Assembly (NCBI RefSeq): GCF_900111195.1
Contig: NZ_FOGL01000002.1
Coordinates: 124,001 to 188,000, forward strand
DNA: 64,000 nucleotides
Reading direction: 5' to 3'
From: Gracilibacillus ureilyticus
GTDB taxonomy: Bacteria > Bacillota > Bacilli > Bacillales > Amphibacillaceae
The notes under the pieces were generated by a model. That model did no database searches. It was not told the DNA's origin and was given only the letters and a program-made list of their open reading frames with translations. Of this stretch, positions 1 through 64,000 are shown piece after piece. Position 1 is the stretch's first letter. Every line of letters begins with the position of its first letter. Made by a program: the position numbers and the translations under genes.

Positions 1-1096
1 CGGCAAGATGACGCTAAATCGCAATGTTGATAATGTATTCGCAGAAATGGAGCAGGCTGCTTTTCACCCAGGCCATGTAGTTCCGGGTATCGATTTTACC
101 AATGACCCGTTATTGCAGGGGCGATTGTTTTCTTATACAGATACACAATTAATTCGACTAGGCGGACCTAATTTTCATGAACTTCCGATCAACCGGCCTG
201 TATGTCCATTTCATAACAATCAGCGGGACGGGTATGGAAGACAGACCATTAATCGAGGCAAGGTAAGCTACCATAAAAATTCACTGGCACAGAATACTCC
301 GGAAACTTCCACAGAGGAAGAAGGAGGATATAAGCATTATGAAGAGAAAATAGATGGATATAAAATCAGGCGCAGGAGTGATAGTTTTAAAGATCATTTT
401 ACCCAGGCGACAATGTTCTGGAATAGTATGTCTGAGGCAGAGAAAGAACATATGATTGAAGCATTCAGTTTTGAATTAGGTAAGGTGGAAAGCAAATCGG
501 TACAGCAGCAGGTTGTAGATATGTTCGCAAATGTCAATACTGAGTTAGCCAGAGGGTTTGCTAAAGCGATCGGTGCAGAGTTACCAGAAGAAAAAGATAA
601 CAAAGTAACGAAGAAGTCGCCAGCACTTAGTCAGGAAAATACGACAAAATCACCTGCAACAAGGAAGGTTGCAGTAATATTAGGTGATGGTTTTCAGGAT
701 ACCGAAGTAAAAGGGATTTTAGAAAAATTAAGTTCTCAGGGAATCCAAACAGAAGTAATCAGTGACCAATTAGGGATGGTGAAAGGGGAGAACCAGTCTG
801 AATTAGAGGTGCAGCATACCTTCCTGACAGCAGATTCTGTATTATTTGATGCCGTATATGTAGCAGGTGGAAAAGAGGAGGACAAAACTTTTTATAAAAA
901 AGCGGCCTATTTTGTTCAGGAAGCCTTCTCTCACTATAAGCCGATTGGTGCAACCCATGCAGGGGGAAAACTTCTTGAAGGTGCAAATATGGACGAAAGC
1001 CCTGGTGTCGTAATTAGTGAAGATGCTGAAACATTCGTGACTAAATTTACAGAAGCAGTCGCAGCCCACAGACACTGGGAAAGAGAGGTAATCTGA
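1..1096 (+). CDS. katE: Large-subunit catalase, C-terminal part (cut by left edge)
   Basis: Catalase (2 H2O2 to 2 H2O + O2). The frame is open from base 2, so the N-terminus and most of the heme domain lie outside the window. The first visible residues ([19 protein letters not shown], then [18 protein letters not shown] with a YTDTQ heme-proximal stretch) are typical catalase core. A linker is followed from about visible residue 220 ([15 protein letters not shown]) by a DJ-1/PfpI-like domain, which identifies the large-subunit (KatE/HPII) class rather than the small KatA class. The cysteine usual in active PfpI enzymes is not seen in this domain (GATHAGG in the elbow region), as expected for a structural copy. 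A hairpin terminator follows directly. Confidence 0.95.
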
Positions 1097-1116
1097 TTCT
1101 GAATGGAAGGATAGAA

Positions 1117-1152
1117 AAAGCCAAAAACCTGTACTGTCAGGTTTTTGGCTTT
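1117..1152. terminator. Bidirectional hairpin between catalase and the zinc-finger gene
   Basis: A 15-bp inverted repeat (1117-1131 with 1138-1152, loop of 6) lies just after the catalase stop and before the end of the convergent small gene. The A/T-rich ends of the stem can provide the U-tract in either direction. Confidence 0.7.
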
Positions 1153-1161
1153 CCCTATTAA

Positions 1162-1344
1162 TTAAAGCTTTGATTTCACTTTTTCGATTAATCCAACTTT
1201 CCCTGTTCCCTCACACGTTTGGCAGGCAAATTCTCCTTCACCAGCACATTCTTCACATTTGTGAATACCGTAATCGATACCTTCCCCTGAACATTCCGGA
1301 CAACGTACTAATCCTACCCCATCACATTCTGTACACCTCATCAT
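1162..1344 (-). CDS. Small DnaJ-type zinc-finger protein (60 aa)
   Basis: The 60-residue product contains four CxxC pairs followed by Gly (RCTECDG, RCPECSGEG, KCEECAGEG, ACQTCEGTG), the CxxCxGxG pattern of the DnaJ cysteine-rich domain, which binds two zinc ions. No J domain is present, so this is a free-standing zinc finger. The start at 1344 is chosen because AAGGAGGAG lies just upstream. A longer frame reaches 1449 but lacks a ribosome site, and its first 35 residues do not resemble the family. Stand-alone proteins of this type occur in Bacillaceae without an assigned role. A chaperone or assembly helper role is inference. Confidence 0.75.
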   Translation of the reverse strand: MMRCTECDGVGLVRCPECSGEGIDYGIHKCEECAGEGEFACQTCEGTGKVGLIEKVKSKL

Positions 1345-1512
1345 AAGCTCCTCCTTTTGAGTTTTTTCATAGAAAGCTGTACTGCCAGATGGTGATAACT
1401 TCTTAGATACTTCACCCTTATACAGGGTTTCAATCGGGTTATTAATCAATACCCGATGTCCCCCTGTTTAATCCTGCTCTGGCAATCTGTAATGAGGATG
1501 TAATATTAGTCT

Positions 1513-2379
1513 TTAAGAAGAGGTCCAGGAACCGCCATTAATGTGAATCGTCTGGCCTGTCATGAAGGACGATTCATCAGAAGCTAACATCACATATGGC
1601 CATGCGTGCTCGGAAGGTTGTCCAGGTCGGCCCATTAAGCTGTCCTGTCCAAACTCTTCTACACTATCCTCATCAAAGGATGATGGAATTAACGGAGTCC
1701 AGACTGGCCCGGGTGCAACAGAGTTGGCGCGGATCCCTTTCTTAGCCAGGTTTTGTGCAATACTTCTAATGAATGCTGTAATTGCACCTTTTGTAGCAGA
1801 ATAGTCAATTAATACAGGATGTCCTCTGTAAGAATTGATGGAAGATGTACTGATGATCGTATCACCTGCATTCATATGTCTTACAGCAGCTTTCGTTAAA
1901 TAAAACTGTGAGAAGAAGTTGGTACGAAAGACTTCTTCAAGTTGTTCATTAGAGATGTCTAATATGTCTTCTCTTACAAACTGAACGGCTGCATTATTAA
2001 CTAAAATATTGATTTTACCGAAATGTTCTACAGTTTTTGACACTAAACTTTCACAATGGTCAGGGTCTTTTATGTCACCAGGTAACAGAATGCATTCTGC
2101 ACCTTCCTGCTCTACTAATTTCTTTGTTTCTTCTGCATCTTTATCTTCATCTAAATATGAAATAGCAAGGTTTGCGCCTTCTTTTGCATAAAGAATAGAT
2201 ACAGCCCTGCCAATACCGCTATCTCCGCCGGTAATTAAAGCAACTTTTCCTTTTAATTTGTCAGAACCTTTGTAATCAGTTGGCTGGTGTGGTAATGGAT
2301 TCATCTCTGATTCAATTCCAGGTTGACGATCTTGTTTCTGTCTTGGTGTACTACCATTTTGCATATCTTGTGGTTTCAT
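1513..2379 (-). CDS. Short-chain dehydrogenase/reductase (YhdF/YhxC-like)
   Basis: NAD(P)-dependent oxidoreductase of the classical SDR family with a 40-residue polar N-terminal extension typical of the Bacillus general-stress 'glucose dehydrogenase-like' group. Visible motifs: the cofactor-binding TGGDSGIG (residues 50-57), NNAA (128-131), the catalytic serine region ISTSS (about 176-180) and Y193-x3-K197. Length 288 aa is normal for the group. A GAGGAGG ribosome site precedes the ATG. It starts only 18 bases after the stop of the sspH-like gene on the same strand, so the two may share a transcript. The substrate cannot be deduced. Confidence 0.88.
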   Translation of the reverse strand: MKPQDMQNGSTPRQKQDRQPGIESEMNPLPHQPTDYKGSDKLKGKVALITGGDSGIGRAVSILYAKEGANLAISYLDEDKDAEETKKLVEQEGAECILLPGDIKDPDHCESLVSKTVEHFGKINILVNNAAVQFVREDILDISNEQLEEVFRTNFFSQFYLTKAAVRHMNAGDTIISTSSINSYRGHPVLIDYSATKGAITAFIRSIAQNLAKKGIRANSVAPGPVWTPLIPSSFDEDSVEEFGQDSLMGRPGQPSEHAWPYVMLASDESSFMTGQTIHINGGSWTSS

Positions 2380-2397
2380 ACTTGTCTCCTCCTCTGA

Positions 2398-2577
2398 TTA
2401 CTTTTCTTCAAGTTCCGTTACATCAACTTCAAATGTATCATTGGACTGTTTTTCATAAGCTACCAGTGCTTTTTGTGTTTCATCGTTTACATCCAGAATG
2501 TATACGTATTTACCGTTATGAACAACTTCTTTCATCACAGGGTCGTCTTTAATATCTTTTGCTCTCATAAGATTCAT
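2398..2577 (-). CDS. sspH: Small acid-soluble spore protein, H family (59 aa)
   Basis: A 59-codon gene begins MNLMRAKDIKDDPVMKEV and ends FEVDVTELEEK. The N-terminal RAKDI..P.M, the central 'NGKYVYILDVND' and the acidic end 'VDVTELEE' match the SspH family (RAKEI..SP.M..V.Y.G.PIYI..V), and the length is the family's usual 59 residues. SspH is a minor forespore protein packaged in the spore. A GGAGG site lies 7 bases before the ATG. The gene shows the host is an endospore former. It sits directly upstream of the SDR gene on the same strand. The middle portion diverges from B. subtilis SspH, so a function slightly different from the model protein is possible. Confidence 0.82.
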   Translation of the reverse strand: MNLMRAKDIKDDPVMKEVVHNGKYVYILDVNDETQKALVAYEKQSNDTFEVDVTELEEK

Positions 2578-2750
2578 TGAAATACCTCCACTGGAATTTA
2601 TTATTTTGCTTATGTAAATTCCATAACCGTATTTCCGATTGTATAAACATTTAATATGAAAATGATAAGCTTATGACAACGCTAACGCCTGGAGTATCAT
2701 TAATAATCTGGAGAATCACTTTATCCAATAAGGAGACAATCGCCTTGATA

Positions 2751-3371
2751 TCAACAAAAACAATAAAGCATTTCAACTCTTGCCTGCACTTCTATTTGTC
2801 CGGGGGAAACCGGGGTATCTATGTTTGAGGCAAAGGATTGATAAAGTACAGGGGGCTGGGGTTCTATTTCTCTCACACTATATGGTAATGGACAGCGATA
2901 ACTTGCAAGTGTCTGAGCGATGACTGCCGCTTTCTCTGCTCCGTTGGACAATGCAGCTTGTAATGCCTGCTTGTAATAATATTCTTTATTTGATAATTGA
3001 AAACTGATATTACTGATTCGATTCGCTCCATGATTAACTGCAGTATCCAATATTAATCCCAATTCAGATAGGTCGGTTATCTGAATAGCGATCATATTTC
3101 TGGCTTGATAACCTTTCCATTTTTGCGTGCCATCAATATAATCATATACAGGGTTGATAGATAGTTCGACAGTTTGGATATTCTCCTTAGGGATATTCAT
3201 TGCAAGCAGAGTGTGATAAAGTTGTGTCATTATCTGGTTATTAAGCTGCTGAACTGCTTGTGCATTAACCCCCTCATTTAATACTCCCAATTGGACAACA
3301 GCGAGATCTGGGCTTGCTGAAATGCCGCTGCTGCCATAAACAGCCATGCCTGAAGTCTGAGATGGATTCAT
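2751..3371 (-). CDS. SIMPL (DUF541) domain protein
   Basis: The 206-residue product is one SIMPL domain (residues about 10-200): MAVYGSSGISASPDLAVVQLGV at the start, the 'IQTVELSINPVYDY' core and 'ISFQLSNKEYYYKQAL' helix, then a C-terminal 'PGQIEVQARVEMLY'. The family includes E. coli YggE and often localises outside the cytoplasm, but this copy has no signal peptide or transmembrane segment. The start at 3371 is preferred because GGAGAGA lies 7 bases upstream. An in-frame ATG at 3386 lacks a ribosome site. The biochemical role of the family is unclear. Confidence 0.85.
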   Translation of the reverse strand: MNPSQTSGMAVYGSSGISASPDLAVVQLGVLNEGVNAQAVQQLNNQIMTQLYHTLLAMNIPKENIQTVELSINPVYDYIDGTQKWKGYQARNMIAIQITDLSELGLILDTAVNHGANRISNISFQLSNKEYYYKQALQAALSNGAEKAAVIAQTLASYRCPLPYSVREIEPQPPVLYQSFASNIDTPVSPGQIEVQARVEMLYCFC

Positions 3372-3455
3372 TCTACATCTCTCCATTCATTGTAAGATTA
3401 TATTAGTTATTTATGGCAGTAAATGATGTTTTATGTTAATTATCAATCATTTGTA

Positions 3456-4169
3456 TTAGTGGTATACTGGCGGTAGTTTCTCTGGTATCTCTTCATAGGA
3501 ACATATATGCAACTCGTGTACGGAATTAACACTTGCAAAAAATACGTCTTCCAGCTGGAGGTTTTTTCTATGTAATTGTTCAGTTAACCATGCTTCTTCT
3601 AATTGCCATGCTTCTAAAACACTGCTGTCAATGGACCCTTCGACAATTACAGGATATGAGATAAGTGATTTTGCACCAGCGATTTGAAGATCTCCCAAGG
3701 TTACTTCTCTTTTTTTCTGCTTCTTCAATACACTTAGTGATCCGTTTGCTTCTATAATAGCTGTTTCTACATCGCGAATATCAAACACATCTTTTTCACG
3801 AAGCATTTGCAGAATATTATCAATAGAAAAACCAATCTTTTTAATGTTTTGCTGGATCAGCATCCCCTCATGGATTACAACAGTTGGTTCAAGAGTTATC
3901 TTGTGACCGAATTTACGATTCGCTAGTTTCAGATAGGATACAGCCTTTTGCAAAATTCCTATTGCAATAATTGCCACAAGTGTAGGTAAATGATGAATGT
4001 TAGGGTCTGCTATATCTGCGCCTACAACAGAGGCCAGTGTAATAATGATCAGAAAGTCGAAGACAGGCAGTTCCCCGATAGCGCGTTTCCCCATGAACAA
4101 AGTGATCATTAACATGATAGGTAAAATGGTAACAATTCTGCCGATAACTAATAAAAGATCCTGTAACAT
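3456..4169 (-). CDS. DUF421 membrane protein (YetF/YdfS-like)
   Basis: YetF-type protein of 237 aa. The N-terminal third holds hydrophobic segments (about residues 5-25, 36-55 and 62-80), followed by the cytoplasmic alpha/beta DUF421 region (about 95-215) with the typical 'LEPTVVIHEGMLIQQNIKK' and 'VEGSIDSSVLEAWQL' stretches. B. subtilis relatives YetF, YdfR and YdfS include spore-associated proteins. The ATG has GGAGGAA upstream. It is transcribed toward the SIMPL gene, 85 bases away, with no strong terminator between them. Confidence 0.88.
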   Translation of the reverse strand: MLQDLLLVIGRIVTILPIMLMITLFMGKRAIGELPVFDFLIIITLASVVGADIADPNIHHLPTLVAIIAIGILQKAVSYLKLANRKFGHKITLEPTVVIHEGMLIQQNIKKIGFSIDNILQMLREKDVFDIRDVETAIIEANGSLSVLKKQKKREVTLGDLQIAGAKSLISYPVIVEGSIDSSVLEAWQLEEAWLTEQLHRKNLQLEDVFFASVNSVHELHICSYEEIPEKLPPVYH

Positions 4170-4456
4170 ACCGCATTCCTCCTACAGTCTACGTATTTTC
4201 TAGCATGTGTTAATCATACAAAATCATACAAAAAGTATTTGACTAATTAGTTATTGATAGGCATGATTAAAACAGAGGAGTAATGAAATGAGATGAAACA
4301 GTAAGTATAACCTAGTAAATCGCCACAATATTCCTCTGAAAACCTTTTAAAGTGATTATTTTGGACTACTTATGTATGGTTGTGATAAAGGTTTCTGACA
4401 AAATTTATGCTATTATTAATTAATGTCTAGGTCTTTAGAATTAAGGGGGAGAATGA

Positions 4457-5500
4457 ATGAGAAAGGCAAAAATTCTGCTGGGATGTTTGCTGCTGACAAG
4501 TGTTTTTATTAGTTTAGTTACAGGCTGCAGCAATGGTTCTAATGAGAAAGCGGATACAAGGTCCGCAGGGTCAGATCAATTGGTGATACATACAATGGGA
4601 CCGGGAACATGGCCGTATGTATCATCAGAAACGCTTACGCCATATTTTAAGGAAGTGCTGCCGGAAGGATTTCAAATAGAGAAATCACCGATAGCAACAG
4701 GGGATATCAGTGGGGTGTACTTATTAAGAGAGAAACAGGGTGATCTGACAATGGTGTCAGATTTACCGGCTGAATGGGTATGGGACGGAAAACCATATCC
4801 TAATATTGACAAAGAATATCAGCAATTTAGAAAACTGCTTCAAGTCGACTCATATGGCGGGATCGGTTTTCTTGTATCGAGAAAAATAGTTGAAGAAAAC
4901 GGGTTCGAAACAGTAGGTGACTTATTAACAGCAGACGTTCCGCTGACGATTGCTACACTTCCTGCAGGATCTTCCAGTTTGATTATGACAGAACAAATAA
5001 TGAAAGGTTACGGAATTGATAGTTTGGAGACATTCGAATCAGCAGGTAATACAGTATTGCAGGGAGGAACACAGGATATTGTTAAATACATCCGTGACCG
5101 CCAGGCTGACGTTTATGCAGGTCTGATTGTAGGATATAATTTCCCGATGGTTGAAGAAATGACAACAAGTATCGATATGGTGATCCTGCCTTTTGAACAG
5201 GACAAGCTTGAACAAATATCTGATGAGTTTGGATTCCACTCGTTTACAATACCTGAAAACTCATACAAAGGAATGACAAATGATACAACCATTCTAGGTC
5301 TGGGCGGTTATATTATTGTTCGGGAAGATATGTCAGATGCTATCGCTTATGATTTAACGAAAGCAATGTATGAGAATTGGAGCGAGATTCAGCAATCAGA
5401 TCCGTACTTTTCGATAACAGAAATGCACTTCAGGGAAACGGTCGTACCATTTCACCAGGGGGCAGAGAAGTATTTAAAAGAAATTGGAGAACTGGAATAA
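4457..5500 (+). CDS. TAXI-family TRAP transporter solute-binding lipoprotein
   Basis: Extracellular substrate-binding subunit of a TRAP transporter. A lipoprotein signal ends in the lipobox LVTGC (lipid-modified Cys24). The mature part shows the TAXI layout: HTMGPGTWPY at the start, 'VSDLPAEWVWDG' and 'LPAGSSSLIMTEQIMKGYGID' in the ligand-binding lobes. TAXI proteins typically bind organic acids or amino acids. The mature start at residue 24 and total of 347 aa fit the family. Ribosome site GGGGGAG. The permease starts 29 bases downstream. The substrate is unknown. The CoA ligase two genes on suggests a carboxylic acid. Confidence 0.88.
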   Translation: MRKAKILLGCLLLTSVFISLVTGCSNGSNEKADTRSAGSDQLVIHTMGPGTWPYVSSETLTPYFKEVLPEGFQIEKSPIATGDISGVYLLREKQGDLTMVSDLPAEWVWDGKPYPNIDKEYQQFRKLLQVDSYGGIGFLVSRKIVEENGFETVGDLLTADVPLTIATLPAGSSSLIMTEQIMKGYGIDSLETFESAGNTVLQGGTQDIVKYIRDRQADVYAGLIVGYNFPMVEEMTTSIDMVILPFEQDKLEQISDEFGFHSFTIPENSYKGMTNDTTILGLGGYIIVREDMSDAIAYDLTKAMYENWSEIQQSDPYFSITEMHFRETVVPFHQGAEKYLKEIGELE

Positions 5501-5529
5501 TTAAAGTTTGATGAAACGGGTGATTCAAA

Positions 5530-7404
5530 GTGCGAAATAAGCTGATAGCATTAATCGCTGTATCCTGGGCATTAACTCAGATTTTTTCATTGTACTTTGT
5601 TAGTCTTGAAGCAATGCAAACCGTTATTCTGCATCTGGGATATGCGGTAGCACTAACTTTTCTTTGTACACCGCTTCAAAGGTTTAGAGGAAAGGATCAG
5701 GGGAAATTAGCAATCGATATGGTTATGGCCGGTTGTATATTTGCTGCAAGTATTTACTTCATTATGGAGTATGATCGTATTAGAAACCATATGCTGTTTG
5801 TGAGCTCCGTCAGTCCCATAGACATTATTGCCGGAGGGGTAACCATCTTATTCACGCTTGAAGCCACTAGAAGGGTATTAGGCTGGCCGTTAACCGTATT
5901 GGCAATAATCAGTCTTGGTTACTTGCTGGCTGGGCCGTATTTACCTGGTATATTCACGAGCAGAGAGATTACGGTTAACGAGTTTATTGAGTATAATTAT
6001 TTCACAACAAATGGATTGCTTGGAGTTGCATTACAAACGTCCGCAACCTATGTCTACGTATTTGTATTATTTGCTTCCCTACTTAATATCTCCGGATTAG
6101 GCCCTAAGTTTATGGATATAATTATATCTTTTGCTGGTAAATGGAGAGGGGGACCTGCGAAAGTGTCCGTACTGAGCAGTGGTCTGTTTGGAATGATTAC
6201 AGGCAGTCCCTCATCCAATGTGGCGTTTACCGGATCTTTTACCATCCCTTTAATGAAAAAAACAGGATTTTCTGCATCTTACGCTGGAGCAGTCGAAGCT
6301 GTAGCCTCCTCTGCCGGGATGATTACACCGCCATTAATGGGGACAGCTGTTTTCTTAATTGCCCAATATACACAGACGGAGATTAGCAGCATTGTGATAG
6401 CGGCGATAATCCCTGCTTTATTATACTTTGCTTTATTGTTTATACAGGTTGATCTGGAAAGCGCCAAAATGAATATGAAACCAATTGAAAAACAGAAGCT
6501 GCCGTCATTCGGGATATCTTTAAAATCTGGCTGGCATTTGATGATACCTGTTATAGTAATTATCATCATGCTCTTAAATGGTTACAGTCCGCAATTAAGT
6601 GCACTTTTTTCTATCATCATAGCAATCATACTATCCTATTTAAAAAAGGAATCCCGTTTGACGATAAATAAATTAATAGCAGCATGTATTGAGACAGGGA
6701 AAACGATGACAATTATTGCTGCCGCCACAGCAACAGCTGGGATCATTCTTTCATGTATCACCTATACAGGAATGGAATTTAAATTAACTGGATTTTTAGT
6801 CTCGGCTGCTGGAGACAGTCTGCTGTTATTAGTTCTATTTATTGCTATTCTCTCGTTTATTTTAGGAATGGGAATGCCTGTTTTACCCGCATACATGATC
6901 GTCTCTATTATTACTGCACCTGTCCTGGTAGACTTTGGTGTAGATATGATAACAGCCCATCTATTCGTATTTTATTTTGCGATGATGTCACTATATACCC
7001 CGCCAGTCGGACCTGCATCTTTCGTTGCTGCAGGTATAGCGGAAACCGGCCCATTCAGGACAGGATGGGATGCAATGAAATTAGGCATTGGCGGCTGTAT
7101 TATTCCATTTTTATTTGTCTATCATCCGGTATTGTTGAGTTTTGCTCCACTCGATGATTTTCTATTATCGATTGTTCCGGTTCTTACAGGAATCTATGGA
7201 GTGGCCGTCATTGTTTCTGGCCATATGGTTCGAAAGCTTTTTATATGGGAAAGAATCTTGTTTATTGCAGTTACTTTCCTGCTGTTTTCACCTAATAATT
7301 GGATACAATGGTCAGGTGTCATTCTTTTTGTAATAATATACTTCATAGCTAAACGTCTATATATCCCCAATGAGCAAAAGATTCGTCTCAGGGAGGATTC
7401 ATAA
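5530..7404 (+). CDS. TRAP transporter fused permease (4TM/12TM)
   Basis: Integral membrane subunit of the TRAP transporter. At 624 aa it combines the small DctQ-like part (roughly residues 1-110) and the large DctM-like part (about 110-540) in one chain, the arrangement usual for TAXI systems. Diagnostic stretches include 'GLFGMITGSPSSNVAFTGSFTIPLMK', 'SSAGMITPPLMGTAVFLIA' and 'GMGMPVLPAYMIV'. Extra C-terminal hydrophobic segments follow. It uses a GTG start 29 bases after the binding-protein gene with only a weak GGGTGA ribosome site, suggesting translational coupling. Uptake is driven by an ion gradient in this family. Confidence 0.93.
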   Translation: MRNKLIALIAVSWALTQIFSLYFVSLEAMQTVILHLGYAVALTFLCTPLQRFRGKDQGKLAIDMVMAGCIFAASIYFIMEYDRIRNHMLFVSSVSPIDIIAGGVTILFTLEATRRVLGWPLTVLAIISLGYLLAGPYLPGIFTSREITVNEFIEYNYFTTNGLLGVALQTSATYVYVFVLFASLLNISGLGPKFMDIIISFAGKWRGGPAKVSVLSSGLFGMITGSPSSNVAFTGSFTIPLMKKTGFSASYAGAVEAVASSAGMITPPLMGTAVFLIAQYTQTEISSIVIAAIIPALLYFALLFIQVDLESAKMNMKPIEKQKLPSFGISLKSGWHLMIPVIVIIIMLLNGYSPQLSALFSIIIAIILSYLKKESRLTINKLIAACIETGKTMTIIAAATATAGIILSCITYTGMEFKLTGFLVSAAGDSLLLLVLFIAILSFILGMGMPVLPAYMIVSIITAPVLVDFGVDMITAHLFVFYFAMMSLYTPPVGPASFVAAGIAETGPFRTGWDAMKLGIGGCIIPFLFVYHPVLLSFAPLDDFLLSIVPVLTGIYGVAVIVSGHMVRKLFIWERILFIAVTFLLFSPNNWIQWSGVILFVIIYFIAKRLYIPNEQKIRLREDS

Positions 7405-7441
7405 CAAGTTGGAGAAGGAATTAGAAAGGAGTCAGGCTAAG

Positions 7442-8920
7442 GTGTCAACATTTTATGATTGGGTATTTGCCAATAAAAAGATTGATAAGGATAAACCTCT
7501 ATTAGCGGACCATCATCGTCACTATTGCTTCCGTGATATAGAAGAAAGTACTGTCTACTATCTTTCCATCCTGAAAAAAGAAGAAATTCAAGGGAAAAAG
7601 GTGGCATTAATTATTCCTTCTTTGCTAACACATCTATCATTGTTTTTAGCAATAAACCGGTTAGGTGGTACGGTGATTCCGTTAAGCTGGCAATTACGGC
7701 ATAATGACTTAACGAACATACTTAAATCACTTGATCCCGGTATTGTTTTCACTATTTCCTTTTACAATAAATTCGACTTTGCCGGGGCAGTAAACAGCTG
7801 GGCTAAGTTATCAGGGAAACATACAGTCATTTACCTAAGCAGGGGCGGCAACTGGGAAAGAACGGTTTATGAAGGAGAAAAAAGAGATTTAGAGAATGAT
7901 AAAATAGAGTTAATCAGCTGCTCATCCGGCAGTACGGGCACGCCAAAAGGAATTATGATTAACAGTGACTCAATGATCCATTGGGTAAAATGGCTGGAAA
8001 ATATCTCGCAAATCAAAGGAACAGACCGTGCGATGTCGACTGCACCAATAAGCACAGCATATGGTGTCATGTGGCTGTTTATCAGTATCAGAAATCAGGC
8101 GTTTATCGTATTCAATGAATCATTTGATGTGATTTCAACAGTTCAGACTTATTATGCAAATCGCTGTACGAAGTTAATTACATCTCCATCTGTTTTCAGA
8201 GTATTCCACCAATTTTTCAAACAAGTTTATCCTGAAACGTCAAATCAGCTAGAATTAGTACTGCTTGGTGGTGAGTTAGTAACCTCTGAGTTTGTTCAAG
8301 CCATCTCTGATGTAGAAGACGCCCAAATTATTAATGCGTATGGATTATCAGAAACTGGCGGTATTATGGTTAATGATAAAGTACTGGAAAAAAACAGCTT
8401 TTTCATAAGAGGAGATGCTAATTTTAGAGTAGAGCCGGAAGAAGGAAGTGAAGAGGGCACTGGTGAATTAGTTGTCAGGCTTCCGGGGATATTTTCCGGC
8501 TACTATAAAAGACCCGATTTAACAAAACAAATAGTTAGTGAGGAGAACTGGGTATATACAGGAGATTTAGTAAAACAAGTTGGACAAAGGGAAGTTGAGG
8601 TAATTGGCAGAAAGAAAGATATTATAAAAAAAGGTGGACAAGTCATCATTCCAAGTGAAATTGAGGACTCTTTAACACAGGAGATAAATGTAAAGCGTGC
8701 GGTAGTGGTAGGGATTCCGCATCAGGTATATGGTGAACAGGTTGCTGCTTTTCTCCAATTGGAGGGAGAAATAAGCATGGAGCAGATAAGAGCAAATTGC
8801 CTGTCTCAATTAGCACGTTATAAAGTTCCAGACAGGATAATCGTTATCGATGATTTTCCGATGATACAAGGAAAAATTGATAAAGTAAGCTTAAGACAAC
8901 TAGTGAAGGGGCGAATTTAA
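7442..8920 (+). CDS. AMP-forming acyl-CoA synthetase/ligase
   Basis: Activates a carboxylic acid with ATP to the acyl-AMP and then the CoA thioester. ANL-superfamily motifs are in order: P-loop SSGSTGTPKG (about residues 159-168), NAYGLSETGG, YTGD, the hinge GRKKDIIKKGG and the C-terminal catalytic lysine in QGKIDK. Length of about 492 aa is normal. Start choice is uncertain: the GTG at 7442 has AAAGGAG upstream and gives the family-like STFYDWVFANK N-terminus. A TTG at 7409 (GGGAGG 12 bases upstream) and an ATG at 7370, inside the permease gene without a ribosome site, are alternatives. Downstream of the TRAP genes it probably traps the imported acid as a CoA ester (inference). Confidence 0.88.
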   Translation: MSTFYDWVFANKKIDKDKPLLADHHRHYCFRDIEESTVYYLSILKKEEIQGKKVALIIPSLLTHLSLFLAINRLGGTVIPLSWQLRHNDLTNILKSLDPGIVFTISFYNKFDFAGAVNSWAKLSGKHTVIYLSRGGNWERTVYEGEKRDLENDKIELISCSSGSTGTPKGIMINSDSMIHWVKWLENISQIKGTDRAMSTAPISTAYGVMWLFISIRNQAFIVFNESFDVISTVQTYYANRCTKLITSPSVFRVFHQFFKQVYPETSNQLELVLLGGELVTSEFVQAISDVEDAQIINAYGLSETGGIMVNDKVLEKNSFFIRGDANFRVEPEEGSEEGTGELVVRLPGIFSGYYKRPDLTKQIVSEENWVYTGDLVKQVGQREVEVIGRKKDIIKKGGQVIIPSEIEDSLTQEINVKRAVVVGIPHQVYGEQVAAFLQLEGEISMEQIRANCLSQLARYKVPDRIIVIDDFPMIQGKIDKVSLRQLVKGRI

Positions 8921-8921
8921 T

Positions 8922-10511
8922 GTGGGCGGATATAGAAGACAATCGTTAAGGAGACAATTTACCATCAGAGTGCTTCTGGTAATGTTAATTGTTGTACTGA
9001 TTACTGGAGCATTCCAACTATATTTTATTAATGATCAAATACAGAAGGATATCGAAAAGCAAGGAGATATTATTGCGAGCAGTATTGAACAGGGGATTAA
9101 GGAGACGCAGGTAGCAAGTGAAGCGATTGAGCATCAGATTGATCTAAATCTGCTGTCCCTCTCGAGGTATATTGGCGAGTTGCTAGGTGATCAAAGTATT
9201 GATGAGATAACAAACGATGAATTACGCTTGATCAAAGAGGAACTTGGATTAGCCGGAATTTCATTAGTAGTTCATGATGCGAGTGATGACATTGTTGTGG
9301 CAAAGTCGACAGACCCGGAAGAAGTCGGCTACAGTTTAAAACAATTTCCCGGAGTTTATGAGAATGTAATGGCAATTTTAAATAATCAGTTACCACCAGC
9401 AGCGGAGACACTCAGTTATTATACAGAAGGTGCGTATATTCTTCCTGTGGCACAGTCGGGGTCACATGAAGGGGAACCGGTCTTCTATAAATATGCCTAT
9501 TATCATGAACCGGGAACAGATTATGTGATTGATGCCTTTATAGAGGCGAATGAAATGAATAAGTTCACCAGTGAAGTTGGACCAGATGCGTTAATTGATG
9601 AAGTAAACAAGGCAAATCCTTATGTGCTCGAATTAGCTGTATTAGATCCGCTTGTATTTGAGGATCCCAGTCTGGAAGGGGGGCTTTATCCTCCTAATAA
9701 AAAAATCCTGTACGGGGACTACACATTCTCCCAGGAGAGAGACTCAGAAACGCTCATAAATATGATAAAACAGCCAGAACAGGTTTCATATAATGTGAAG
9801 GCGGATGGGGAAAAAGTTTACAAATTATTTATTCCTGCAGATACAGGTGAAGTAATTTACATTGCGTTGGACTACGGCGAGCTGAGCGGCCCGTTGTACA
9901 GGCATTCTATCTTATTAGTTATTGCCGGACTGATTTCCATAGTATTACTGTTTGTACTGACTGCAAGGTTCTTTCACCGTGTCTTCCTCAATATTCAGGG
10001 AATTAAAGAGCAAGTTCAAATGCTGGAAACTGGTGATTTCACAGCAAGAAGTAATTTAAAAGATAATAATGAGTTCGGCCAGCTTTCCGAAAGTGCCAAC
10101 AAAATGGTAGAAACATTAAACAGTGTGCTGGAGGATACGAATAAAAAGGCACACCAGACCCAGCGGTTAGCGGTGCTGTTAGAAGCAGATGCAGCGAAGT
10201 CTGTAGAAAAAATGTATACATTATCAATGGAAAAAACAGCCCAGGTGCGCGAACAGTTAGAAGATTTCAATGATTTTCTTGATATGTTAGAAGATTATAT
10301 GAAAAAGACAGAGCCAAGTTCTCATGGGAGTTCAGAAGAAATCTATGAAAAAATTAACAAGATGCGCGAAATGGCAAAAAACAGAACGGCATCCACCACT
10401 GATACGACACTGGCTCTCGCTGATTTAATGAAATCTTTACATGGCCAGTCTTCGGAGCTCTCTAACATAGCAAACAGCCTGCTTGAACAAATGGCACGCT
10501 TTAAATTGTGA
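8922..10511 (+). CDS. HAMP-domain receptor resembling a chemoreceptor without the signalling tip
   Basis: Membrane sensor of 529 aa. TM1 is about residues 14-34, an extracellular domain of about 290 residues follows, TM2 is about 329-351 and HAMP about 350-405. The last residues (SELSNIANSLLEQMARFKL) look like the C-terminal end of a methyl-accepting chemotaxis protein. However, only about 125 residues follow HAMP, and the invariant MCP hairpin tip (Q.NLLALNAAIEAARAGE.GRGFAVVA) is absent. No kinase, cyclase or other output domain is visible. The GTG start follows the ligase stop by one base, so it belongs to the TRAP operon and may sense the same substrate (inference). Confidence 0.75.
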   Translation: MGGYRRQSLRRQFTIRVLLVMLIVVLITGAFQLYFINDQIQKDIEKQGDIIASSIEQGIKETQVASEAIEHQIDLNLLSLSRYIGELLGDQSIDEITNDELRLIKEELGLAGISLVVHDASDDIVVAKSTDPEEVGYSLKQFPGVYENVMAILNNQLPPAAETLSYYTEGAYILPVAQSGSHEGEPVFYKYAYYHEPGTDYVIDAFIEANEMNKFTSEVGPDALIDEVNKANPYVLELAVLDPLVFEDPSLEGGLYPPNKKILYGDYTFSQERDSETLINMIKQPEQVSYNVKADGEKVYKLFIPADTGEVIYIALDYGELSGPLYRHSILLVIAGLISIVLLFVLTARFFHRVFLNIQGIKEQVQMLETGDFTARSNLKDNNEFGQLSESANKMVETLNSVLEDTNKKAHQTQRLAVLLEADAAKSVEKMYTLSMEKTAQVREQLEDFNDFLDMLEDYMKKTEPSSHGSSEEIYEKINKMREMAKNRTASTTDTTLALADLMKSLHGQSSELSNIANSLLEQMARFKL

Positions 10512-10597
10512 TTAATAATGACTTGGATTCCTTCTTTTAGAAACTTTTCTTCACATCATTCGTATAGTTAGTAATGAATGATAGAGGAGCTGTAATA

Positions 10598-11305
10598 ATG
10601 GATAATTATGAAAAGAAGGCATATAAAGAAATGCTCGAGTGGGAATTGAAAATTTTAAAAAACAAAAGCCTTGTCCAGTCTTTATCAAAGAAGGCGCAAA
10701 ATAAAATAAACAGCTATATACCTGAGAAAGCTCATCAAGTTGTCACTGAAGCCATTAAACAAATGGTGAAAGCGACATTGGCAGGTTCGGATTTTACAAC
10801 TGTCAAGGGAAGATCGACTGGGTTAAGTTTAGAGGAAAAAGAAGAACTGGTTGAGGAAAAGTTAAATTCCTATCGCAAAACAGCGGCAGTGGAGGGTGCA
10901 GGAACAGGTGCAGGGGGGATTCTGTTAGGATTAGCAGATTTCCCGCTGCTATTATCAATTAAAATGAAATTTTTGTTTGAAGTTGCCGCCATTTATGGAT
11001 ATGATACAAAAAACTATGAAGAGCGGTTGTTTCTTCTTCATGTATTTCAACTTGCTTTCTCCAATGATGATAAAAGACGTGAGACTTATCATCTGATAAA
11101 ACACTGGCAGGAGGAAAAAGATAAACTGGCCGATATGGATTGGCGCAGCTTTCAGCAGGAGTACAGAGACTATATCGATTTAGTGAAACTGTTTCAAATG
11201 ATACCAGGAATTGGAGCTGTAGTTGGTGCATACGCCAATTATAATTTACTGGACCAGCTTGGTGTGACAGCAAAAAACTGTTACAGATTAAGATTGTTGA
11301 AATAA
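10598..11305 (+). CDS. EcsC family protein
   Basis: The 235-aa product has the EcsC layout: an N-terminal amphipathic helical part (KAYKEMLEWELKILKNKS), a Gly-rich hydrophobic middle (EGAGTGAGGILLGLADFPLLLSIKMK, about residues 100-125) and the C-terminal 'IPGIGAVVGAYANYNLLDQLG'. EcsC was first seen beside the EcsAB ABC transporter of B. subtilis. Its role is unknown, and here there is no Ecs ABC neighbour. The start at 10598 has GAGGAG 8 bases upstream. An ATG at 10574 lacks a ribosome site. Confidence 0.87.
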   Translation: MDNYEKKAYKEMLEWELKILKNKSLVQSLSKKAQNKINSYIPEKAHQVVTEAIKQMVKATLAGSDFTTVKGRSTGLSLEEKEELVEEKLNSYRKTAAVEGAGTGAGGILLGLADFPLLLSIKMKFLFEVAAIYGYDTKNYEERLFLLHVFQLAFSNDDKRRETYHLIKHWQEEKDKLADMDWRSFQQEYRDYIDLVKLFQMIPGIGAVVGAYANYNLLDQLGVTAKNCYRLRLLK

Positions 11306-11370
11306 TAGCTTTTTTTGTAAAAGATGCTGGAACGTAACCAGCTAGAATAGTATAAAAATGGTTTCGAGCA

Positions 11371-11655
11371 ATGAACGTTGCAGCAGTCTGTAAAATGTCT
11401 TCATTCCATGAATTTCATTCTCCGTTTTCTGAGAAAACTATTTCAATAAATCCAAACATTTCTTCGGATTTTCAAAAAATTACTTGCGAGATTCGTATAA
11501 GACTGGACGAGAAGCTTCTCCCTTTTACATCTTATTTAAAATTTGGAGAAGAACTTATATATCGGCCAAAACGTTCCACATGCTGTCTTTACTATCGATT
11601 AGAAAAACATCAGAATAAAGTTCGTTATTGTCAAAATTGCCCATTGAGCAAATGA
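11371..11655 (+). CDS. Short FhuF-like protein with only the C-terminal [2Fe-2S] domain
   Basis: The 94-residue frame ends in RSTCCLYYRLEK..YCQNCPLSK. The adjacent CC pair followed by CxxC is the cysteine pattern of the C-terminal [2Fe-2S] domain of FhuF-type ferric-siderophore reductases. FhuF proteins are usually about 250 aa, so some 150 N-terminal residues are missing. The frame is closed by a stop at 11353 just upstream, and no ribosome site is visible before the ATG at 11371 or the one at 11395. It may be a decayed gene that kept its 3' end or a genuine minimal ferredoxin-like protein. It sits tail to tail with the DUF4395 gene. Confidence 0.55.
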   Translation: MNVAAVCKMSSFHEFHSPFSEKTISINPNISSDFQKITCEIRIRLDEKLLPFTSYLKFGEELIYRPKRSTCCLYYRLEKHQNKVRYCQNCPLSK

Positions 11656-11671
11656 GGAGATTCATTTGCTC
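11646..11671. terminator. Shared hairpin at the convergent gene ends
   Basis: A perfect 10-bp inverted repeat (GAGCAAATGA at 11646-11655, TCATTTGCTC at 11662-11671, loop 6) overlaps the last codons of both convergent genes. No long U-tract follows, so terminator strength is doubtful. Confidence 0.45.
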
Positions 11672-12075
11672 GCATGGGCTCTTTTATATCGCCACATCAT
11701 ATAGCGATAACGGATTGTACAGCCGATACAGAAACCAAGTAAGGCAAGTCCTGAAGCAATGATTACCATGACACTGAAAGCATAGGCCGGAATGGTAATC
11801 TCAAGCGAGAAAAAGATGACAGAAAGACCAATGCAGACTGTAGCAATCCACTGATTAAATATTTGTTGCTGTTTATCCTCCTGTGGATATTCTTTTGGAG
11901 CTTTTTGTAAGAAATGTTTGCTAAATAATATAATTGGATTATTTTTTGTGATCAAAGTAAATATACCCACAGCTAGTGGTAACAGTAAGATATATGGCGT
12001 AATCAGCAGTCCTGAAAGAACGGTAACTAAAATAAACAGTTGATTAATTTGAACCAATGGTTTTGGAATGGACAC
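11662..12075 (-). CDS. DUF4395 membrane protein
   Basis: Membrane protein of about 137 aa with four hydrophobic segments and the DUF4395 signatures: 'IPKPLVQINQLFI' (proline and asparagine before the first helix) and 'GLALLGFCIGCTIRY' near the C-terminus. The start is the GTG at 12075, with AAAGGAGG 7 bases upstream. An ATG-initiated frame from 12108 lacks a site. The C-terminal Cys-x2-Cys (FCIGC) is common in the family, some of whose members neighbour thiol-redox proteins. No such neighbour is visible here. Confidence 0.82.
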   Translation of the reverse strand: MSIPKPLVQINQLFILVTVLSGLLITPYILLLPLAVGIFTLITKNNPIILFSKHFLQKAPKEYPQEDKQQQIFNQWIATVCIGLSVIFFSLEITIPAYAFSVMVIIASGLALLGFCIGCTIRYRYMMWRYKRAHASK

Positions 12076-12143
12076 ACTTAAACCTCCTTTAATAATCCAA
12101 TTATACACAGTATTTTACTAGGAATACAGCTAAATGTTTATAA

Positions 12144-12178
12144 AAAAACAAGCATGAATTCAGCCCATGCTTGTTTTT
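12144..12178 (-). terminator. Terminator of the MFS gene
   Basis: A 13-bp stem AAAAACAAGCATG / CATGCTTGTTTTT (12144-12156 with 12166-12178) overlaps the stop codon and is followed on the minus strand by a T-run: a classical rho-independent terminator. Confidence 0.85.
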
Positions 12179-13320
12179 ACTTGCTTCACGTAAATATAAT
12201 AGATCACCAATGCAATGACTGATAATACTATTCCTGTAACATATGGCAAATATATTGCTAAACCGTACAATAATCCTCCAAGTGGCGGACCTATTATTCT
12301 CCCTAGTGAGTCGAAAGAAGACAGCAAACCAGTAACCTGGCCATAGCCGGATTTAGCTTGCTTTGTCAGCAGGGAAGAGACACTCGGTCTGATCAGGCCA
12401 TTCCCAATTCCGAAAACAGAAAGGAAAATAGCAGCAGTAATAAAATTGGTGACAAACAGTATTAATGCAAAGCCGATGATGGAAGTGATAATTCCAATCT
12501 GAATTACATTTCCTTCACCGAGTTTCTTTGTCATTCTACCAACCAAACCGCCCTGAACAATAGCGCCGGCAAAGCCCATTATCATAAAAATGTATCCAAG
12601 CTGTACCGTTCCCAGACCTGCTTTATCAAAAGCAAAATAGGCAAATGTTGCTTCTAGCCCTGCTAATGAAATGGAGACAAACCATTGTAACAGAAACAAT
12701 GGAGAAGCAGGCTCTTTTAATGCCTTCAGTAATGATGGGCGTTTCTTTTGGGCAGTTTCACTGTTGTCAGACAAAGATTCTTTTAAGATAAACATTACTA
12801 AAAAGAAGGTAATAATCGACGACACACCTGCTAAAAGAAACGGTGTAGATAGGTTTTCTTCAGAAAAGATACCGCCAATTGCCGGACCAAATATGAAACC
12901 GAGCCCAACAGATGCGCCGATTATCCCCATCCCTTTACTGCGGTTTTCTTCGCTCGTAATGTCAGCAACATATGCCATCACTGTCGGCATATTAGCGGCT
13001 GACAAAAAACCGCCAATAATTCGAGCAGCAAACAGCATCCACAATTGTGTTGCGAATGCCATCAGGAAGAAAGATAAAGAGAGACCGGCAATCCCTGCCA
13101 ATAAGACCGGCTTACGCCCGATGCGGTCAGAAACCCTCCCCCACATAGGTGAAAAAATAAATTGCATGACTGAATAAACAGCCATCAATAAACCGAGCTC
13201 GGCAGGAGAAGCACCAAGCTCCTCTGCATAAAAGGGCAGGACGGGAATAATAATCCCAAAACCGACCATTACAAGAAACATGACAGCAAACAATACTGCC
13301 AGGGTTTTTTTTGAATTCAA
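12160..13320 (-). CDS. MFS drug efflux transporter (Bmr/NorA/TetA-like, 12 TM)
   Basis: A 386-aa major facilitator with about 12 hydrophobic segments, presumably a proton-coupled exporter. Motif A (GRVSDRIGRKPVLL, about residues 61-74) lies in the loop after TM2, and the antiporter motif C-type stretch GASVGLGFIFGPAIGG is in TM5. These features put it in the DHA1 family with Bmr, Blt and NorA. The N-terminus MNSKKTLAVLFAVMFLVMVGFGIIIPVLP is typical. No dedicated regulator gene is adjacent. Substrates cannot be read from sequence. Confidence 0.88.
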   Translation of the reverse strand: MNSKKTLAVLFAVMFLVMVGFGIIIPVLPFYAEELGASPAELGLLMAVYSVMQFIFSPMWGRVSDRIGRKPVLLAGIAGLSLSFFLMAFATQLWMLFAARIIGGFLSAANMPTVMAYVADITSEENRSKGMGIIGASVGLGFIFGPAIGGIFSEENLSTPFLLAGVSSIITFFLVMFILKESLSDNSETAQKKRPSLLKALKEPASPLFLLQWFVSISLAGLEATFAYFAFDKAGLGTVQLGYIFMIMGFAGAIVQGGLVGRMTKKLGEGNVIQIGIITSIIGFALILFVTNFITAAIFLSVFGIGNGLIRPSVSSLLTKQAKSGYGQVTGLLSSFDSLGRIIGPPLGGLLYGLAIYLPYVTGIVLSVIALVIYYIYVKQVKTSMG

Positions 13321-13359
13321 AATTAAGTCACTCCAACTAGAACAAATGATTATGGTAGC

Positions 13360-13737
13360 CTATATATTTGATTTATCTTTATGAATTAAATGTTTTAAAT
13401 CTTCAATAATATTATCAGACTGCTGATCATCAATGATAAGATCAATTCCATAATAACAGCTCTTATTAATATAATTTTCCTGCCAGACAACCTTCCCGTG
13501 CACCGTATGCTCTGTTACGAGTGTAAAAGACAGCTGGACAATAATTTCTTCCTTTTCTTTAAGCATTAAATCAAATCCTGTTAAAATTTTCATCCCTCTT
13601 GGACTGATATTATGGATTTCCATCTTACCAGGATTACTTTCTACATTTTCCCCGTCCACCTGTATGATCTGAAACTGGCCAATGGAGGGCTGATTAAATG
13701 TGTAGCGAAATGTTTCATCACGTCTGTATCTTTTCAT
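13360..13737 (-). CDS. PilZ domain protein
   Basis: The 125-aa product consists of one PilZ domain, a cyclic-di-GMP binding fold. An arginine-rich start (MKRYRRDETFRYTF) is followed by NISPRG, fitting the second (D/N)xSxxG motif. The arginine spacing is close to but not exactly the canonical RxxxR, so c-di-GMP binding is likely but not assured. The start at 13737 is set by GGAGGT with 7-base spacing. It lies 13 bases after the HAD gene and is probably cotranscribed with it. Confidence 0.8.
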   Translation of the reverse strand: MKRYRRDETFRYTFNQPSIGQFQIIQVDGENVESNPGKMEIHNISPRGMKILTGFDLMLKEKEEIIVQLSFTLVTEHTVHGKVVWQENYINKSCYYGIDLIIDDQQSDNIIEDLKHLIHKDKSNI

Positions 13738-13750
13738 GTTCATACCTCCG

Positions 13751-14446
13751 TTATGTAAAGATAGGTAAGAGATCTGCGGGAGTATCAACTGTATAGTCTG
13801 CCTGCCACTCCGGTTCTTTGATTTTTCTCCGGCGGTGATTGAACCAAACCGCTTTCCATCCTGCCTGTTTGGCCCCGGCTATATCGTTCTCATAAGAATC
13901 ACCGATATAAACCGTCTCATCTTTAACTAACTGAAGCGCATTTTCAATATGCTGAAATACTTTCTGGCTTGGTTTGGAGTGTCCAATCGCACCAGAGACA
14001 AATATATGATTCTCAGGTACCCAGCGTTCTAATTGAAGCTGTTTCACTTTCATCATCTGATGGTCATGCACACCATTTGTTAAAATAGCTATTTGCCTTT
14101 TTTCATTTGAAAGTTTTATTAATAGCTTTTCTATCTCTGGAAATAATGTAATTTGCTGTTGGTATCTTAAGTAAGAGTCCTGAAATAGTTCTGCATCCTC
14201 ATAAGAGATGGTGAGACCGAACTCTTCACATGCTTTCCTAATCCGGTAAGTTTGAAGCTCCAATGCAGAGATTTCTCCGCTCATATGTTTCTCAAAAACT
14301 TCATCACTGTATTTTCGGCTTGCTACGTATAATGAGATAATCTCAGAATTAGTAAAATCATGATCAATTTGTTCTTTAACAGCATGTGTAAATGGTAATA
14401 ATTGATCATAAAGGGTATCATCAACGTCGAATATTACGGTTTTCAT
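13751..14446 (-). CDS. HAD superfamily hydrolase (YfnB/YjjG-like)
   Basis: A 231-aa haloacid-dehalogenase-type phosphatase. Motif I DVDDT (residues 7-11) carries the nucleophile and acid Asp, motif II is ILTNG, motif III lysine lies in GHSKPSQKVF, and motif IV is YIGDSYENDIAGA. The helical cap inserted after motif I makes it class IA, like nucleotide phosphatases of the YjjG/YfnB group. The start at 14446 has AAGGA upstream. A TTG at 14470 and an ATG at 14458 are less well placed. It is upstream partner of the PilZ gene. Confidence 0.85.
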   Translation of the reverse strand: MKTVIFDVDDTLYDQLLPFTHAVKEQIDHDFTNSEIISLYVASRKYSDEVFEKHMSGEISALELQTYRIRKACEEFGLTISYEDAELFQDSYLRYQQQITLFPEIEKLLIKLSNEKRQIAILTNGVHDHQMMKVKQLQLERWVPENHIFVSGAIGHSKPSQKVFQHIENALQLVKDETVYIGDSYENDIAGAKQAGWKAVWFNHRRRKIKEPEWQADYTVDTPADLLPIFT

Positions 14447-14576
14447 GAATGTATTCATCCTTGCTAACAATTAGTATGACATTATTCTATCACAACACAA
14501 TACAAGGAAGGAATGTATATACAATGATTTCCTTAAGAAAATAGTTACAGTTTACTAAAGTTTTAAAAATTTTAGA

Positions 14577-14605
14577 TTGAAAAACTTTAGAAATATTGTT
14601 AAAAT
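14577..14605 (+). promoter_or_regulatory. Sigma-A-type promoter of the serC transcript
   Basis: TTGAAA (14577-14582), 17-base spacer, TAAAAT (14600-14605). The predicted transcription start near 14612 is just before the riboswitch at 14620. Confidence 0.65.
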
Positions 14606-14619
14606 AATCACAAAATTAA

Positions 14620-14692
14620 AAGGCTATGTGTAACTGGCGAGATACGGATAACCGTAAGGGAGCACATAGTATCGATAGCCGCTCGCCTGGGC
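14620..14692 (+). ncRNA. ZTP (pfl-type) riboswitch upstream of serC
   Basis: The leader has the ZTP/ZMP aptamer signatures: 5' ACTGGCGA, a GGGAGC segment and the 3' block CCGCTCGCCTGGGC. An outer stem pairs CTATGTG (14624-14630) with CACATAG (14663-14669). GGCGA (14636-14640) inside its loop can pair with TCGCC (14683-14687), giving the pseudoknot of this class. A terminator-like hairpin follows at once, so transcription attenuation relieved by ZMP/ZTP is expected. ZTP accumulates when 10-formyl-tetrahydrofolate is short, and serine supplies one-carbon units, so control of serine synthesis makes sense. Confidence 0.82.
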
Positions 14693-14725
14693 AAAGGTAA
14701 GGATTTATCCTTACCTCTTTCTGTT
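14693..14725 (+). terminator. Riboswitch expression-platform terminator
   Basis: AGGTAAGGA (14695-14703) pairs with TCCTTACCT (14708-14716), followed by CTTTCTGTTT. The hairpin abuts the last aptamer bases, fitting an aptamer-controlled intrinsic terminator. Confidence 0.72.
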
Positions 14726-14752
14726 TACTAAAAATGAGGAGTGTGGTTGTAG

Positions 14753-15832
14753 ATGAAGAGAGTATACAATTTTTCTGCTGGTCCTTCTATGTTGCCTTTA
14801 GCAGTTTTGGAAAAAGCACAAAGAGAGCTGCCTGACTATAAAGAATCTGGTATGTCTGTGATGGAGCTGAGCCACCGTTCTGGTTTATTCACAGATATTA
14901 TAACAGGAGCTGAGGACTTGCTTCGTGAATTAATGAACATTCCGGATAATTACAAAGTCCTTTTCGTTCAGGGTGGGGCGTCCCAGCAATTCGCAATGGT
15001 TCCCCTGAATTTAATGAAAAATGGAAAAGCTGATTATGTTAATACAGGTTCATGGTCTAAAAAGGCGATGAAGGAAGCAAAGAAATATGGACAGGTTAAT
15101 GTGATCGCATCATCTGAAGAGGATAATTTCACTTATATTCCTAAATTAGATCAGAACATGTTCGATCCTGAAGCAGATTATGTTCACATTACAACAAATA
15201 ATACAATTGAAGGGACAGCTTTCCGCGAGGTCCCTGATACTGGAAATATCCCTCTGGTTGCAGACATGTCTTCGAACATTCTCTCAGAGGAGATCGATGT
15301 ATCAAAATTCGGTATTATTTATGCTGGGGCCCAAAAGAATATCGGTCCGGCTGGTTTAACTGTCGTCATTATTCGTGAAGACCTTATTGGTAATGCTTCA
15401 GATATTTGCCCGACAATGCTTGATTACCAGACACATAGTGAAAGCGGCTCTCTATACAATACACCGCCAACATACGGCATTTACATGGCTAAATTAGTTT
15501 TTGAGTGGATTAAGGAATTAGGGGGTATTCATGCAATTCAGAAACGGAATGAACTGAAAGCAAGCCTGTTATATGACTATATTGCAAGTTCTGATTTCTA
15601 CCAGTCACCTGTGGCAGAAGACAGCCGTTCTATCATGAATATTCCTTTTGTCATTCCAGGGCTAGATTTAGATGGACAGTTTGTAAAAGAAGCAAAAGAA
15701 GCTGGCTTGGAGACATTGAAGGGACACCGTTCAGTAGGCGGTATGCGTGCAAGTATCTACAATGCAATGCCTGTTGAAGGAGTAGAGGCACTTGTTTCCT
15801 TTATGAAAAAATTTGAAGAAGAGAATAAGTAA
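14753..15832 (+). CDS. serC: Phosphoserine aminotransferase
   Basis: Converts 3-phosphohydroxypyruvate and glutamate to 3-phosphoserine and 2-oxoglutarate, the second step of serine synthesis. The 359-aa length, N-terminus [12 protein letters not shown], '[12 protein letters not shown]', '[13 protein letters not shown]' and the PLP-binding lysine K195 in [10 protein letters not shown] are all diagnostic. The C-terminus carries the substrate-binding '[17 protein letters not shown]'. It is a monocistronic unit between a riboswitch leader and a strong terminator. No serA or serB is adjacent. Confidence 0.97.
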
Positions 15833-15836
15833 AAGT

Positions 15837-15872
15837 AAAACAGGAAGGTGCTTCATGCTTTCCTGTTTTTTT
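15837..15872 (+). terminator. serC terminator
   Basis: AAAACAGGAA (15837-15846) pairs with TTCCTGTTTT (15860-15869), followed by T residues. It starts four bases after the serC stop. Confidence 0.85.
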
Positions 15873-15886
15873 GAGGGGATTCTTAT

Positions 15887-15914
15887 TTGCAATTATGATA
15901 GGTTTTGTTATACT
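15887..15914 (+). promoter_or_regulatory. Promoter of queF
   Basis: TTGCAA (15887-15892), 16-base spacer, TATACT (15909-15914). The predicted start near 15921 leaves the preQ1 aptamer inside the leader. Confidence 0.6.
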
Positions 15915-15953
15915 ATCTAAGGCTTATGCCATGCAAATACAGATGATTAGTGA

Positions 15954-15992
15954 AGCAGTTCGTAACCATCCTGCTCGATCAAAACTAGGGGG
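15954..15992 (+). ncRNA. preQ1-I riboswitch, translational type
   Basis: A compact aptamer: AGCAG (15954-15958) pairs with CTGCT (15970-15974) around the loop TTCGTAACCATC. It is followed by an A-rich tail CGATCAAAACTAG ending in the ribosome site AGGGGGA. This matches the preQ1-I layout (short hairpin, A-rich strand in the groove, 3' end pairing back into the loop). Because the Shine-Dalgarno is the 3' end of the pseudoknot strand, ligand binding should hide it, as in translational members of the class. It precedes queF, a preQ1-biosynthetic enzyme, the expected target. Confidence 0.82.
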
Positions 15993-15999
15993 AATATAA

Positions 16000-16407
16000 A
16001 TGTCAGAGAATTACTATCTGCCAAGGTCTGGTCCAATGCCACGGCCGGAAAGTGTAGAAGAAGGAAGAAATGTATTAAAACAAGAAGCATTCGATGCGCC
16101 AAATGTACAAAACATTACGTTTCGGGCATTGGAATTTACGGCAGTGTGTCCAAAAACAGGTCAGCCTGATTTTGGTAAAGTGGAAATTTCCTATACACCG
16201 CGCAATAAATGTATAGAATCAAAGTCACTGAAGTTCTATTTATGGTCATACCGTGATCATGGAGCATTTTGTGAATCATTGGCAGCTCAAATAGCTGATG
16301 ATATAATGTGGGCAATTGAAGCAGCAACCGTGAAAGTCACCGTTTACCAAACAGCAAGAGGCGGTATTGAGTTAACAACAGAAGCAATAAGAGAATATCA
16401 AGCATAA
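16000..16407 (+). CDS. queF: NADPH-dependent preQ0 reductase, short (type I) form
   Basis: QueF reduces the nitrile of 7-cyano-7-deazaguanine (preQ0) to preQ1 in queuosine synthesis. Catalytic C50 lies in VCPKTGQPDF with Asp57 close by, and the family signature ESKSLKFYL (73-81) is followed by H87. At 135 aa it is about 30 residues shorter than B. subtilis QueF. The missing parts are the N-terminal lead and the C-terminal tail, not the active site. It ends with 'YQTARGGIELT', matching the family's ..TPRGGI. The queC/D/E genes are not in the window. Confidence 0.93.
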   Translation: MSENYYLPRSGPMPRPESVEEGRNVLKQEAFDAPNVQNITFRALEFTAVCPKTGQPDFGKVEISYTPRNKCIESKSLKFYLWSYRDHGAFCESLAAQIADDIMWAIEAATVKVTVYQTARGGIELTTEAIREYQA

Positions 16408-16528
16408 AACTACTCATACCTGAACCCGAACGATCAGGTAAATCACTCAGAAAAAGCTAGTTATTGCATATAATATGGATTATATGCAATAAAGGGGTAT
16501 TATGTTATGGGCTATACTGCCGCTCCAA

Positions 16529-16637
16529 CCGGCCACTTCGCTTTCCGTGGGCTCGTCTTCAGCTAACTTTGCAAAGAAGAACGCTTTGCAAAGTGGATCT
16601 TCAGATCTCGCTGTCCCACAGGAGTCTGCGTGGCCGG
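16529..16637 (-). repeat. Dispersed Bacillaceae-type palindromic repeat, copy A
   Basis: Bounded by CCGGCCAC (16529-16536) and its inverse GTGGCCGG (16630-16637). Further nested arms are GTGGG/CCCAC and, at the centre, ACTTTGCAAAG/CTTTGCAAAGT (16566-16576, 16584-16594). The whole could fold into one long cruciform. Related sequences with GACGAGC..GAAGATCCACTT are familiar from Bacillaceae intergenic regions. Confidence 0.65.
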
Positions 16638-16725
16638 CCTCCGCTTTAATGGTGCTAATCCTTCTGTGATAAGATAACCGTTTGGAACACCTCACGAAGA
16701 ATTAATCTAGCTTCTTTAATTCATA

Positions 16726-16779
16726 ATTAAAAATTCTCATGAACAATCCATGCTTTAAATGTTCATGAGAATTTTTAAT
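16726..16779. repeat. Central 20-bp perfect hairpin
   Basis: ATTAAAAATTCTCATGAACA (16726-16745) and its exact inverse (16760-16779), loop of 14. The A/T-rich stem base could terminate transcription in both directions. It lies at the centre of symmetry of the repeat block. Confidence 0.75.
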
Positions 16780-16838
16780 GTTACTCAATCTTCCATATCT
16801 TACAACAATTGTAGAGTATTATTCCAGCGTAGGCCGAT

Positions 16839-16986
16839 TGCGTAGACTCCTATGGGAACAGGACGAGCTGAAGATCCACTTGTTGAAGCCGTCCCCGCGG
16901 CAAAGAAAACACTACGAAAGTGATCTTTACTTGAGTAGATGTTGCACTTGTACCCTTGGGTGAAAGCGAAGCATTCGGACGGAGCG
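16839..16986 (+). repeat. Dispersed Bacillaceae-type repeat, copy B (inverted relative to A)
   Basis: Shares GTAGACTCCTATGGGA, GACGAGCTGAAGATCCACTT and GGGTGAAAGCGAAG elements with the inverse of copy A but is more diverged in the middle. Its right 58 bases (16929-16986) recur at 26478-26535. Confidence 0.6.
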
Positions 16987-17100
16987 GCAGCCTTGCACAT
17001 TAAATGATTCAAGTGTTTAGTGTTATTGCATAATCCATATTATATGTTTTCAACATTTGCATTTTGGGTGGGACATGATAGTTATGTCCCACCTGCTTTG

Positions 17101-17574
17101 TTATTGCTGGCTTTCTTCTTTTGTTGGTCCCATAATACCAGGGACAGGTAATCCTGCCTGGCGTAAAAGCACGGTCATTTGCCCGCGGTGGTGTGTTTGA
17201 TGATCGATAAGTGTCCGTAACATAGCACCCCTTGGTATTTTAGCGCCAAAACTGTCTACTTCCTCTAATAGTTGCTCATCTGTCAAAGTTTTAGCGTGAA
17301 AATGAATATCCTTTGCAACTTTTTTGTATGCCTCAACAATGGTGAAAGCACTGTTTGGAACCTGTCCTGAATCTTCCACTTTCACATCAAGTCCAACCAC
17401 CCCGGCAAAAAAACCTGGAGCTGTAGCTAAGTGCCAGCCTAACCAGCCAAGTGTACTGTGATCTTCCACAATTGCCTGGTCCAATTTGTCATCTGTCAGT
17501 GATTCTAATACTTTAATCGTAGCTTCTGCGCCATTATCCCAATCAGAGAGAAAATCCGATACTTTACGGTACAT
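17101..17574 (-). CDS. DinB/YfiT family protein
   Basis: The 157-aa four-helix-bundle protein carries the DinB metal-binding histidines: one in GWLGWHLATAPGFF (helix 2) and the others in LIDHQTHHRGQMTVLLRQAG (helix 4), with the typical C-terminal 'GLPVPGIMGP'. Members include thiol-dependent S-transferases (for example bacillithiol-S-transferases) and damage-inducible proteins. The activity here is unknown. The start at 17574 has AGGAG 10 bases upstream. An in-frame TTG at 17580 is too close to it. It is separated by 52 bases from the permease genes and may be their downstream neighbour in transcription. Confidence 0.85.
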   Translation of the reverse strand: MYRKVSDFLSDWDNGAEATIKVLESLTDDKLDQAIVEDHSTLGWLGWHLATAPGFFAGVVGLDVKVEDSGQVPNSAFTIVEAYKKVAKDIHFHAKTLTDEQLLEEVDSFGAKIPRGAMLRTLIDHQTHHRGQMTVLLRQAGLPVPGIMGPTKEESQQ

Positions 17575-17626
17575 TTGCAATCAACTCCTAAAGTTATTTT
17601 GTCTTCCTTAAAATAATAAAGCCTTG

Positions 17627-18622
17627 TCAAGATTTCATCAATAAATATACAAAGTAACCTCCGCCTAATAATGAAACAACTAAGCCTACAGGTATTTCAG
17701 ACGGAGAAAGGATATTCCTTCCAATTGTGTCTGCTGCAAGTAACAGAAGTGCACCTAGCAATGCGGTAGTAATTAGCGAATGGCGGTGACGGACACCAAC
17801 TAGTTTACGTGCTAAATGGGGCGTGACAAGCCCAAGAAATGCAATCGCTCCACCTACTGATACGCTAGCACCAGCAAGAGCAACAGCTGCTAAAAGCAAC
17901 AGCATCCGTTCTTTTTCCACGGCTGCTCCTAACCCTTGTGCTGTTTCATCCCCTAAGTTTAATGCATCAAGGGTACTTGCTTTATATATAGTGAATGGAA
18001 GCAGAATTAGAATCCACGGCAGCAGTGCTAATGTATAGCTCCAGTCTGTTCCTGATATATTACCAGATAACCATATTGTTGCCTGGGTGAAATTATCAGG
18101 ATCCATTCGTAATTGAAAAACAATAATGAGCGCAGAAAAGGCTGCATTAATCCCTATCCCGACTAAAATTAACCGGATGGGAGTTACTCCATTTTTCCAG
18201 GAAATACTGTAGATCAGGACTGCGGCAAGCACCGCCCCAACAAGTGCAGTTAAGGGTAAAACAAAAACCGTTGATACAGGATTGTTATGAGTTAAATAAA
18301 TAAATAGCACTACAGCAAACCCGGCCCCACTGTTAATCCCTAATATTCCTGGATCTGCCAGTTCGTTATGTGTCACACTTTGCAAGATAGCCCCGGAAAT
18401 CCCCATTCCTGCACCAATTAATAAGGCGATAATCATTCGAGGTAAGCGGAAATCAAACAGAATTAATTGATTTTGCTCACTTCCATTCCCAATCAGTGTT
18501 TGAAAAACTTCTGCTGGTGTGACACGCATTGTTCCCATGTTTAAGCTGATAAGAAGGGTGGCAATAATAGCAATGAACAGACCTGCCATGATTAACCGGT
18601 CTTTTTTTGAATGTGATGTCAT
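17627..18622 (-). CDS. FecCD-type siderophore ABC permease (YfhA-like)
   Basis: 331-aa permease with about nine membrane segments. It has the family stretches 'DFRLPRMIIALLIGAGMGISGAILQ', 'NELADPGILGINSGAGFAVV' and 'GLVTPHLARKLVGVRHR', the last being the coupling helix to the ATPase. It forms a heterodimer with the preceding permease: the stop of that gene and this ATG overlap as TAATG. The pair is divergent from the lipoprotein gene at 19817 and shares its Fur-box intergenic region. Resembles B. subtilis YfhA. No ATPase gene is adjacent, so a shared one such as YusV must power it (inference). Confidence 0.92.
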   Translation of the reverse strand: MTSHSKKDRLIMAGLFIAIIATLLISLNMGTMRVTPAEVFQTLIGNGSEQNQLILFDFRLPRMIIALLIGAGMGISGAILQSVTHNELADPGILGINSGAGFAVVLFIYLTHNNPVSTVFVLPLTALVGAVLAAVLIYSISWKNGVTPIRLILVGIGINAAFSALIIVFQLRMDPDNFTQATIWLSGNISGTDWSYTLALLPWILILLPFTIYKASTLDALNLGDETAQGLGAAVEKERMLLLLAAVALAGASVSVGGAIAFLGLVTPHLARKLVGVRHRHSLITTALLGALLLLAADTIGRNILSPSEIPVGLVVSLLGGGYFVYLLMKS

Positions 18623-19653
18623 TACAATCCTCTCCCTTCTTTTCTAGCTAAATAGAGAAAGAATGGTACTCCAACCAATGCAGTCACTGTCCCAACAGGT
18701 GTTTCAAAGGGCGGGTTAATCATTCTGGAAGCTGTATCTGCCAGTACTAATAACAATGCGCCGAGAATCGCTGAGCCAGGGATTATCCAGCGATAGTTCA
18801 CTCCAACGAGAAATCGGGTAATATGTGGAATAACAAGTCCAATAAATCCGATCGTTCCAGCAACTGAAACGGCAGCACCTGTTAAAAGCAGTACAACAAT
18901 GATTGCAATAACCTTTACTAAGATCGTCTGTTGTCCAAGTCCCTTCGCAACATCATCCCCCAAATTCAAAACGGTAATTGATTTTGCGAGAAAAAGAGAG
19001 AGGATTAAGCCGATGATCATAACAGGGGCGAGCAGCTGAACATGGATCCATTGAACACTGGCCACACCACCTGCATACCAGAAACTCAAATCTTTAGCAA
19101 TATTGAAGTGGATCGTAATCCCCGAAGATAAGGCGCTTAACATTGACGTAACTGCCGTACCGGCGAGTGCCAGTTTAACAGGGGTAAGGCCGCTTTTGGA
19201 GATAGATCCGACACCAAAGACAATACCCGCACCTAATCCTGCACCGGCAAATGCCCATAACATCATTGTGAGGGTGGATGGCTGGGAATTGATAGCCATA
19301 GCAACTGCCATCATAAATCCTGCACCGGCTGTTACACCCATAATGGAAGGAGATGCGAGTGCATTTCTTGTCATCCCTTGCATGATTGCACCAGATACTG
19401 CCAGTGCTGCACCAATTAAAGCAGCAGCCAGACCGCGGGGAATGCGGAGATTACGAATAATCTGGTGTGCGGATTGGGCCGGATCATATTGAGTAAGGCT
19501 TTGCCATATTGTTAGTAAATCAATATCTGCAGCACCATACAAAATCGACAGTGCCATCGATATAATAAGTAAAACCAACCCGAAAGTTAAAATCAATCCA
19601 GCAACAACGGGTCGGGAATTATGTCTGTTTTTTTGTTGAGTACCAATAGCCAT
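18622..19653 (-). CDS. FecCD-type siderophore ABC permease (YfiZ-like)
   Basis: First gene of the leftward permease pair, 343 aa. It has the family's 'RNLRIPRGLAAALIGAALAVSGAIMQGMTRNALASPSIMGV' region and the coupling loop 'GLVIPHITRFLVGVNYRW'. AAAGGAG precedes the ATG. Its pairing with a YfhA-like subunit and a divergent YfiY-like lipoprotein suggests hydroxamate or carboxylate siderophore uptake (inference). Confidence 0.92.
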   Translation of the reverse strand: MAIGTQQKNRHNSRPVVAGLILTFGLVLLIISMALSILYGAADIDLLTIWQSLTQYDPAQSAHQIIRNLRIPRGLAAALIGAALAVSGAIMQGMTRNALASPSIMGVTAGAGFMMAVAMAINSQPSTLTMMLWAFAGAGLGAGIVFGVGSISKSGLTPVKLALAGTAVTSMLSALSSGITIHFNIAKDLSFWYAGGVASVQWIHVQLLAPVMIIGLILSLFLAKSITVLNLGDDVAKGLGQQTILVKVIAIIVVLLLTGAAVSVAGTIGFIGLVIPHITRFLVGVNYRWIIPGSAILGALLLVLADTASRMINPPFETPVGTVTALVGVPFFLYLARKEGRGL

Positions 19654-19748
19654 TGAAAATACTCCTTTTGAAATATGAAAACTTTTATCACATTAGTATA
19701 AAATAATTATCAGAAAATTGATAGTATGACATACAAGCTACTTGTAAT

Positions 19749-19770
19749 TGATAATGAAAATTGTTATCAT
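19749..19770. promoter_or_regulatory. Fur box between divergent uptake genes
   Basis: GATAATGAAAATTGTTATC (19750-19768) matches about 15 of 19 positions of the classical Fur-box palindrome. Lying in the 163-bp gap, it can control both the permease pair (leftward) and the lipoprotein (rightward). A weaker TTATCAGAAAATTGATA lies around 19708-19724. Confidence 0.8.
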
Positions 19771-19816
19771 CATTCTAGTAATATTGTCTTAAATGATATA
19801 AGGGGGCTTTTACAAA

Positions 19817-20818
19817 ATGAAAAAGATTATAAATAAATGGATGCTTTTTACAGCAATGTTAGCTTTGTTGTTCTTGGCGGCTTGCGGTAGTGATAATGAG
19901 GAAACAGAACCAAATGAAGAGACAGAAACAGGTGCAGAGACTGCAGAAGAAAATACAAATTCTGAAGAAGAAGCAGATACTGAAAGAACATTAACAGATG
20001 CGATGGGAAATGAAGTAACCATTCCAGCAAATCCAGAGCGTGTAATCGCTTCTTATTTAGAAGATTATCTGGTAGCGCTCGGGATTACTCCTGTTGCACA
20101 ATGGTCTGTAAGAGACGGTTCGGATGTCCAGGATTACTTACAGGATTCTTTAGCAGATGTACCGACAATTCCAAGTGAACTGCCATTTGAAGCGGTGATG
20201 GAATTTGAACCGGATTTGATTATCATGGATTCAGCGGCAATGGTAGAAGATAACAAATATGAGCAATATAATAAGATTGCACCGACGTATGTAGTCGGTA
20301 CTGAAGAGAACAATGACTGGCGTGAAGAATTGACGACAATTGGTGAAGTCTTCGGCAAGGAAGACCAGGCTGCACAAGTATTAGCAGACTATGAAGCAAA
20401 AGCAGAGGACGCAAGAGAACAGATACAGTCAGCGATAGGTGATGAATCAGTTGCAGCCCTTTGGTTATTTGCCGATACTTTCTATATTGTTAGTGAAAAT
20501 TTATCAAGTGGTGACTTGTTATACAATGATCTGGGCTTAAATGCACCGGAGGTGGTATCAGAAATTTCAGAAGCTACGACTGCCAACTGGTCTGAAATCT
20601 CTCTCGAGAAACTGGCAGAATTAGAAGCTGAACATATTTTCTTAGTAAACAGCGACGGTGAAGGTGCAACGATGCTGGAGGATCCAATCTGGCAAAATAT
20701 CCCGGCAGTCCAAAATGGTAATGTGTATGAATTCGATCGTGGTTCAAGCTGGCTATATACAGGACCTATTGCGAACAGCCAAATGATTGATGATGCATTA
20801 GAGAGCCTGGTCGAATAA
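19817..20818 (+). CDS. Iron-siderophore binding lipoprotein (YfiY-like)
   Basis: Substrate-binding subunit of an iron(III)-siderophore ABC importer. The signal peptide ends in LFLAAC (lipid-anchored Cys23), then an acidic Glu/Thr/Asn-rich linker (about 24-55) and the two-lobe FeuA/FhuD fold. Visible landmarks: 'TLTDAMGNEVTIPANPERV', 'EFEPDLIIMDS' and 'PIWQNIPAVQNGNVYEFD'. The acidic linker is longer than in B. subtilis homologues, fitting a salt-adapted envelope. It is monocistronic with a strong terminator and divergent from its likely permeases. Confidence 0.92.
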   Translation: MKKIINKWMLFTAMLALLFLAACGSDNEETEPNEETETGAETAEENTNSEEEADTERTLTDAMGNEVTIPANPERVIASYLEDYLVALGITPVAQWSVRDGSDVQDYLQDSLADVPTIPSELPFEAVMEFEPDLIIMDSAAMVEDNKYEQYNKIAPTYVVGTEENNDWREELTTIGEVFGKEDQAAQVLADYEAKAEDAREQIQSAIGDESVAALWLFADTFYIVSENLSSGDLLYNDLGLNAPEVVSEISEATTANWSEISLEKLAELEAEHIFLVNSDGEGATMLEDPIWQNIPAVQNGNVYEFDRGSSWLYTGPIANSQMIDDALESLVE

Positions 20819-20825
20819 TTTTAAG

Positions 20826-20868
20826 AAACTAGTGGAGAGAGATTTCTTTTCTCCACTAGTTTTCTTTT
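20826..20868 (+). terminator. Terminator after the siderophore lipoprotein gene
   Basis: A 13-bp stem (20826-20838 with 20850-20862, core AAACTAGTGGAGA) followed by a T-rich tract. Confidence 0.85.
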
Positions 20869-20878
20869 TATGGTATAT

Positions 20879-20902
20879 TTATCATTAAGAATGATTCTCA
20901 TT
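20879..20902 (+). promoter_or_regulatory. Fur box upstream of the Btr-like regulator
   Basis: TTATCATTAAGAATGATTCT.. contains the Fur-type inverted motif (ATCATT..AATGAT with a following TCTCATT). It ends only a few bases before the ribosome site AAAGGAGG of the regulator gene. Confidence 0.72.
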
Positions 20903-20915
20903 TAAAGGAGGGATT

Positions 20916-22502
20916 ATGGTGCAGCAAATAAAACAGGTAGAAGCAGACCCTGTTTCCATGAGAATACTAAAGGTGGAATCAATAACAAAGCCGAATGACT
21001 ACGAGCATGCTCCTGCATTAAATAACAACTATCTTCTCATCTATATTCCAAAAGGCACCGGCTATATTTACATAAATAAAGAACGAATACTGGTAGACAA
21101 GAAAGAACTGTATTTATGTAAGCCGCAGGAAACCTATTCCATCCACTTAAAATCAGAGGTAGAAGTGTTTCTATTTACTTTCATTATGGAATCAAATTAT
21201 GCGGAGAGCTTTAACCGGAAATGGCACATAGATAATTTTGAAAAAATCGAGAGTTACTGCCATCAGTTAATTGAAATGGATCATCCAATGGAATTCGCAG
21301 AGGCGCTAAAGTTACAAATCACATTTCAGGAATTAATATATTTCATGTTGAGTTACCGAATTGCACCAGATCAGGCACTGGAAGGAAAACTACTAAAAGT
21401 AAAAAAATATATGGAGACTCATTTCAATAAACAACTCCAGATCGAACATTTGGCCCGTATGGTACAGGTCAGTGAACATTATTTTGTACAATTATTCACG
21501 GGAAAATTTGGTTACAGCCCGATTAAATATCTCCATTTGCAAAGATTAAAAAAAGCAAAGAAACTTTTAATTCATTCAGAGTTGAAGCTGCGGGAAATTG
21601 GACAACAGATTGGAATAAATGATGAATATTACTTTAGCAGATGGTTTAAGAAGAAAACAGGCTTATCGCCGAGTGAATACAGAAAAAAGCGGCAAAAAAA
21701 GATAGCTGTTACGCATAGAAACTATATAGGGCAATTGCTGGCGTTAGACATTGTCCCATATGCAGCACCACTTCATCCTAAATGGGCACCATATTATTAT
21801 CATAAATATCACGAGGAAATTCCACTGCACCTTAGTGCATACAAGATTGATGCCCGCCATCAGTCAAACCTGGAAAAGCTGATTGAACTTCGCCCTGAAT
21901 TTATCATAGCAAGCCAGCAAGATAAACTGGATATAGGCGAAAGGTTAACTGAAAGTACTAAGATAGTTAGTATACAGGATGAACAGAAAAACTGGCAGGA
22001 ACAGCTTATGATGATTGCAAAGTATTTGAATAAGACAGCCAAAGCAGATGAATGGATTAAACAGTTTGATATAAAGCTTAACAAAACTAAATCCATATTA
22101 CTGCAAACCTGTGAAAACAAATCATTTCTGTTTATTAATAAGTATAAACAAAACTTTTATCTTAGCTGCAGCCGTTCGATGAAAGAGTTATTTTTTGGAG
22201 AGCTCGGTTTAAAACCGGCGATAGAAATACCGGAAAACGAACGTGCCATCACATTGGAGGAAATTTCAGCTGTCGAACCGGATTTTATTATGCTTATGGT
22301 CTGCCAGGAGCAGGAAACTTTAGATGACTGGCAATCAGTACAGAAGTCTGCTGCATGGAAGAAATTAAAAGCTGTAAAAGAAGATAATGTCCATCTTCTG
22401 GCAACAGACCCGTGGTTTGAATATTCTGCTATAGCGCATGACCGCATTCTTGATCAGCTTGTATCCATCCTTGTGGAACATTGTCCAAATCTACAACAGT
22501 AA
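20916..22502 (+). CDS. btr: AraC-family siderophore-responsive activator with binding-protein domain (Btr-like)
   Basis: 528-aa regulator with three parts: an N-terminal cupin-like sensor (about 1-150), two AraC helix-turn-helix motifs (about 160-265, with 'LARMVQVSEHYFVQLFTGKFGYSPIKYL' and 'GINDEYYFSRWFKKKTGLSPSEYR') and a C-terminal periplasmic-binding-protein-like domain (about 270-520). This architecture is that of B. subtilis Btr (YbbB), which binds bacillibactin or enterobactin and activates feuABC-ybbA, the very genes that follow here. It has its own Fur box, so iron starvation lifts repression and the siderophore then activates uptake. Confidence 0.9.
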   Translation: MVQQIKQVEADPVSMRILKVESITKPNDYEHAPALNNNYLLIYIPKGTGYIYINKERILVDKKELYLCKPQETYSIHLKSEVEVFLFTFIMESNYAESFNRKWHIDNFEKIESYCHQLIEMDHPMEFAEALKLQITFQELIYFMLSYRIAPDQALEGKLLKVKKYMETHFNKQLQIEHLARMVQVSEHYFVQLFTGKFGYSPIKYLHLQRLKKAKKLLIHSELKLREIGQQIGINDEYYFSRWFKKKTGLSPSEYRKKRQKKIAVTHRNYIGQLLALDIVPYAAPLHPKWAPYYYHKYHEEIPLHLSAYKIDARHQSNLEKLIELRPEFIIASQQDKLDIGERLTESTKIVSIQDEQKNWQEQLMMIAKYLNKTAKADEWIKQFDIKLNKTKSILLQTCENKSFLFINKYKQNFYLSCSRSMKELFFGELGLKPAIEIPENERAITLEEISAVEPDFIMLMVCQEQETLDDWQSVQKSAAWKKLKAVKEDNVHLLATDPWFEYSAIAHDRILDQLVSILVEHCPNLQQ

Positions 22503-22532
22503 ATTGTCCATGGATTAGATCTTTTTTTTACC

Positions 22533-22554
22533 TTATCATTGAGAATGATTATTA
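22533..22554 (+). promoter_or_regulatory. Fur box upstream of feuA
   Basis: TTATCATTGAGAATGATTAT is a strong Fur-type palindrome (ATCATT..AATGAT). It covers the region just before the true feuA ribosome site. An in-frame ATG at 22539 lies inside it and is not the start. Confidence 0.8.
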
Positions 22555-22580
22555 ATATCGATAAAAGGGGAGAAAAAGTG

Positions 22581-23606
22581 ATGATAAGAAATGCAATTTA
22601 TATTTTGTTACTAACATTTGTTTTGTTGTTGGCAGCTTGTGGACAAACAGATGAGGATGCTAATGCTAATACGACAGAAGAAGAGAGTACTGGGAGTAGT
22701 GGAGAAAGTGAAACAGCAGGTGAAACTCCTGAAGCAGAAAGCGAATCAGTTGAGCCTGAAGGTGGAACATTGAATATCAACTATTTAGGTGAGACATATG
22801 AGGTGCCTGCTAATCCGTCTATCGTTATCACAGGAAGTTTAGAGGCAATGGAAGATGCCCTGGTATTAGGTGTTGAACCGATTGGAGCCATTTCAGTCGG
22901 CGGGGAATTCCCAGAAATATTCAGCAGTATTGTTGGATCAACAGAGTCAATCGGAGAAAAAACACAGCCGAATATTGAGAAGATTCTCTCATTAAATCCG
23001 GATGTTATTCTAAGTACAACGAAGTTCCCTGAAGATGTCAGTTCTAAACTGGAAGAAATCACCACAGTCATCCCTGTTTCCCACATTTCAACTAATTGGA
23101 AGGAAAACCTGTTATTGATGGGTGAATTATCTGGTAAGAAGGAAGAAGCAGAAGCTATATTAGCAGATTATGAATCCCAGTTAACCAAAGTAAAAGAAGA
23201 GGCTGGTGAAAAACTGGCTGATAAAACGGCAGTGGCAGTCCGCATTCGGGGTGGCAATATTATGATTTATTCAAAAGATACGGCATTTAATCCATCATTG
23301 TATGATGATTTAGAGTTACAGGTACCAGAAATTATCGATGGAGCAGGAGCGCAGGAAGCCATTTCCCTCGAGAAATTCAGTGAACTGAATCCTGATTATA
23401 TTTTTGTCCAGTTTGCCGAAACTGAAAATGCTGATAATCCAGAGGCATTGACAGATTTGGAGTCAAATCCGATCTGGCAGAGTCTTCAGGCGGTTAAAGA
23501 GGATCAAGTATATGTCAATGTAGTAGATCCATTGGCACAGGGAGGTACAGCCTGGAGTAAAATGGAATTTTTGAAAGCATTTGAAGAAACTGTGATAGAA
23601 GAATAA
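22581..23606 (+). CDS. feuA: Catecholate-siderophore binding lipoprotein (FeuA-like)
   Basis: The start at 22581 is fixed by AGGGGAG 8 bases upstream. It gives a clean 341-aa lipoprotein with lipobox LLAAC (Cys20), an acidic Ser/Glu linker and the FeuA/FhuD two-lobe domain ('VPANPSIVITGSLEAMEDALVLGVEPIGAI', 'NIEKILSLNPDVILSTTKFPED', 'NPIWQSLQAVKEDQVYVN'). Order btr-feuA-feuB-feuC-ybbA is the same as in B. subtilis, where FeuA binds Fe-bacillibactin. Cognate siderophore here is inferred from synteny. Confidence 0.9.
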   Translation: MIRNAIYILLLTFVLLLAACGQTDEDANANTTEEESTGSSGESETAGETPEAESESVEPEGGTLNINYLGETYEVPANPSIVITGSLEAMEDALVLGVEPIGAISVGGEFPEIFSSIVGSTESIGEKTQPNIEKILSLNPDVILSTTKFPEDVSSKLEEITTVIPVSHISTNWKENLLLMGELSGKKEEAEAILADYESQLTKVKEEAGEKLADKTAVAVRIRGGNIMIYSKDTAFNPSLYDDLELQVPEIIDGAGAQEAISLEKFSELNPDYIFVQFAETENADNPEALTDLESNPIWQSLQAVKEDQVYVNVVDPLAQGGTAWSKMEFLKAFEETVIEE

Positions 23607-23624
23607 TAAAGGAGCAGGAGCTCG

Positions 23625-24647
23625 ATGCATAAGATAAAGTCTATTCTACCTGTTCTGTTTTTCTTAATAGCTCCAATTCTTATTTTATTAAGTATGATCT
23701 GTTCCATTTTGTTTGGATCAAAATCCATCCAGGCTGATATAATATTTGATGCTTTACTGCACTTTGACCAAAATAATGTTGATCATCAAATCATTCATTT
23801 TTCCAGGATACCGAGAGCAATTGGTGCATTTCTGATAGGGTGTTTCCTCGCAATATCAGGATCTGTTATGCAGGGGATGACAAGAAATTATCTTGCATCT
23901 CCTTCTATTATGGGTGTCTCTGACGGTTCGGTACTTATGATTACCTGTTGTATGATTTTCTTTCCAAGTCTATCAAACTTAACGATGGTGATATTCTCAT
24001 TTATCGGCTCCGCCATAGCGGCAGGGTTCGTTTTTCTTCTGGCATCATCTTTACCTGATGGAATGCAGCCGGTGAAAATGGCCATTATCGGGACAATCAT
24101 TGGTACTTTTCTAAGCAGTGTGGCAACAGCGCTGGCTACCTATTTTCAAACATCTCAAGACTTAAGTTTCTGGTATAATTCGAGGCTCCATCAAATCGAT
24201 CCATTGTTAATAAAAGTTGTGGTACCATTTGCCATCATTGGACTTACTCTGGCGATCGGTATCTCCAGACAAATTACTGTGTTATCTTTAGGCAGTGATG
24301 TAGCAACAGGTCTTGGTCAAAAAGACTGGCTCGTTAAGTCGCTGGCAATATTAGTTGTAGTTATATTGACAGGCTGCTCTGTTGCATTGGCGGGGAATAT
24401 TGGTTTTGTCGGTCTGATTATTCCGCATATCAGCCGTTTTCTTGTAGGGGTTGATTACAAATGGACAATTCCGTTTGCAGGGATACTCGGTGGTACATTT
24501 CTCGTTTTTGCTGATATTGGCAGTCGATTCTTAAACTATCCGTTCGAGACTCCTATCAGTGTGGTGACGGCTGCTATTGGTGTCCCATTCTTTCTCTATC
24601 TGATCAAAAACAGGGGAGGAGGATCCTATGTCACGAGAAATAGTTAA
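23625..24647 (+). CDS. feuB: Siderophore ABC permease FeuB-like
   Basis: 340-aa FecCD permease with 'FSRIPRAIGAFLIGCFLAISGSVMQGMTRNYLASPSIMGV' and the coupling loop 'GLIIPHISRFLVGVDYKW'. GGAGCAGGAG precedes the ATG, 18 bases after feuA. Its last 20 bases overlap the start of feuC. In the family FeuB and FeuC form the membrane heterodimer for Fe-bacillibactin import. Confidence 0.92.
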   Translation: MHKIKSILPVLFFLIAPILILLSMICSILFGSKSIQADIIFDALLHFDQNNVDHQIIHFSRIPRAIGAFLIGCFLAISGSVMQGMTRNYLASPSIMGVSDGSVLMITCCMIFFPSLSNLTMVIFSFIGSAIAAGFVFLLASSLPDGMQPVKMAIIGTIIGTFLSSVATALATYFQTSQDLSFWYNSRLHQIDPLLIKVVVPFAIIGLTLAIGISRQITVLSLGSDVATGLGQKDWLVKSLAILVVVILTGCSVALAGNIGFVGLIIPHISRFLVGVDYKWTIPFAGILGGTFLVFADIGSRFLNYPFETPISVVTAAIGVPFFLYLIKNRGGGSYVTRNS

Positions 24648-25659
24648 ACAGAGGAAGTTTATCCAACTGGCTTTTATTTTATTAATTTTGTTATTCACCG
24701 GTATGTATGTCAGTTTAACACATGGCGAGTTTACAATGACCATATCTGATGTTATCCGTACTTTGATAGGTATTGATCAGAATCGGGAACATCAATTAGT
24801 CATTTTTGAATTTCGGTTGCCCCGTGTGATCATAGCTTTATTTGTCGGACTGGGCCTGGGAATTGCCGGTGCAGTTATTCAGGCTTTAACTCGTAATGAA
24901 CTAGCAGATCCAGGAATTCTGGGAATTAATGCAGGAGCTGGTGTTGCGGTTGTTATTTATATGTATGCTGTCAGCCGGATGGATGTAAGCAATGAACTTC
25001 TTTCCACATTCTCTATGCCTTTCTTTGGCTTAATCGGCGGCACGATAACAGCCCTCTTTATATACGGATTCTCATGGACTCATGGACGTCTTGATTCAAA
25101 CAGATTATTGCTGGTAGGTATTGCTGCAGGATCGGGACTTGGAGCAATAAGCCTGTATATTTCTTTAAAAATGAATCCGCAAGATTTTGAAGCAGCCACA
25201 ATGTGGATGACAGGAACGATCTGGAATGCGAATTGGAATAAAATTATATCGATTCTTCCATGGTTTTGTTTTTTGTTACCGATCATGTTTCTTCGGGCAA
25301 GTCACCTAGATCTTTTTTACTTAGGTGAGGACACAGCGAAAAATGTAGGGGTATCAACAGAACGGGAAAAAAGTATCTGGCTGCTTGGCAGTGTTGGTCT
25401 GATCAGCGCATGTGTCAGCGTTTCCGGGAGTATCGGGTTTATCGGTTTACTTTCCCCGCACATTGCAAGAAGTCTTGTCGGTTTACACCACCGGAAAGTA
25501 CTGGCAGTGTCTGGTCTGATCGGTATGGTATTAGTTACTTTTGGTGACTTTATTGCAAAAACTGTATTTTCACCAGTGGAATTGCCTGTAGGTGTAGTGA
25601 TTGCAATTATCGGAATTCCTTACTTTATCTACTTACTGAAAAAGAAATTGAACAAATAG
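24628..25659 (+). CDS. feuC: Siderophore ABC permease FeuC-like
   Basis: 343-aa FecCD permease, second of the pair. Its ATG lies inside the end of feuB with GGGGAGGAGG as ribosome site. Landmarks: 'FRLPRVIIALFVGLGLGIAGAVIQALTRNELADPGILGI', 'ISVSGSIGFIGLLSPHIARSLVGLHHRK' style C-terminal coupling region. No ATPase gene follows; in B. subtilis FeuBC use the shared ATPase YusV. Confidence 0.92.
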   Translation: MSREIVKQRKFIQLAFILLILLFTGMYVSLTHGEFTMTISDVIRTLIGIDQNREHQLVIFEFRLPRVIIALFVGLGLGIAGAVIQALTRNELADPGILGINAGAGVAVVIYMYAVSRMDVSNELLSTFSMPFFGLIGGTITALFIYGFSWTHGRLDSNRLLLVGIAAGSGLGAISLYISLKMNPQDFEAATMWMTGTIWNANWNKIISILPWFCFLLPIMFLRASHLDLFYLGEDTAKNVGVSTEREKSIWLLGSVGLISACVSVSGSIGFIGLLSPHIARSLVGLHHRKVLAVSGLIGMVLVTFGDFIAKTVFSPVELPVGVVIAIIGIPYFIYLLKKKLNK

Positions 25660-25670
25660 GGGGTGGTATC

Positions 25671-26474
25671 GTGGAAGCTGTTGTTTTACAAAACGCTGTT
25701 CAATTCAGTTTAAAATCAAGGGAAGGACGAAGTTACAGGATTTTTGTTTATCAGCCTGATGTACCTTTTCCTGAAAGCGGGTTTCCGGTCCTTTATTTAC
25801 TTGATGGAAATGCGGTATTTGGTACTGTAGTTGATGCAGTGAGATTACAGTCACGACGACCGGAGAAAACGAAGATTCAGCCTGCTGTCATTGTTGGAAT
25901 AGGCTATGAAACAGATGCTCCGTTTTCCAATGAGCGTTTTTACGACTACACACTCGCATCTCCGGAAATAGATGTCCGCTCAAAATGGAAAGGTGAAAGT
26001 TTACCGGAACATGGCGGTGCAGAAGAATTCTTATATTTTATTGAAAAAAAGTTGAAGCCACTTATTGAGAGAAGATATCCCGTCAATCAGAAGAATCAGT
26101 CTCTATTTGGTCATTCATTAGGTGGCTTATTTGTGCTGAATACTCTGTTTGTAAAAAGTCATGCTTTTCAAAATTATATTGCCGGAAGTCCTTCTATTCA
26201 TTGGAATGAAACTATGTTATTGGAAAATAGAGATCAATATCTGAACTCTGTAAACAGTTTGGATAGTTCTAGATCACTGTTTATTGGCCTGGGTGAATTA
26301 GAAAGGAACCATACAACATTTATGATTGAAAACGCAAGAAAGCTCGCAAATGGTTTAATGAGGGAGACTAGTTTACAAATAGATTTTAAAATCTTTGAAA
26401 ATGAGAATCATATATCCGTTCTCCCTCCACTTATCAACAATGCAATCAAGAAGGCACTCAACACAAACGACTGA
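25671..26474 (+). CDS. Alpha/beta-hydrolase, siderophore trilactone esterase-like (YbbA-like)
   Basis: 267-aa serine hydrolase of the esterase-D/IroE/BesA group. Nucleophile elbow GHSLGG (about residue 160), the N-terminal 'FPVLYLLDGNAVFGTVVDA' oxyanion-strand region and the catalytic His in NENHISVLP near the C-terminus. Being last in btr-feuABC operon matches B. subtilis ybbA. A role in hydrolysing the ferric trilactone siderophore in the cytoplasm to free iron is inferred from family and position. The GTG start has AGGGGGTG upstream, 11 bases after feuC. Confidence 0.88.
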   Translation: MEAVVLQNAVQFSLKSREGRSYRIFVYQPDVPFPESGFPVLYLLDGNAVFGTVVDAVRLQSRRPEKTKIQPAVIVGIGYETDAPFSNERFYDYTLASPEIDVRSKWKGESLPEHGGAEEFLYFIEKKLKPLIERRYPVNQKNQSLFGHSLGGLFVLNTLFVKSHAFQNYIAGSPSIHWNETMLLENRDQYLNSVNSLDSSRSLFIGLGELERNHTTFMIENARKLANGLMRETSLQIDFKIFENENHISVLPPLINNAIKKALNTND

Positions 26475-26477
26475 AAA

Positions 26478-26535
26478 ACTTGAGTAGATGTTCCACTTGT
26501 GCCCTTGGGTGAAAGCGAAACAATCGGACGCAGCG
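26478..26535 (+). repeat. Partial second locus of the dispersed repeat
   Basis: 58 bases directly after the esterase stop match 16929-16986 at 53 of 58 positions (starting ACTTGAGTAGATGTT, containing CCCTTGGGTGAAAGCGAA). Only this right-hand part is present, so it is a truncated copy. Confidence 0.82.
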
Positions 26536-26561
26536 TTAACGTGTCCACTTATATATTTTTG

Positions 26562-27914
26562 TTATATCACCCAATAGGCTGCTATTATTCCAACAGTTCC
26601 AAATACAAACGAATAAATTAAATTATAATAAGTGATTAAATACGGACTTTGTTTTAAACTCATTGATGTAATGGTTACTACAAGACCGTAAGTCCCGACA
26701 GGAATGGTAGATACACTGGCAGTAACTAATATGATCGCTAAACTAAGCGGACTTAGTATATCCATCAACAATGGGCTGATACCTCCGAGCACACCCATTG
26801 TTGCAACAGGGTGAACGCCAAACATACTCAAAAATATAAAAAGCAGCTGAATCATGATTAGAATTAGAATAGGGTAGTCTGCAACGAGCAGAACAGGCTC
26901 CTGAATCATCGTTAATGCTGGTGATTCATTTAAGCTCCCCGTAAAGAAAGCAAGTGTCACAAATAATACGATAAAATTATGCATATTGTTCACACTGTTT
27001 TTCCACTTATTCCATCCAATCGTCCAAAAGCTCTTCCCTCGTTTTATCAACACTGCCCACAATGCCGCAAAAGGAAATACCAGGATAGTGACAACAAAAA
27101 TAAACTCCATGTCAAATAATTTCCCTAGTAGGATTACAAGTGCAAGGAAAGAGACTAAAGCAATAATTAACTGAAGAATCTTTGATCGAATATGAATGTT
27201 TTTACTTGCAGCTTCCGCCTCATTTTTCTCCGGATATGGAATTTTCCCGAAGTAATATCTGCCCCATAAACTGTCAATCAAGTACATGAAAATGGTAATC
27301 ATAATCATCCATGGCAGCAGCTCGCCATAATTCACTCCCGTAATAAATATCGACATTGCTAAAAGTACTTCCAGCGGGCTCCACGGTAATGCGAGCGAAT
27401 AACCACGCAAAGTTGTCATCATAATAAACTTATTGGCTATTTTCTTTTTTACCGGTTTCAAATTATCAACAAGGACATCTTGAGCAATCGTTGCAGAGGA
27501 AACATTTAAAAATGCAGTTAATGACATCATTGCTGTTGTACTGCGCTGATAAAGAGAGCCGAGATGTTTCACATTACCTCTTAACAACGTTTGCATTAAT
27601 TTATCGAATCTTCCAGCAGTTACTGCACTGTTCATCCATGGCAAGACAGCGAGAAGTGTGAGTAATGATAAATTATCTGCTAACATCGGGATAATATCCA
27701 TAAGCTCCAGGTCAGTTGAAAGGAAGAAGAGGAGCCCAACTACTGTAAAAGCAATCCCCAGTATTTTAAATAATTTCGATGCATTGCGGAAACTTAAAAG
27801 AAGCATAACAAAAGCCAGCAACCCTAATGCATATTGTAAGCGGTCACTAGGGAAAAGTACGTTTAGAATATGTAATAAAAAGACAAATGTAAAAAAGATA
27901 TAACTGTGTTTCAA
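26562..27914 (-). CDS. Polytopic membrane protein, transporter-like
   Basis: 450-aa protein with 11-13 hydrophobic segments. I do not recognise a firm family. The layout (two halves, each with 'MNSAVTAGRFDKLMQTLLRG'-like amphipathic loops, a mid-chain polar loop at about 225-245, and Gly/Pro-rich re-entrant-like stretches 'GVHPVATMGVLGGISPLLMDILSPLSLAIILVTASVSTIPVGTYG' compressed near residues 370-420) recalls ion-transporter-superfamily anion or dicarboxylate carriers. The TTG start at 27914 has GAAGG 7 bases upstream. It is monocistronic, convergent with the fee operon and divergent from fruR. Confidence 0.6.
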   Translation of the reverse strand: MKHSYIFFTFVFLLHILNVLFPSDRLQYALGLLAFVMLLLSFRNASKLFKILGIAFTVVGLLFFLSTDLELMDIIPMLADNLSLLTLLAVLPWMNSAVTAGRFDKLMQTLLRGNVKHLGSLYQRSTTAMMSLTAFLNVSSATIAQDVLVDNLKPVKKKIANKFIMMTTLRGYSLALPWSPLEVLLAMSIFITGVNYGELLPWMIMITIFMYLIDSLWGRYYFGKIPYPEKNEAEAASKNIHIRSKILQLIIALVSFLALVILLGKLFDMEFIFVVTILVFPFAALWAVLIKRGKSFWTIGWNKWKNSVNNMHNFIVLFVTLAFFTGSLNESPALTMIQEPVLLVADYPILILIMIQLLFIFLSMFGVHPVATMGVLGGISPLLMDILSPLSLAIILVTASVSTIPVGTYGLVVTITSMSLKQSPYLITYYNLIYSFVFGTVGIIAAYWVI

Positions 27915-28005
27915 AGGTAACCCTTCTTTCTATGCAGTTATAACTATAATAGCAGATCCTGTCATTATAATACATAAAAGGGATTGGTTGAAAATGCTCA
28001 TTTAT

Positions 28006-28047
28006 TGATTGAATATGATTGACTTTGGTTGTTTGTGATTGTATAAT
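28006..28047 (+). promoter_or_regulatory. fru operon promoter with four phased TGRTTG repeats
   Basis: TTGACT (28019-28024), 17-base spacer, TATAAT (28042-28047). Overlaid on it are TGATTG at 28006, TGATTG at 28016, TGGTTG at 28026 and TGATTG at 28036, exactly 10 bp apart; a further TGGTTG is at 27985. Such direct repeats in helical phase are what DeoR-type regulators bind, so this is probably the FruR operator. Confidence 0.75.
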
Positions 28048-28050
28048 CTC

Positions 28051-28064
28051 TGTAAGCGATTAAA
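28051..28064 (+). promoter_or_regulatory. cre-like (CcpA) site downstream of the fru promoter
   Basis: TGTAAGCGATTAAA matches the cre consensus TGWAANCGNTNWCA at most positions, weak only at the last two bases. It begins four bases after the -10 box, a position from which CcpA represses. Confidence 0.5.
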
Positions 28065-28084
28065 AGAGATCGAGGGGGATGGGA

Positions 28085-28840
28085 ATGTTAACAATTGAAC
28101 GTCAGGAATTAATTTTAGCATTGTTAAAGGAAAAAGAGATTGTCTCCGTCCATCATATGTGTGAGGAAACAGGGGCCTCTGAATCAACCATTCGCCGAGA
28201 TTTGACCGAACTGGAAAACAAGCAGCTGATCAAGCGAGTTCATGGCGGTGCTTCTTTATTAAAAAAGAAAAGAGAAGAACCTACATTACTGGAGAAAACG
28301 ACTCAGCATCAGCAAGAGAAAGAACTAATCGCTAAAAAAGCTGTAACATTTGTAGATGATGGTGACTCGATTTATTTAGATGCCGGAACTACTACTATGT
28401 CTATGATTCCGCACCTAGCGGATAAATCAGTAGTTGTCGTCACAAATGGAATACCACATGTACAGCTGTTAATTGAATATGGAATCGAAACATATGTAAT
28501 CGGCGGAAAAGCTAAAAAAGGAACAGCCGCCCTAATTGGTACAAAAGCGGTAGAAGCTATCGGAGAATATCGTTTTGACAAATGCTTCCTGGGGATCAAT
28601 GGCATTCATATGTCCCGCGGGTTTACGACCCCCGATCCGGAAGAAGCAAATGTAAAACAGGCAGCCCTGAGAAACTCCCAAAGCTGTTTTGTACTTGCTG
28701 ATCCGACAAAATTTGGCGAGGTATCTTTTGCAAATGTAGCGAATATCGATCAGGCTGCGATTATTACAACAGAGGGCATATCAACAGAACAGTTTGAAAA
28801 AATCGCCAAACTAACAACATTGGAGGTCATTCCACAGTGA
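28085..28840 (+). CDS. fruR: DeoR-family repressor of the fructose operon
   Basis: 251-aa regulator: N-terminal winged helix (about 1-57; MLTIERQELILALL, 'ASESTIRRDLTELENKQLIKRVHGGA') and a C-terminal sugar-phosphate-sensing DeoR domain with 'DDGDSIYLDAGTTTMSMIPHL' and 'DKCFLGINGIHMSRGFTTPDPEEANVKQA'. In the family fructose 1-phosphate or a related ester is the inducer. The start at 28085 has AGGGGGA at proper spacing; the ATG at 28079 touches the site. Stop overlaps the GTG start of fruK (GTGA). Confidence 0.92.
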   Translation: MLTIERQELILALLKEKEIVSVHHMCEETGASESTIRRDLTELENKQLIKRVHGGASLLKKKREEPTLLEKTTQHQQEKELIAKKAVTFVDDGDSIYLDAGTTTMSMIPHLADKSVVVVTNGIPHVQLLIEYGIETYVIGGKAKKGTAALIGTKAVEAIGEYRFDKCFLGINGIHMSRGFTTPDPEEANVKQAALRNSQSCFVLADPTKFGEVSFANVANIDQAAIITTEGISTEQFEKIAKLTTLEVIPQ

Positions 28841-29754
28841 TATATACAGTGACATTAAATCCGGCAGTAGATTATGTCGTCCAACTAGATAATTTTAAAC
28901 CTGGACAGATTAACCGCAGTAACTTTGATTATAAAGAAGCTGGTGGTAAAGGGATTAATGTTTCCCGGGTTCTGAACCGGTTTAATACATCCTCGACAGC
29001 ATTAGGATTTATTGGAGGTTTTACTGGTACATTTATTGCAGATTATTTATCGGAAGCAAATATCTCTCATGATTTTATCCAATTGGAAGAAGATACACGG
29101 ATCAACGTGAAATTAAAGTCAGGCAATGAGGAATCAGAGGTTAATGGCAGGTCCCCTGAAATAACTGACAATGCTTACAGTCAATTTTCAGCAAAACTGA
29201 AAGGACTATCAAGTGAGGATATCGTTGTGTTAGCCGGAAGTCTGCCAAGCTCACTCCCTAAGGATACGTACCGTTCTTTAGTAGATATGCTAAACGCTCA
29301 AGGAGTGACGGCAATATTAGATACAAGCGGGGAAGCATTGGCAGAAGCAATTAAAGCAGGGCCTGCGTTTATCAAGCCGAACAACTTTGAATTAGCGGAA
29401 CTCTTTGGTGAAGAAGTAAAGACAGATCAAGACATTATCAGACTTGCGAAGCGGCTGCATGAAGAAAATAATGTTGATCATGTGCTTGTTTCCATGGCGA
29501 AGGAGGGAGCCATTTATGTCGGTGAAGCTGGTGTGTTGAAATTGAGTGCACCTAAAGGAAAGGCTATTCATTCTGTAGGTGCGGGTGATTCGGCTGTAGC
29601 AGGCTTTATTTATAAATGGCAGGAAACGAAAAATGCAGAGGAAGCAGCAAAGTATGCAGTAGCTTCAGGCAGTGCGACAGCTTTCTCAAAAACATTATGT
29701 ACAAAAGAAGAAGTAGAAAATTTATTAAAAGAGGTTCATGTAACAAAAATATAA
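28837..29754 (+). CDS. fruK: 1-phosphofructokinase
   Basis: PfkB-family kinase making fructose 1,6-bisphosphate from fructose 1-phosphate and ATP. 305 aa; N-terminal MIYTVTLNPAVDYVV, 'EAGGKGINVSRVLNRF' substrate-binding signature, and the catalytic GAGDS near residue 250 with 'VGAGDSAVAGF'. GTG start overlaps the fruR stop, showing translational coupling. Confidence 0.96.
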   Translation: MIYTVTLNPAVDYVVQLDNFKPGQINRSNFDYKEAGGKGINVSRVLNRFNTSSTALGFIGGFTGTFIADYLSEANISHDFIQLEEDTRINVKLKSGNEESEVNGRSPEITDNAYSQFSAKLKGLSSEDIVVLAGSLPSSLPKDTYRSLVDMLNAQGVTAILDTSGEALAEAIKAGPAFIKPNNFELAELFGEEVKTDQDIIRLAKRLHEENNVDHVLVSMAKEGAIYVGEAGVLKLSAPKGKAIHSVGAGDSAVAGFIYKWQETKNAEEAAKYAVASGSATAFSKTLCTKEEVENLLKEVHVTKI

Positions 29755-29761
29755 ATAAAGG

Positions 29762-29786
29762 CTCTGAGTGGCTAGCTCAGAGTTTT
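29762..29786 (+). terminator. Weak attenuator-like hairpin between fruK and fruA
   Basis: CTCTGAG (29762-29768) pairs with CTCAGAG (29776-29782), followed by TTTT. It lies inside the operon, so it may lower fruA transcription or mark a processing point rather than end the transcript fully. Confidence 0.5.
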
Positions 29787-29817
29787 ATCACACATCTTAA
29801 CGAAAGGATGAGGGGCT

Positions 29818-31692
29818 ATGAATATAACAGAGTTGTTGAAACAGGATATCATGATTTTGGATCTTAATGCAGCTACAAAAGATGATGTAATTCAGGCAAT
29901 GTCAAACAAACTAAATGAAGCAGGACGGTTGCACGATAAGGAAGCGTTTACAGAAGCGATTTGGAACAGAGAAAACCAAAGCAGTACAGGTATTGGAGAG
30001 GGCGTTGCCATTCCGCATGCCAAAACGAATGCAGTAAAAACTCCTTCTATTGCGTTTGCGCGTTCTAAAAAAGGTGTAGACTATGAATCATTAGATGCTC
30101 AGCCTGCCCATTTATTTTTTATGATTGCAGCAAGTGAAGGGGCAAATAATGATCATCTTCAGACACTTTCCAGATTATCTACATTACTAATTGACGAAGA
30201 TTTCCGTCAGCAGTTAATGGATGCTAATTCTGAGACAGAGATTTTAACCATTATCGATGAGAAAGAGAAGGAAAAACTGGGTAAGGAGGAAGCGGAAGCA
30301 AGTGCCCAGACATCTGGTCCGGAGGTATTAGCTGTTACTGGTTGTCCAACAGGAATCGCCCATACTTATATGGCTGCAGATTCATTAAAAGATACCGCAA
30401 AAGAACTTGGAGTTTCTATTAAAGTGGAAACAAATGGATCTGACGGTGTAAAGAACCGCTTAACAGATGAAGAAATTGCGAGTGCAAAAGCAATTATCAT
30501 TACGGCAGATACGAAAGTAGAAATGGAACGATTTGCTGGTAAAAAAGTGATCAGAAGAGGCGTAACTGATGGTATCCGTAAACCAAAAGAATTAATCGAA
30601 TCAGCAATGAAAGGTGAGGCACCTGTTTATGAAGGAGACGGCAGCGGTGCGAGTGCAAGCACTGGCGGAAGCCGTTCCGGTTTTTATAAACATTTGATGA
30701 ATGGTGTTTCCAACATGCTTCCATTCGTTGTTGGCGGCGGAGTATTAATTGCGATTTCATTCTTTTTCGGAATTCACTCTGCTGAACCAGATCATGCGAC
30801 TTATAATGAATTCGCCGCAGCATTAAAGGCAATTGGCGGGGACTACGCATTTGGTTTAATGGTTGCAGTGCTTGCGGGTTTTATCGGGATGAGTATTGCA
30901 GATCGTCCTGGTTTTGCTCCAGCAATGATTGGCGGGTTTATGGCATACGCTGGTAATGCTGGTTTCCTTGGTGGCTTAATTGCAGGTTTCTTAGGTGGAT
31001 ATGTTGTTGTACTTGTAAGAAAGCTGTTATCTGGTTTACCAAAAGCTTTTGATGGTATAAAAACGATTCTATTTTACCCTGTCATTAGTATTTTTGTAAC
31101 AGGCTTGTTAATGTATTACGTAATTATTGAGCCGATTGCAGCAATTATGTCTGGATTGGAAAACTGGCTTGGCGGTTTCACCGGAGCAAATGCTCTGTTG
31201 TTAGGACTCATTCTAGGTGGTATGATGGCGATTGATATGGGAGGACCTATTAATAAAACGGCATTCACATTCGGTATTGCCATGATCGAAGCAGGAAACT
31301 TTGGCCCGCATGCTGCGGTAATGGCAGGTGGTATGGTTCCTCCATTAGCTTTAGCGTTAGCAACAACCTTGTTCCGCAATAAATTTACGAGAGAAGAAAA
31401 AGATGCCGGAAAGACAAATTATGCGCTAGGTGCTTTCTTTATAACGGAAGGGGCGATACCTTTTGCTGCAGCTGACCCGGGGAGAGTCATTCCATCTCTT
31501 GTAGTAGGTTCAGCAGTTGCTGGTGGATTATCGTTAATGTTCAATATTGGCTTACCAGCACCACATGGCGGTATATTTGTTATACCAACTGTTGAAGGAA
31601 GCGGACTGATGTATATAGTTGCAATCCTGATTGGAGCAATTGTCTCAGCCTTAATGATCGGTTTCTGGAAAAAGCCATTAGAGAAAAAATAA
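29818..31692 (+). CDS. fruA: PTS fructose transporter, fused EIIABC
   Basis: Imports and phosphorylates fructose to fructose 1-phosphate. 624 aa with EIIA (residues 1-150, phospho-His67 in AIPHAKT), EIIB (about 168-270, phospho-Cys176 in TGCPTGIAHT) and EIIC (about 290-620, multi-TM, 'GPINKTAFTFG', 'TEGAIPFAAADP'). Domain order A-B-C and length match B. subtilis FruA. AAAGGATGAGG supplies the ribosome site. A 33-base linker rich in Gly/Ser separates B and C. Confidence 0.96.
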   Translation: MNITELLKQDIMILDLNAATKDDVIQAMSNKLNEAGRLHDKEAFTEAIWNRENQSSTGIGEGVAIPHAKTNAVKTPSIAFARSKKGVDYESLDAQPAHLFFMIAASEGANNDHLQTLSRLSTLLIDEDFRQQLMDANSETEILTIIDEKEKEKLGKEEAEASAQTSGPEVLAVTGCPTGIAHTYMAADSLKDTAKELGVSIKVETNGSDGVKNRLTDEEIASAKAIIITADTKVEMERFAGKKVIRRGVTDGIRKPKELIESAMKGEAPVYEGDGSGASASTGGSRSGFYKHLMNGVSNMLPFVVGGGVLIAISFFFGIHSAEPDHATYNEFAAALKAIGGDYAFGLMVAVLAGFIGMSIADRPGFAPAMIGGFMAYAGNAGFLGGLIAGFLGGYVVVLVRKLLSGLPKAFDGIKTILFYPVISIFVTGLLMYYVIIEPIAAIMSGLENWLGGFTGANALLLGLILGGMMAIDMGGPINKTAFTFGIAMIEAGNFGPHAAVMAGGMVPPLALALATTLFRNKFTREEKDAGKTNYALGAFFITEGAIPFAAADPGRVIPSLVVGSAVAGGLSLMFNIGLPAPHGGIFVIPTVEGSGLMYIVAILIGAIVSALMIGFWKKPLEKK

Positions 31693-31702
31693 TAGATAAA
31701 TG

Positions 31703-31741
31703 AAAAAGCTGCCTCGCGACTCATGCAAGGCAGCTTTTTTT
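31703..31741 (+). terminator. fru operon terminator
   Basis: AAAAAGCTGCCT (31703-31714) pairs with AGGCAGCTTTTT (31728-31739), ending in a T-run. Confidence 0.88.
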
Positions 31742-31846
31742 GGAGATTGAGTGTAAAACGAAATCCTGCAGGAATTTTTCGGATGTAACTATGTAGCAAA
31801 TTTGATAATAAATTTCTCTTGAAAAGTTCACAAACAGGTTTATTCG

Positions 31847-32602
31847 CTAGTACAAAGAAGTTATATACCAGTTAATTATATCATTACCATAAAAATAAGT
31901 GATTAATGCACTTCCACAAATATATGGCCCAAATGGTATGGGGTACTTTCGATTTATTTTCTTCAATAATATTAAAAGGATAGAAACAACTGTGGCAAGT
32001 AATGTAGAGAAGAGAAATGTCAGCAATATCCCCTGATAGCCAAGGACTATACCTAATAAAGCGAATAGTTTCATATCCCCACCGCCCATTCCACCTTTAC
32101 TAATTAGAATAATTAGCATTATAAAAACGAAACCGATAAACGATCCTAATAGGGAAGACCACCAGGGATCTAACGGGAGAAATATACGTAAGATAAGAAA
32201 AATAGGAAGGAAAAAGAGCATTATTTTATTTGGTATAAGCATATAACATAAATCTGTTACGATCAGTATGACACCTAATGAGGACAATGTAAGGGCAACT
32301 ATTAGCTCTAAAGTAAATCCGTGAACGGAAAAACTGAAGGTAAATAGAAAACCAGTCAGCAGTTCCATAATCGGATAAATCATTGAGAGCCTTGTTTTAC
32401 ACAGTTTACATTTTCCTGATAGAAAAACATAAGAGAGGACCGGGATTAACTCATACCAATGTAGTGTTTTGTTACAAAAAGGGCAATGTGATCGTTGAGA
32501 CTCGAATAATTTGTTTAAAGGTACCCGTATTCCTATGACATTGCAAAAAGAACCAAATACCATACCGAAGATAAAAAAAGCAATTTGATAATACAGTTCC
32601 AT
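31847..32602 (-). CDS. comC: Type 4 prepilin peptidase
   Basis: Aspartic membrane protease that cleaves and N-methylates prepilins; ComC in Bacillus matures the competence pseudopilins. 251 aa. N-terminal domain with two Cys pairs (C40-x2-C43, C65-x2-C68) that bind zinc, catalytic Asp117 (VTDLCYMLIPNK) and Asp176 in GGGDMKLF. ATG preceded by AGGGGTGG. It is divergent from maf. No com pilin operon is in the window. Confidence 0.92.
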   Translation of the reverse strand: MELYYQIAFFIFGMVFGSFCNVIGIRVPLNKLFESQRSHCPFCNKTLHWYELIPVLSYVFLSGKCKLCKTRLSMIYPIMELLTGFLFTFSFSVHGFTLELIVALTLSSLGVILIVTDLCYMLIPNKIMLFFLPIFLILRIFLPLDPWWSSLLGSFIGFVFIMLIILISKGGMGGGDMKLFALLGIVLGYQGILLTFLFSTLLATVVSILLILLKKINRKYPIPFGPYICGSALITYFYGNDIINWYITSLY

Positions 32603-33004
32603 TTTCCACCCCTAATAGAAAATCTACATGATATTTTTCGTTTGTTGTTTGAAAAGTATTTTCATCATGACTTGGCGGAAGTTCACCTATTTATGAATGT
32701 TTGTCGAATTGTCTGTCTATGACTTTATGGATGATATTAAAAAACATCTTATTAGCCCTCCCCTATATATAATAGACTTAATATATACCGAATGAAGAAT
32801 ATTGTACATTATACAAATAGGAGATTTCGACTTATTTATTAACGTATTAATGGATGTTTTGCTAGGTTTTTATAAATTATGCTTCAGGGCAGCATTATAA
32901 AGTAAATATATACAATTGATGACCAATAATTTTTTGTAATATCAAACAAGACTGGATACAATAGATTCAGAAGGATTAACAAATATAAAGAAAGAGGGGA
33001 CTTT
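32603..33004 (+). promoter_or_regulatory. 402-bp intergenic region with the maf promoter
   Basis: No gene is visible. Best promoter toward maf: TTGTAA (32934-32939), 17-base spacer, TACAAT (32957-32962). The remainder is A/T-rich with no stable hairpin or recognised aptamer that I can see. Confidence 0.5.
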
Positions 33005-33580
33005 ATGGAAAATCAGCTTATTCTTGCCTCTTCATCTCCAAGAAGGCAGGAACTTCTGAAACAGGTAAAAATCCCGTTCACCGTTAGAATTCCTGCTGTA
33101 GATGAGTCACTTAATAAGACATTAGATCCCCATGAGAAAGTGGCACAACTGGCACTGTTAAAAGGAAGGCATGTAATGATAGAGAATGAGAAAGAAGTAG
33201 TTTTGGCTGCAGATACTATTGTAGCTTTCCAAAACAGGATTTTTGAAAAGCCGGAAAATAAAGAAGAGGCGAAAGAGATGATTACAGCATTAAGTGGAAA
33301 AGTACATGAGGTATACACAGGGGTAGTGATAAAGAGTAATCAGAAAGAAAGGGTATTCGTGGAAAAAACAGAAGTAGAATTCTGGCAATTGCATGATGAG
33401 GAGATCAATTCTTATATATCGAGTGATGAACCATATGACAAGGCAGGCGGTTATGGTATTCAAAGTATTGGTTCGATGTTTGTGAAAGGAATAAAAGGTG
33501 ACTATTATAATGTCGTGGGACTACCGGTTTCCTGGGTAGTGAGAGAATTGCAGAAATTCTTAGTATATCCTGATTTTTAA
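33005..33580 (+). CDS. maf: Maf nucleotide pyrophosphatase
   Basis: Hydrolyses non-canonical or modified nucleoside triphosphates (dTTP/UTP class) and in B. subtilis can inhibit septum formation. 191 aa. Signature SSSPRRQELL (9-18), acidic motif DES (33-35) and catalytic Asp70 in LAADTIV, then 'GKVHEVYTGV' and 'YDKAGGYGIQ'. Ribosome site AGAGGGG. In B. subtilis maf neighbours comC's locus (spoIIB/radC region); here it is head to head with comC. Confidence 0.94.
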   Translation: MENQLILASSSPRRQELLKQVKIPFTVRIPAVDESLNKTLDPHEKVAQLALLKGRHVMIENEKEVVLAADTIVAFQNRIFEKPENKEEAKEMITALSGKVHEVYTGVVIKSNQKERVFVEKTEVEFWQLHDEEINSYISSDEPYDKAGGYGIQSIGSMFVKGIKGDYYNVVGLPVSWVVRELQKFLVYPDF

Positions 33581-33644
33581 TCTGACTTTTAGAAATGTTA
33601 TCATGAGATAAATGTCTGTAATACTGTCACCGGTCCAAGTTATC

Positions 33645-33698
33645 TTAACAATAACTTAACATAAAGTTATCAGAAAATTTATAGTTCATCGGTATAAT
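33645..33698 (+). promoter_or_regulatory. PhoP-type box and -10 element
   Basis: Four hexamers occur every 11 bp: TTAACA (33645), TTAACA (33656), TTATCA (33667), TTTATA (33678). This is the direct-repeat layout (TTAACA-like hexamer plus 5 bases) bound by PhoP dimers in Bacillus. A -10 TATAAT lies at 33693-33698, so the repeats span about -60 to -22, the activating position. Confidence 0.8.
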
Positions 33699-33733
33699 TG
33701 CCCTCATAGGATAATAGGAGGAGGCAATTATTA

Positions 33734-35920
33734 ATGAATTTTAAAAAGAAACTGATCACAGGAGCCGCAGCTGCTTCTATATTTTTCACGGCAGCCGTTC
33801 CATTTAATGTACTGGCAGAAGAACCGCCATTCTTTCAGTATGAAGGGAAAGATATTTTATCGGTCTCACAAATAGGGCAATATGACAGCGGTTTAGGAGA
33901 AGGCGGCACGGAAATTATGGCTTATGACCATTCAACAAGAACTGCATTTGTCACAAATGGGACAGCAAAAGGATTTGATATTCTGCAATTTGGAGATTTA
34001 GTATCTGGGGAATTCAAGGATATTACAACATCGAAAAGAGTATTGCTTTCATCCTTTGGAATTAATGGTGTTGATGATATAACAAGTATTGCGGTAAATC
34101 CAGTGATGGATGTTGTAGCAATTACGGCTGTAAGTGACCCGAAGACCGATCCCGGTTATGTCATATTTACTAATAAAAAAGGGGAATACATAACTCATGT
34201 ACAAGTAGGGGCATTACCGGATATGGTTACATTTACACCAGACGGTAACAAAGCTATTGTCGCTAATGAAGGGGAGCCGAGCGATGATTACTCTATGGAT
34301 CCACCAGGTTCTATATCCATCATTCATGCTGGTCTCAGTGTGAACACACTGGAGTTTACAGAATCGCAACTTGATGAGAAAGTGCGGACAGATTCGGAAG
34401 GAACTGTTTTAGAACAGCTGGAACCTGAATATGTTACTGTATCAGATGACAGTACCACTGCGTATGTGTCCTTACAGGAAAATAATGCGATTGCAACAAT
34501 AGATTTAGTAAATGAAGAAATAATTGAAGTAAAAGGGCTTGGTGTCAAGGATCATTCTGTCTCTGGTAATGAACTTGATGCGATAGAAGATGGTGAGGCC
34601 GACTTAGCGAAACAGCCATTGCTTGGTTTTTATATGCCTGATGCAATTGATACAATTGAATACAATGGGAAAACATTTATTCTAACACCAAATGAAGGGG
34701 ATGCCCGTGACTATGAGGCATACTCTGAAGAAGGCAGCGTTGGAGATATTATCGATCAAATCGATTTAAATGCTGAATATTACCAGGGCTATACACAGAA
34801 AGAACTGGATACAGCAGTAGAAAACGGCTTACTGGATGAATTGGAAGGTACTGATATTACGTTAGAACAAGGTGAAAATTCAGAAGGTGTATATGAGGCT
34901 CTATATTCATACGGTGGCCGCAGTTTCTCCATTTTTGATGCCGAGACGATGGAGCTTGTTTACGATAGCGGCAGCGACTTTGAAGAAATTATTTTAGAAG
35001 CTATTCCAGAGCACTTTAACACCAATAATGATGAGTTAGAATATGATGGCAGAAGTGACAGTAAAGGTCCAGAGCCGGAAACAATTATAAGTGGAGAAAT
35101 TGATGGGAGCACATATGCTTTTGTAGCACTTGAGCGATTTAGCGGAATTATGATATATGATTTATCGAATCCTGTCGCACCAGAATTTGTTTCATTAATC
35201 TCCAGTCGTGACTTCAGTGAAGATGTGAAGGGTGATGTATCTCCAGAAGGGCTTCAATTTATTGCGGCAGAAGACAGCCCTACCGGAAAACCGTTACTGG
35301 CAGCAACACATGAGATTTCGGGTACTGTTGCCATATATGAATTTAGTGGTGGCATCCCGGAGGCGATTGAGACGATAACATTTAATGATATTCAGGGGCA
35401 TTGGGCACAGGATTCCATTGAATCTCTAGCAACACAAGGAATTATTTCAGGTTATTCTGCATTTGAATATGGCCCGGAAAAAAATATATCACGTGGTGAA
35501 GTTGCTGTATTGATCGACCGTGCGCTTGAGTTGGAAAGCAATACGAGTGATTCTCTGTTATTTAAGGATGTAGAGGACACCTGGTATAAGGACAGTGTTG
35601 ATAAGGCAGTTAACGCAAATCTATTAGCAGGATATGATGACAAAACGTTCCGACCTCATGAAGAAATGTCCCGCGAAGAAATAATTACAGTAATTGCACG
35701 TGCATATGAGTATGCGGAAGACGTGAAAACAGATGTTAATACAGAAGAAATCCTTGCTGATTTCGTTGATGCAGAAAGTATTTCTGACTGGGCCAGACAA
35801 AATGTAGCTGAAGCAATAGAAGCGGGCCTTGTTTCCGGTGTGAAAGAAAATGAAATACAGCCAGAAAAGAATGTAACAAGAGCAGAAGCAGCAGCGATGA
35901 TCGAGCGGTTGCTGCAGTAA
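33734..35920 (+). CDS. Choice-of-anchor I / phytase-like beta-propeller surface protein with three SLH domains
   Basis: 728-aa exported protein. Signal peptide (about 1-28, ..NVLA), then a choice-of-anchor-I beta-propeller (about 40-540; 'GEGGTEIMAYDHSTRTAFVTNG', 'ITSIAVNP', 'FTPDGNKAIVANEGEPSDDY', 'TPNEGDARDYEAYSEE', 'PEGLQFIAAEDSPTGKPLL'), then three SLH domains (about 550-725) that bind pyruvylated cell-wall polymer. Some proteins with this propeller are atypical alkaline phosphatases or phosphodiesterases, and the Pho box in front supports a phosphate-scavenging role (inference). Strong GGAGGAGG site. No dockerin or sortase signal. Confidence 0.85.
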   Translation: MNFKKKLITGAAAASIFFTAAVPFNVLAEEPPFFQYEGKDILSVSQIGQYDSGLGEGGTEIMAYDHSTRTAFVTNGTAKGFDILQFGDLVSGEFKDITTSKRVLLSSFGINGVDDITSIAVNPVMDVVAITAVSDPKTDPGYVIFTNKKGEYITHVQVGALPDMVTFTPDGNKAIVANEGEPSDDYSMDPPGSISIIHAGLSVNTLEFTESQLDEKVRTDSEGTVLEQLEPEYVTVSDDSTTAYVSLQENNAIATIDLVNEEIIEVKGLGVKDHSVSGNELDAIEDGEADLAKQPLLGFYMPDAIDTIEYNGKTFILTPNEGDARDYEAYSEEGSVGDIIDQIDLNAEYYQGYTQKELDTAVENGLLDELEGTDITLEQGENSEGVYEALYSYGGRSFSIFDAETMELVYDSGSDFEEIILEAIPEHFNTNNDELEYDGRSDSKGPEPETIISGEIDGSTYAFVALERFSGIMIYDLSNPVAPEFVSLISSRDFSEDVKGDVSPEGLQFIAAEDSPTGKPLLAATHEISGTVAIYEFSGGIPEAIETITFNDIQGHWAQDSIESLATQGIISGYSAFEYGPEKNISRGEVAVLIDRALELESNTSDSLLFKDVEDTWYKDSVDKAVNANLLAGYDDKTFRPHEEMSREEIITVIARAYEYAEDVKTDVNTEEILADFVDAESISDWARQNVAEAIEAGLVSGVKENEIQPEKNVTRAEAAAMIERLLQ

Positions 35921-35929
35921 TTATTGGAT

Positions 35930-35956
35930 GAGCGCCTTAGCTGATAAGGTGCTCTT
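35930..35956 (+). terminator. Terminator of the SLH surface protein gene
   Basis: GAGCGCCTTA (35930-35939) pairs with TAAGGTGCTC (35945-35954) with one G-T wobble, followed by TTCATATTTTA. Confidence 0.65.
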
Positions 35957-36266
35957 CATATTTTATATTTAAATTATTCCAGGAAAAATGGAAATCTATT
36001 TATCTGTTGGAAGAGCCATATAACTGTTGGTAATACCCTATAGTGGAGGTAATTAAATGTAACTTTGCTAGACCCCTTTTTTTCTTTCCGTTTACTGTTA
36101 TACTGTAGTAGTGGCTAAGAATTATGGGTGTTAGAACACCCTTAACGAATTAGCATCACATAGATTTAGAACTTATTTTCTATTTTTCTTATACGTACAT
36201 AAAATTAGATTGCTAGTTACTAATTAGTTGTACAAAAATAAAAAAACATCAGGGGGTACCTTAGTT
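35957..36266 (+). promoter_or_regulatory. S-layer gene leader and promoter region
   Basis: 310 bases without a gene. An extended -10 TGTTATACT is at 36096-36104. Just after the expected start, GGGTGT (36126-36131) pairs with ACACCC (36136-36141), a small 5' hairpin of the kind that stabilises abundant mRNAs. The untranslated leader would be about 155 bases, long as in many S-layer genes, ending with AGGGGGT before the ATG. Confidence 0.5.
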
Positions 36267-39224
36267 ATGGGTCGAACATCAAAGAAAAGTAAAAAAATAT
36301 TTGCATCAACAATGACTGCAGCAGTAGTTGCATCTGTTGTTGCACCAACTACAGGATTTGCAGCATCTAATTTTACAGATGTACAAGCAGATAATTTCTA
36401 TTATGATTATGTTACTGCATTGTCAGAAGCTGGAATTATCCATGGTAAGCCAGACGGATCATTTGATTTATATGGTGCTGTAAAACGTTCAGAAGCAGCA
36501 AAAATGATCGCTGGAATTATTGGACTGGATACAGAAAGTGCACCATCAGCTGATTTTACTGATGTGAAAGAAGATTTCTGGTATACAGATTCTATCAACG
36601 CTCTTTATGCAGCAGAACTTATCCATGGGGTAAGCGAAACTGAATTTGCTCCGGATGCTTCATTAACTCGTGCGCAATTTGCTAAACTTGTAGTAGATGC
36701 ATACGAATTAGAAATAGATGAAAATGCTGAAGTACCATTTACTGACCTTGAAGAAGGTGCTTGGTATGAGAAATATGTTAAAACACTTTATGCTAACGAA
36801 TTAATCGCTGGTACAACACTTACAACATTCTCACCAGACAAACCAGTAAAACGCGCAGACTTTGCAAAACTTCTAACAGACACAGACTGGAAACTAGGTA
36901 CTACTTTAGAAAAGCCAAACGCTGAAGAGACAGTAGCAGTGGAAAGTGTCGTTGCAATCGATGATATGACTATCGAAGTAACATTTGTTAATGGTGAAGT
37001 TGTTGAAGTTACTCTTGAAGAGGCATTAGTTGATGGTGAAAATGAAGTTACTTTCACTGTTGAAGGCGTAGAATATACTGAAACAGTAAATTATGAAGTA
37101 CCTGCACTGGAAATTACTTCTGTTAGTGCAATTGATGACATGACAATCGAAGTAATATTCGATAATGGTGAAGTTGTTGAAGTCACTCTTGAAGAAGCAC
37201 TAGTTGATGGAAAAAATGAAGTTACTTTCACTGTTGATGGTGTAGAATATACTGAAACAGTAAATTATGTAAATTCTGAAGTACCTGCACCGGAAGTTGC
37301 TTCTGTTAGTGCAATTAATGCTAATGAAGTAAAAGTAGAGTTTAATACAGAAGTGCTTGAATCTTTAACTGAAACAATAAGTAACTACACGTTTGAGACT
37401 GAGGCACCAGCCGTAGCAAGTACTATTACACCAACTGATATTCAATTACAGGAAGATGGCAAAACTGCAATTGTTCGCTTTGCTGATGGTGATTTAGTTA
37501 ATTCTACAACATACAAAGTAACTGTGGAAAACGTGTTAACAACTGACCATGAAGAAGTTTCAAAATTCGAAGACACATTCTTGTTCAGTGGTGACAACAA
37601 AGCTGCTTCATTAAAAACTGCTAAAGTAGAAGGTTCAGATCTTCTTTTAACTTTTGACGAAGAAGTTGACGTCACAAATGCGGTTTTAAAAGTTGATGGA
37701 GTGACTGTATCAGTAGCAGCTGCAACAGAACCAACAAATGCTGGTGAGTATGCTTATAAAGTAGATGTGACTGGCTTAGCAGCTTTAGAAAAAGGTACAC
37801 ACAACCTTACTCTTGTTGGTGTTGTAGATTTTGCCGGTAACGAATCTAACACATTGACAACTTCATATACAGTAAATGAGGATACAACTGCACCAACTAT
37901 TGATAAAATTGAGGCAGTTGACAATGATACTTTCAAAGTTACTTTCTCTGAATCAGTTACTCAACCAAGTGTAAAAGTACTTAAGGGTACTACAGAATTT
38001 GCAGCTACACCGGTGGAAGCTGGCCCTGCAAAAGAATACACATTTGATGTGGCTGCAACAGCTGGTGATAATGATCTTTATGCTGAAGATGAAGAAACTG
38101 TTAATCTTTCAGTAGAAATTTCTAATTACAAAGATGGCGTTAACTTATACGGAGACACTGTTGAACAATCTGTTACGTTATCTCAAGACACAGATGGACC
38201 TGTATTATTAAACAGCTCATTAAATACAGTGGAAGAAAGTACGGGTAATACTGTAGTAACTGTACCTTTTAAAGGTGATGATGTTACTGTTGCTGATACT
38301 ACTAAGGTTAAAGTAATTGATCCAGATGGAATTGAGCTTACTCCAGCCACAGTGCATGAGACTAATGCTGTACCTACAGATGATAGTTCAGAAGTTGCTG
38401 TTACTGTTACTGGAACACCAAAAGAAGGTACCTACACTGTAGTGTTTGAAGCTGGCGCAATTATAGATGGTAATTCTAATGATAATGATAAAATCACTAC
38501 AACTGCTGACTTTAGTGCTGAAGAGTCTTATTTAACATTTGGTGGTACTATAACTCCAGGTACAAACAATGCTATTGAAGTAGATTTTGGTGTTGAAGTA
38601 TCATCAACTGCTTTAAACGTAGACAACTATAAGTTAGATAATGCTGCACTTCCAGAAGGTTCAACAGTTGTTTATACGGATGCTTCAAAAGAGATCGTTG
38701 AAGTACGTCTTCCTGAATCTTTTGTAGTTGTTTCTGATGCAGATTATAAGTTTGAAATTACTCAAGATGTTAAAACTGCTGCTGGCGACATCATTGTAGC
38801 AGATCAGACTGCTGATACAAAAACAAATCATGCAGAAAACATTACGCTTACTGATAATGTATCACCTGAATTAGTTTCTGCACAATTTGCAGTTGACTCT
38901 ACAGATGACTCAACTTCTGATAGTATTGTATTAACATTTAGTGAAGAAATTTCTTTAAATGGCGGAAATGACTTATCAGATGACCTTGTATTAAAAGTTG
39001 GTTCGAATGAGGTAGATCTATCTGCGGTAGCTGGTACTGTTGCAGGTAATGAATTAACTATTACTATTCCAGAAATGAATATTAGCCAAACTACTACTAT
39101 TACAATTGTATCTGAAGGATCTGAGAACGAAGCAGTTGAGATTACTGATGCATCAGCTGGTTCTAATGCCGTAATACCTACTACTATAAATGTTAATGGC
39201 GTTGTAGTTGTAGTTACTCCTTAA
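36267..39224 (+). CDS. S-layer protein with N-terminal SLH domains
   Basis: 985-aa acidic exported protein, very likely the main S-layer subunit. Signal peptide of about 33 residues (..VAPTTGFAA), three SLH domains (about 35-210) for anchoring, a tandemly duplicated 58-61-residue module (227-345), then a long series of beta-rich Ig-like modules to the C-terminus, with no cysteine noticed. The start at 36267 is chosen for AGGGGGT 9 bases upstream; an upstream in-frame codon at 36228 lacks a site. T-rich third positions and regular codon use (many GAA, ACT, GTT) suggest high expression. Confidence 0.88.
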   Translation: MGRTSKKSKKIFASTMTAAVVASVVAPTTGFAASNFTDVQADNFYYDYVTALSEAGIIHGKPDGSFDLYGAVKRSEAAKMIAGIIGLDTESAPSADFTDVKEDFWYTDSINALYAAELIHGVSETEFAPDASLTRAQFAKLVVDAYELEIDENAEVPFTDLEEGAWYEKYVKTLYANELIAGTTLTTFSPDKPVKRADFAKLLTDTDWKLGTTLEKPNAEETVAVESVVAIDDMTIEVTFVNGEVVEVTLEEALVDGENEVTFTVEGVEYTETVNYEVPALEITSVSAIDDMTIEVIFDNGEVVEVTLEEALVDGKNEVTFTVDGVEYTETVNYVNSEVPAPEVASVSAINANEVKVEFNTEVLESLTETISNYTFETEAPAVASTITPTDIQLQEDGKTAIVRFADGDLVNSTTYKVTVENVLTTDHEEVSKFEDTFLFSGDNKAASLKTAKVEGSDLLLTFDEEVDVTNAVLKVDGVTVSVAAATEPTNAGEYAYKVDVTGLAALEKGTHNLTLVGVVDFAGNESNTLTTSYTVNEDTTAPTIDKIEAVDNDTFKVTFSESVTQPSVKVLKGTTEFAATPVEAGPAKEYTFDVAATAGDNDLYAEDEETVNLSVEISNYKDGVNLYGDTVEQSVTLSQDTDGPVLLNSSLNTVEESTGNTVVTVPFKGDDVTVADTTKVKVIDPDGIELTPATVHETNAVPTDDSSEVAVTVTGTPKEGTYTVVFEAGAIIDGNSNDNDKITTTADFSAEESYLTFGGTITPGTNNAIEVDFGVEVSSTALNVDNYKLDNAALPEGSTVVYTDASKEIVEVRLPESFVVVSDADYKFEITQDVKTAAGDIIVADQTADTKTNHAENITLTDNVSPELVSAQFAVDSTDDSTSDSIVLTFSEEISLNGGNDLSDDLVLKVGSNEVDLSAVAGTVAGNELTITIPEMNISQTTTITIVSEGSENEAVEITDASAGSNAVIPTTINVNGVVVVVTP
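36945..37301 (+). repeat. Tandem duplication inside the S-layer gene
   Basis: Unit 1 (36945-37118, 58 codons) and unit 2 (37119-37301, 61 codons) encode nearly identical modules: AIDDMTIEV, GEVVEVTLEEALVDG, NEVTFTV, GVEYTETVNY. Nucleotide identity is also high, so the duplication is recent. A third, diverged copy starts at 37302 with SVSAINANEV. Confidence 0.9.
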
Positions 39225-39332
39225 TCAACAAACGAAACGTTACTTTATAAGTTCATACTCTAGAATATGAATGAAAGAAGTATAGTTCAAGAACTAAAGT
39301 GAAGAAATTCGTCAACATATGAATATCTCATA

Positions 39333-39381
39333 AAAAAAGGCTGTGCTTAGAAGGATAATACCTTCTTGCCAGCCTTTTTTA
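39333..39381. terminator. Shared terminator of S-layer and ABC operon
   Basis: AAAAAGGCTG (from about 39334) pairs with CAGCCTTTTT (from about 39371), with an inner AGAAGG/CCTTCT arm. Both sides have A/T tracts, so it can serve both convergent transcripts. It overlaps the last codons of the ATPase gene. Confidence 0.75.
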
Positions 39382-40018
39382 ATAGTTCTGTATAAAATGG
39401 ATCTTCACCGATGGTAATGACCCGGTCACATAATTCTTTAATTTCATCCATATCATGGGAGGTATAGATAATAATTTTACCATTTTCTGTGGCTTGTTTT
39501 CTCAAATAAGACCCAATTTCCTTACGGGATTTAAGGTCAATCCCGACAGTCGGCTCATCGAGTAACAGTACAGTAGGGTCATGAATCAGACTTATTGCAA
39601 GATTGAGTTTCCGCTTCATCCCGCCTGATAAATTTTTGACAGGATCATGCCACCGGTCTAAACTCATATCCATACATATTTCCTGGAGTTGTTGCTTCGA
39701 CCTGTTCTTCCATGATAGTTTTTCGAAAAAGACCATATTCTCCTGAACGGTAAGCTGGTCCCAAATGGCTATATCCTGTGGAACGAAACCAATATGCTTA
39801 CGGATTGTTTTGATGTCTTTGCGATAATTCGATTCATTGAGATAGATATCCCCAGCTGTTGGCTTCATTGTTGTTGCCAGTATATTTAACAAAGTGGATT
39901 TACCTGCACCGTTTTCTCCAACCAAACCGACAATCTCTCCAGCTTCTGCCGTAAAAGACAAATCGTTAATTATTTTTTTCCTTTTAAAACTCTTACTGAT
40001 AGATTCGATACTAAGCAT
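39347..40018 (-). CDS. ABC-2 type transporter ATPase
   Basis: 223-aa ATP-binding subunit of an exporter: Walker A GENGAGKST (about 34-42), Q-loop 'GFVPQD', signature LSGGMKRKL, Walker B VLLLDEPTVGID and H-loop YTSHDMDE. The start at 40018 has GGGAGGAG upstream and overlaps the preceding permease stop by 8 bases (ATGCTTAG). Last gene of the operon begun at 43949. Substrate unknown. Confidence 0.92.
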   Translation of the reverse strand: MLSIESISKSFKRKKIINDLSFTAEAGEIVGLVGENGAGKSTLLNILATTMKPTAGDIYLNESNYRKDIKTIRKHIGFVPQDIAIWDQLTVQENMVFFEKLSWKNRSKQQLQEICMDMSLDRWHDPVKNLSGGMKRKLNLAISLIHDPTVLLLDEPTVGIDLKSRKEIGSYLRKQATENGKIIIYTSHDMDEIKELCDRVITIGEDPFYTELLKKAGKKVLSF

Positions 40019-41135
40019 ACTTTTTCTCCTCCCAAACATACCATATCAGTACACCTGTCAGGCATAAACCGAGCCACTCCATTGTCCATTCTCCTGATAA
40101 AAAACGGGACAAAGGATTCAGCAGATTCAGCCACTCTTTGGTAACACCAATTCCCCCAAAGGGTAACAACGCTCCGCTCAACACCACCAATGTTAGAGTC
40201 AAAGCAATTGCGAGAACATAACTGACATATGTCTTTCTTATCAGACAGACAAGCAAGAAGGAAAATAAACAAATGGTGATACGGTAGGAAAGCAATGTTA
40301 TCAGATTAATAGAATTCTGATATAGCAAGTAAAAGGCAGCAGCTGTAAGCAAATCAATGATGAAAAGCAGAAGGATATAAAAACTTAAGCTGTACAGCAT
40401 ATAGTTAGAAAATTTTATTTTAGCAAAATAGAATCTGATACCAACAATGGCATTTCGCTCTTTTATTACCCAGTCAAATAAGAAAAGGGTAAACAGCATT
40501 GCGGCAAAGGCCCAGATCATCCACGGGTTCCACTCTATGCCGGAATTGCTACTTGAAAACTTATCTCCCAAATAACGAAATTCATTATTTAACAGGTCTT
40601 CTTCAGCCTGAATTTGATTGGACTTTGTAATTATCTCCGTTTTACTCCATTTTTGTGACCCGCTTAATTCTTTTTCAAGTGCCATCACCGTATTTGCTGC
40701 TTTTACTCTGCCTGTTTCTTGCTGGATAATCGATACAATCATCTCTTTTACTGAATTATAAGCAAACGATCTGTCAGAATAATAGCTTTCTAGTATATTT
40801 CTTCTGTCTCCGGACTCAATGGCTTGTTCGTACCCCTGTTTCACAATAAACACACTGTCAAGCTCGTGCTGTTCAACTTGTCTAATTGCATCATGTTCTG
40901 ATAAGAGGGATACAGTCACCAATGGAGATTCCTTCATCTCTTCATATAGTTCAAGAGCAGAGTTTGTTTCTTCTTCCAATACAAGTCCTACCGGTACGGT
41001 AAAGTCATCTTCCACTGTATTTGCTGTAGCAAGAAAGGCGATAGTAACAGCAATTGGAGCAAGCAGCCAAATAATCAAACTGATTTTATTCTTCTTAAGT
41101 AACATAAAGCGTGTAATAAAAACATCTTTCATCAA
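40011..41135 (-). CDS. ABC-2 type transporter permease
   Basis: 374-aa permease with one N-terminal TM (about 15-37), a large extracytoplasmic domain (about 38-200) and five to six C-terminal TMs, the layout of ABC-2 drug or lantibiotic exporters (YhgE/LnrN-like). Its start lies within the end of the upstream permease gene (ATGA overlap), so the two are translationally coupled. Confidence 0.85.
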   Translation of the reverse strand: MMKDVFITRFMLLKKNKISLIIWLLAPIAVTIAFLATANTVEDDFTVPVGLVLEEETNSALELYEEMKESPLVTVSLLSEHDAIRQVEQHELDSVFIVKQGYEQAIESGDRRNILESYYSDRSFAYNSVKEMIVSIIQQETGRVKAANTVMALEKELSGSQKWSKTEIITKSNQIQAEEDLLNNEFRYLGDKFSSSNSGIEWNPWMIWAFAAMLFTLFLFDWVIKERNAIVGIRFYFAKIKFSNYMLYSLSFYILLLFIIDLLTAAAFYLLYQNSINLITLLSYRITICLFSFLLVCLIRKTYVSYVLAIALTLTLVVLSGALLPFGGIGVTKEWLNLLNPLSRFLSGEWTMEWLGLCLTGVLIWYVWEEKKYA

Positions 41136-42355
41136 TGCACACGCTCCTTCCAGAATGAAACGCCGGCCAATAGAATAAGTCCAATGATCAGTGTAATAGT
41201 TAGTGGTTGATACTCTGCGTAAAAGCGCCCATTTAACGCAACCTGTTCGATCCAGTAGAAAGCCTGATGGGAGAAAATACTATTAGAAAAATTTTCAGCA
41301 TATACAGGGAAGTATATCCTCGGAATAATCGCTCCACTAAGAAGAATAATTGTTCCAGTAAAAGCTGTTTGTATTAACAGTGTTAACTTTTGGGAACGAA
41401 TCAACCAGTTGAGTAAAATTAAACAGATGATAAAAATTATACTATGTAATATCATTAGTAACCCAATGCGTAGGTAATTCTCTTCAGCGATTTCAAAACC
41501 TGGAATGAAGGATTGAATTCCGAGGAAAGATATTATAGCAAACACTGCTGTGAGAATAAGGGTTACTAAACCAACAGAAATAGCTTGCTGAAGATCTGTG
41601 ACACCATATAACTGCATTCTCTGTTTTAGATTCTCACTACTGTCGCGGTATAAAATGATGTAAAAGATATACAGCCAGATTGTAACAATCGCAAACCAGC
41701 CTGCCAAGCTGAAATAAACGACAGGGGAGGCAGTAGCATTGTTAATTAGTTTATCCTCCTCAAGGACTTTGTCACTACCCAGTACATAGAAGAAATAGTC
41801 CGTGAATTGCTTAAATAGAAAATCATTTCTCTCTGCATTATCCATATCTAATTGTTTGGCATAATAGTTAATTGTCAAAATATTCGCCTGGGATCCGCGA
41901 ATATGTCTTGTAATTGTTTCTACTAACTCATTAACTAACTGGCTCTCGAGCGGCCGCTTCGGATTACCGATAATTGATAGTTGGGAGCTATCACCATCCA
42001 TTAACTTTTGAATGAAATGTGCGGGGAAAGTGATGTATGCACTTAACTGGTTTTCTTCAATCCCTGAAACAGCTTCATCTTCCGTCATTCTGCTCATAGC
42101 AATGACATCGCCAAGCTGAGAGGACTCTTCCAGTAATTCTACAATAATTTCTGTCTCTTCTGATTGATCGAAGTCAACTAAGCCAACTTTAATGGTTTCC
42201 GTTTCGCTTATATCCATTATTGATATGAACATAATTGTAATGATACCTATTAAAATAATCGGAAACAGCAAAAGAAGAGGAAGTGTAAACCACTTCCTCC
42301 CAAGCTGAATAAAATTATTTTTTGTAAACAAGGCGATATGTTTTATCGACTGCAT
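41132..42355 (-). CDS. ABC-2 type transporter permease
   Basis: About 407-aa permease with the same layout: N-terminal TM after residue 20 (TLPLLLLFPIILIGIITIMFI), external domain (about 45-200) and C-terminal TM bundle. The start is uncertain: ATG at 42355 or TTG at 42367, both with weak ribosome sites, which suggests coupling to the gene ending 20-32 bases upstream. Pairs with the next permease. Confidence 0.83.
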   Translation of the reverse strand: MQSIKHIALFTKNNFIQLGRKWFTLPLLLLFPIILIGIITIMFISIMDISETETIKVGLVDFDQSEETEIIVELLEESSQLGDVIAMSRMTEDEAVSGIEENQLSAYITFPAHFIQKLMDGDSSQLSIIGNPKRPLESQLVNELVETITRHIRGSQANILTINYYAKQLDMDNAERNDFLFKQFTDYFFYVLGSDKVLEEDKLINNATASPVVYFSLAGWFAIVTIWLYIFYIILYRDSSENLKQRMQLYGVTDLQQAISVGLVTLILTAVFAIISFLGIQSFIPGFEIAEENYLRIGLLMILHSIIFIICLILLNWLIRSQKLTLLIQTAFTGTIILLSGAIIPRIYFPVYAENFSNSIFSHQAFYWIEQVALNGRFYAEYQPLTITLIIGLILLAGVSFWKERVH

Positions 42356-42386
42356 GTATAGCACCAACTTTATTTACAAAATTTAT

Positions 42387-43949
42387 TTAGAATCCAGTGC
42401 CCATCATATTCATCATCCAACCTTCAAATTGACTCATAACATCTGTTTCGAAGTATTCGATAATTTCTTCACCGCTCATATCACTTAAGTTTTTCACTTG
42501 ATCCGGGTCAGGAATCTCTACTTGATCAATTGTTGAACCGGTTTCTTTCACAAAAATGGATAGAGTATCCTGGTTAATTGTTGCGCCATCCTCAACAAAG
42601 AAGGTGTGATCAGCTGTCATCTGATCTTCTTCATATTTCGCTTCTCCTAACCAGTGCAGAGACAAGTTGGATACACCATCTTCTTCAAATGAGAAAATGT
42701 GTTCAAAGCTTTTGCCGCCATCTTCTAGTTTACTTTGATTTGCTTCAATTGTAATGACAATACCGCCAGCAGAAAATGTGACTATATCTTTTGACTCTCC
42801 ATCTTTATGAGAAAGATCTGCAGAGAGATTAACTGTTTCTTCCGAAGTCTCATCAGCAAATGTAATGACATAATCTATTTTTTGATCAGTATCTGATACA
42901 GCATTCGTACCTTCGACTTTAATAGTTGCTGTTGAGTCATTCTCAGTGCTCTCAATTGACAGAGTTAAGTCTCTTTTCACAATAATATCATCTTTCACCC
43001 AAATGATTGATGTAAAGCCGTCTGGAATTTTTAATTTCTCAATTTCATCCGCTGCTTCTTTTAAACCAGAAACAAAGTCTTCTTCAAATGTTGCTAATTC
43101 TTCTTCAGGCAGCTCTACACTAGCGAAATTCATGTATGTCGCCTGGTCGATAATGATTTCTCTTAATCTTTCATCGTCTGCCATCTTGTTAAATAGATCT
43201 TTAAGAATTGCTCTAACTTCTTCCTCAGATAAATGGAAGGTTATTTTTTCTGCATTTACTTCATTACCGTCAACTGATACTTTTTCACTTGCAGATTCAA
43301 AAGCTTCTTCCGGAATTTCATTATATAAATATTTTACATATTCCTCTTCAAGATACTCTATATCTTCTGTTACGAGTGAACTGTCACTAAAGAAATCAGT
43401 GAAGTCAATATTTTCTTCTCCCGTGAAAGTCATTGGATCAATTTCGTGAAGAATTCTTCCTAAGTCATCTCCATTTAATTGAATAATATCATTTATGAAT
43501 GGTAAACTGAAAGATAACTCATTCCCATTTATATATCCTTCAATCCCGTTTAATTCAATACCACTGAAGCCTGCTGATATGTTTGCTGAAGCTACTTCTT
43601 CTTTCATATCCATTGCAGATTCGATAGTTATGTTTGCATTGTTTATAATCTGATCATAACCCATAGCGGCGAAATCAGGATTGTTCGTTTCACCGGTAAT
43701 TTCCAACACTGATTCCACGGCATTTTCTTTACTGTGCTCTACCCATGCTAACTCACCTTCATATCTTTCCTCTAAGGCTTCCTCTAATTGTTCAAATGTC
43801 TTCTTTTCAGCTAAGAAATACTCTTCTTTGCCGGAAGTTTTAAGTAAAGCTTGTGTTGTAATAATTCCCGCTATCAAAATAACTGCGACAGCAACGATTA
43901 TGGGAATTATTTTATTTGTCTTTTTTTTGTTTTCTGTACCTTCCATCAT
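42387..43949 (-). CDS. Membrane-anchored extracytoplasmic protein of unknown function (DUF6583-like)
   Basis: 520-aa acidic protein. A short basic N-terminus (MMEGTENKKKTNK) leads into one TM anchor (about 15-36), and the remaining 480 residues are outside: Asp/Glu-rich, beta-strand-rich, without cysteines or an enzymatic motif I can identify. It resembles the uncharacterised DUF6583 type found beside ABC-2 exporters, but I name this with caution. Start 43949 has AAGGAGGGA. It heads the operon with two permeases and an ATPase, so it may be the exporter's accessory or its cell-surface partner. Confidence 0.65.
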   Translation of the reverse strand: MMEGTENKKKTNKIIPIIVAVAVILIAGIITTQALLKTSGKEEYFLAEKKTFEQLEEALEERYEGELAWVEHSKENAVESVLEITGETNNPDFAAMGYDQIINNANITIESAMDMKEEVASANISAGFSGIELNGIEGYINGNELSFSLPFINDIIQLNGDDLGRILHEIDPMTFTGEENIDFTDFFSDSSLVTEDIEYLEEEYVKYLYNEIPEEAFESASEKVSVDGNEVNAEKITFHLSEEEVRAILKDLFNKMADDERLREIIIDQATYMNFASVELPEEELATFEEDFVSGLKEAADEIEKLKIPDGFTSIIWVKDDIIVKRDLTLSIESTENDSTATIKVEGTNAVSDTDQKIDYVITFADETSEETVNLSADLSHKDGESKDIVTFSAGGIVITIEANQSKLEDGGKSFEHIFSFEEDGVSNLSLHWLGEAKYEEDQMTADHTFFVEDGATINQDTLSIFVKETGSTIDQVEIPDPDQVKNLSDMSGEEIIEYFETDVMSQFEGWMMNMMGTGF

Positions 43950-44242
43950 TGTCCCTCCTTGAGTTAATGAAAAACTCACCCTATAATATATTAACATATA
44001 TTTATATCCGCAAATTGCCTAAAATGTTATGCTGTTTATATAGATTCATAGTTTTGCAAATAACAATATGCAGAAATCAATACAACTAATAAAATACCAT
44101 GATGGAAGAGTTTAATCCATACCTTCGACATTAATAGACACAAAATGGTAGGAAAGCGCTAAGCAGTGATATACTCTTATTTTACTTGGAAGTATAATTG
44201 AATAAAAAGACCTATGCTAATTATGAAAGGAGGTTGTACAGC

Positions 44243-44650
44243 TTGGTAACTGCAAAGAACTATAAGTATGGTTATAGGAAGTATTTATCCAGAGCTAAAG
44301 AATATATAGCTGATAAAAAGAAATCTGGCACTTTGTTGAAGGAAGCGGCAGAAAAGGCAGAATCGAAACAAGGTATGCTGGGAGAGGTATGGGAAAAACT
44401 GCAGTTATTGTTTGAAGTTTTTCGTGCATGGATAAAAGGTGAGTATAAAGAAATACCTAAAGCATCAATCATTATGATTGTTGCAACGATCATTTATTTT
44501 GTAACACCAATCGATTTAGTGCCGGATTTTATCGCAGGTTTAGGTTTTTTTGATGATGCTGCAGTAATTGGTTTTGTCATTAAGCAGATTTCAAAGGATT
44601 TAGATACATTCAAAGATTGGAAAGAAAGTGGGCCAAATGAACTTGAATAA
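44243..44650 (+). CDS. YkvA-like DUF1232 membrane protein
   Basis: 135-aa protein with the DUF1232 core 'IPKASIIMIVATIIYFVTPIDLVPDFIAGLGFFDDAAVIGFVI', where the YFVTPIDLVPD and the following helix are the family signature. N-terminal half is a basic amphipathic helix region. The TTG at 44243 is taken as start because AAAGGAGG lies 9 bases upstream; the alternative at 44198 has none. Function of the family is unknown. Confidence 0.82.
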   Translation: MVTAKNYKYGYRKYLSRAKEYIADKKKSGTLLKEAAEKAESKQGMLGEVWEKLQLLFEVFRAWIKGEYKEIPKASIIMIVATIIYFVTPIDLVPDFIAGLGFFDDAAVIGFVIKQISKDLDTFKDWKESGPNELE

Positions 44651-44798
44651 GTTGCGTTAAAAGTCCTAATTCGAGAACAGACAAGTCCATAATATACCTA
44701 AACTTACATAAAAAAAGTCTATGATTATACCCCGGTTAAACAGGGAAGATGGTGGGGGAGCAAAAATACACAGTGTAAGGTTACATTTATCAAAAAAT

Positions 44799-44838
44799 AA
44801 AAATGATTTAGACACAGTAGTGCCTAAATCATTTCGTG
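44799..44838 (-). terminator. Terminator of the sulfate-assimilation operon
   Basis: AAATGATTTAG (44801-44811) and CTAAATCATTT (44824-44834) form an 11-bp stem, followed on the minus strand by a T-rich tract, about 40 bases after cysC. It could also end the rightward YkvA-like transcript. Confidence 0.72.
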
Positions 44839-44878
44839 AGTTTTCTTTATCACAGGCTGCCTAGCATCCTGATGAAGT

Positions 44879-45481
44879 TCACTTTATATAGTTTCTGGTT
44901 TTTAAATACTGAATAATATTTGCCACAGATTGCTCTACCGTATTTTCTTCTGTATCTACCGTTAACTCAGGATTAACCGGTTGTTCATATGGTGCATCAA
45001 TTCCGGTAAATCCTTTGATTTCGCCTGCGCGTGCCTTTTGATAAAGTCCCTTTGGATCACGCTGCTCGCAGCCTTCTAAACTGCATTTTACATAAATCTC
45101 AATAAAATCACCATCTGCTAATAACTGACGAACATTGTCACGATCCTCCTGATATGGAGAAATAAAAGCAGTCAATGTAATTAATCCGGCATCACTCATT
45201 AATTTGGCTACTTCACCAATTCGGCGAATATTCTCTTTTCTGTCTTCCGGACTGAAGCCTAAATTATTATTTAAGCCATGTCTGATATTATCACCATCTA
45301 AACGGTAGGTTCGAATACCTTGGTCATACAGTGCTTTCTCTAAAGCTACTGTTAAAGTTGATTTTCCTGAACCTGACAGCCCTGTAAACCATAAAACAGG
45401 GCTCTGATGTCCATTTAATTGCAGTCTGTCTTGTTTTGACACAACAGAATCATGCCAAACGATATTGGTTGCTTTCGTCAT
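44879..45481 (-). CDS. cysC: Adenylylsulfate kinase
   Basis: Phosphorylates APS to PAPS with ATP. 200 aa. P-loop GLSGSGKST (about 33-41), '[18 protein letters not shown]' APS-binding motif and '[12 protein letters not shown]'. Ribosome site AGAGAGGA. Last gene of the operon, 5 bases after sat. It is present although the reductase carries the Fe-S cysteines of APS-using enzymes, as in B. subtilis. Confidence 0.96.
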
Positions 45482-45486
45482 GTCTC

Positions 45487-46665
45487 TTATCCTCTCTGTA
45501 ATCCTTTGATTAAAATTTCCGCTACCTCCGGACGGGAGAACTGTCGTGGAAGTGGTTCTCCGTTACGGAGTTTCTCGCGCACTTTCGTTCCACTAAGGTG
45601 AACGTGATCTGATTTGTCGTGTGGACATGTTTTTTGTGTTGCCATGTTTTCACATTTAGAACAGTAAAAAGCATGCTCAAATTTAAATATTTGAATGCCG
45701 AGTTCATCTTCGAATTGGGAGATGAATTCCTGTGCTTCGTATGTGCCATAGAAATCGCCAACTCCGGCGTGATCACGACCAACAATGAAGTGGGTACATC
45801 CGTAATTTTTACGAACAAGTGCATGTAACACAGCTTCACGTGGACCGGCATAGCGCATTGCAGCTGGATAAATAACCAGTCTTGTGCGGTCTTTTGGATA
45901 ATAATGCTTTAGAATGGCTTGATAGCTCTCCATGCGGATATCTGCAGGAATATCATCAGATTTTGTTTCCCCAACTAATGGGTTTAATAATAAACCATCA
46001 ACAGACTCCAGTGCAATTTTTTGAATATATTCATGAGCACGATGGACTGGGTTTCTTGTCTGGAAGCCTACAACTGTTTTCCAACCGAGATCTGCGAATA
46101 ATTGTCTAGTTTCAATTGGATCTAAATAAAAATCTTCGAATCCTTCATGTTCCGGACGGTTTACCAGCTGAATCGGACCTGCCAGATAAACTTCCCCTTT
46201 TTCATAAAGTTTTTTTACACCAGGGTGGCTGTCATCAGTAGTTCCGTAAACTGATTGTGCTTCTTTTTGTTTATCATAGTAAAATTTCTCTTGTAACTCT
46301 AAAATTCCGTAAAGTATGCCGTCTTCTCCGTAAAGAGAAACAGAGCTTCCAACCGTTAATTTATCTGCTTCTTGTTCTGTAACAGCTAGTGTGATAGGAA
46401 TACTCCAGACCGTACCATCTGCCAGGTGAACATTTTCTACAACACTAAGGTAATCTTTTTCCCCTAAGAAGCCTGTTAATGGACTGAACCCGCCGATAGC
46501 AATTAATTCTAAATCTGATATTCCCCATTTATTAATTGTCAAAGATGGATAGTTTTTAGCTGCTTCAATTGCTTTGTCACGCTCTGAACCTGTTAATTCT
46601 CTGTTAACAAGTGTACCGCCGTGAGCTGTAATTGTTTCACGTTGCTTCTCAATAACTGTTGTCAT
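45487..46665 (-). CDS. sat: Sulfate adenylyltransferase (ATP sulfurylase)
   Basis: Makes APS and pyrophosphate from ATP and sulfate. 392 aa, the monofunctional Sat type. Motifs: [11 protein letters not shown] (HxxH-type nucleotide site), 'GRDHAGVG', and the C-terminal zinc-binding-like '[15 protein letters not shown]'. ATG overlaps the cysI stop as TAATG; GGAGTTTTATA ribosome site. Confidence 0.96.
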
Positions 46666-48380
46666 TATAAAACTCCTTTCGTTTCTCTATGAAAATTCTG
46701 GCCGTCGTAAACCGCATCGACATAGCCTTTTCTAACAACAAAATCACCAAAGTATTCATTTTCTTCTCTTTCTGTAGCATATACATGGATAATATCTTTT
46801 AATGTTGCCAATATTTCTTCCTCACCGATATTTTCACGGTACAGCTGGTTTAGCCTGTCGCCAATAAAGCTTCCGCCTAAATAAAGGTTATATTTACCTG
46901 GTGCCTTTCCAATAAAGGCAATCTCAGCAAGACCAGGACGAGCACATCCGTTTGGACAACCTGTCATACGGATTACAATTTCTTGTTCTTTTAATCCTTC
47001 TGCTTCTAAAAGTGCTTCAATCTTATCGATTAATGATGGTAAATAACGTTCTGATTCTGCCATAGCTAGACCACAAGTTGGCAGGGCAACACATGCAATG
47101 GAATTCCTTCTTAATCCAGAGTAATGCTTGCCATCTGTCAGTCCATACATATCAATGATTTCCTGGATTTTCTTCTTTTTCTGTGTAGTTACATTTGCGA
47201 TAACCAGGTTCTGATTTGGCGTAAGACGGAAATCACCTGTATGAATATTGGCAATCTCTCGTAATGCTGTCATTAATTTATAGTCATCTGTGTCCTTTAC
47301 ACGGCCATTTTCAACAAATAGAGTGAAATGCCATCTGTTTTGTCCTTTAATCCATCCGTATCTGTCACCATTATGATCAAAGTGATACGGTTTTGCTTCT
47401 TCTAAAGAAAATCCGAGACGGTTAGCTAATTCTTCTTTAAACCACTCTAAGCCGTAACGATCAATGGTGTATTTAAATCTGGCATTCTTTCTGTCAGAAC
47501 GGTTTCCGTAATCCCTCTGAATAGTTACTACCTTTTCAGCGACATTGATAACATCTTCTTTAGCACAATAACCAGCTAATTTACCTAGCTGTGGATAAGT
47601 ATTAGTGTTCCCATGTGTTGAACCCATACCGCCTCCGACAACAACATTAAATCCCTTCACTTCGTTATCTTCAATAATTGCAATGAAACCTAAATCCTGA
47701 GAAAAGACATCGATATCGTTAGAAGGTGGGGCAGCAATACCAATTTTGAACTTTCTCGGTAAGTATGTCTTACCGTAAATTGGTTCTTCCTCTTCTTTCG
47801 AATCAATTATTTTTTCTCTGTCTAACCATATTTCATGATAAGCGCCCGTTTTTGGTGACAGATGATCACTAATTTTTTGCGCCCAATCTTGAATTTCCTG
47901 ATGAACTTCTGATTGATACGGATTTGGGTTACACATTACATTACGATTCACATCACCACATGCAGCTATGGTTGTCATTAATTCATCATTGATTGTTTTG
48001 ATCGTATCTTTCAGGTTCCATTTCAAAATGCCGTGTAACTGGAACGCTTGCCTTGTTGTAAGCTTGATCGTATTATCACCATATTTTTGTGAAAGATCAT
48101 CAACTGCCAGCCACTGTTTCGGAGTTGCGACACCGCCGGGAATCGCTACACGAAGCATGAATGAGTACGCTGGTTCTAGTTTCTGTTTTCGACGCTCATC
48201 ACGAATATCACGGTCATCCTGCTGGTAACTGCCATGGAATTTCAGTAATTTAGTATCATCGTCTGAAATAGATGAAGTTATCGGATCGTTTAATCCATCT
48301 ACAATCGTTCCTCGTAAAAACCGGCTGTCTTCTTTTAATTTTTCAATTGGATCAAGTTTTTTCTGTTCATTACCTGCCAT
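46665..48380 (-). CDS. cysI: Sulfite reductase hemoprotein (beta) subunit
   Basis: Carries siroheme and a [4Fe-4S] cluster and reduces sulfite to sulfide with electrons from CysJ. 571 aa with the two nitrite/sulfite reductase repeats and the cluster cysteines in '[11 protein letters not shown]' and '[11 protein letters not shown]'. The start at 48380 has AGGGGGA upstream, 15 bases after the cysJ stop; an in-frame codon at 48398 overlaps cysJ without a site. Confidence 0.96.
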
Positions 48381-48394
48381 GGAAATCCCCCTAA

Positions 48395-50206
48395 TCAATA
48401 TACGTCTCTTTGATAACGTTTTTCTTGTTTTAATTGATTGATATATGATTCTGCTTCTTCTTTGCTAACATTCTTTTGTTCAGAAACAATTTGTATTAAT
48501 GTCTGGTGGACGTCTTTTGCCATCCTTTTCTCATCACCGCAAACGAAAATATGAGCCCCTTTTTCCAACCAGGCAAATACGTCTTTCGCATTTTCCAGTA
48601 AACGGTTTTGAACATAGATCTTTTCTTCAGTGTCTCTGGAGAAGGCCACATCAAGCTTTGATAAATAGCCTTTCTTTAACCAATTTTGCCAGTCAACCTG
48701 ATAAAGGAAGTCTGAACGGAAATGCTGGTCACCAAAGAATAGCCATGTATCTCCTTTTAAGTCTAATTCTTCACGTTCTTCGATATATCCTCTAAATGGT
48801 GCAACACCTGTTCCTGGACCGATCATGATAACAGGAGTTGACTCATCAAATGGAAACTTAAAGTTCGGATTGCGGTGGACATATACATCCAGCACATCTC
48901 CTGGTTTTATACGGTCAGCAATTTCCCCGGAGCACACCCCTGTACGGTCTCTGCCACAGCTGTTGTATCGGACTGTTGCAACAGTTAAATGAACCTCATC
49001 CGGATTTGCTTTCCAGCTGCTTGAAATAGAATACTGACGTGCAGGTATCTTCCGCAGCCAGTGCATTAATGAGGCTGGATCAAGGTCTGCTGGCGGGTAA
49101 TCCTTAACTAAATCAAGTAAATCTCTACCATCAATATACTGTTTGATTTGCTCATTATCAGATATTAATTTTAGTAGATCGTCATTTTTAAAGAAGCTTG
49201 CTGCTTTATCTAACATGCCTTTTGTTAATCTTGTAATCTCAAAAATAGAGGTTAATGCCTCCTGGATCGAGCGAATTTCTCCTTGTTTATTAATAGGAAC
49301 AGTCTGCTCAGGATTCCAGCCTAATGTCGAAATTACTTGTTTCACCAATTCCGGGTCATTTTTTGGATAAATAGCAAGGCAGTCCCCTGGTTCATAACTG
49401 AAGTTTGATCCATCAAGGGATAATTCAATATGCCTTGTTTCCTTATTGGAACCTCTGCCGCTTAAATTAATATTCTCTAAGACTTCAGCAGAGAAGGGAT
49501 TGCTTTTTGAGTAAATTGGTTGTTCAGCTGGTGTTGGTTCGGCAATGGCAGCTGTTGACTGGCTGCCTTGTTCTTCTTCAAGTTTTGTCAGCACACCATT
49601 AACCCACTCTTCTGCTAACTCCTCGTAATCCACATCACAATCTACTCTAGGGTAGATTCTCGTTGCACCCAGTTCTTCCAGTCGATTGTCGAAATCTTTA
49701 CCAGTCTGGCAGAAGTGCTCATAAGATTCATCTCCCAATGACAGGACAGAGAAACGAACGTTTTCTAACTTTGGAGCTTTCCGTCCTAATAAAAATTCAT
49801 GGAACTGAATAGCATTATCAGGTGGGTCTCCTTCTCCGTGAGTAGCTGTAACAATAAATAAGTCTTCCACATCTTTAATTTTTTTCGCTTTAAAGTCATC
49901 CATACTTGAAACAGAAACTTTCAAATCTCTTGCTTTTAACTTATCTGACAGACCTTCTGCGATTGTTTGGCTGTTTCCTGTTTCAGATCCGTAAAGAATA
50001 GTAATTGTTCTGGCTGGTGCTGCTGCCGGTGCGGATTGTGCCTGCGGCTGGGCAGGACCTGCTCCTGCTGGTGCTTCAACTGTCTGGGAGGCTGCAAGGT
50101 AGCCAGCCAGCCAGTTTTTTTGTGAATTGGTTAATGTCGGTAATAGTTGATTTAGAATCTCTGTCTGCTTTTCGTCAAAAGGACTATTGACAACTTGTAA
50201 CGTCAA
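48395..50206 (-). CDS. cysJ: Sulfite reductase flavoprotein (alpha) subunit
   Basis: NADPH:flavin electron donor to CysI. About 603 aa: flavodoxin-like FMN domain (about 65-210, '[17 protein letters not shown]'), FAD domain with '[20 protein letters not shown]' and NADPH domain ('[19 protein letters not shown]', '[18 protein letters not shown]'). A TTG at 50206 with AGGGGTGA 5 bases upstream is the likely start; a GTG at 50215 is an alternative. Confidence 0.94.
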
Positions 50207-50306
50207 TAAACTCACCCCTAAAATAGATATTTGGATAAAAAATACATTTACATTATTAAACCGATTGATTTACTTTGATATTGTCATAAAAATAAGCACC
50301 ATATTT

Positions 50307-51032
50307 TTACGTGGTGTGTAATCCGCATTCTGTCTTTTTAAAATTAGCCCATCTTCCAGCTCTTTCATCTCCGCCTTGTTCCACCGGATTTGTACATGGA
50401 ATACAGCCGATACTTGGATAGTTCTGATCGTGTAAAGGGTTATATGGTAGATCGTTAGATTTTATATAATTCCACACATCATCATGAGTCCAGTAGATTA
50501 ATGGACAAACCTTTACAGACTTAAATCGATTGTCTTTGTTGAAAAATTGTGTATTCGCACGGCTTGGTGATTGCTCTCGTCTTAATCCTGAAATCCATGC
50601 AGTTGCTCCATTTAAAACATCTTCTAATGGCTTGATCTTTCTTATATAGCAACACTGGTCCGGGTTTCGTCTCCACAGCGCAGATCCATGCTGTTCTGAC
50701 TGCTCTTCTAAAGTTAACTCAGGTCGTTTCATTTCAATCTGCAGGCTTGGATATTTTTCTTTTACCCGATCAATCAGATCGTATGTTTCTTGAAAGTGCA
50801 GGTCAGTATCCAGGAAAACTAATTTGGCATTTGGCTTTACTTTGGAAATCAGATCAATTAATACCATACTTTCTGCACCAAAGCTGCATGCATATACTAA
50901 GGAATCTCCATAAGACTCATAGGCAGTTTGAATGATATCCTGCGCACCTTTTACAGGGTCTGCCTCATCTGGTAAAAACGTATTCCACTCACTCTCCTGA
51001 TAATGTTCATACGTTATTAATTGCTTAGGCAT
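50307..51032 (-). CDS. cysH: Assimilatory APS/PAPS reductase (4Fe-4S type)
   Basis: Reduces activated sulfate to sulfite with thioredoxin. 241 aa. PP-loop-like 'YACSFGAESMVLID', cluster cysteines C127-C128 and C210-x2-C213, and the C-terminal catalytic ECGLH (C236). The Fe-S cysteines are typical of plant/bacterial APS reductases; B. subtilis CysH with the same set accepts both APS and PAPS. First gene of the operon, preceded by a SAM-I riboswitch. ATG with AAAGGAGGATG. Confidence 0.95.
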   Translation of the reverse strand: MPKQLITYEHYQESEWNTFLPDEADPVKGAQDIIQTAYESYGDSLVYACSFGAESMVLIDLISKVKPNAKLVFLDTDLHFQETYDLIDRVKEKYPSLQIEMKRPELTLEEQSEQHGSALWRRNPDQCCYIRKIKPLEDVLNGATAWISGLRREQSPSRANTQFFNKDNRFKSVKVCPLIYWTHDDVWNYIKSNDLPYNPLHDQNYPSIGCIPCTNPVEQGGDERAGRWANFKKTECGLHTT

Positions 51033-51072
51033 GTACCAACATCCTCCTTTTGTTGTAATACAACCATATAGT

Positions 51073-51107
51073 AAAAAAACTTCTCATCAAGGTTTGATAA
51101 GAAGTTT
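51073..51107 (-). terminator. Riboswitch terminator upstream of cysH
   Basis: On the minus strand AAACTTCTTATCA pairs with the downstream TGATGAGAAGTTT (51077-51107) and a T-run follows (51073-51079). The upper arm can instead pair with the aptamer's P1, as in S-box attenuators. Confidence 0.85.
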
Positions 51108-51121
51108 GATTGAAATCATTA

Positions 51122-51242
51122 CTTCTTATCTTCCGGGTACTTATATATATGCTGTCCCGCAGGATTTGGCACAGTGTTCTACTTTCGAACCTGTTGCCGA
51201 GGATTCACCGGGCCTGCCCCTCCACCTCTCTAGATAAGAATT
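51122..51242 (-). ncRNA. SAM-I (S-box) riboswitch of the cys operon
   Basis: Minus-strand leader reads TTCTTATCTAGAGAGGTGG, then AGGGGCAGGCCCGGTGAA, CCTCGGCAACAGG.. and closes with GATAAGAAG, the S-box signature (AGAGAGGTGGAGGG.., CCCGGTGAA.CC.CGGCAAC). P1 pairs CTTATC with GATAAG. The adjacent terminator indicates premature stop when S-adenosylmethionine is plentiful, so sulfate assimilation follows methionine/SAM status. Confidence 0.93.
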
Positions 51243-51263
51243 GCTTTATAAATATTTAATGTA

Positions 51264-51292
51264 ATGGTATAACTATTTTTTGGCAATGTCAA
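51264..51292 (-). promoter_or_regulatory. cys operon promoter
   Basis: TTGACA (minus strand, 51292-51287), 17-base spacer, TACCAT (51269-51264); a TATACC alternative -10 at 15-base spacing is adjacent. Start about 15 bases before the aptamer. Confidence 0.6.
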
Positions 51293-51338
51293 TAGAAACT
51301 CATAAAAAAATCGTATTTCAGGAAATTTCAACAATACA

Positions 51339-52283
51339 TTACTTGTTTAATATATTTTCAATTTTATCAAGTGTATTTTGTGATAGATTTATTCCGGAAG
51401 CTTTAACATTTTCCTCGATTTGCTCGGGTTTACTTGCACCAATTAAGGCACTGGAAACATTTTGCTGACGAAGAATCCATGCAATAGCAAGCTGTGCAAT
51501 GGATAGATTCTCATCACTGGCAATTTCTTTTAGTGATTCTACTTTTTCGAGATTCGATTCTGTCAGGACTCTGGACAGGTCCATGTTTTCCTGAGCTGCA
51601 CGGCTGTCTGCAGGAAGTGACTCCCCTATCTTATATTTTCCTGTAAGCACACCTTGGGCAAGAGGGGAGAAGACAACCTGTCCAATACCGTGTTTCTCAC
51701 TTACTGGAATGATTTCATTTTCAATGTTCCGGTGAAGCATACTATAGTTCGGTTGATTAACGACGATTCGATCAAGCAGTTTTTTGTCTGCAAGATGCAC
51801 CGCCTCAGTTATCTGTTCAGCAGTCCACTCACTAACACCAATATATAATACCTTTCCTTGTCTGATAAGATCATCTAGTGCACGTAAAGTTTCTTCAAGC
51901 GGAGTGTCCTTGTGGTATCTGTGACAGTAGTAAATATCGATATAATCAAGCCCAAGCCTTTGCAAACTTGCATGACACTGCTCGATAATATGTTTTCTTG
52001 ATAAGCCCTGGTCATTTGGCCCATCTCCCATTTTTCCAAAAACTTTCGTTGCAAGAACATATGAATCTCTTGGATATTTACTTAGTGATTTACCGACAAT
52101 TTTCTCTGCTTCTCCCCGCATATACACATTTGCTGTGTCGAAGAAGTTGATGCCCAGATCATACGCTTTGTCAATGGCGGCTTCTGCCTTCTGTTCTTCA
52201 ACATATCCACCATATGTAAGCCAGCTGCCTAAACTGATTTCACTTACCTTTAAGCCAGTATGACCTAATCGTCTGTATTCCAT
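51339..52283 (-). CDS. Aldo/keto reductase (Kv-beta/YccK-like)
   Basis: 314-aa NADPH-dependent oxidoreductase. N-terminal RRLGHTGLKVSEISLGSW, catalytic tetrad Asp/Tyr in FFDTANVYMRGEAE, Lys in ATKVFGKM and His in YYCHRYH, and the cofactor site 'VIFSPLAQG..' / 'SALIGASKPEQIEENV'. Groups with the AKR6/Kv-beta-like branch. Monocistronic, divergent from the two-component operon. Substrate not predictable. Confidence 0.88.
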   Translation of the reverse strand: MEYRRLGHTGLKVSEISLGSWLTYGGYVEEQKAEAAIDKAYDLGINFFDTANVYMRGEAEKIVGKSLSKYPRDSYVLATKVFGKMGDGPNDQGLSRKHIIEQCHASLQRLGLDYIDIYYCHRYHKDTPLEETLRALDDLIRQGKVLYIGVSEWTAEQITEAVHLADKKLLDRIVVNQPNYSMLHRNIENEIIPVSEKHGIGQVVFSPLAQGVLTGKYKIGESLPADSRAAQENMDLSRVLTESNLEKVESLKEIASDENLSIAQLAIAWILRQQNVSSALIGASKPEQIEENVKASGINLSQNTLDKIENILNK

Positions 52284-52397
52284 TTAGAGCACCCCTTTTA
52301 AATTCCTGTTCATATTGAAACGCTTACATAAAATTATACACAAAATTAGTTCCGGAAGCGAATATATTGACTGGAAAGAAGTCTCACCTTCCTTAAG

Positions 52398-52416
52398 TTA
52401 TGATATATTATCATAA
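52398..52416 (+). promoter_or_regulatory. Palindrome before the two-component/ABC operon
   Basis: TTATGATATATTATCATAA is a perfect palindrome (8-bp arms, 3-base centre) ending 16 bases before the ATG at 52433 and abutting the ribosome site. It could be an operator or a -10-containing element. Confidence 0.4.
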
Positions 52417-52432
52417 GGGGGAGGGGTCGGAG

Positions 52433-53593
52433 ATGCGGGGTATTTTTTGGATTTGGTTATTGTTTTGGTTTCTTGCGTGGATGGGAGGCTTAATTGTCGA
52501 GCTTGATGGCAATTCCGCGTATCTTTTTGGAATGACAGCCGTTTATTTCACATTACTTTTCTTTACTTCCATTGTGAAGAAGAGTAATTATATAATTTGG
52601 TCAGGTTTAATTATTGTCCTTACGGCAACATTTTTATTTCCTTTTAACGGTATCATAAACCCGTTTGTATGGCTGATGTTAGCTTTTCTCATTGTACATA
52701 TTGTTTATCATATGAGAGAGAAAACACTCTATAACTTATTAATCTTAATCATTGTTTCTCTATTTTCCTTACATATTGAATTTTTCTCAACGATGAATAT
52801 TTTCCTGCTTTGTTTGACATCTTTTGCTATCATTCTGTCAGCTATCTATTATCAAAAAAATATTGCAGACATCATAGATTTAGAGGAAAGATATCAGGCT
52901 TTATTACATACCTACAGGAAGTTAAAAAGGGATTCTGTCTCCAATGATGCCCATGTCAGACAACAAGAGCGGATATTAATAGGAAGAGAGATTCATGACC
53001 GTGTTGGACATACATTAACAAATTTGCTCATGCAAATAGAGATATTAAGATTGCAGGATAACCGTAAAGAGTGGGACCAGTTGAAAAGTTTAGCAAAAGA
53101 AAGTCTATCTGAGACGAGAAAAGCAGTGAAAGCATTAAAAGAAGAATCAGTTGCCGGAATTGCTGCCGTTATTCAGTTAATTCGTAAACTGGAAGCAGAG
53201 CAGTATATTTCGATAACATTCTCAATGCGTCAAAATGCACTGTCTGTTTCACTAAGACCAGAGCAAGCAAGTGTTGTCTACAGGGCAATCCAGGAATCAT
53301 TGACAAATGTGATGCGGCACAGTTCAGGAAAAGAAGCAACAATTACCCTGGAAGCGCCAGGTGCTACCCATTTCAGGTTTGAGGTTATTAATCCATTAGA
53401 CGATGAAATGGTTATAACAGAAGGGTTCGGCTTGAAATCAATGAGAGAACGGCTTAAACAAATTGGCGGAGAATTAGAAGTTCATTCATACAGCAGCCAG
53501 TTTGTTGTTCGGGGAATATTTCCGCTAGAGGGGGGATACGGTGATAAAGATCTTATTAGCAGAAGACCAGGCGATCGTAAGACAGGGAATTAA
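52433..53593 (+). CDS. Sensor histidine kinase (NarL/LiaS class, LnrJ/YfiJ-like)
   Basis: 386-aa membrane kinase. Five or so TM helices in residues 1-145, a short coiled coil, HisKA_3 with phospho-acceptor H188 in GREIHDRVGHTL, and a HATPase_c domain ('AIQESLTNVMRHS', 'GFGLKSMRERL'). ATG preceded by GGGGGAGG. Its 3' end overlaps the response-regulator start by 53 bases. Gene order kinase-regulator-ATPase-permease-permease equals B. subtilis yfiJKLMN (lnrJKLMN), a linearmycin resistance operon. Confidence 0.88.
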   Translation: MRGIFWIWLLFWFLAWMGGLIVELDGNSAYLFGMTAVYFTLLFFTSIVKKSNYIIWSGLIIVLTATFLFPFNGIINPFVWLMLAFLIVHIVYHMREKTLYNLLILIIVSLFSLHIEFFSTMNIFLLCLTSFAIILSAIYYQKNIADIIDLEERYQALLHTYRKLKRDSVSNDAHVRQQERILIGREIHDRVGHTLTNLLMQIEILRLQDNRKEWDQLKSLAKESLSETRKAVKALKEESVAGIAAVIQLIRKLEAEQYISITFSMRQNALSVSLRPEQASVVYRAIQESLTNVMRHSSGKEATITLEAPGATHFRFEVINPLDDEMVITEGFGLKSMRERLKQIGGELEVHSYSSQFVVRGIFPLEGGYGDKDLISRRPGDRKTGN

Positions 53594-54179
53594 AATGATG
53601 CTGGAAACTGATCCGATTTTAAAGGTTACAGGTGAAGCCAAAAATGGAAGGGAAGCTTTGCAGTTACGCGAACAAAATTATTACGATTTAGCTATACTTG
53701 ATATAAGAATGCCGGAAGTGGATGGCCTGCAGGCGGCTAAAGAGTTACTTAGCCGTTTTCCGGAAATGAAAGTACTCATTTTAACGACATTTAATGATGA
53801 AGAGTATGCGATTCAGGCTTTAAAATTAGGTGTGCACGGATATTTGCTGAAAGATGCGGAAGCAAGCCAGCTTATTCATTCTATTAAAGATTGTCTTGCT
53901 GGCGGACTGCAGCTGCCAGGAGAAGTTGCGAAGAAAGTCGTTCCGCATTTGCTTGAAAGAAATGAGCCGATGAAAAACCAGCATACAATCTCTTTGACGA
54001 AAAGAGAAACAGATATCCTGTGTCTGTTGGGTGAAGGGAAAAGTAATAAGGAAATTGCAGAACTACTGGCATTATCAATTGGAACGGTAAAAAACCATAT
54101 AAGTCAATTGCTTGATAAACTGCAATTAAGAGACCGAACCCAACTTGCCATCTATGCGATCCGCAATGGATATGTATAA
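53541..54179 (+). CDS. NarL/LuxR-family response regulator (LnrK/YfiK-like)
   Basis: 212-aa regulator. Receiver domain (1-120) with acidic pocket LAED (about 8-9), phospho-acceptor D54 in LAILDIRMPEVDG and K in LLKDA; LuxR-type HTH at about 145-205 ('LTKRETDILCLLGEGKSNKEIAELL'). GTG start with GAGGGGGGA, inside the kinase gene. Confidence 0.92.
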   Translation: MIKILLAEDQAIVRQGIKMMLETDPILKVTGEAKNGREALQLREQNYYDLAILDIRMPEVDGLQAAKELLSRFPEMKVLILTTFNDEEYAIQALKLGVHGYLLKDAEASQLIHSIKDCLAGGLQLPGEVAKKVVPHLLERNEPMKNQHTISLTKRETDILCLLGEGKSNKEIAELLALSIGTVKNHISQLLDKLQLRDRTQLAIYAIRNGYV

Positions 54180-54300
54180 AGAAAAAATAAATGACTAAAG
54201 TCATGGTTTTCATTAAAAGTAATGACTGAGGGCAGTGTTCGCACTGTCCCTTTTCGTATAGACTGTGAGTATATGAAAAGGCAAAAGGAAGGTGAGACCA

Positions 54301-55233
54301 ATGTTGGAAACAGAATCATTGCGTAAAGTTTTTAAAAAGCAGGTAGCTGTGGATGATGTGAATTTATATTTAAAACAAGGTGAATCTGTTGGATTGCTTG
54401 GACCGAATGGTGCAGGAAAATCAACTTTTATTTCCATGATTGCTACATTAACGAAACCTTCATCAGGTATGGTGACATGGAATGGGCAGGATGTCATTAA
54501 AAATCCTAATATTATTCGGCCGACACTCGGGGTGGTGCCGCAGGAGATAGCTTTATATAAAGAATTATCAGCGTATGAAAATGTGAAGTTTTTTGGCAGG
54601 ATCTACCGTTTAAAAGGAAAGGAACTGGAGAGCAGGGTACAGGAAGTACTGGAACTTGTGGGTCTGAAGGACAGACAGAAAGAACTTGTGAAAAATTACT
54701 CAGGCGGGATGCAAAGGAGAATTAATATTGCTGTTGCATTATTGCATGACCCGGAAATCATTATAATGGATGAACCTACTGTTGGAATTGATCCTCAATC
54801 GCGTCACTATATATTGGAAATGGTTAAAAGACTAAATGAAGAAAAAGCAATGACTGTTCTTTATACCTCTCATTATATGGAAGAAGTAGAAAGGCTCTGT
54901 GACAGAATTTATATCATGGACCACGGCAAAGTTATCGCAACAGGGACGAAAGAAGAGCTGACAAGTATCTTATCAAGCGAAGAAACAATCCAACTTGAAT
55001 TGGATCAGCCTTCTAAACCTTTTGAAGAAGCGTTAAAAGAGCAGTCTGATGTTCTGAAAGTAACAGAATGGGAAAAAGGAATAAAGTTAATTGTAGCAAA
55101 AAACACCCGGAGATTAGCAGGTATTTTTCAACTTGCTGAACATCACCAGGTATCAATAAACAGTGTCGATATTCAAGTTCCTACATTAGAAGATGTTTTC
55201 CTGCATTTGACTGGTAGAAGATTGAGAGATTAG
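54301..55233 (+). CDS. ABC exporter ATPase (LnrL/YfiL-like)
   Basis: 310-aa ATPase. Walker A GPNGAGKST (about 37-45), signature YSGGMQRRI, Walker B IIIMDEPTVGID and 'YTSHYMEEVERLCDRIYIMDHGKV', plus the C-terminal extension common to drug-resistance ABC-2 exporters. ATG at 54301 with GGAAGGTGA; a GTG at 54292 is possible. A pause of about 120 bases separates it from the regulator gene. Confidence 0.92.
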   Translation: MLETESLRKVFKKQVAVDDVNLYLKQGESVGLLGPNGAGKSTFISMIATLTKPSSGMVTWNGQDVIKNPNIIRPTLGVVPQEIALYKELSAYENVKFFGRIYRLKGKELESRVQEVLELVGLKDRQKELVKNYSGGMQRRINIAVALLHDPEIIIMDEPTVGIDPQSRHYILEMVKRLNEEKAMTVLYTSHYMEEVERLCDRIYIMDHGKVIATGTKEELTSILSSEETIQLELDQPSKPFEEALKEQSDVLKVTEWEKGIKLIVAKNTRRLAGIFQLAEHHQVSINSVDIQVPTLEDVFLHLTGRRLRD

Positions 55234-55243
55234 GAGGTGTGAC

Positions 55244-56518
55244 ATGTTAGATTTCTGGATAAAGGATATGAAACTTCTATGGCGTGATCGCACCGAACTT
55301 CTGGTCATCTTCTTGATGCCATTTATTTTAATGACAATATTAGGCTTTGCTCTAAAAGGGATAATGGGTGAAGAAGCACAGGTTTTTGATATGACTGTTG
55401 CCTTAGTGGAAGAAGATAATCAGGAAGAAGCAGCGGCATTATTTGTTGAAGAACTGGAGGGGAAAATGCTGCCGCCTGTTGCTGTTACGGCGATGACACA
55501 AGCAGCGGAACAATTGAGGCCAAATCAGATTTTGCAGCAGATATTAAAAGAAGATTTGGACTTTGTGACAGTTAGGGAAATGGATGCCTCAGAAGCAGAA
55601 AAGCAACTAGCAGCGCAGGAAGTGGAGGCTGTTTTAATTATTCCTGAAAATTTCACGTATAATCTTTTAAACCATATATTGCTGGATCAATCCGTGGAAC
55701 GGAGTACTTTGCATATCATCAAAGGAGAGCATGCTCACTTTGATGGGGACATTTTACAAAATATTATAGAGCAATTTACTCAGTCGATGAATTTAGAAAC
55801 AGCTATTGTAAAAGCAACTGGAGCGAATGAAGTGCCAAAGGTGCATCTCGATATAGAAAACATAGCTGAAGAAGAAACTATTACTAACCGTGATCCAATC
55901 ACCTCAATTGAGTATTACACCATCGGTATGGCTGTGATGTTTGCTTTCTTTGTAGCTTCCACAATGGCAGCTAAAACATATACAGAGCACTCGCAGTTAG
56001 TATTAGACCGAATCATACTGTCAGGGAAGCATCCGGTATTTTTCCTTTTGGGGAAATTCCTTGCAGTTATTTTAATGGCTTTTATTCAAATACTGATATT
56101 ATTTGGTCTTTCTTCACTGATTATGCAATCATTTCAACCATTTACCTGGAAGATAAGTTTAACAGTTATCTCCATTACATTTCTCTATGCGATAGCAGTT
56201 GGTGCAATTGGCAGTCTTCTTGTTGCCATGACAATACGCTTCCACTCTAATTCGGTTTCTGGTGCTTTTTCTGGTGGGCTGGTTAGTGTTATGGCTTTAC
56301 TGGGGGGGAGTTTCACGCCAATTACTACCTTTCCTGATATTATTCAGACTATCGGAAGCTGGACCCCAAATGGAATGACATTACGGGCATATATGCTTGC
56401 AAATCAGGGGATGCCATTAACAGATATTCTTCCATATATGTACCGGCTTCTTATTATTGCAGTAATTATCTTTATTGTTAGCATCATGGTATTCCCTGCA
56501 AGGAGGACTGAATCATGA
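55244..56518 (+). CDS. ABC-2 exporter permease (LnrM/YfiM-like)
   Basis: 424-aa permease: one N-terminal TM (about 17-37), an external domain (about 45-225) and five or six C-terminal TMs. It has 'GMTLRAYMLANQGMPLTDILPYMYRL' near the end, as in LnrM/N-type subunits. Starts 10 bases after the ATPase with GGAGGTG; its stop overlaps the next ATG (ATGA). Confidence 0.86.
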   Translation: MLDFWIKDMKLLWRDRTELLVIFLMPFILMTILGFALKGIMGEEAQVFDMTVALVEEDNQEEAAALFVEELEGKMLPPVAVTAMTQAAEQLRPNQILQQILKEDLDFVTVREMDASEAEKQLAAQEVEAVLIIPENFTYNLLNHILLDQSVERSTLHIIKGEHAHFDGDILQNIIEQFTQSMNLETAIVKATGANEVPKVHLDIENIAEEETITNRDPITSIEYYTIGMAVMFAFFVASTMAAKTYTEHSQLVLDRIILSGKHPVFFLLGKFLAVILMAFIQILILFGLSSLIMQSFQPFTWKISLTVISITFLYAIAVGAIGSLLVAMTIRFHSNSVSGAFSGGLVSVMALLGGSFTPITTFPDIIQTIGSWTPNGMTLRAYMLANQGMPLTDILPYMYRLLIIAVIIFIVSIMVFPARRTES

Positions 56519-57615
56519 TAAATATCTTCACACTACAATGGCAGCGTCTGCGGAGAAAACCGTTTATGGTTTTAGCAATGGTTGCAATGACAATTGTCTT
56601 CATCATATTTATTGGAGGGGCAAATAATCAGTCTGAAGTATCTGTACCTATAAGTTTTACAGAAGGTGTTTCTGAAGCGGAAAGAACGAAGCTGGCTGAC
56701 CAGTTAAATGAGTTAGATGGCTTTCGGTTTATTGAAACAAACGAAGACAAGGCAAGAGAAAATATTGCATTAGGAGTATCCAGTTTTGGTATTACACTTG
56801 CAGAGGAGAATTACCGTTTTATCATTGGGACAGAAAATCCTAATCAGGCAATTGTTGAACAATATATTAGTTCCATGTATTGGGAGAAATTAAGGATTGA
56901 ACAGGCGGTTGGTCCGGAAGGCGATGAACACTTGCGCCGAACGATTGAGGCTTCCCTGGAAGATCCCTCAATGGATGTTGTTAGTCAAATTGGTGAATCA
57001 GAAGGAGATGTATTTATCTATAATAATAAGCTGCAGGCATTATTCGGAATGACATTATTCTTCGCTATTTATACGATTGTTTTCGGTTTGGGCGAGGTGG
57101 CTGAAGAGAAGCAGAGAGGCAGCTGGGACCGCCTTATACTATCACCAGTAAGAAAGTGGCAGATCTATCTAGGCTATTTAAGTTTCGCTTTTGTAATTGG
57201 AATGGTTCAAATTTTCGCAGTTTTTACCATGTTTCACTTCTTCTTTGGGTTTGACATGGGAGGTCGCTGGCTAGAAATTTTCATCATTTGCCTTGTCTAT
57301 ACGTTCGCAATTGTGTCACTTGGAATGCTCATCATCGGATTAGTTAACCGTTCTTCACAATTGAATGCAGTTGTACCGATTATAGCTGTAAGTATGGCGA
57401 TGCTTGGCGGTGCATACTGGCCAATTGAAATAGTAAATAATGAGGTAGTGTTAGCCATCTCCAAGGTAATTCCGGTAACACACGCTATGGAAGCACTAAA
57501 AGCAATTACTGTGTATGGAAAAGGCCTGGCAGACATTGCCCAGCCGCTATCCATCCTTCTATTAATGGGAGTATTATGTATGGGGTGCGGAATTAATTTA
57601 ATGGAAAGAAGATAA
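56515..57615 (+). CDS. ABC-2 exporter permease (LnrN/YfiN-like)
   Basis: 366-aa permease with the same layout as its partner and an ABC2-membrane region containing 'EEKQRGSWDRLILSPVRKWQIYLGYL' and 'PVTHAMEALKAI'. ATGA overlap with the previous gene. Together with the kinase and regulator this should be an inducible exporter for a membrane-active compound, by analogy with LnrLMN. Confidence 0.86.
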   Translation: MINIFTLQWQRLRRKPFMVLAMVAMTIVFIIFIGGANNQSEVSVPISFTEGVSEAERTKLADQLNELDGFRFIETNEDKARENIALGVSSFGITLAEENYRFIIGTENPNQAIVEQYISSMYWEKLRIEQAVGPEGDEHLRRTIEASLEDPSMDVVSQIGESEGDVFIYNNKLQALFGMTLFFAIYTIVFGLGEVAEEKQRGSWDRLILSPVRKWQIYLGYLSFAFVIGMVQIFAVFTMFHFFFGFDMGGRWLEIFIICLVYTFAIVSLGMLIIGLVNRSSQLNAVVPIIAVSMAMLGGAYWPIEIVNNEVVLAISKVIPVTHAMEALKAITVYGKGLADIAQPLSILLLMGVLCMGCGINLMERR

Positions 57616-57618
57616 GGG

Positions 57619-57650
57619 AAAGTCCAGCGATGAATACGCTGGACTTTTTA
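57619..57650 (+). terminator. Terminator of the two-component/ABC operon
   Basis: AAGTCCAGCG (57620-57629) pairs with CGCTGGACTT (57638-57647), followed by TTTA. Confidence 0.82.
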
Positions 57651-57675
57651 CTAGTGGAAAAAAGCGGATGAGGGA

Positions 57676-57745
57676 ATCTGCAAAAAGAGAGCGAAAGTTG
57701 CAAAAAGAGCGTGAAATCTGCAAAAAGAAAGCAAAATCTGCAAAT
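57676..57745 (+). repeat. Short tandem repeats TCTGCAAAAAGARNG
   Basis: Four imperfect 19-20-base units (TCTGCAAAAAGAGAGCGAAA, TTGCAAAAAGAGCGTGAAA, TCTGCAAAAAGAAAGCAAAA, then a partial TCTGCAAA) sit between the two convergent operons. Such purine-rich repeats occur in Bacillaceae intergenic gaps; role unknown. Confidence 0.7.
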
Positions 57746-57748
57746 ATA

Positions 57749-57774
57749 AAAACCCCACAAATATTTGTGGGGTT
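57749..57774 (-). terminator. gdhA terminator
   Basis: AACCCCACAAA and TTTGTGGGGTT form an 11-bp stem (57751-57773) with a T-run on the minus strand. Confidence 0.85.
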
Positions 57775-57785
57775 CTCCTTAGTTA

Positions 57786-59150
<1,365 letters not shown>

Positions 59151-59396
59151 TTATTTGTTCTCTCCTTACTTCTTTATATATATTTGATAAGCATAAGCGT
59201 GACACCATATTAAATCTATCTTATTTTGCCAAGCTAATATCCATATATTCCTTTCGAACATTGAAAAGGTAATCAAAACTAAATGATCGAATAATATGAA
59301 TATTTGGCGATATTTCAAGTGTATTATATCAATTTGGTATAAACAATGCTCATACGAGATATAATTAATGCTTATTTTAGATAGGTTGGCTCCCTA

Positions 59397-59434
59397 AAAA
59401 AAGTACCCCGACAATTTCTAAGCTCGTCGGGGTA
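59397..59434 (-). terminator. UMF1 gene terminator
   Basis: TACCCCGAC (59404-59412) pairs with GTCGGGGTA (59426-59434), with A residues (T-run on the minus strand) beyond the left arm. Confidence 0.85.
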
Positions 59435-60698
59435 TCTCTATAGGCATTTCTATCTTTTTATCAGAGGGTACAAATGCGAGAACGATCATCCCTATTACAA
59501 ATAAAACAATAAGACTTAATATACCCGCATTTGAATTTCCGGTTAATTGGGAAGTTGCTCCCAATATGAGTGGTCCTGTAATGGAGGCAAATTTACCGAA
59601 AATGTTATAAAACCCAAAAAACTCGTTTGCCTTTTCTTTTGGTATTAATTTTGCAAAATAAGACCTGCTTAATGCCTGAAGCCCTCCCTGTGATGAAGCG
59701 ACCAGCATTGCAAGCACCCAAAAGTCCATTGCTGTCTCAAGGAAATACCCATTAATACAGACAATAATATAGACGAATGATCCAACGAAGATCATTAATT
59801 TTGCTGAATAGCGATCAGCTAATTTACCATATAATACGGCAAACGGTGCGGCAACAATCTGTGTAACCAGTAGTACGACTAACATCAAGGTAGCATCAAG
59901 GCCAACGTCCGATCCGTATGCGGTTGACATAGAGATAATTGTACCGACACCATCTATGTAAAAGAAATAGGCAACTAAAAAGATGGACAGGTATTTATAT
60001 TGTTTAATATCTTTAATAGTCTGGAATAGTCGCCGAAAGCTTTGTCTTACCGGCTTTGGATCTCGCTTAATAAAATAAACCTGCTCCACATTTTTAATCA
60101 TTGGAATGGCGAAAGCAGCCCACCAGATACATGTAATTAAAAATGCAATACGGCTGGCCATCACACTGGAGATTGGCAAAATTCCCTGTTGTGCTAAAAG
60201 GATGACCGAGATACTAATAATAAATGGAATTGTACTTCCTATGTACCCGAGACCAAACCCTCTGGCTGACACTTTATTCATCCTGCTATCATCTGTAATA
60301 TCAACTAAAAAAGCATCATAAAAAACGTTAGCACCTGTGGATCCGAGAGAAGCCAGGGTATAGAAAATAAGCAGGAGGAGCCACTCACCTTCCGGTACAA
60401 ATATCAAGGCACCTGTTGAGAACACTCCCAATCCCACAAAACTGAGGAAAAATTTTTTCTTAAACCCCTGGTAATCTGCAATTGTTCCGAGAATTGGTCC
60501 AATCATCGCTAGAATAAACGTAAACATGGCTATAGTATATCCCAGGTAGGCTGTTGAATCGTGGTTCTCAACACCGACATTTGCAGCTTGTGCCTTAAAA
60601 TATATCGGAAAGATTGCTGTTGTGATAATGACTGAAAATGCAGAGCTTCCCCAATCATACATCATCCAGCTTTTTTCCTGTTTATTAAAAAACTTCAT
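59418..60698 (-). CDS. UMF1-family MFS transporter (Atg22/YxiO-like)
   Basis: About 426 aa with 12 TMs. The UMF1 start 'FNKQEKSWMMYDWGSSAFSVIITTAIFPIYF' and conserved 'NVFYDAFLVDI', 'SARGFGLGYIGSTIPF' and 'ALSRSYFAKLIPKEKANEFFGFYNIFGKFA' (second-half motif) are characteristic of this branch. B. subtilis YxiO is the nearest known type. ATG at 60698 has GAAGGA upstream; a GTG at 60710 is possible. Substrate unknown. Confidence 0.9.
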   Translation of the reverse strand: MKFFNKQEKSWMMYDWGSSAFSVIITTAIFPIYFKAQAANVGVENHDSTAYLGYTIAMFTFILAMIGPILGTIADYQGFKKKFFLSFVGLGVFSTGALIFVPEGEWLLLLIFYTLASLGSTGANVFYDAFLVDITDDSRMNKVSARGFGLGYIGSTIPFIISISVILLAQQGILPISSVMASRIAFLITCIWWAAFAIPMIKNVEQVYFIKRDPKPVRQSFRRLFQTIKDIKQYKYLSIFLVAYFFYIDGVGTIISMSTAYGSDVGLDATLMLVVLLVTQIVAAPFAVLYGKLADRYSAKLMIFVGSFVYIIVCINGYFLETAMDFWVLAMLVASSQGGLQALSRSYFAKLIPKEKANEFFGFYNIFGKFASITGPLILGATSQLTGNSNAGILSLIVLFVIGMIVLAFVPSDKKIEMPIEIPRRA

Positions 60699-60791
60699 AC
60701 ATTCCTTCACCCGCCTTTTTTCTTTATTTTACTAAATGGAAGAAAATAGATCTCGGTTTATGAGTGAAAATTTAGATAAAATTTACTTTCG

Positions 60792-60817
60792 GTTTCGAAA
60801 TGAGTCGAAATGGGTAC
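60792..60817 (+). promoter_or_regulatory. Sigma-B-like promoter
   Basis: GTTTCG (60792-60797), 14-base spacer, GGGTAC (60812-60817) resembles the general-stress consensus GTTTAA..GGGTAT (4/6 and 5/6). It lies 39 bases before the small gene at 60856. Confidence 0.4.
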
Positions 60818-60855
60818 ATTATTTACAACAAATATAATGGAGAGGAAGATGTTCT

Positions 60856-61200
60856 GTGGCTAAATTTCTACAAGCATTCTTTAAAACAGAAGATGATGCA
60901 GAGTCAGTAAAAACGGATTTAGTAAAATTAAAAACAAGTGATATACGCATTGATCATTTACCGGATGCTTCGCAAACTTTATTATTGACACCATTAGCCT
61001 ACAACAGCAGCACCTCAAGCAGTGTTGGCGGTAACGGATTTGTTGCATCCATCACGAATGATAATGGGCAGGAAGTCAATGATGATTCGCCAAGAGAGTA
61101 TACAATTGAATTTAATGTGGAAGAAGAAGACTTTGAAGAAGCCTTGCATGTAATCATGAAAAGTGACGGATATGTTGATAAGAAAACAGTTGATCTGTAA
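60856..61200 (+). CDS. Small stress-like protein (114 aa), unknown function
   Basis: GTG-initiated (GAGAGGAAG upstream) 114-aa acidic protein. It begins AKFLQAFFKTEDDAESVKTDLVKLKTSDIRIDHL, a ferredoxin-like beta-alpha-beta start similar to general-stress 'GSP17M/YflT' N-terminal domains, then a polar Ser/Asn-rich loop (about 52-66) and 'EYTIEFNVEEEDFEEALHVIMKSDGYVD'. I do not assign a family firmly. A sigma-B-like promoter in front would suit a stress role. Confidence 0.55.
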   Translation: MAKFLQAFFKTEDDAESVKTDLVKLKTSDIRIDHLPDASQTLLLTPLAYNSSTSSSVGGNGFVASITNDNGQEVNDDSPREYTIEFNVEEEDFEEALHVIMKSDGYVDKKTVDL

Positions 61201-61213
61201 CTGGAAGTATGGG

Positions 61214-61243
61214 AAGGGAGCTTTGTTACGGAAGCTTCCTTTC
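61214..61243 (+). terminator. Possible terminator after the small stress-like gene
   Basis: AAGGGAGCTT and AAGCTTCCTT form a stem with one mismatch; the following T-tract is weak. Confidence 0.4.
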
Positions 61244-61288
61244 ATACATATTGGAAAATTTAGAAAGAGGAATACTTATATTTTTTTA

Positions 61289-61349
61289 TTGACAAACATG
61301 TATATACAAGATACAATGAAAACGCAATCAAGTAACTTGTATATACATG
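61289..61349 (+). promoter_or_regulatory. tre operon promoter with two TreR operators
   Basis: TTGACA (61289-61294), 17-base spacer, TACAAT (61312-61317). CATGTATATACAAG (61297-61310) fills the spacer and its exact inverse CTTGTATATACATG is at 61336-61349. Both contain TGTATATACA, the TreR operator core; centres are 39 bp apart, allowing looping by a dimer pair. Confidence 0.82.
61317..61330 (+). promoter_or_regulatory. cre-like (CcpA) site in the tre promoter
   Basis: TGAAAACGCAATCA matches cre (TGWAANCGNTNWCA) at 13 of 14 positions. It overlaps the end of the -10 box and lies between the TreR operators. Confidence 0.7.
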
Positions 61350-61368
61350 ACGTCGAGGAGGTATGAAC

Positions 61369-62814
61369 ATGAGTAAATATACGGAACCAGCAAAAGAATT
61401 ACTTGAAAAAGTTGGTGGAAGTGAAAATATATCTGTAGTCACTCACTGTGCAACAAGAATGCGCTTTGTGCTTAATGATAATGACAAGGCAGATGTGAAA
61501 GCGATTGAAGAAATAGGTCTTGTGAAGGGAACTTTTACATCGGGTGGTCAGTTTCAGGTGATTATTGGAAATGAAGTTGCTTCATTCTATAATGAGTTTA
61601 CAAAAATTGCAGGTGTGGGGGATAGTTCCAAAGACGATGCAAAGCAAGCTGCTAAGCAAAATATGAACTTTTTACAGCGGATGGTATCACACCTTGCAGA
61701 AATTTTTACACCGATTATTCCAGCATTAGTTGTCGGTGGTCTTATTCTAGGTTTTCGGAATGTCATTGGCGGTATTGATGTAGATACGGATCAGGAAGGC
61801 ATGCAAACTTTTGCGGACAGCTCTCAATTTTTACAAGGATTGTACGATTTTCTCTGGTTAATAGGTGAGGCTATATTCCAGTTCCTCCCGGTAGCTATTA
61901 CTTGGGCCATTTCAAGGAAAATGGGGACAACTCAAGTTCTTGGAATTGTATTAGGTATTACACTGGTTTCCCCGCAGTTATTAAATGCGTATGACGTAGC
62001 AGGAGCTGAATCGATTCCGTTTTGGGATTTTGGTTTTGCCCAGATTGATATGATTGGATATCAGGCGCAAGTTATTCCCGCAATCTTAGCCGGATTCGTA
62101 TTAGCCTATTTAGAGATATGGTTACGTAAAGTTATACCAAGTGTTGTTTCCATGATTTTTGTTCCGTTCTTTGCACTTATCCCGGCAGTATTAGTTGCAC
62201 ATGTTGTATTAGGACCGATAGGATGGGAAATTGGTTCATGGATCTCTAATGTTGTTTACTCTGGCTTAACCTCAGGATTTGGCTGGTTATTTGCAGCAAT
62301 ATTTGGCTTCGCCTATGCCCCGCTGGTTATTACAGGTCTTCATCATATGACAAATGCGATCGACTTGCAGTTAATGAGTGACTTTGATGGGACCATATTA
62401 TGGCCGATGATTGCACTATCTAATATTGCTCAAGGGTCAGCTGTTGTTGCGATGATTTACTTAAACCGGAAAGACAAACAGGAACAGCAAGTTTCCGTAC
62501 CTGCAGCCATTTCTTGTTACCTAGGTGTAACGGAGCCTGCATTGTATGGTATTAATTTAAAATACCTTTTCCCATTTTTCGCTGGAATTACAGGGTCAGC
62601 AATAGCTGCTGTTATCTCTGTTGGCTCAGGAGTGACAGCGAATTCTATCGGTGTAGGTGGTCTTCCTGGTGTACTATCCATCCAGGTTGCGCATATTTTA
62701 ATGTTTTGTGTTGCAATGGTAGTGGCGATTGTGGTGCCGTTTATTTTAACAGTAATATTAGCAAAAACAAAAATAGGTAAAGATGCATATAAAAGACTCG
62801 GAAAAGTGAAATAA
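61369..62814 (+). CDS. treP: PTS trehalose EIIBC
   Basis: Imports trehalose as trehalose 6-phosphate. 481 aa: EIIB (1-90) with phospho-Cys27 in THCATRMRF, then EIIC (about 110-475) with 'GLHHMTNAIDLQL' and 'CYLGVTEPALYGINLKYLFPF'. No EIIA domain is fused, so it relies on another EIIA-Glc, as in B. subtilis. The start at 61369 has GAGGAGGT; an ATG at 61363 overlaps the site. treA follows after 62 bases. Confidence 0.94.
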   Translation: MSKYTEPAKELLEKVGGSENISVVTHCATRMRFVLNDNDKADVKAIEEIGLVKGTFTSGGQFQVIIGNEVASFYNEFTKIAGVGDSSKDDAKQAAKQNMNFLQRMVSHLAEIFTPIIPALVVGGLILGFRNVIGGIDVDTDQEGMQTFADSSQFLQGLYDFLWLIGEAIFQFLPVAITWAISRKMGTTQVLGIVLGITLVSPQLLNAYDVAGAESIPFWDFGFAQIDMIGYQAQVIPAILAGFVLAYLEIWLRKVIPSVVSMIFVPFFALIPAVLVAHVVLGPIGWEIGSWISNVVYSGLTSGFGWLFAAIFGFAYAPLVITGLHHMTNAIDLQLMSDFDGTILWPMIALSNIAQGSAVVAMIYLNRKDKQEQQVSVPAAISCYLGVTEPALYGINLKYLFPFFAGITGSAIAAVISVGSGVTANSIGVGGLPGVLSIQVAHILMFCVAMVVAIVVPFILTVILAKTKIGKDAYKRLGKVK

Positions 62815-62875
62815 ACAAAATAAGGGGAGGGTACTCACTCTCTCTTTTTGCTATATAAAGGAAAGGATGTTTCAA

Positions 62876-64000
62876 ATGGAAGAAAAGTGGTGGAAGAAGT
62901 CCGCTGTTTACCAAATTTATCCGAAAAGTTTCTGTGATACTACAGGGAATGGTGTTGGGGATCTTCAGGGAATTATCAGTAAATTAGATTATTTGAGAGA
63001 ATTAGGGATTGATGTTATTTGGCTGACACCTGTTTATGCTTCGCCTCAAAATGATAATGGGTATGACATTTCTGATTACTTTTCTATACATCCTGAATAT
63101 GGAACAATGGATGATTTGGAAGAGTTGCTTAACGAAGCCCACAATAGAAACATAAAGGTGATTATGGATATCGTAGTAAATCATACCTCTACAGAACATA
63201 AGTGGTTTAAAGAGTCACGAACCTCCATCCAAAGTCCATACCGGGACTTTTATATTTGGATGGATGGGGATGGAAATAATCCTCCAACAAATTGGCGGTC
63301 AAAATTTGGCGGTTCGGCATGGGAGTATGATAAAGAAACTAATCAGTATTACCTTCATTTGTTTGATGTGACACAAGCCGATCTGAATTGGGAAAACACA
63401 CAAGTTCGTGAAAAAGTTTATCAGATGATGAATTTCTGGTTGGATAAAGGTGTCGATGGGTTTCGTTTAGATGTAATCAACCTTATATCAAAGGATCAGA
63501 AATTCCCTGACGATGATGGTACAGTTCCACCAGGAGATGGTCGGAAATTTTACACAGATGGGCCAAAGGTGCACGAATATCTGCATGAAATGAATCAGCA
63601 AGTTTTCAAAGGTCGTCAGACAATGACAGTTGGAGAAATGTCATCAACCACTTTAGAAGATTGTATTCAATATTCCAATCCAAAAAATGATGAATTGGAC
63701 ATGACTTTTAACTTCCATCATCTAAAAGTTGATTATCCTAATGGAGAAAAATGGACTAAAGCAGAATTTGACTTTTTAAAATTAAAACAAATTCTTTCTA
63801 AATGGCAAATCGGAATGCAAAAGGGCGGGGGCTGGAATGCACTCTTCTGGTGTAACCATGACCAGCCAAGAGTTGTATCGAGATTTGGGAATGACGCGGA
63901 ATATCATCAGGAGTCAGCGAAAATGTTAGCAACAACCATCCATTTAATGCAGGGAACACCTTATATCTATCAGGGAGAAGAAATAGGGATGACTAACCCT
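62876..64000 (+). CDS. treA: Trehalose-6-phosphate hydrolase (cut by right edge)
   Basis: Phospho-alpha-(1,1)-glucosidase giving glucose and glucose 6-phosphate. 375 codons are visible and the frame is open at the edge. GH13 motifs are in order: 'DVIWLTPVYASP', 'IMDIVVNHTS', nucleophile in GVDGFRLDVINLIS, acid/base Glu in VGEMSSTT and 'WCNHDQPRVVSRFG'. It begins MEEKWWKKSAVYQIYPKSF, as in TreA/TreC. ATG with AAGGA 8 bases upstream. treR would be expected next, outside the window. Confidence 0.95.
   Translation, partial: MEEKWWKKSAVYQIYPKSFCDTTGNGVGDLQGIISKLDYLRELGIDVIWLTPVYASPQNDNGYDISDYFSIHPEYGTMDDLEELLNEAHNRNIKVIMDIVVNHTSTEHKWFKESRTSIQSPYRDFYIWMDGDGNNPPTNWRSKFGGSAWEYDKETNQYYLHLFDVTQADLNWENTQVREKVYQMMNFWLDKGVDGFRLDVINLISKDQKFPDDDGTVPPGDGRKFYTDGPKVHEYLHEMNQQVFKGRQTMTVGEMSSTTLEDCIQYSNPKNDELDMTFNFHHLKVDYPNGEKWTKAEFDFLKLKQILSKWQIGMQKGGGWNALFWCNHDQPRVVSRFGNDAEYHQESAKMLATTIHLMQGTPYIYQGEEIGMTNP

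Follow-up and report, generated by a model that had tools for sequence, protein, structure and literature searches.

A Pho box before the gene for an SLH-anchored choice-of-anchor I propeller protein in Gracilibacillus ureilyticus

The locus, its promoter and its product

Within the 64-kb window (the whole stretch of Gracilibacillus ureilyticus DNA analyzed here), a Pho box lies between a Maf-family gene (33005-33580; TIGR00172) and an open reading frame that begins with an ATG and encodes a secreted propeller protein (Table 1). The box consists of four hexamers at 11-bp steps, TTAACA (33645-33650), TTAACA (33656-33661), TTATCA (33667-33672) and TTTATA (33678-33683), and a 9-bp spacer (33684-33692) separates the last of these from the −10 element. 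Direct reading bore out the hexamers, their spacing, the 9-bp gap to TATAAT and all coordinates given in an earlier note on this DNA. The terminator-like hairpin 3′ of the gene suggests that the propeller gene is transcribed as a single gene.

Table 1. Features of the propeller gene and its promoter; positions are those of the 64-kb window.
Feature	Position	Strand	Basis
Pho box, four PhoP hexamers	33645..33683	+	sequence, score 22.5/24
−10 element TATAAT	33693..33698	+	9 bp past last hexamer, sequence
Shine-Dalgarno AGGAGGAGG	33716..33724	+	by eye
CDS, 728 aa, secreted choice-of-anchor I propeller with three SLH domains	33734..35920	+	ORF, domain matches
Sec-type signal peptide, aa 1-28	33734..33817	+	by eye from translation
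Choice-of-anchor I beta-propeller, aa 57-536	33902..35341	+	PF22494, AlphaFold2 model, propeller matches
Three SLH domains, aa 548-724	35375..35905	+	PF00395, 3 stretches
Intrinsic-terminator-like hairpin	35930..35954	+	10 pairs, T-rich tail; consensus match only

The identification of the gene product as a choice-of-anchor I propeller with three SLH domains held in the domain searches (PF22494, NF038117, PF00395). Its propeller domain matches the family over its full length and above both cut-offs (PF22494, E 1.7e-99, 334.3 bits against a cut-off of 32; NF038117, 471.6 bits against 300), and it shares with its relatives the family's changing anchors. Its own genome has no second family match (1 at E ≤ 0.001). 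The C-terminal region matches the SLH domains of the S-layer protein Sap (phmmer, 4.4e-13), and the genome encodes a CsaB pyruvyl transferase (TIGR03609, 299.8 bits against a cut-off of 213.1); CsaB makes the wall ligand of SLH domains. The product of the next gene downstream (36228-39224), a large protein whose N terminus carries three SLH domains (PF00395), is probably an S-layer protein.

An AlphaFold2 model of residues 29-537, built from 30 aligned sequences, reached a pLDDT of 92.5 and a pTM of 0.93. The fold matches listed by Foldseek and VIA are propellers of many kinds and include YncE, a propeller also solved with DNA. When the domain profile was compared with solved structures, an archaeal propeller surface-layer protein was matched at 7e-9 and two other chains at 0.08 and 0.72; this profile sequence search returned no solved enzyme related to the choice-of-anchor I domain.

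The Pho box in its own genome and across the order

We scored candidate sites with a simple consensus made for this analysis (TT[ACT]A[CT]A four times at 11-bp steps, a T at position 5 counting half, maximum 24). The box of the propeller gene is the best site in the window; the next independent site on either strand scores 19, and the sole other 20 is the same box shifted by one repeat. Markov sequence (2 Mb, one strand) gave no site of 21 or more. Among 396,807 bp of background from the same genome (both strands), no site reached 21.5, one scored 21.0 and five positions reached 20, so that nothing in this background equals the 22.5 of the propeller gene. Two of those five background sites precede a metallophosphoesterase-like ORF (21.0) and a UgpB-like binding-protein ORF (20.0), both matched below the NCBIfam cut-offs, which suggests that the score picks out genuine phosphate genes. 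These two sites stand at 9574 and 11106 of one stretch of contig C35 (L196:9514-12627), where the metallophosphoesterase-like ORF, taken from its ATG at L196:9646, is separated from the UgpB-like ORF by a 202-aa ORF with no NCBIfam match. This stretch is probably another Pho operon of the genome.

The earlier note would have been contradicted by a genome that lacked PhoPR. The genome encodes a PnpS-type PhoR histidine kinase (514.4 bits against a cut-off of 400), whose gene is adjoined by that of an OmpR-type regulator matching PhoB models below their cut-offs, both downstream of isocitrate dehydrogenase. It also carries pstS, pstB and phoU, all over cut-offs and with two permease-like ORFs seen by eye between the pst/phoU genes, and a classical alkaline phosphatase (PF00245); a search of this one genome gave no PhoD match. 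The pstS box scores 23.0, close to the 22.5 of the propeller gene and with the same 9-bp geometry; a ugpC-like gene, whose match is below the UgpC cut-off, scores 20.5 (a register one repeat later is scored equally), and the alkaline phosphatase scores 19.0. Each of these three has a −10-like hexamer exactly 9 bp past the last repeat (TATGAT, TATGAT and TAGGAT, respectively), which supports the activating geometry claimed for the propeller gene. The phoPR genes themselves have no strong box by this score (best 17.5). The genome's own pstS promoter has the arrangement of PhoP~P-activated Bacillus promoters, with four hexamers at 11-bp steps and 9 bp to the −10 element, as does that of the propeller gene; unlike pstS promoters, the box at the propeller gene serves an SLH-anchored propeller of an uncharacterized family.

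Of 159 genomes from the taxonomic family, 35 have an NF038117 match over the cut-off, as do 50 of 397 genomes sampled in the order. From the 76 distinct genomes over the cut-off, we removed the genome under study and one whose match falls in two pieces, and for the remaining 74 loci recorded the best PhoP score in the 520 nt before the domain, a measure independent of start-codon choice. A comparable box precedes the gene in 56 of 74 relatives with a threshold of 19.5 and in 62 of 74 with a threshold of 18.5, though these loci are not independent, being related by descent; identity of the aligned domains to that of G. ureilyticus goes down to 38%. In-gene stretches of equal length gave 0/74 at both thresholds, and the opposite strand gave 1/74 and 2/74. 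Within the taxonomic family the box is present at 32 of 33 loci at 19.5 and 33 of 33 at 18.5, and the rest of the order has it at 24 of 41 loci at 19.5 and 29 of 41 at 18.5. By the same measure, control loci drawn from 60 genomes for each gene scored 19.5 or more at 30 of 30 pstS loci and at 0 of 30 polA loci (2/30 at 18.5); polA serves as a coding-type control because, by the usual gene order, the DNA before it is largely coding. The spacing is conserved as well: among the 62 relatives' sites scoring at least 18.5, 36 place a −10-like hexamer exactly 9 bp past the last repeat, and every other gap from 4 to 18 accounts for at most 8. On the background and Markov scans and this footprint in relatives, we reject chance as the origin of the box.

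Eighteen of the 74 relatives fall below 19.5, and some of these (L040, L042, L073, L074, L078, L079, L083) are near chance. Longer ORFs allowed the true start to be used for two of them: the gene of L040 (as L084) rises to 19.0, and that of L078 (as L089) stays at 15.5, and some of the misses are real. Seven loci (L073, L074, L075, L078, L079, L081, L083) have box scores of just 15 to 18; there the gene may have dropped out of the regulon or be controlled in another way. Two further family matches look broken in their assemblies, the two-piece match set aside above (G082:C10:57663-59080) and a partial match with two stop codons (G366:C6:91404-92048).

The family in other phyla: regulation, partners and conserved residues

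Named relatives were taken as the best 80 of at least 593 matched stretches. Among these the nearest is Gracilibacillus oryzae (84%), and among the matches listed the choice-of-anchor I family also occurs in several other phyla. Azotobacter vinelandii, an organism grown in the laboratory, is among the Pseudomonadota that carry the gene (L124). From the same 80, sorted by title, 21 Pseudomonadota and 6 cyanobacterial loci were used to look for the Pho boxes of other groups. For the former we scored the pair CTGTCAT-N4-CTGTCAT, with p taken against Markov sequence; CTGTCAT is the E. coli PhoB motif (PMC4415409). Weights for both groups followed textbook motifs and were set after a prior scan with slightly different weights and start picks. 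A PhoB-type box precedes 10 of the 21 Pseudomonadota homologues at p ≤ 0.05 and 7 of 21 at p ≤ 0.01 (Fisher 1.3e-9 over the 21), with 0/21 on the opposite strand and 0/21 in the gene body at p ≤ 0.05; the other 11 lack such a box at p ≤ 0.05. The cyanobacterial Pho-box motif is a TTAACC-type triple repeat, which was found at p ≤ 0.05 before three of the six cyanobacterial genes and within none; this result is only suggestive, since the opposite strand gives 2/6. Regulation by PhoP, as proposed in the earlier note, is therefore well supported by the PnpS-type PhoR, the box at pstS, the footprint in 56 of 74 relatives and the PhoB-type boxes, and we regard membership of the propeller gene in the Pho regulon as very likely.

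Anchors vary among relatives that have a box: SLH in L098 (score 23), LysM in L107 (21.5), CWB2 in L088 (23) and a sorting signal in L084 (19.0). Of the 80 loci, 78 (all but L158 and L171) provided ORFs, some of which run off their contigs; PF22494 was matched in all 78, 5_nucleotid_C in 10, SLH in 9 and Metallophos in 7. One fusion, the 2464-aa product of L084, joins an endonuclease/exonuclease/phosphatase-family domain, the propeller, Metallophos and 5_nucleotid_C domains and the sorting signal, with the sorting-signal model over its cut-off and the ExeM/NucH model below. Domains of UshA/NucH-type surface nucleotidases are fused to the propeller in some relatives, which the UshA and ExeM/NucH NCBIfam models match below their cut-offs. 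As judged from their domains, these fusions place the propeller among enzymes predicted to take phosphate from DNA and nucleotides; unlike UshA/NucH-type nucleotidases, the G. ureilyticus protein has no nucleotidase domain.

A plasmid of Falsirhodobacter, an alphaproteobacterium, encodes a protein (L260:1631-3787) with the annotation ‘esterase-like activity of phytase’. Residues 296-379 of this protein give a partial match to choice-of-anchor I and precede a Phytase-like domain, a hint that the two families are related or have exchanged sequence. Choice-of-anchor I genes also lie on plasmids of Acinetobacter and Azotobacter (L261, L262), and because members are plasmid-borne the family may move between hosts.

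The 30-sequence alignment has 65 invariant columns. In 39 named relatives, 46 of these stay conserved at 97% or more, and Asp or Glu accounts for 18 of the 46 residues conserved in both sets. Blades were assigned by reading the alignment and predicted strands. Six acids (Glu60, Asp163, Glu232, Asp303, Glu449 and Glu505, full-length numbering) lie within three residues of strand starts in the model, and a second series (Asn75, Glu179, Glu249, Glu321, Glu467 and Glu527) follows these acids by 15 to 22 residues. We read the conserved acids as a putative metal-binding pocket at the propeller's mouth. The propeller domain of the G. ureilyticus protein has no Cys, and no His is among the domain's invariant residues in the aligned sets; its putative site therefore differs from that of the Sphingobium phosphotriesterase.

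A candidate surface phosphohydrolase and the family it belongs to

From its regulation, fusion partners and pocket residues, we read the protein as a phosphohydrolase. It is fairly likely to have phosphoesterase activity, and the explanation that we favor, with middling confidence, is that this Pho-regulon gene encodes a metal-dependent phosphoester hydrolase tethered to the wall. The sequence of events would run as follows. When phosphate is low, the PnpS-type PhoR would phosphorylate PhoP, and PhoP~P would bind the four 11-bp repeats just 5′ of the −10 element and recruit RNA polymerase, as the common box and geometry suggest for the genome's own pst operon. The signal peptide would direct the product out of the cell, and the three SLH domains would fix it in the wall, presumably on the pyruvylated wall polymer that the CsaB gene implies. 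There, the acidic blade residues kept across phyla would bind metal ions, and the propeller could split phosphate from organic phosphates outside the cell; the freed Pi would enter by Pst, and glycerol phosphate perhaps by the Ugp-like transporter. Of the earlier description of a cell-wall-tethered phosphate-scavenging enzyme, the tether is backed by the SLH domains and the CsaB gene, and the enzyme is plausible from regulation, fusions and acidic residues. We could not confirm the accompanying statement that atypical phosphatases belong to this propeller type: no activity is named in the PF22494 or NF038117 entries, and our searches found no activity data for any member of the family.

The main alternative to a phosphohydrolase is a non-catalytic binder under Pho control, which we consider rather unlikely. 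Here, the propeller would bind calcium, phosphate or polymer and act in adhesion, DNA capture or wall repair, the last when cells short of phosphate reduce their teichoic acids, and catalysis would fall to separate or fused nucleotidases. Many propellers only bind, the matches to YncE and to the archaeal surface-layer propeller are of a kind with such a role, the SLH, LysM, CWB2 and sorting-signal anchors give it a wall location, and fusion to real phosphatases would suit a substrate-binding helper. Yet the acidic, Asn, Arg and Lys residues conserved across phyla read more like the pocket of a metal enzyme than like a binding surface, and 68 of the 78 named relatives have no 5_nucleotid_C domain, although contig ends cut some of these ORFs short. 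Hydrolysis of another bond under Pho control, as by a lactonase or carboxyl esterase, is improbable: Lactonase (PF10282) is also matched by 3 of the 39 relatives in one set (best E 1.5e-5), and the plasmid protein of Falsirhodobacter joins a partial family match to a domain named for esterase-like activity of phytase, but the gene's regulation and the phosphatase and nuclease domains fused to the propeller speak for phosphate. That the repeats are chance or a non-PhoP motif, such as the site of another OmpR-family regulator like WalR, is very improbable indeed: OmpR-family boxes have 11-bp spacing in common and our consensus is a simple one, but the same grammar stands at the genome's own pstS with its 9-bp gap and at every pstS control of relatives, no background site equals the score, and nearly half of the Pseudomonadota homologues have PhoB-type boxes.

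Among known propeller phosphatases, PhoX has a calcium-containing metal site (PMC11098088). The G. ureilyticus protein gave no PhoX-family match in Pfam at 0.001, and its residues 1-545 gave none up to E 5, a search in which HMMER filters drop most matches above about 0.1. Beta-propeller phytase likewise has a calcium-containing metal site. Neither family is among the Pfam matches of the G. ureilyticus protein or the 50 listed Foldseek and VIA fold matches, which leaves room for a common fold.

The atypical alkaline phosphatase PhoA-aty was first found as a phosphatase in freshwater Synechococcus, and that of a coccolithophore alga is phosphate-induced; the protein has no known domain, carries conserved Asp/Glu motifs and a Pro-Asp motif, and in its dinoflagellate form matches algal, marine animal, cyanobacterial and proteobacterial proteins (PMC4548154, PMC6156274, PMC11098088). 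From these descriptions, we tentatively liken PhoA-aty (Synechococcus PCC 7942, algae) to choice-of-anchor I; S. elongatus has an NF038117 match, not necessarily over the cut-off. Bacterial and green-algal relatives are reported for MSP130, a protein of sea urchins, molluscs and brachiopods whose function is given as unclear or not determined (PMC4536745, PMC6368272). MSP130 may be a member of the choice-of-anchor I family, and that choice-of-anchor I, PhoA-aty and MSP130 are one family is a lead. Tentatively, choice-of-anchor I proteins could be a separate group of metal-dependent phosphohydrolases, Pho-controlled in several phyla and variously anchored, with PhoA-aty and MSP130 as branches and MSP130 derived from a phosphate-scavenging enzyme.

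Open-licence PMC articles yielded no literature on the choice-of-anchor I family by name, nothing that links S-layer homology to the Pho regulon, PhoP or alkaline phosphatase in Bacillus and, as judged from the listing for ‘choice-of-anchor’ with phosphate, none on Pho control; the portions of the cyanobacterial phosphatase literature available to us held no domain link to the family. Pho control is new information on this family. The same switch as at phosphate-uptake genes is apparently carried by many relatives, other groups included, and this uncharacterized propeller family therefore probably helps cells scavenge phosphate. The control operates under two, perhaps three, Pho-box grammars, and for a widespread family with no named function its conservation gives a specific and cheap functional test. 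If the protein is active, it would be one more surface phosphatase to look for in phosphate-limited environments, and if the proposed link to MSP130 is true, a question about a biomineralization protein would become an enzyme assay.
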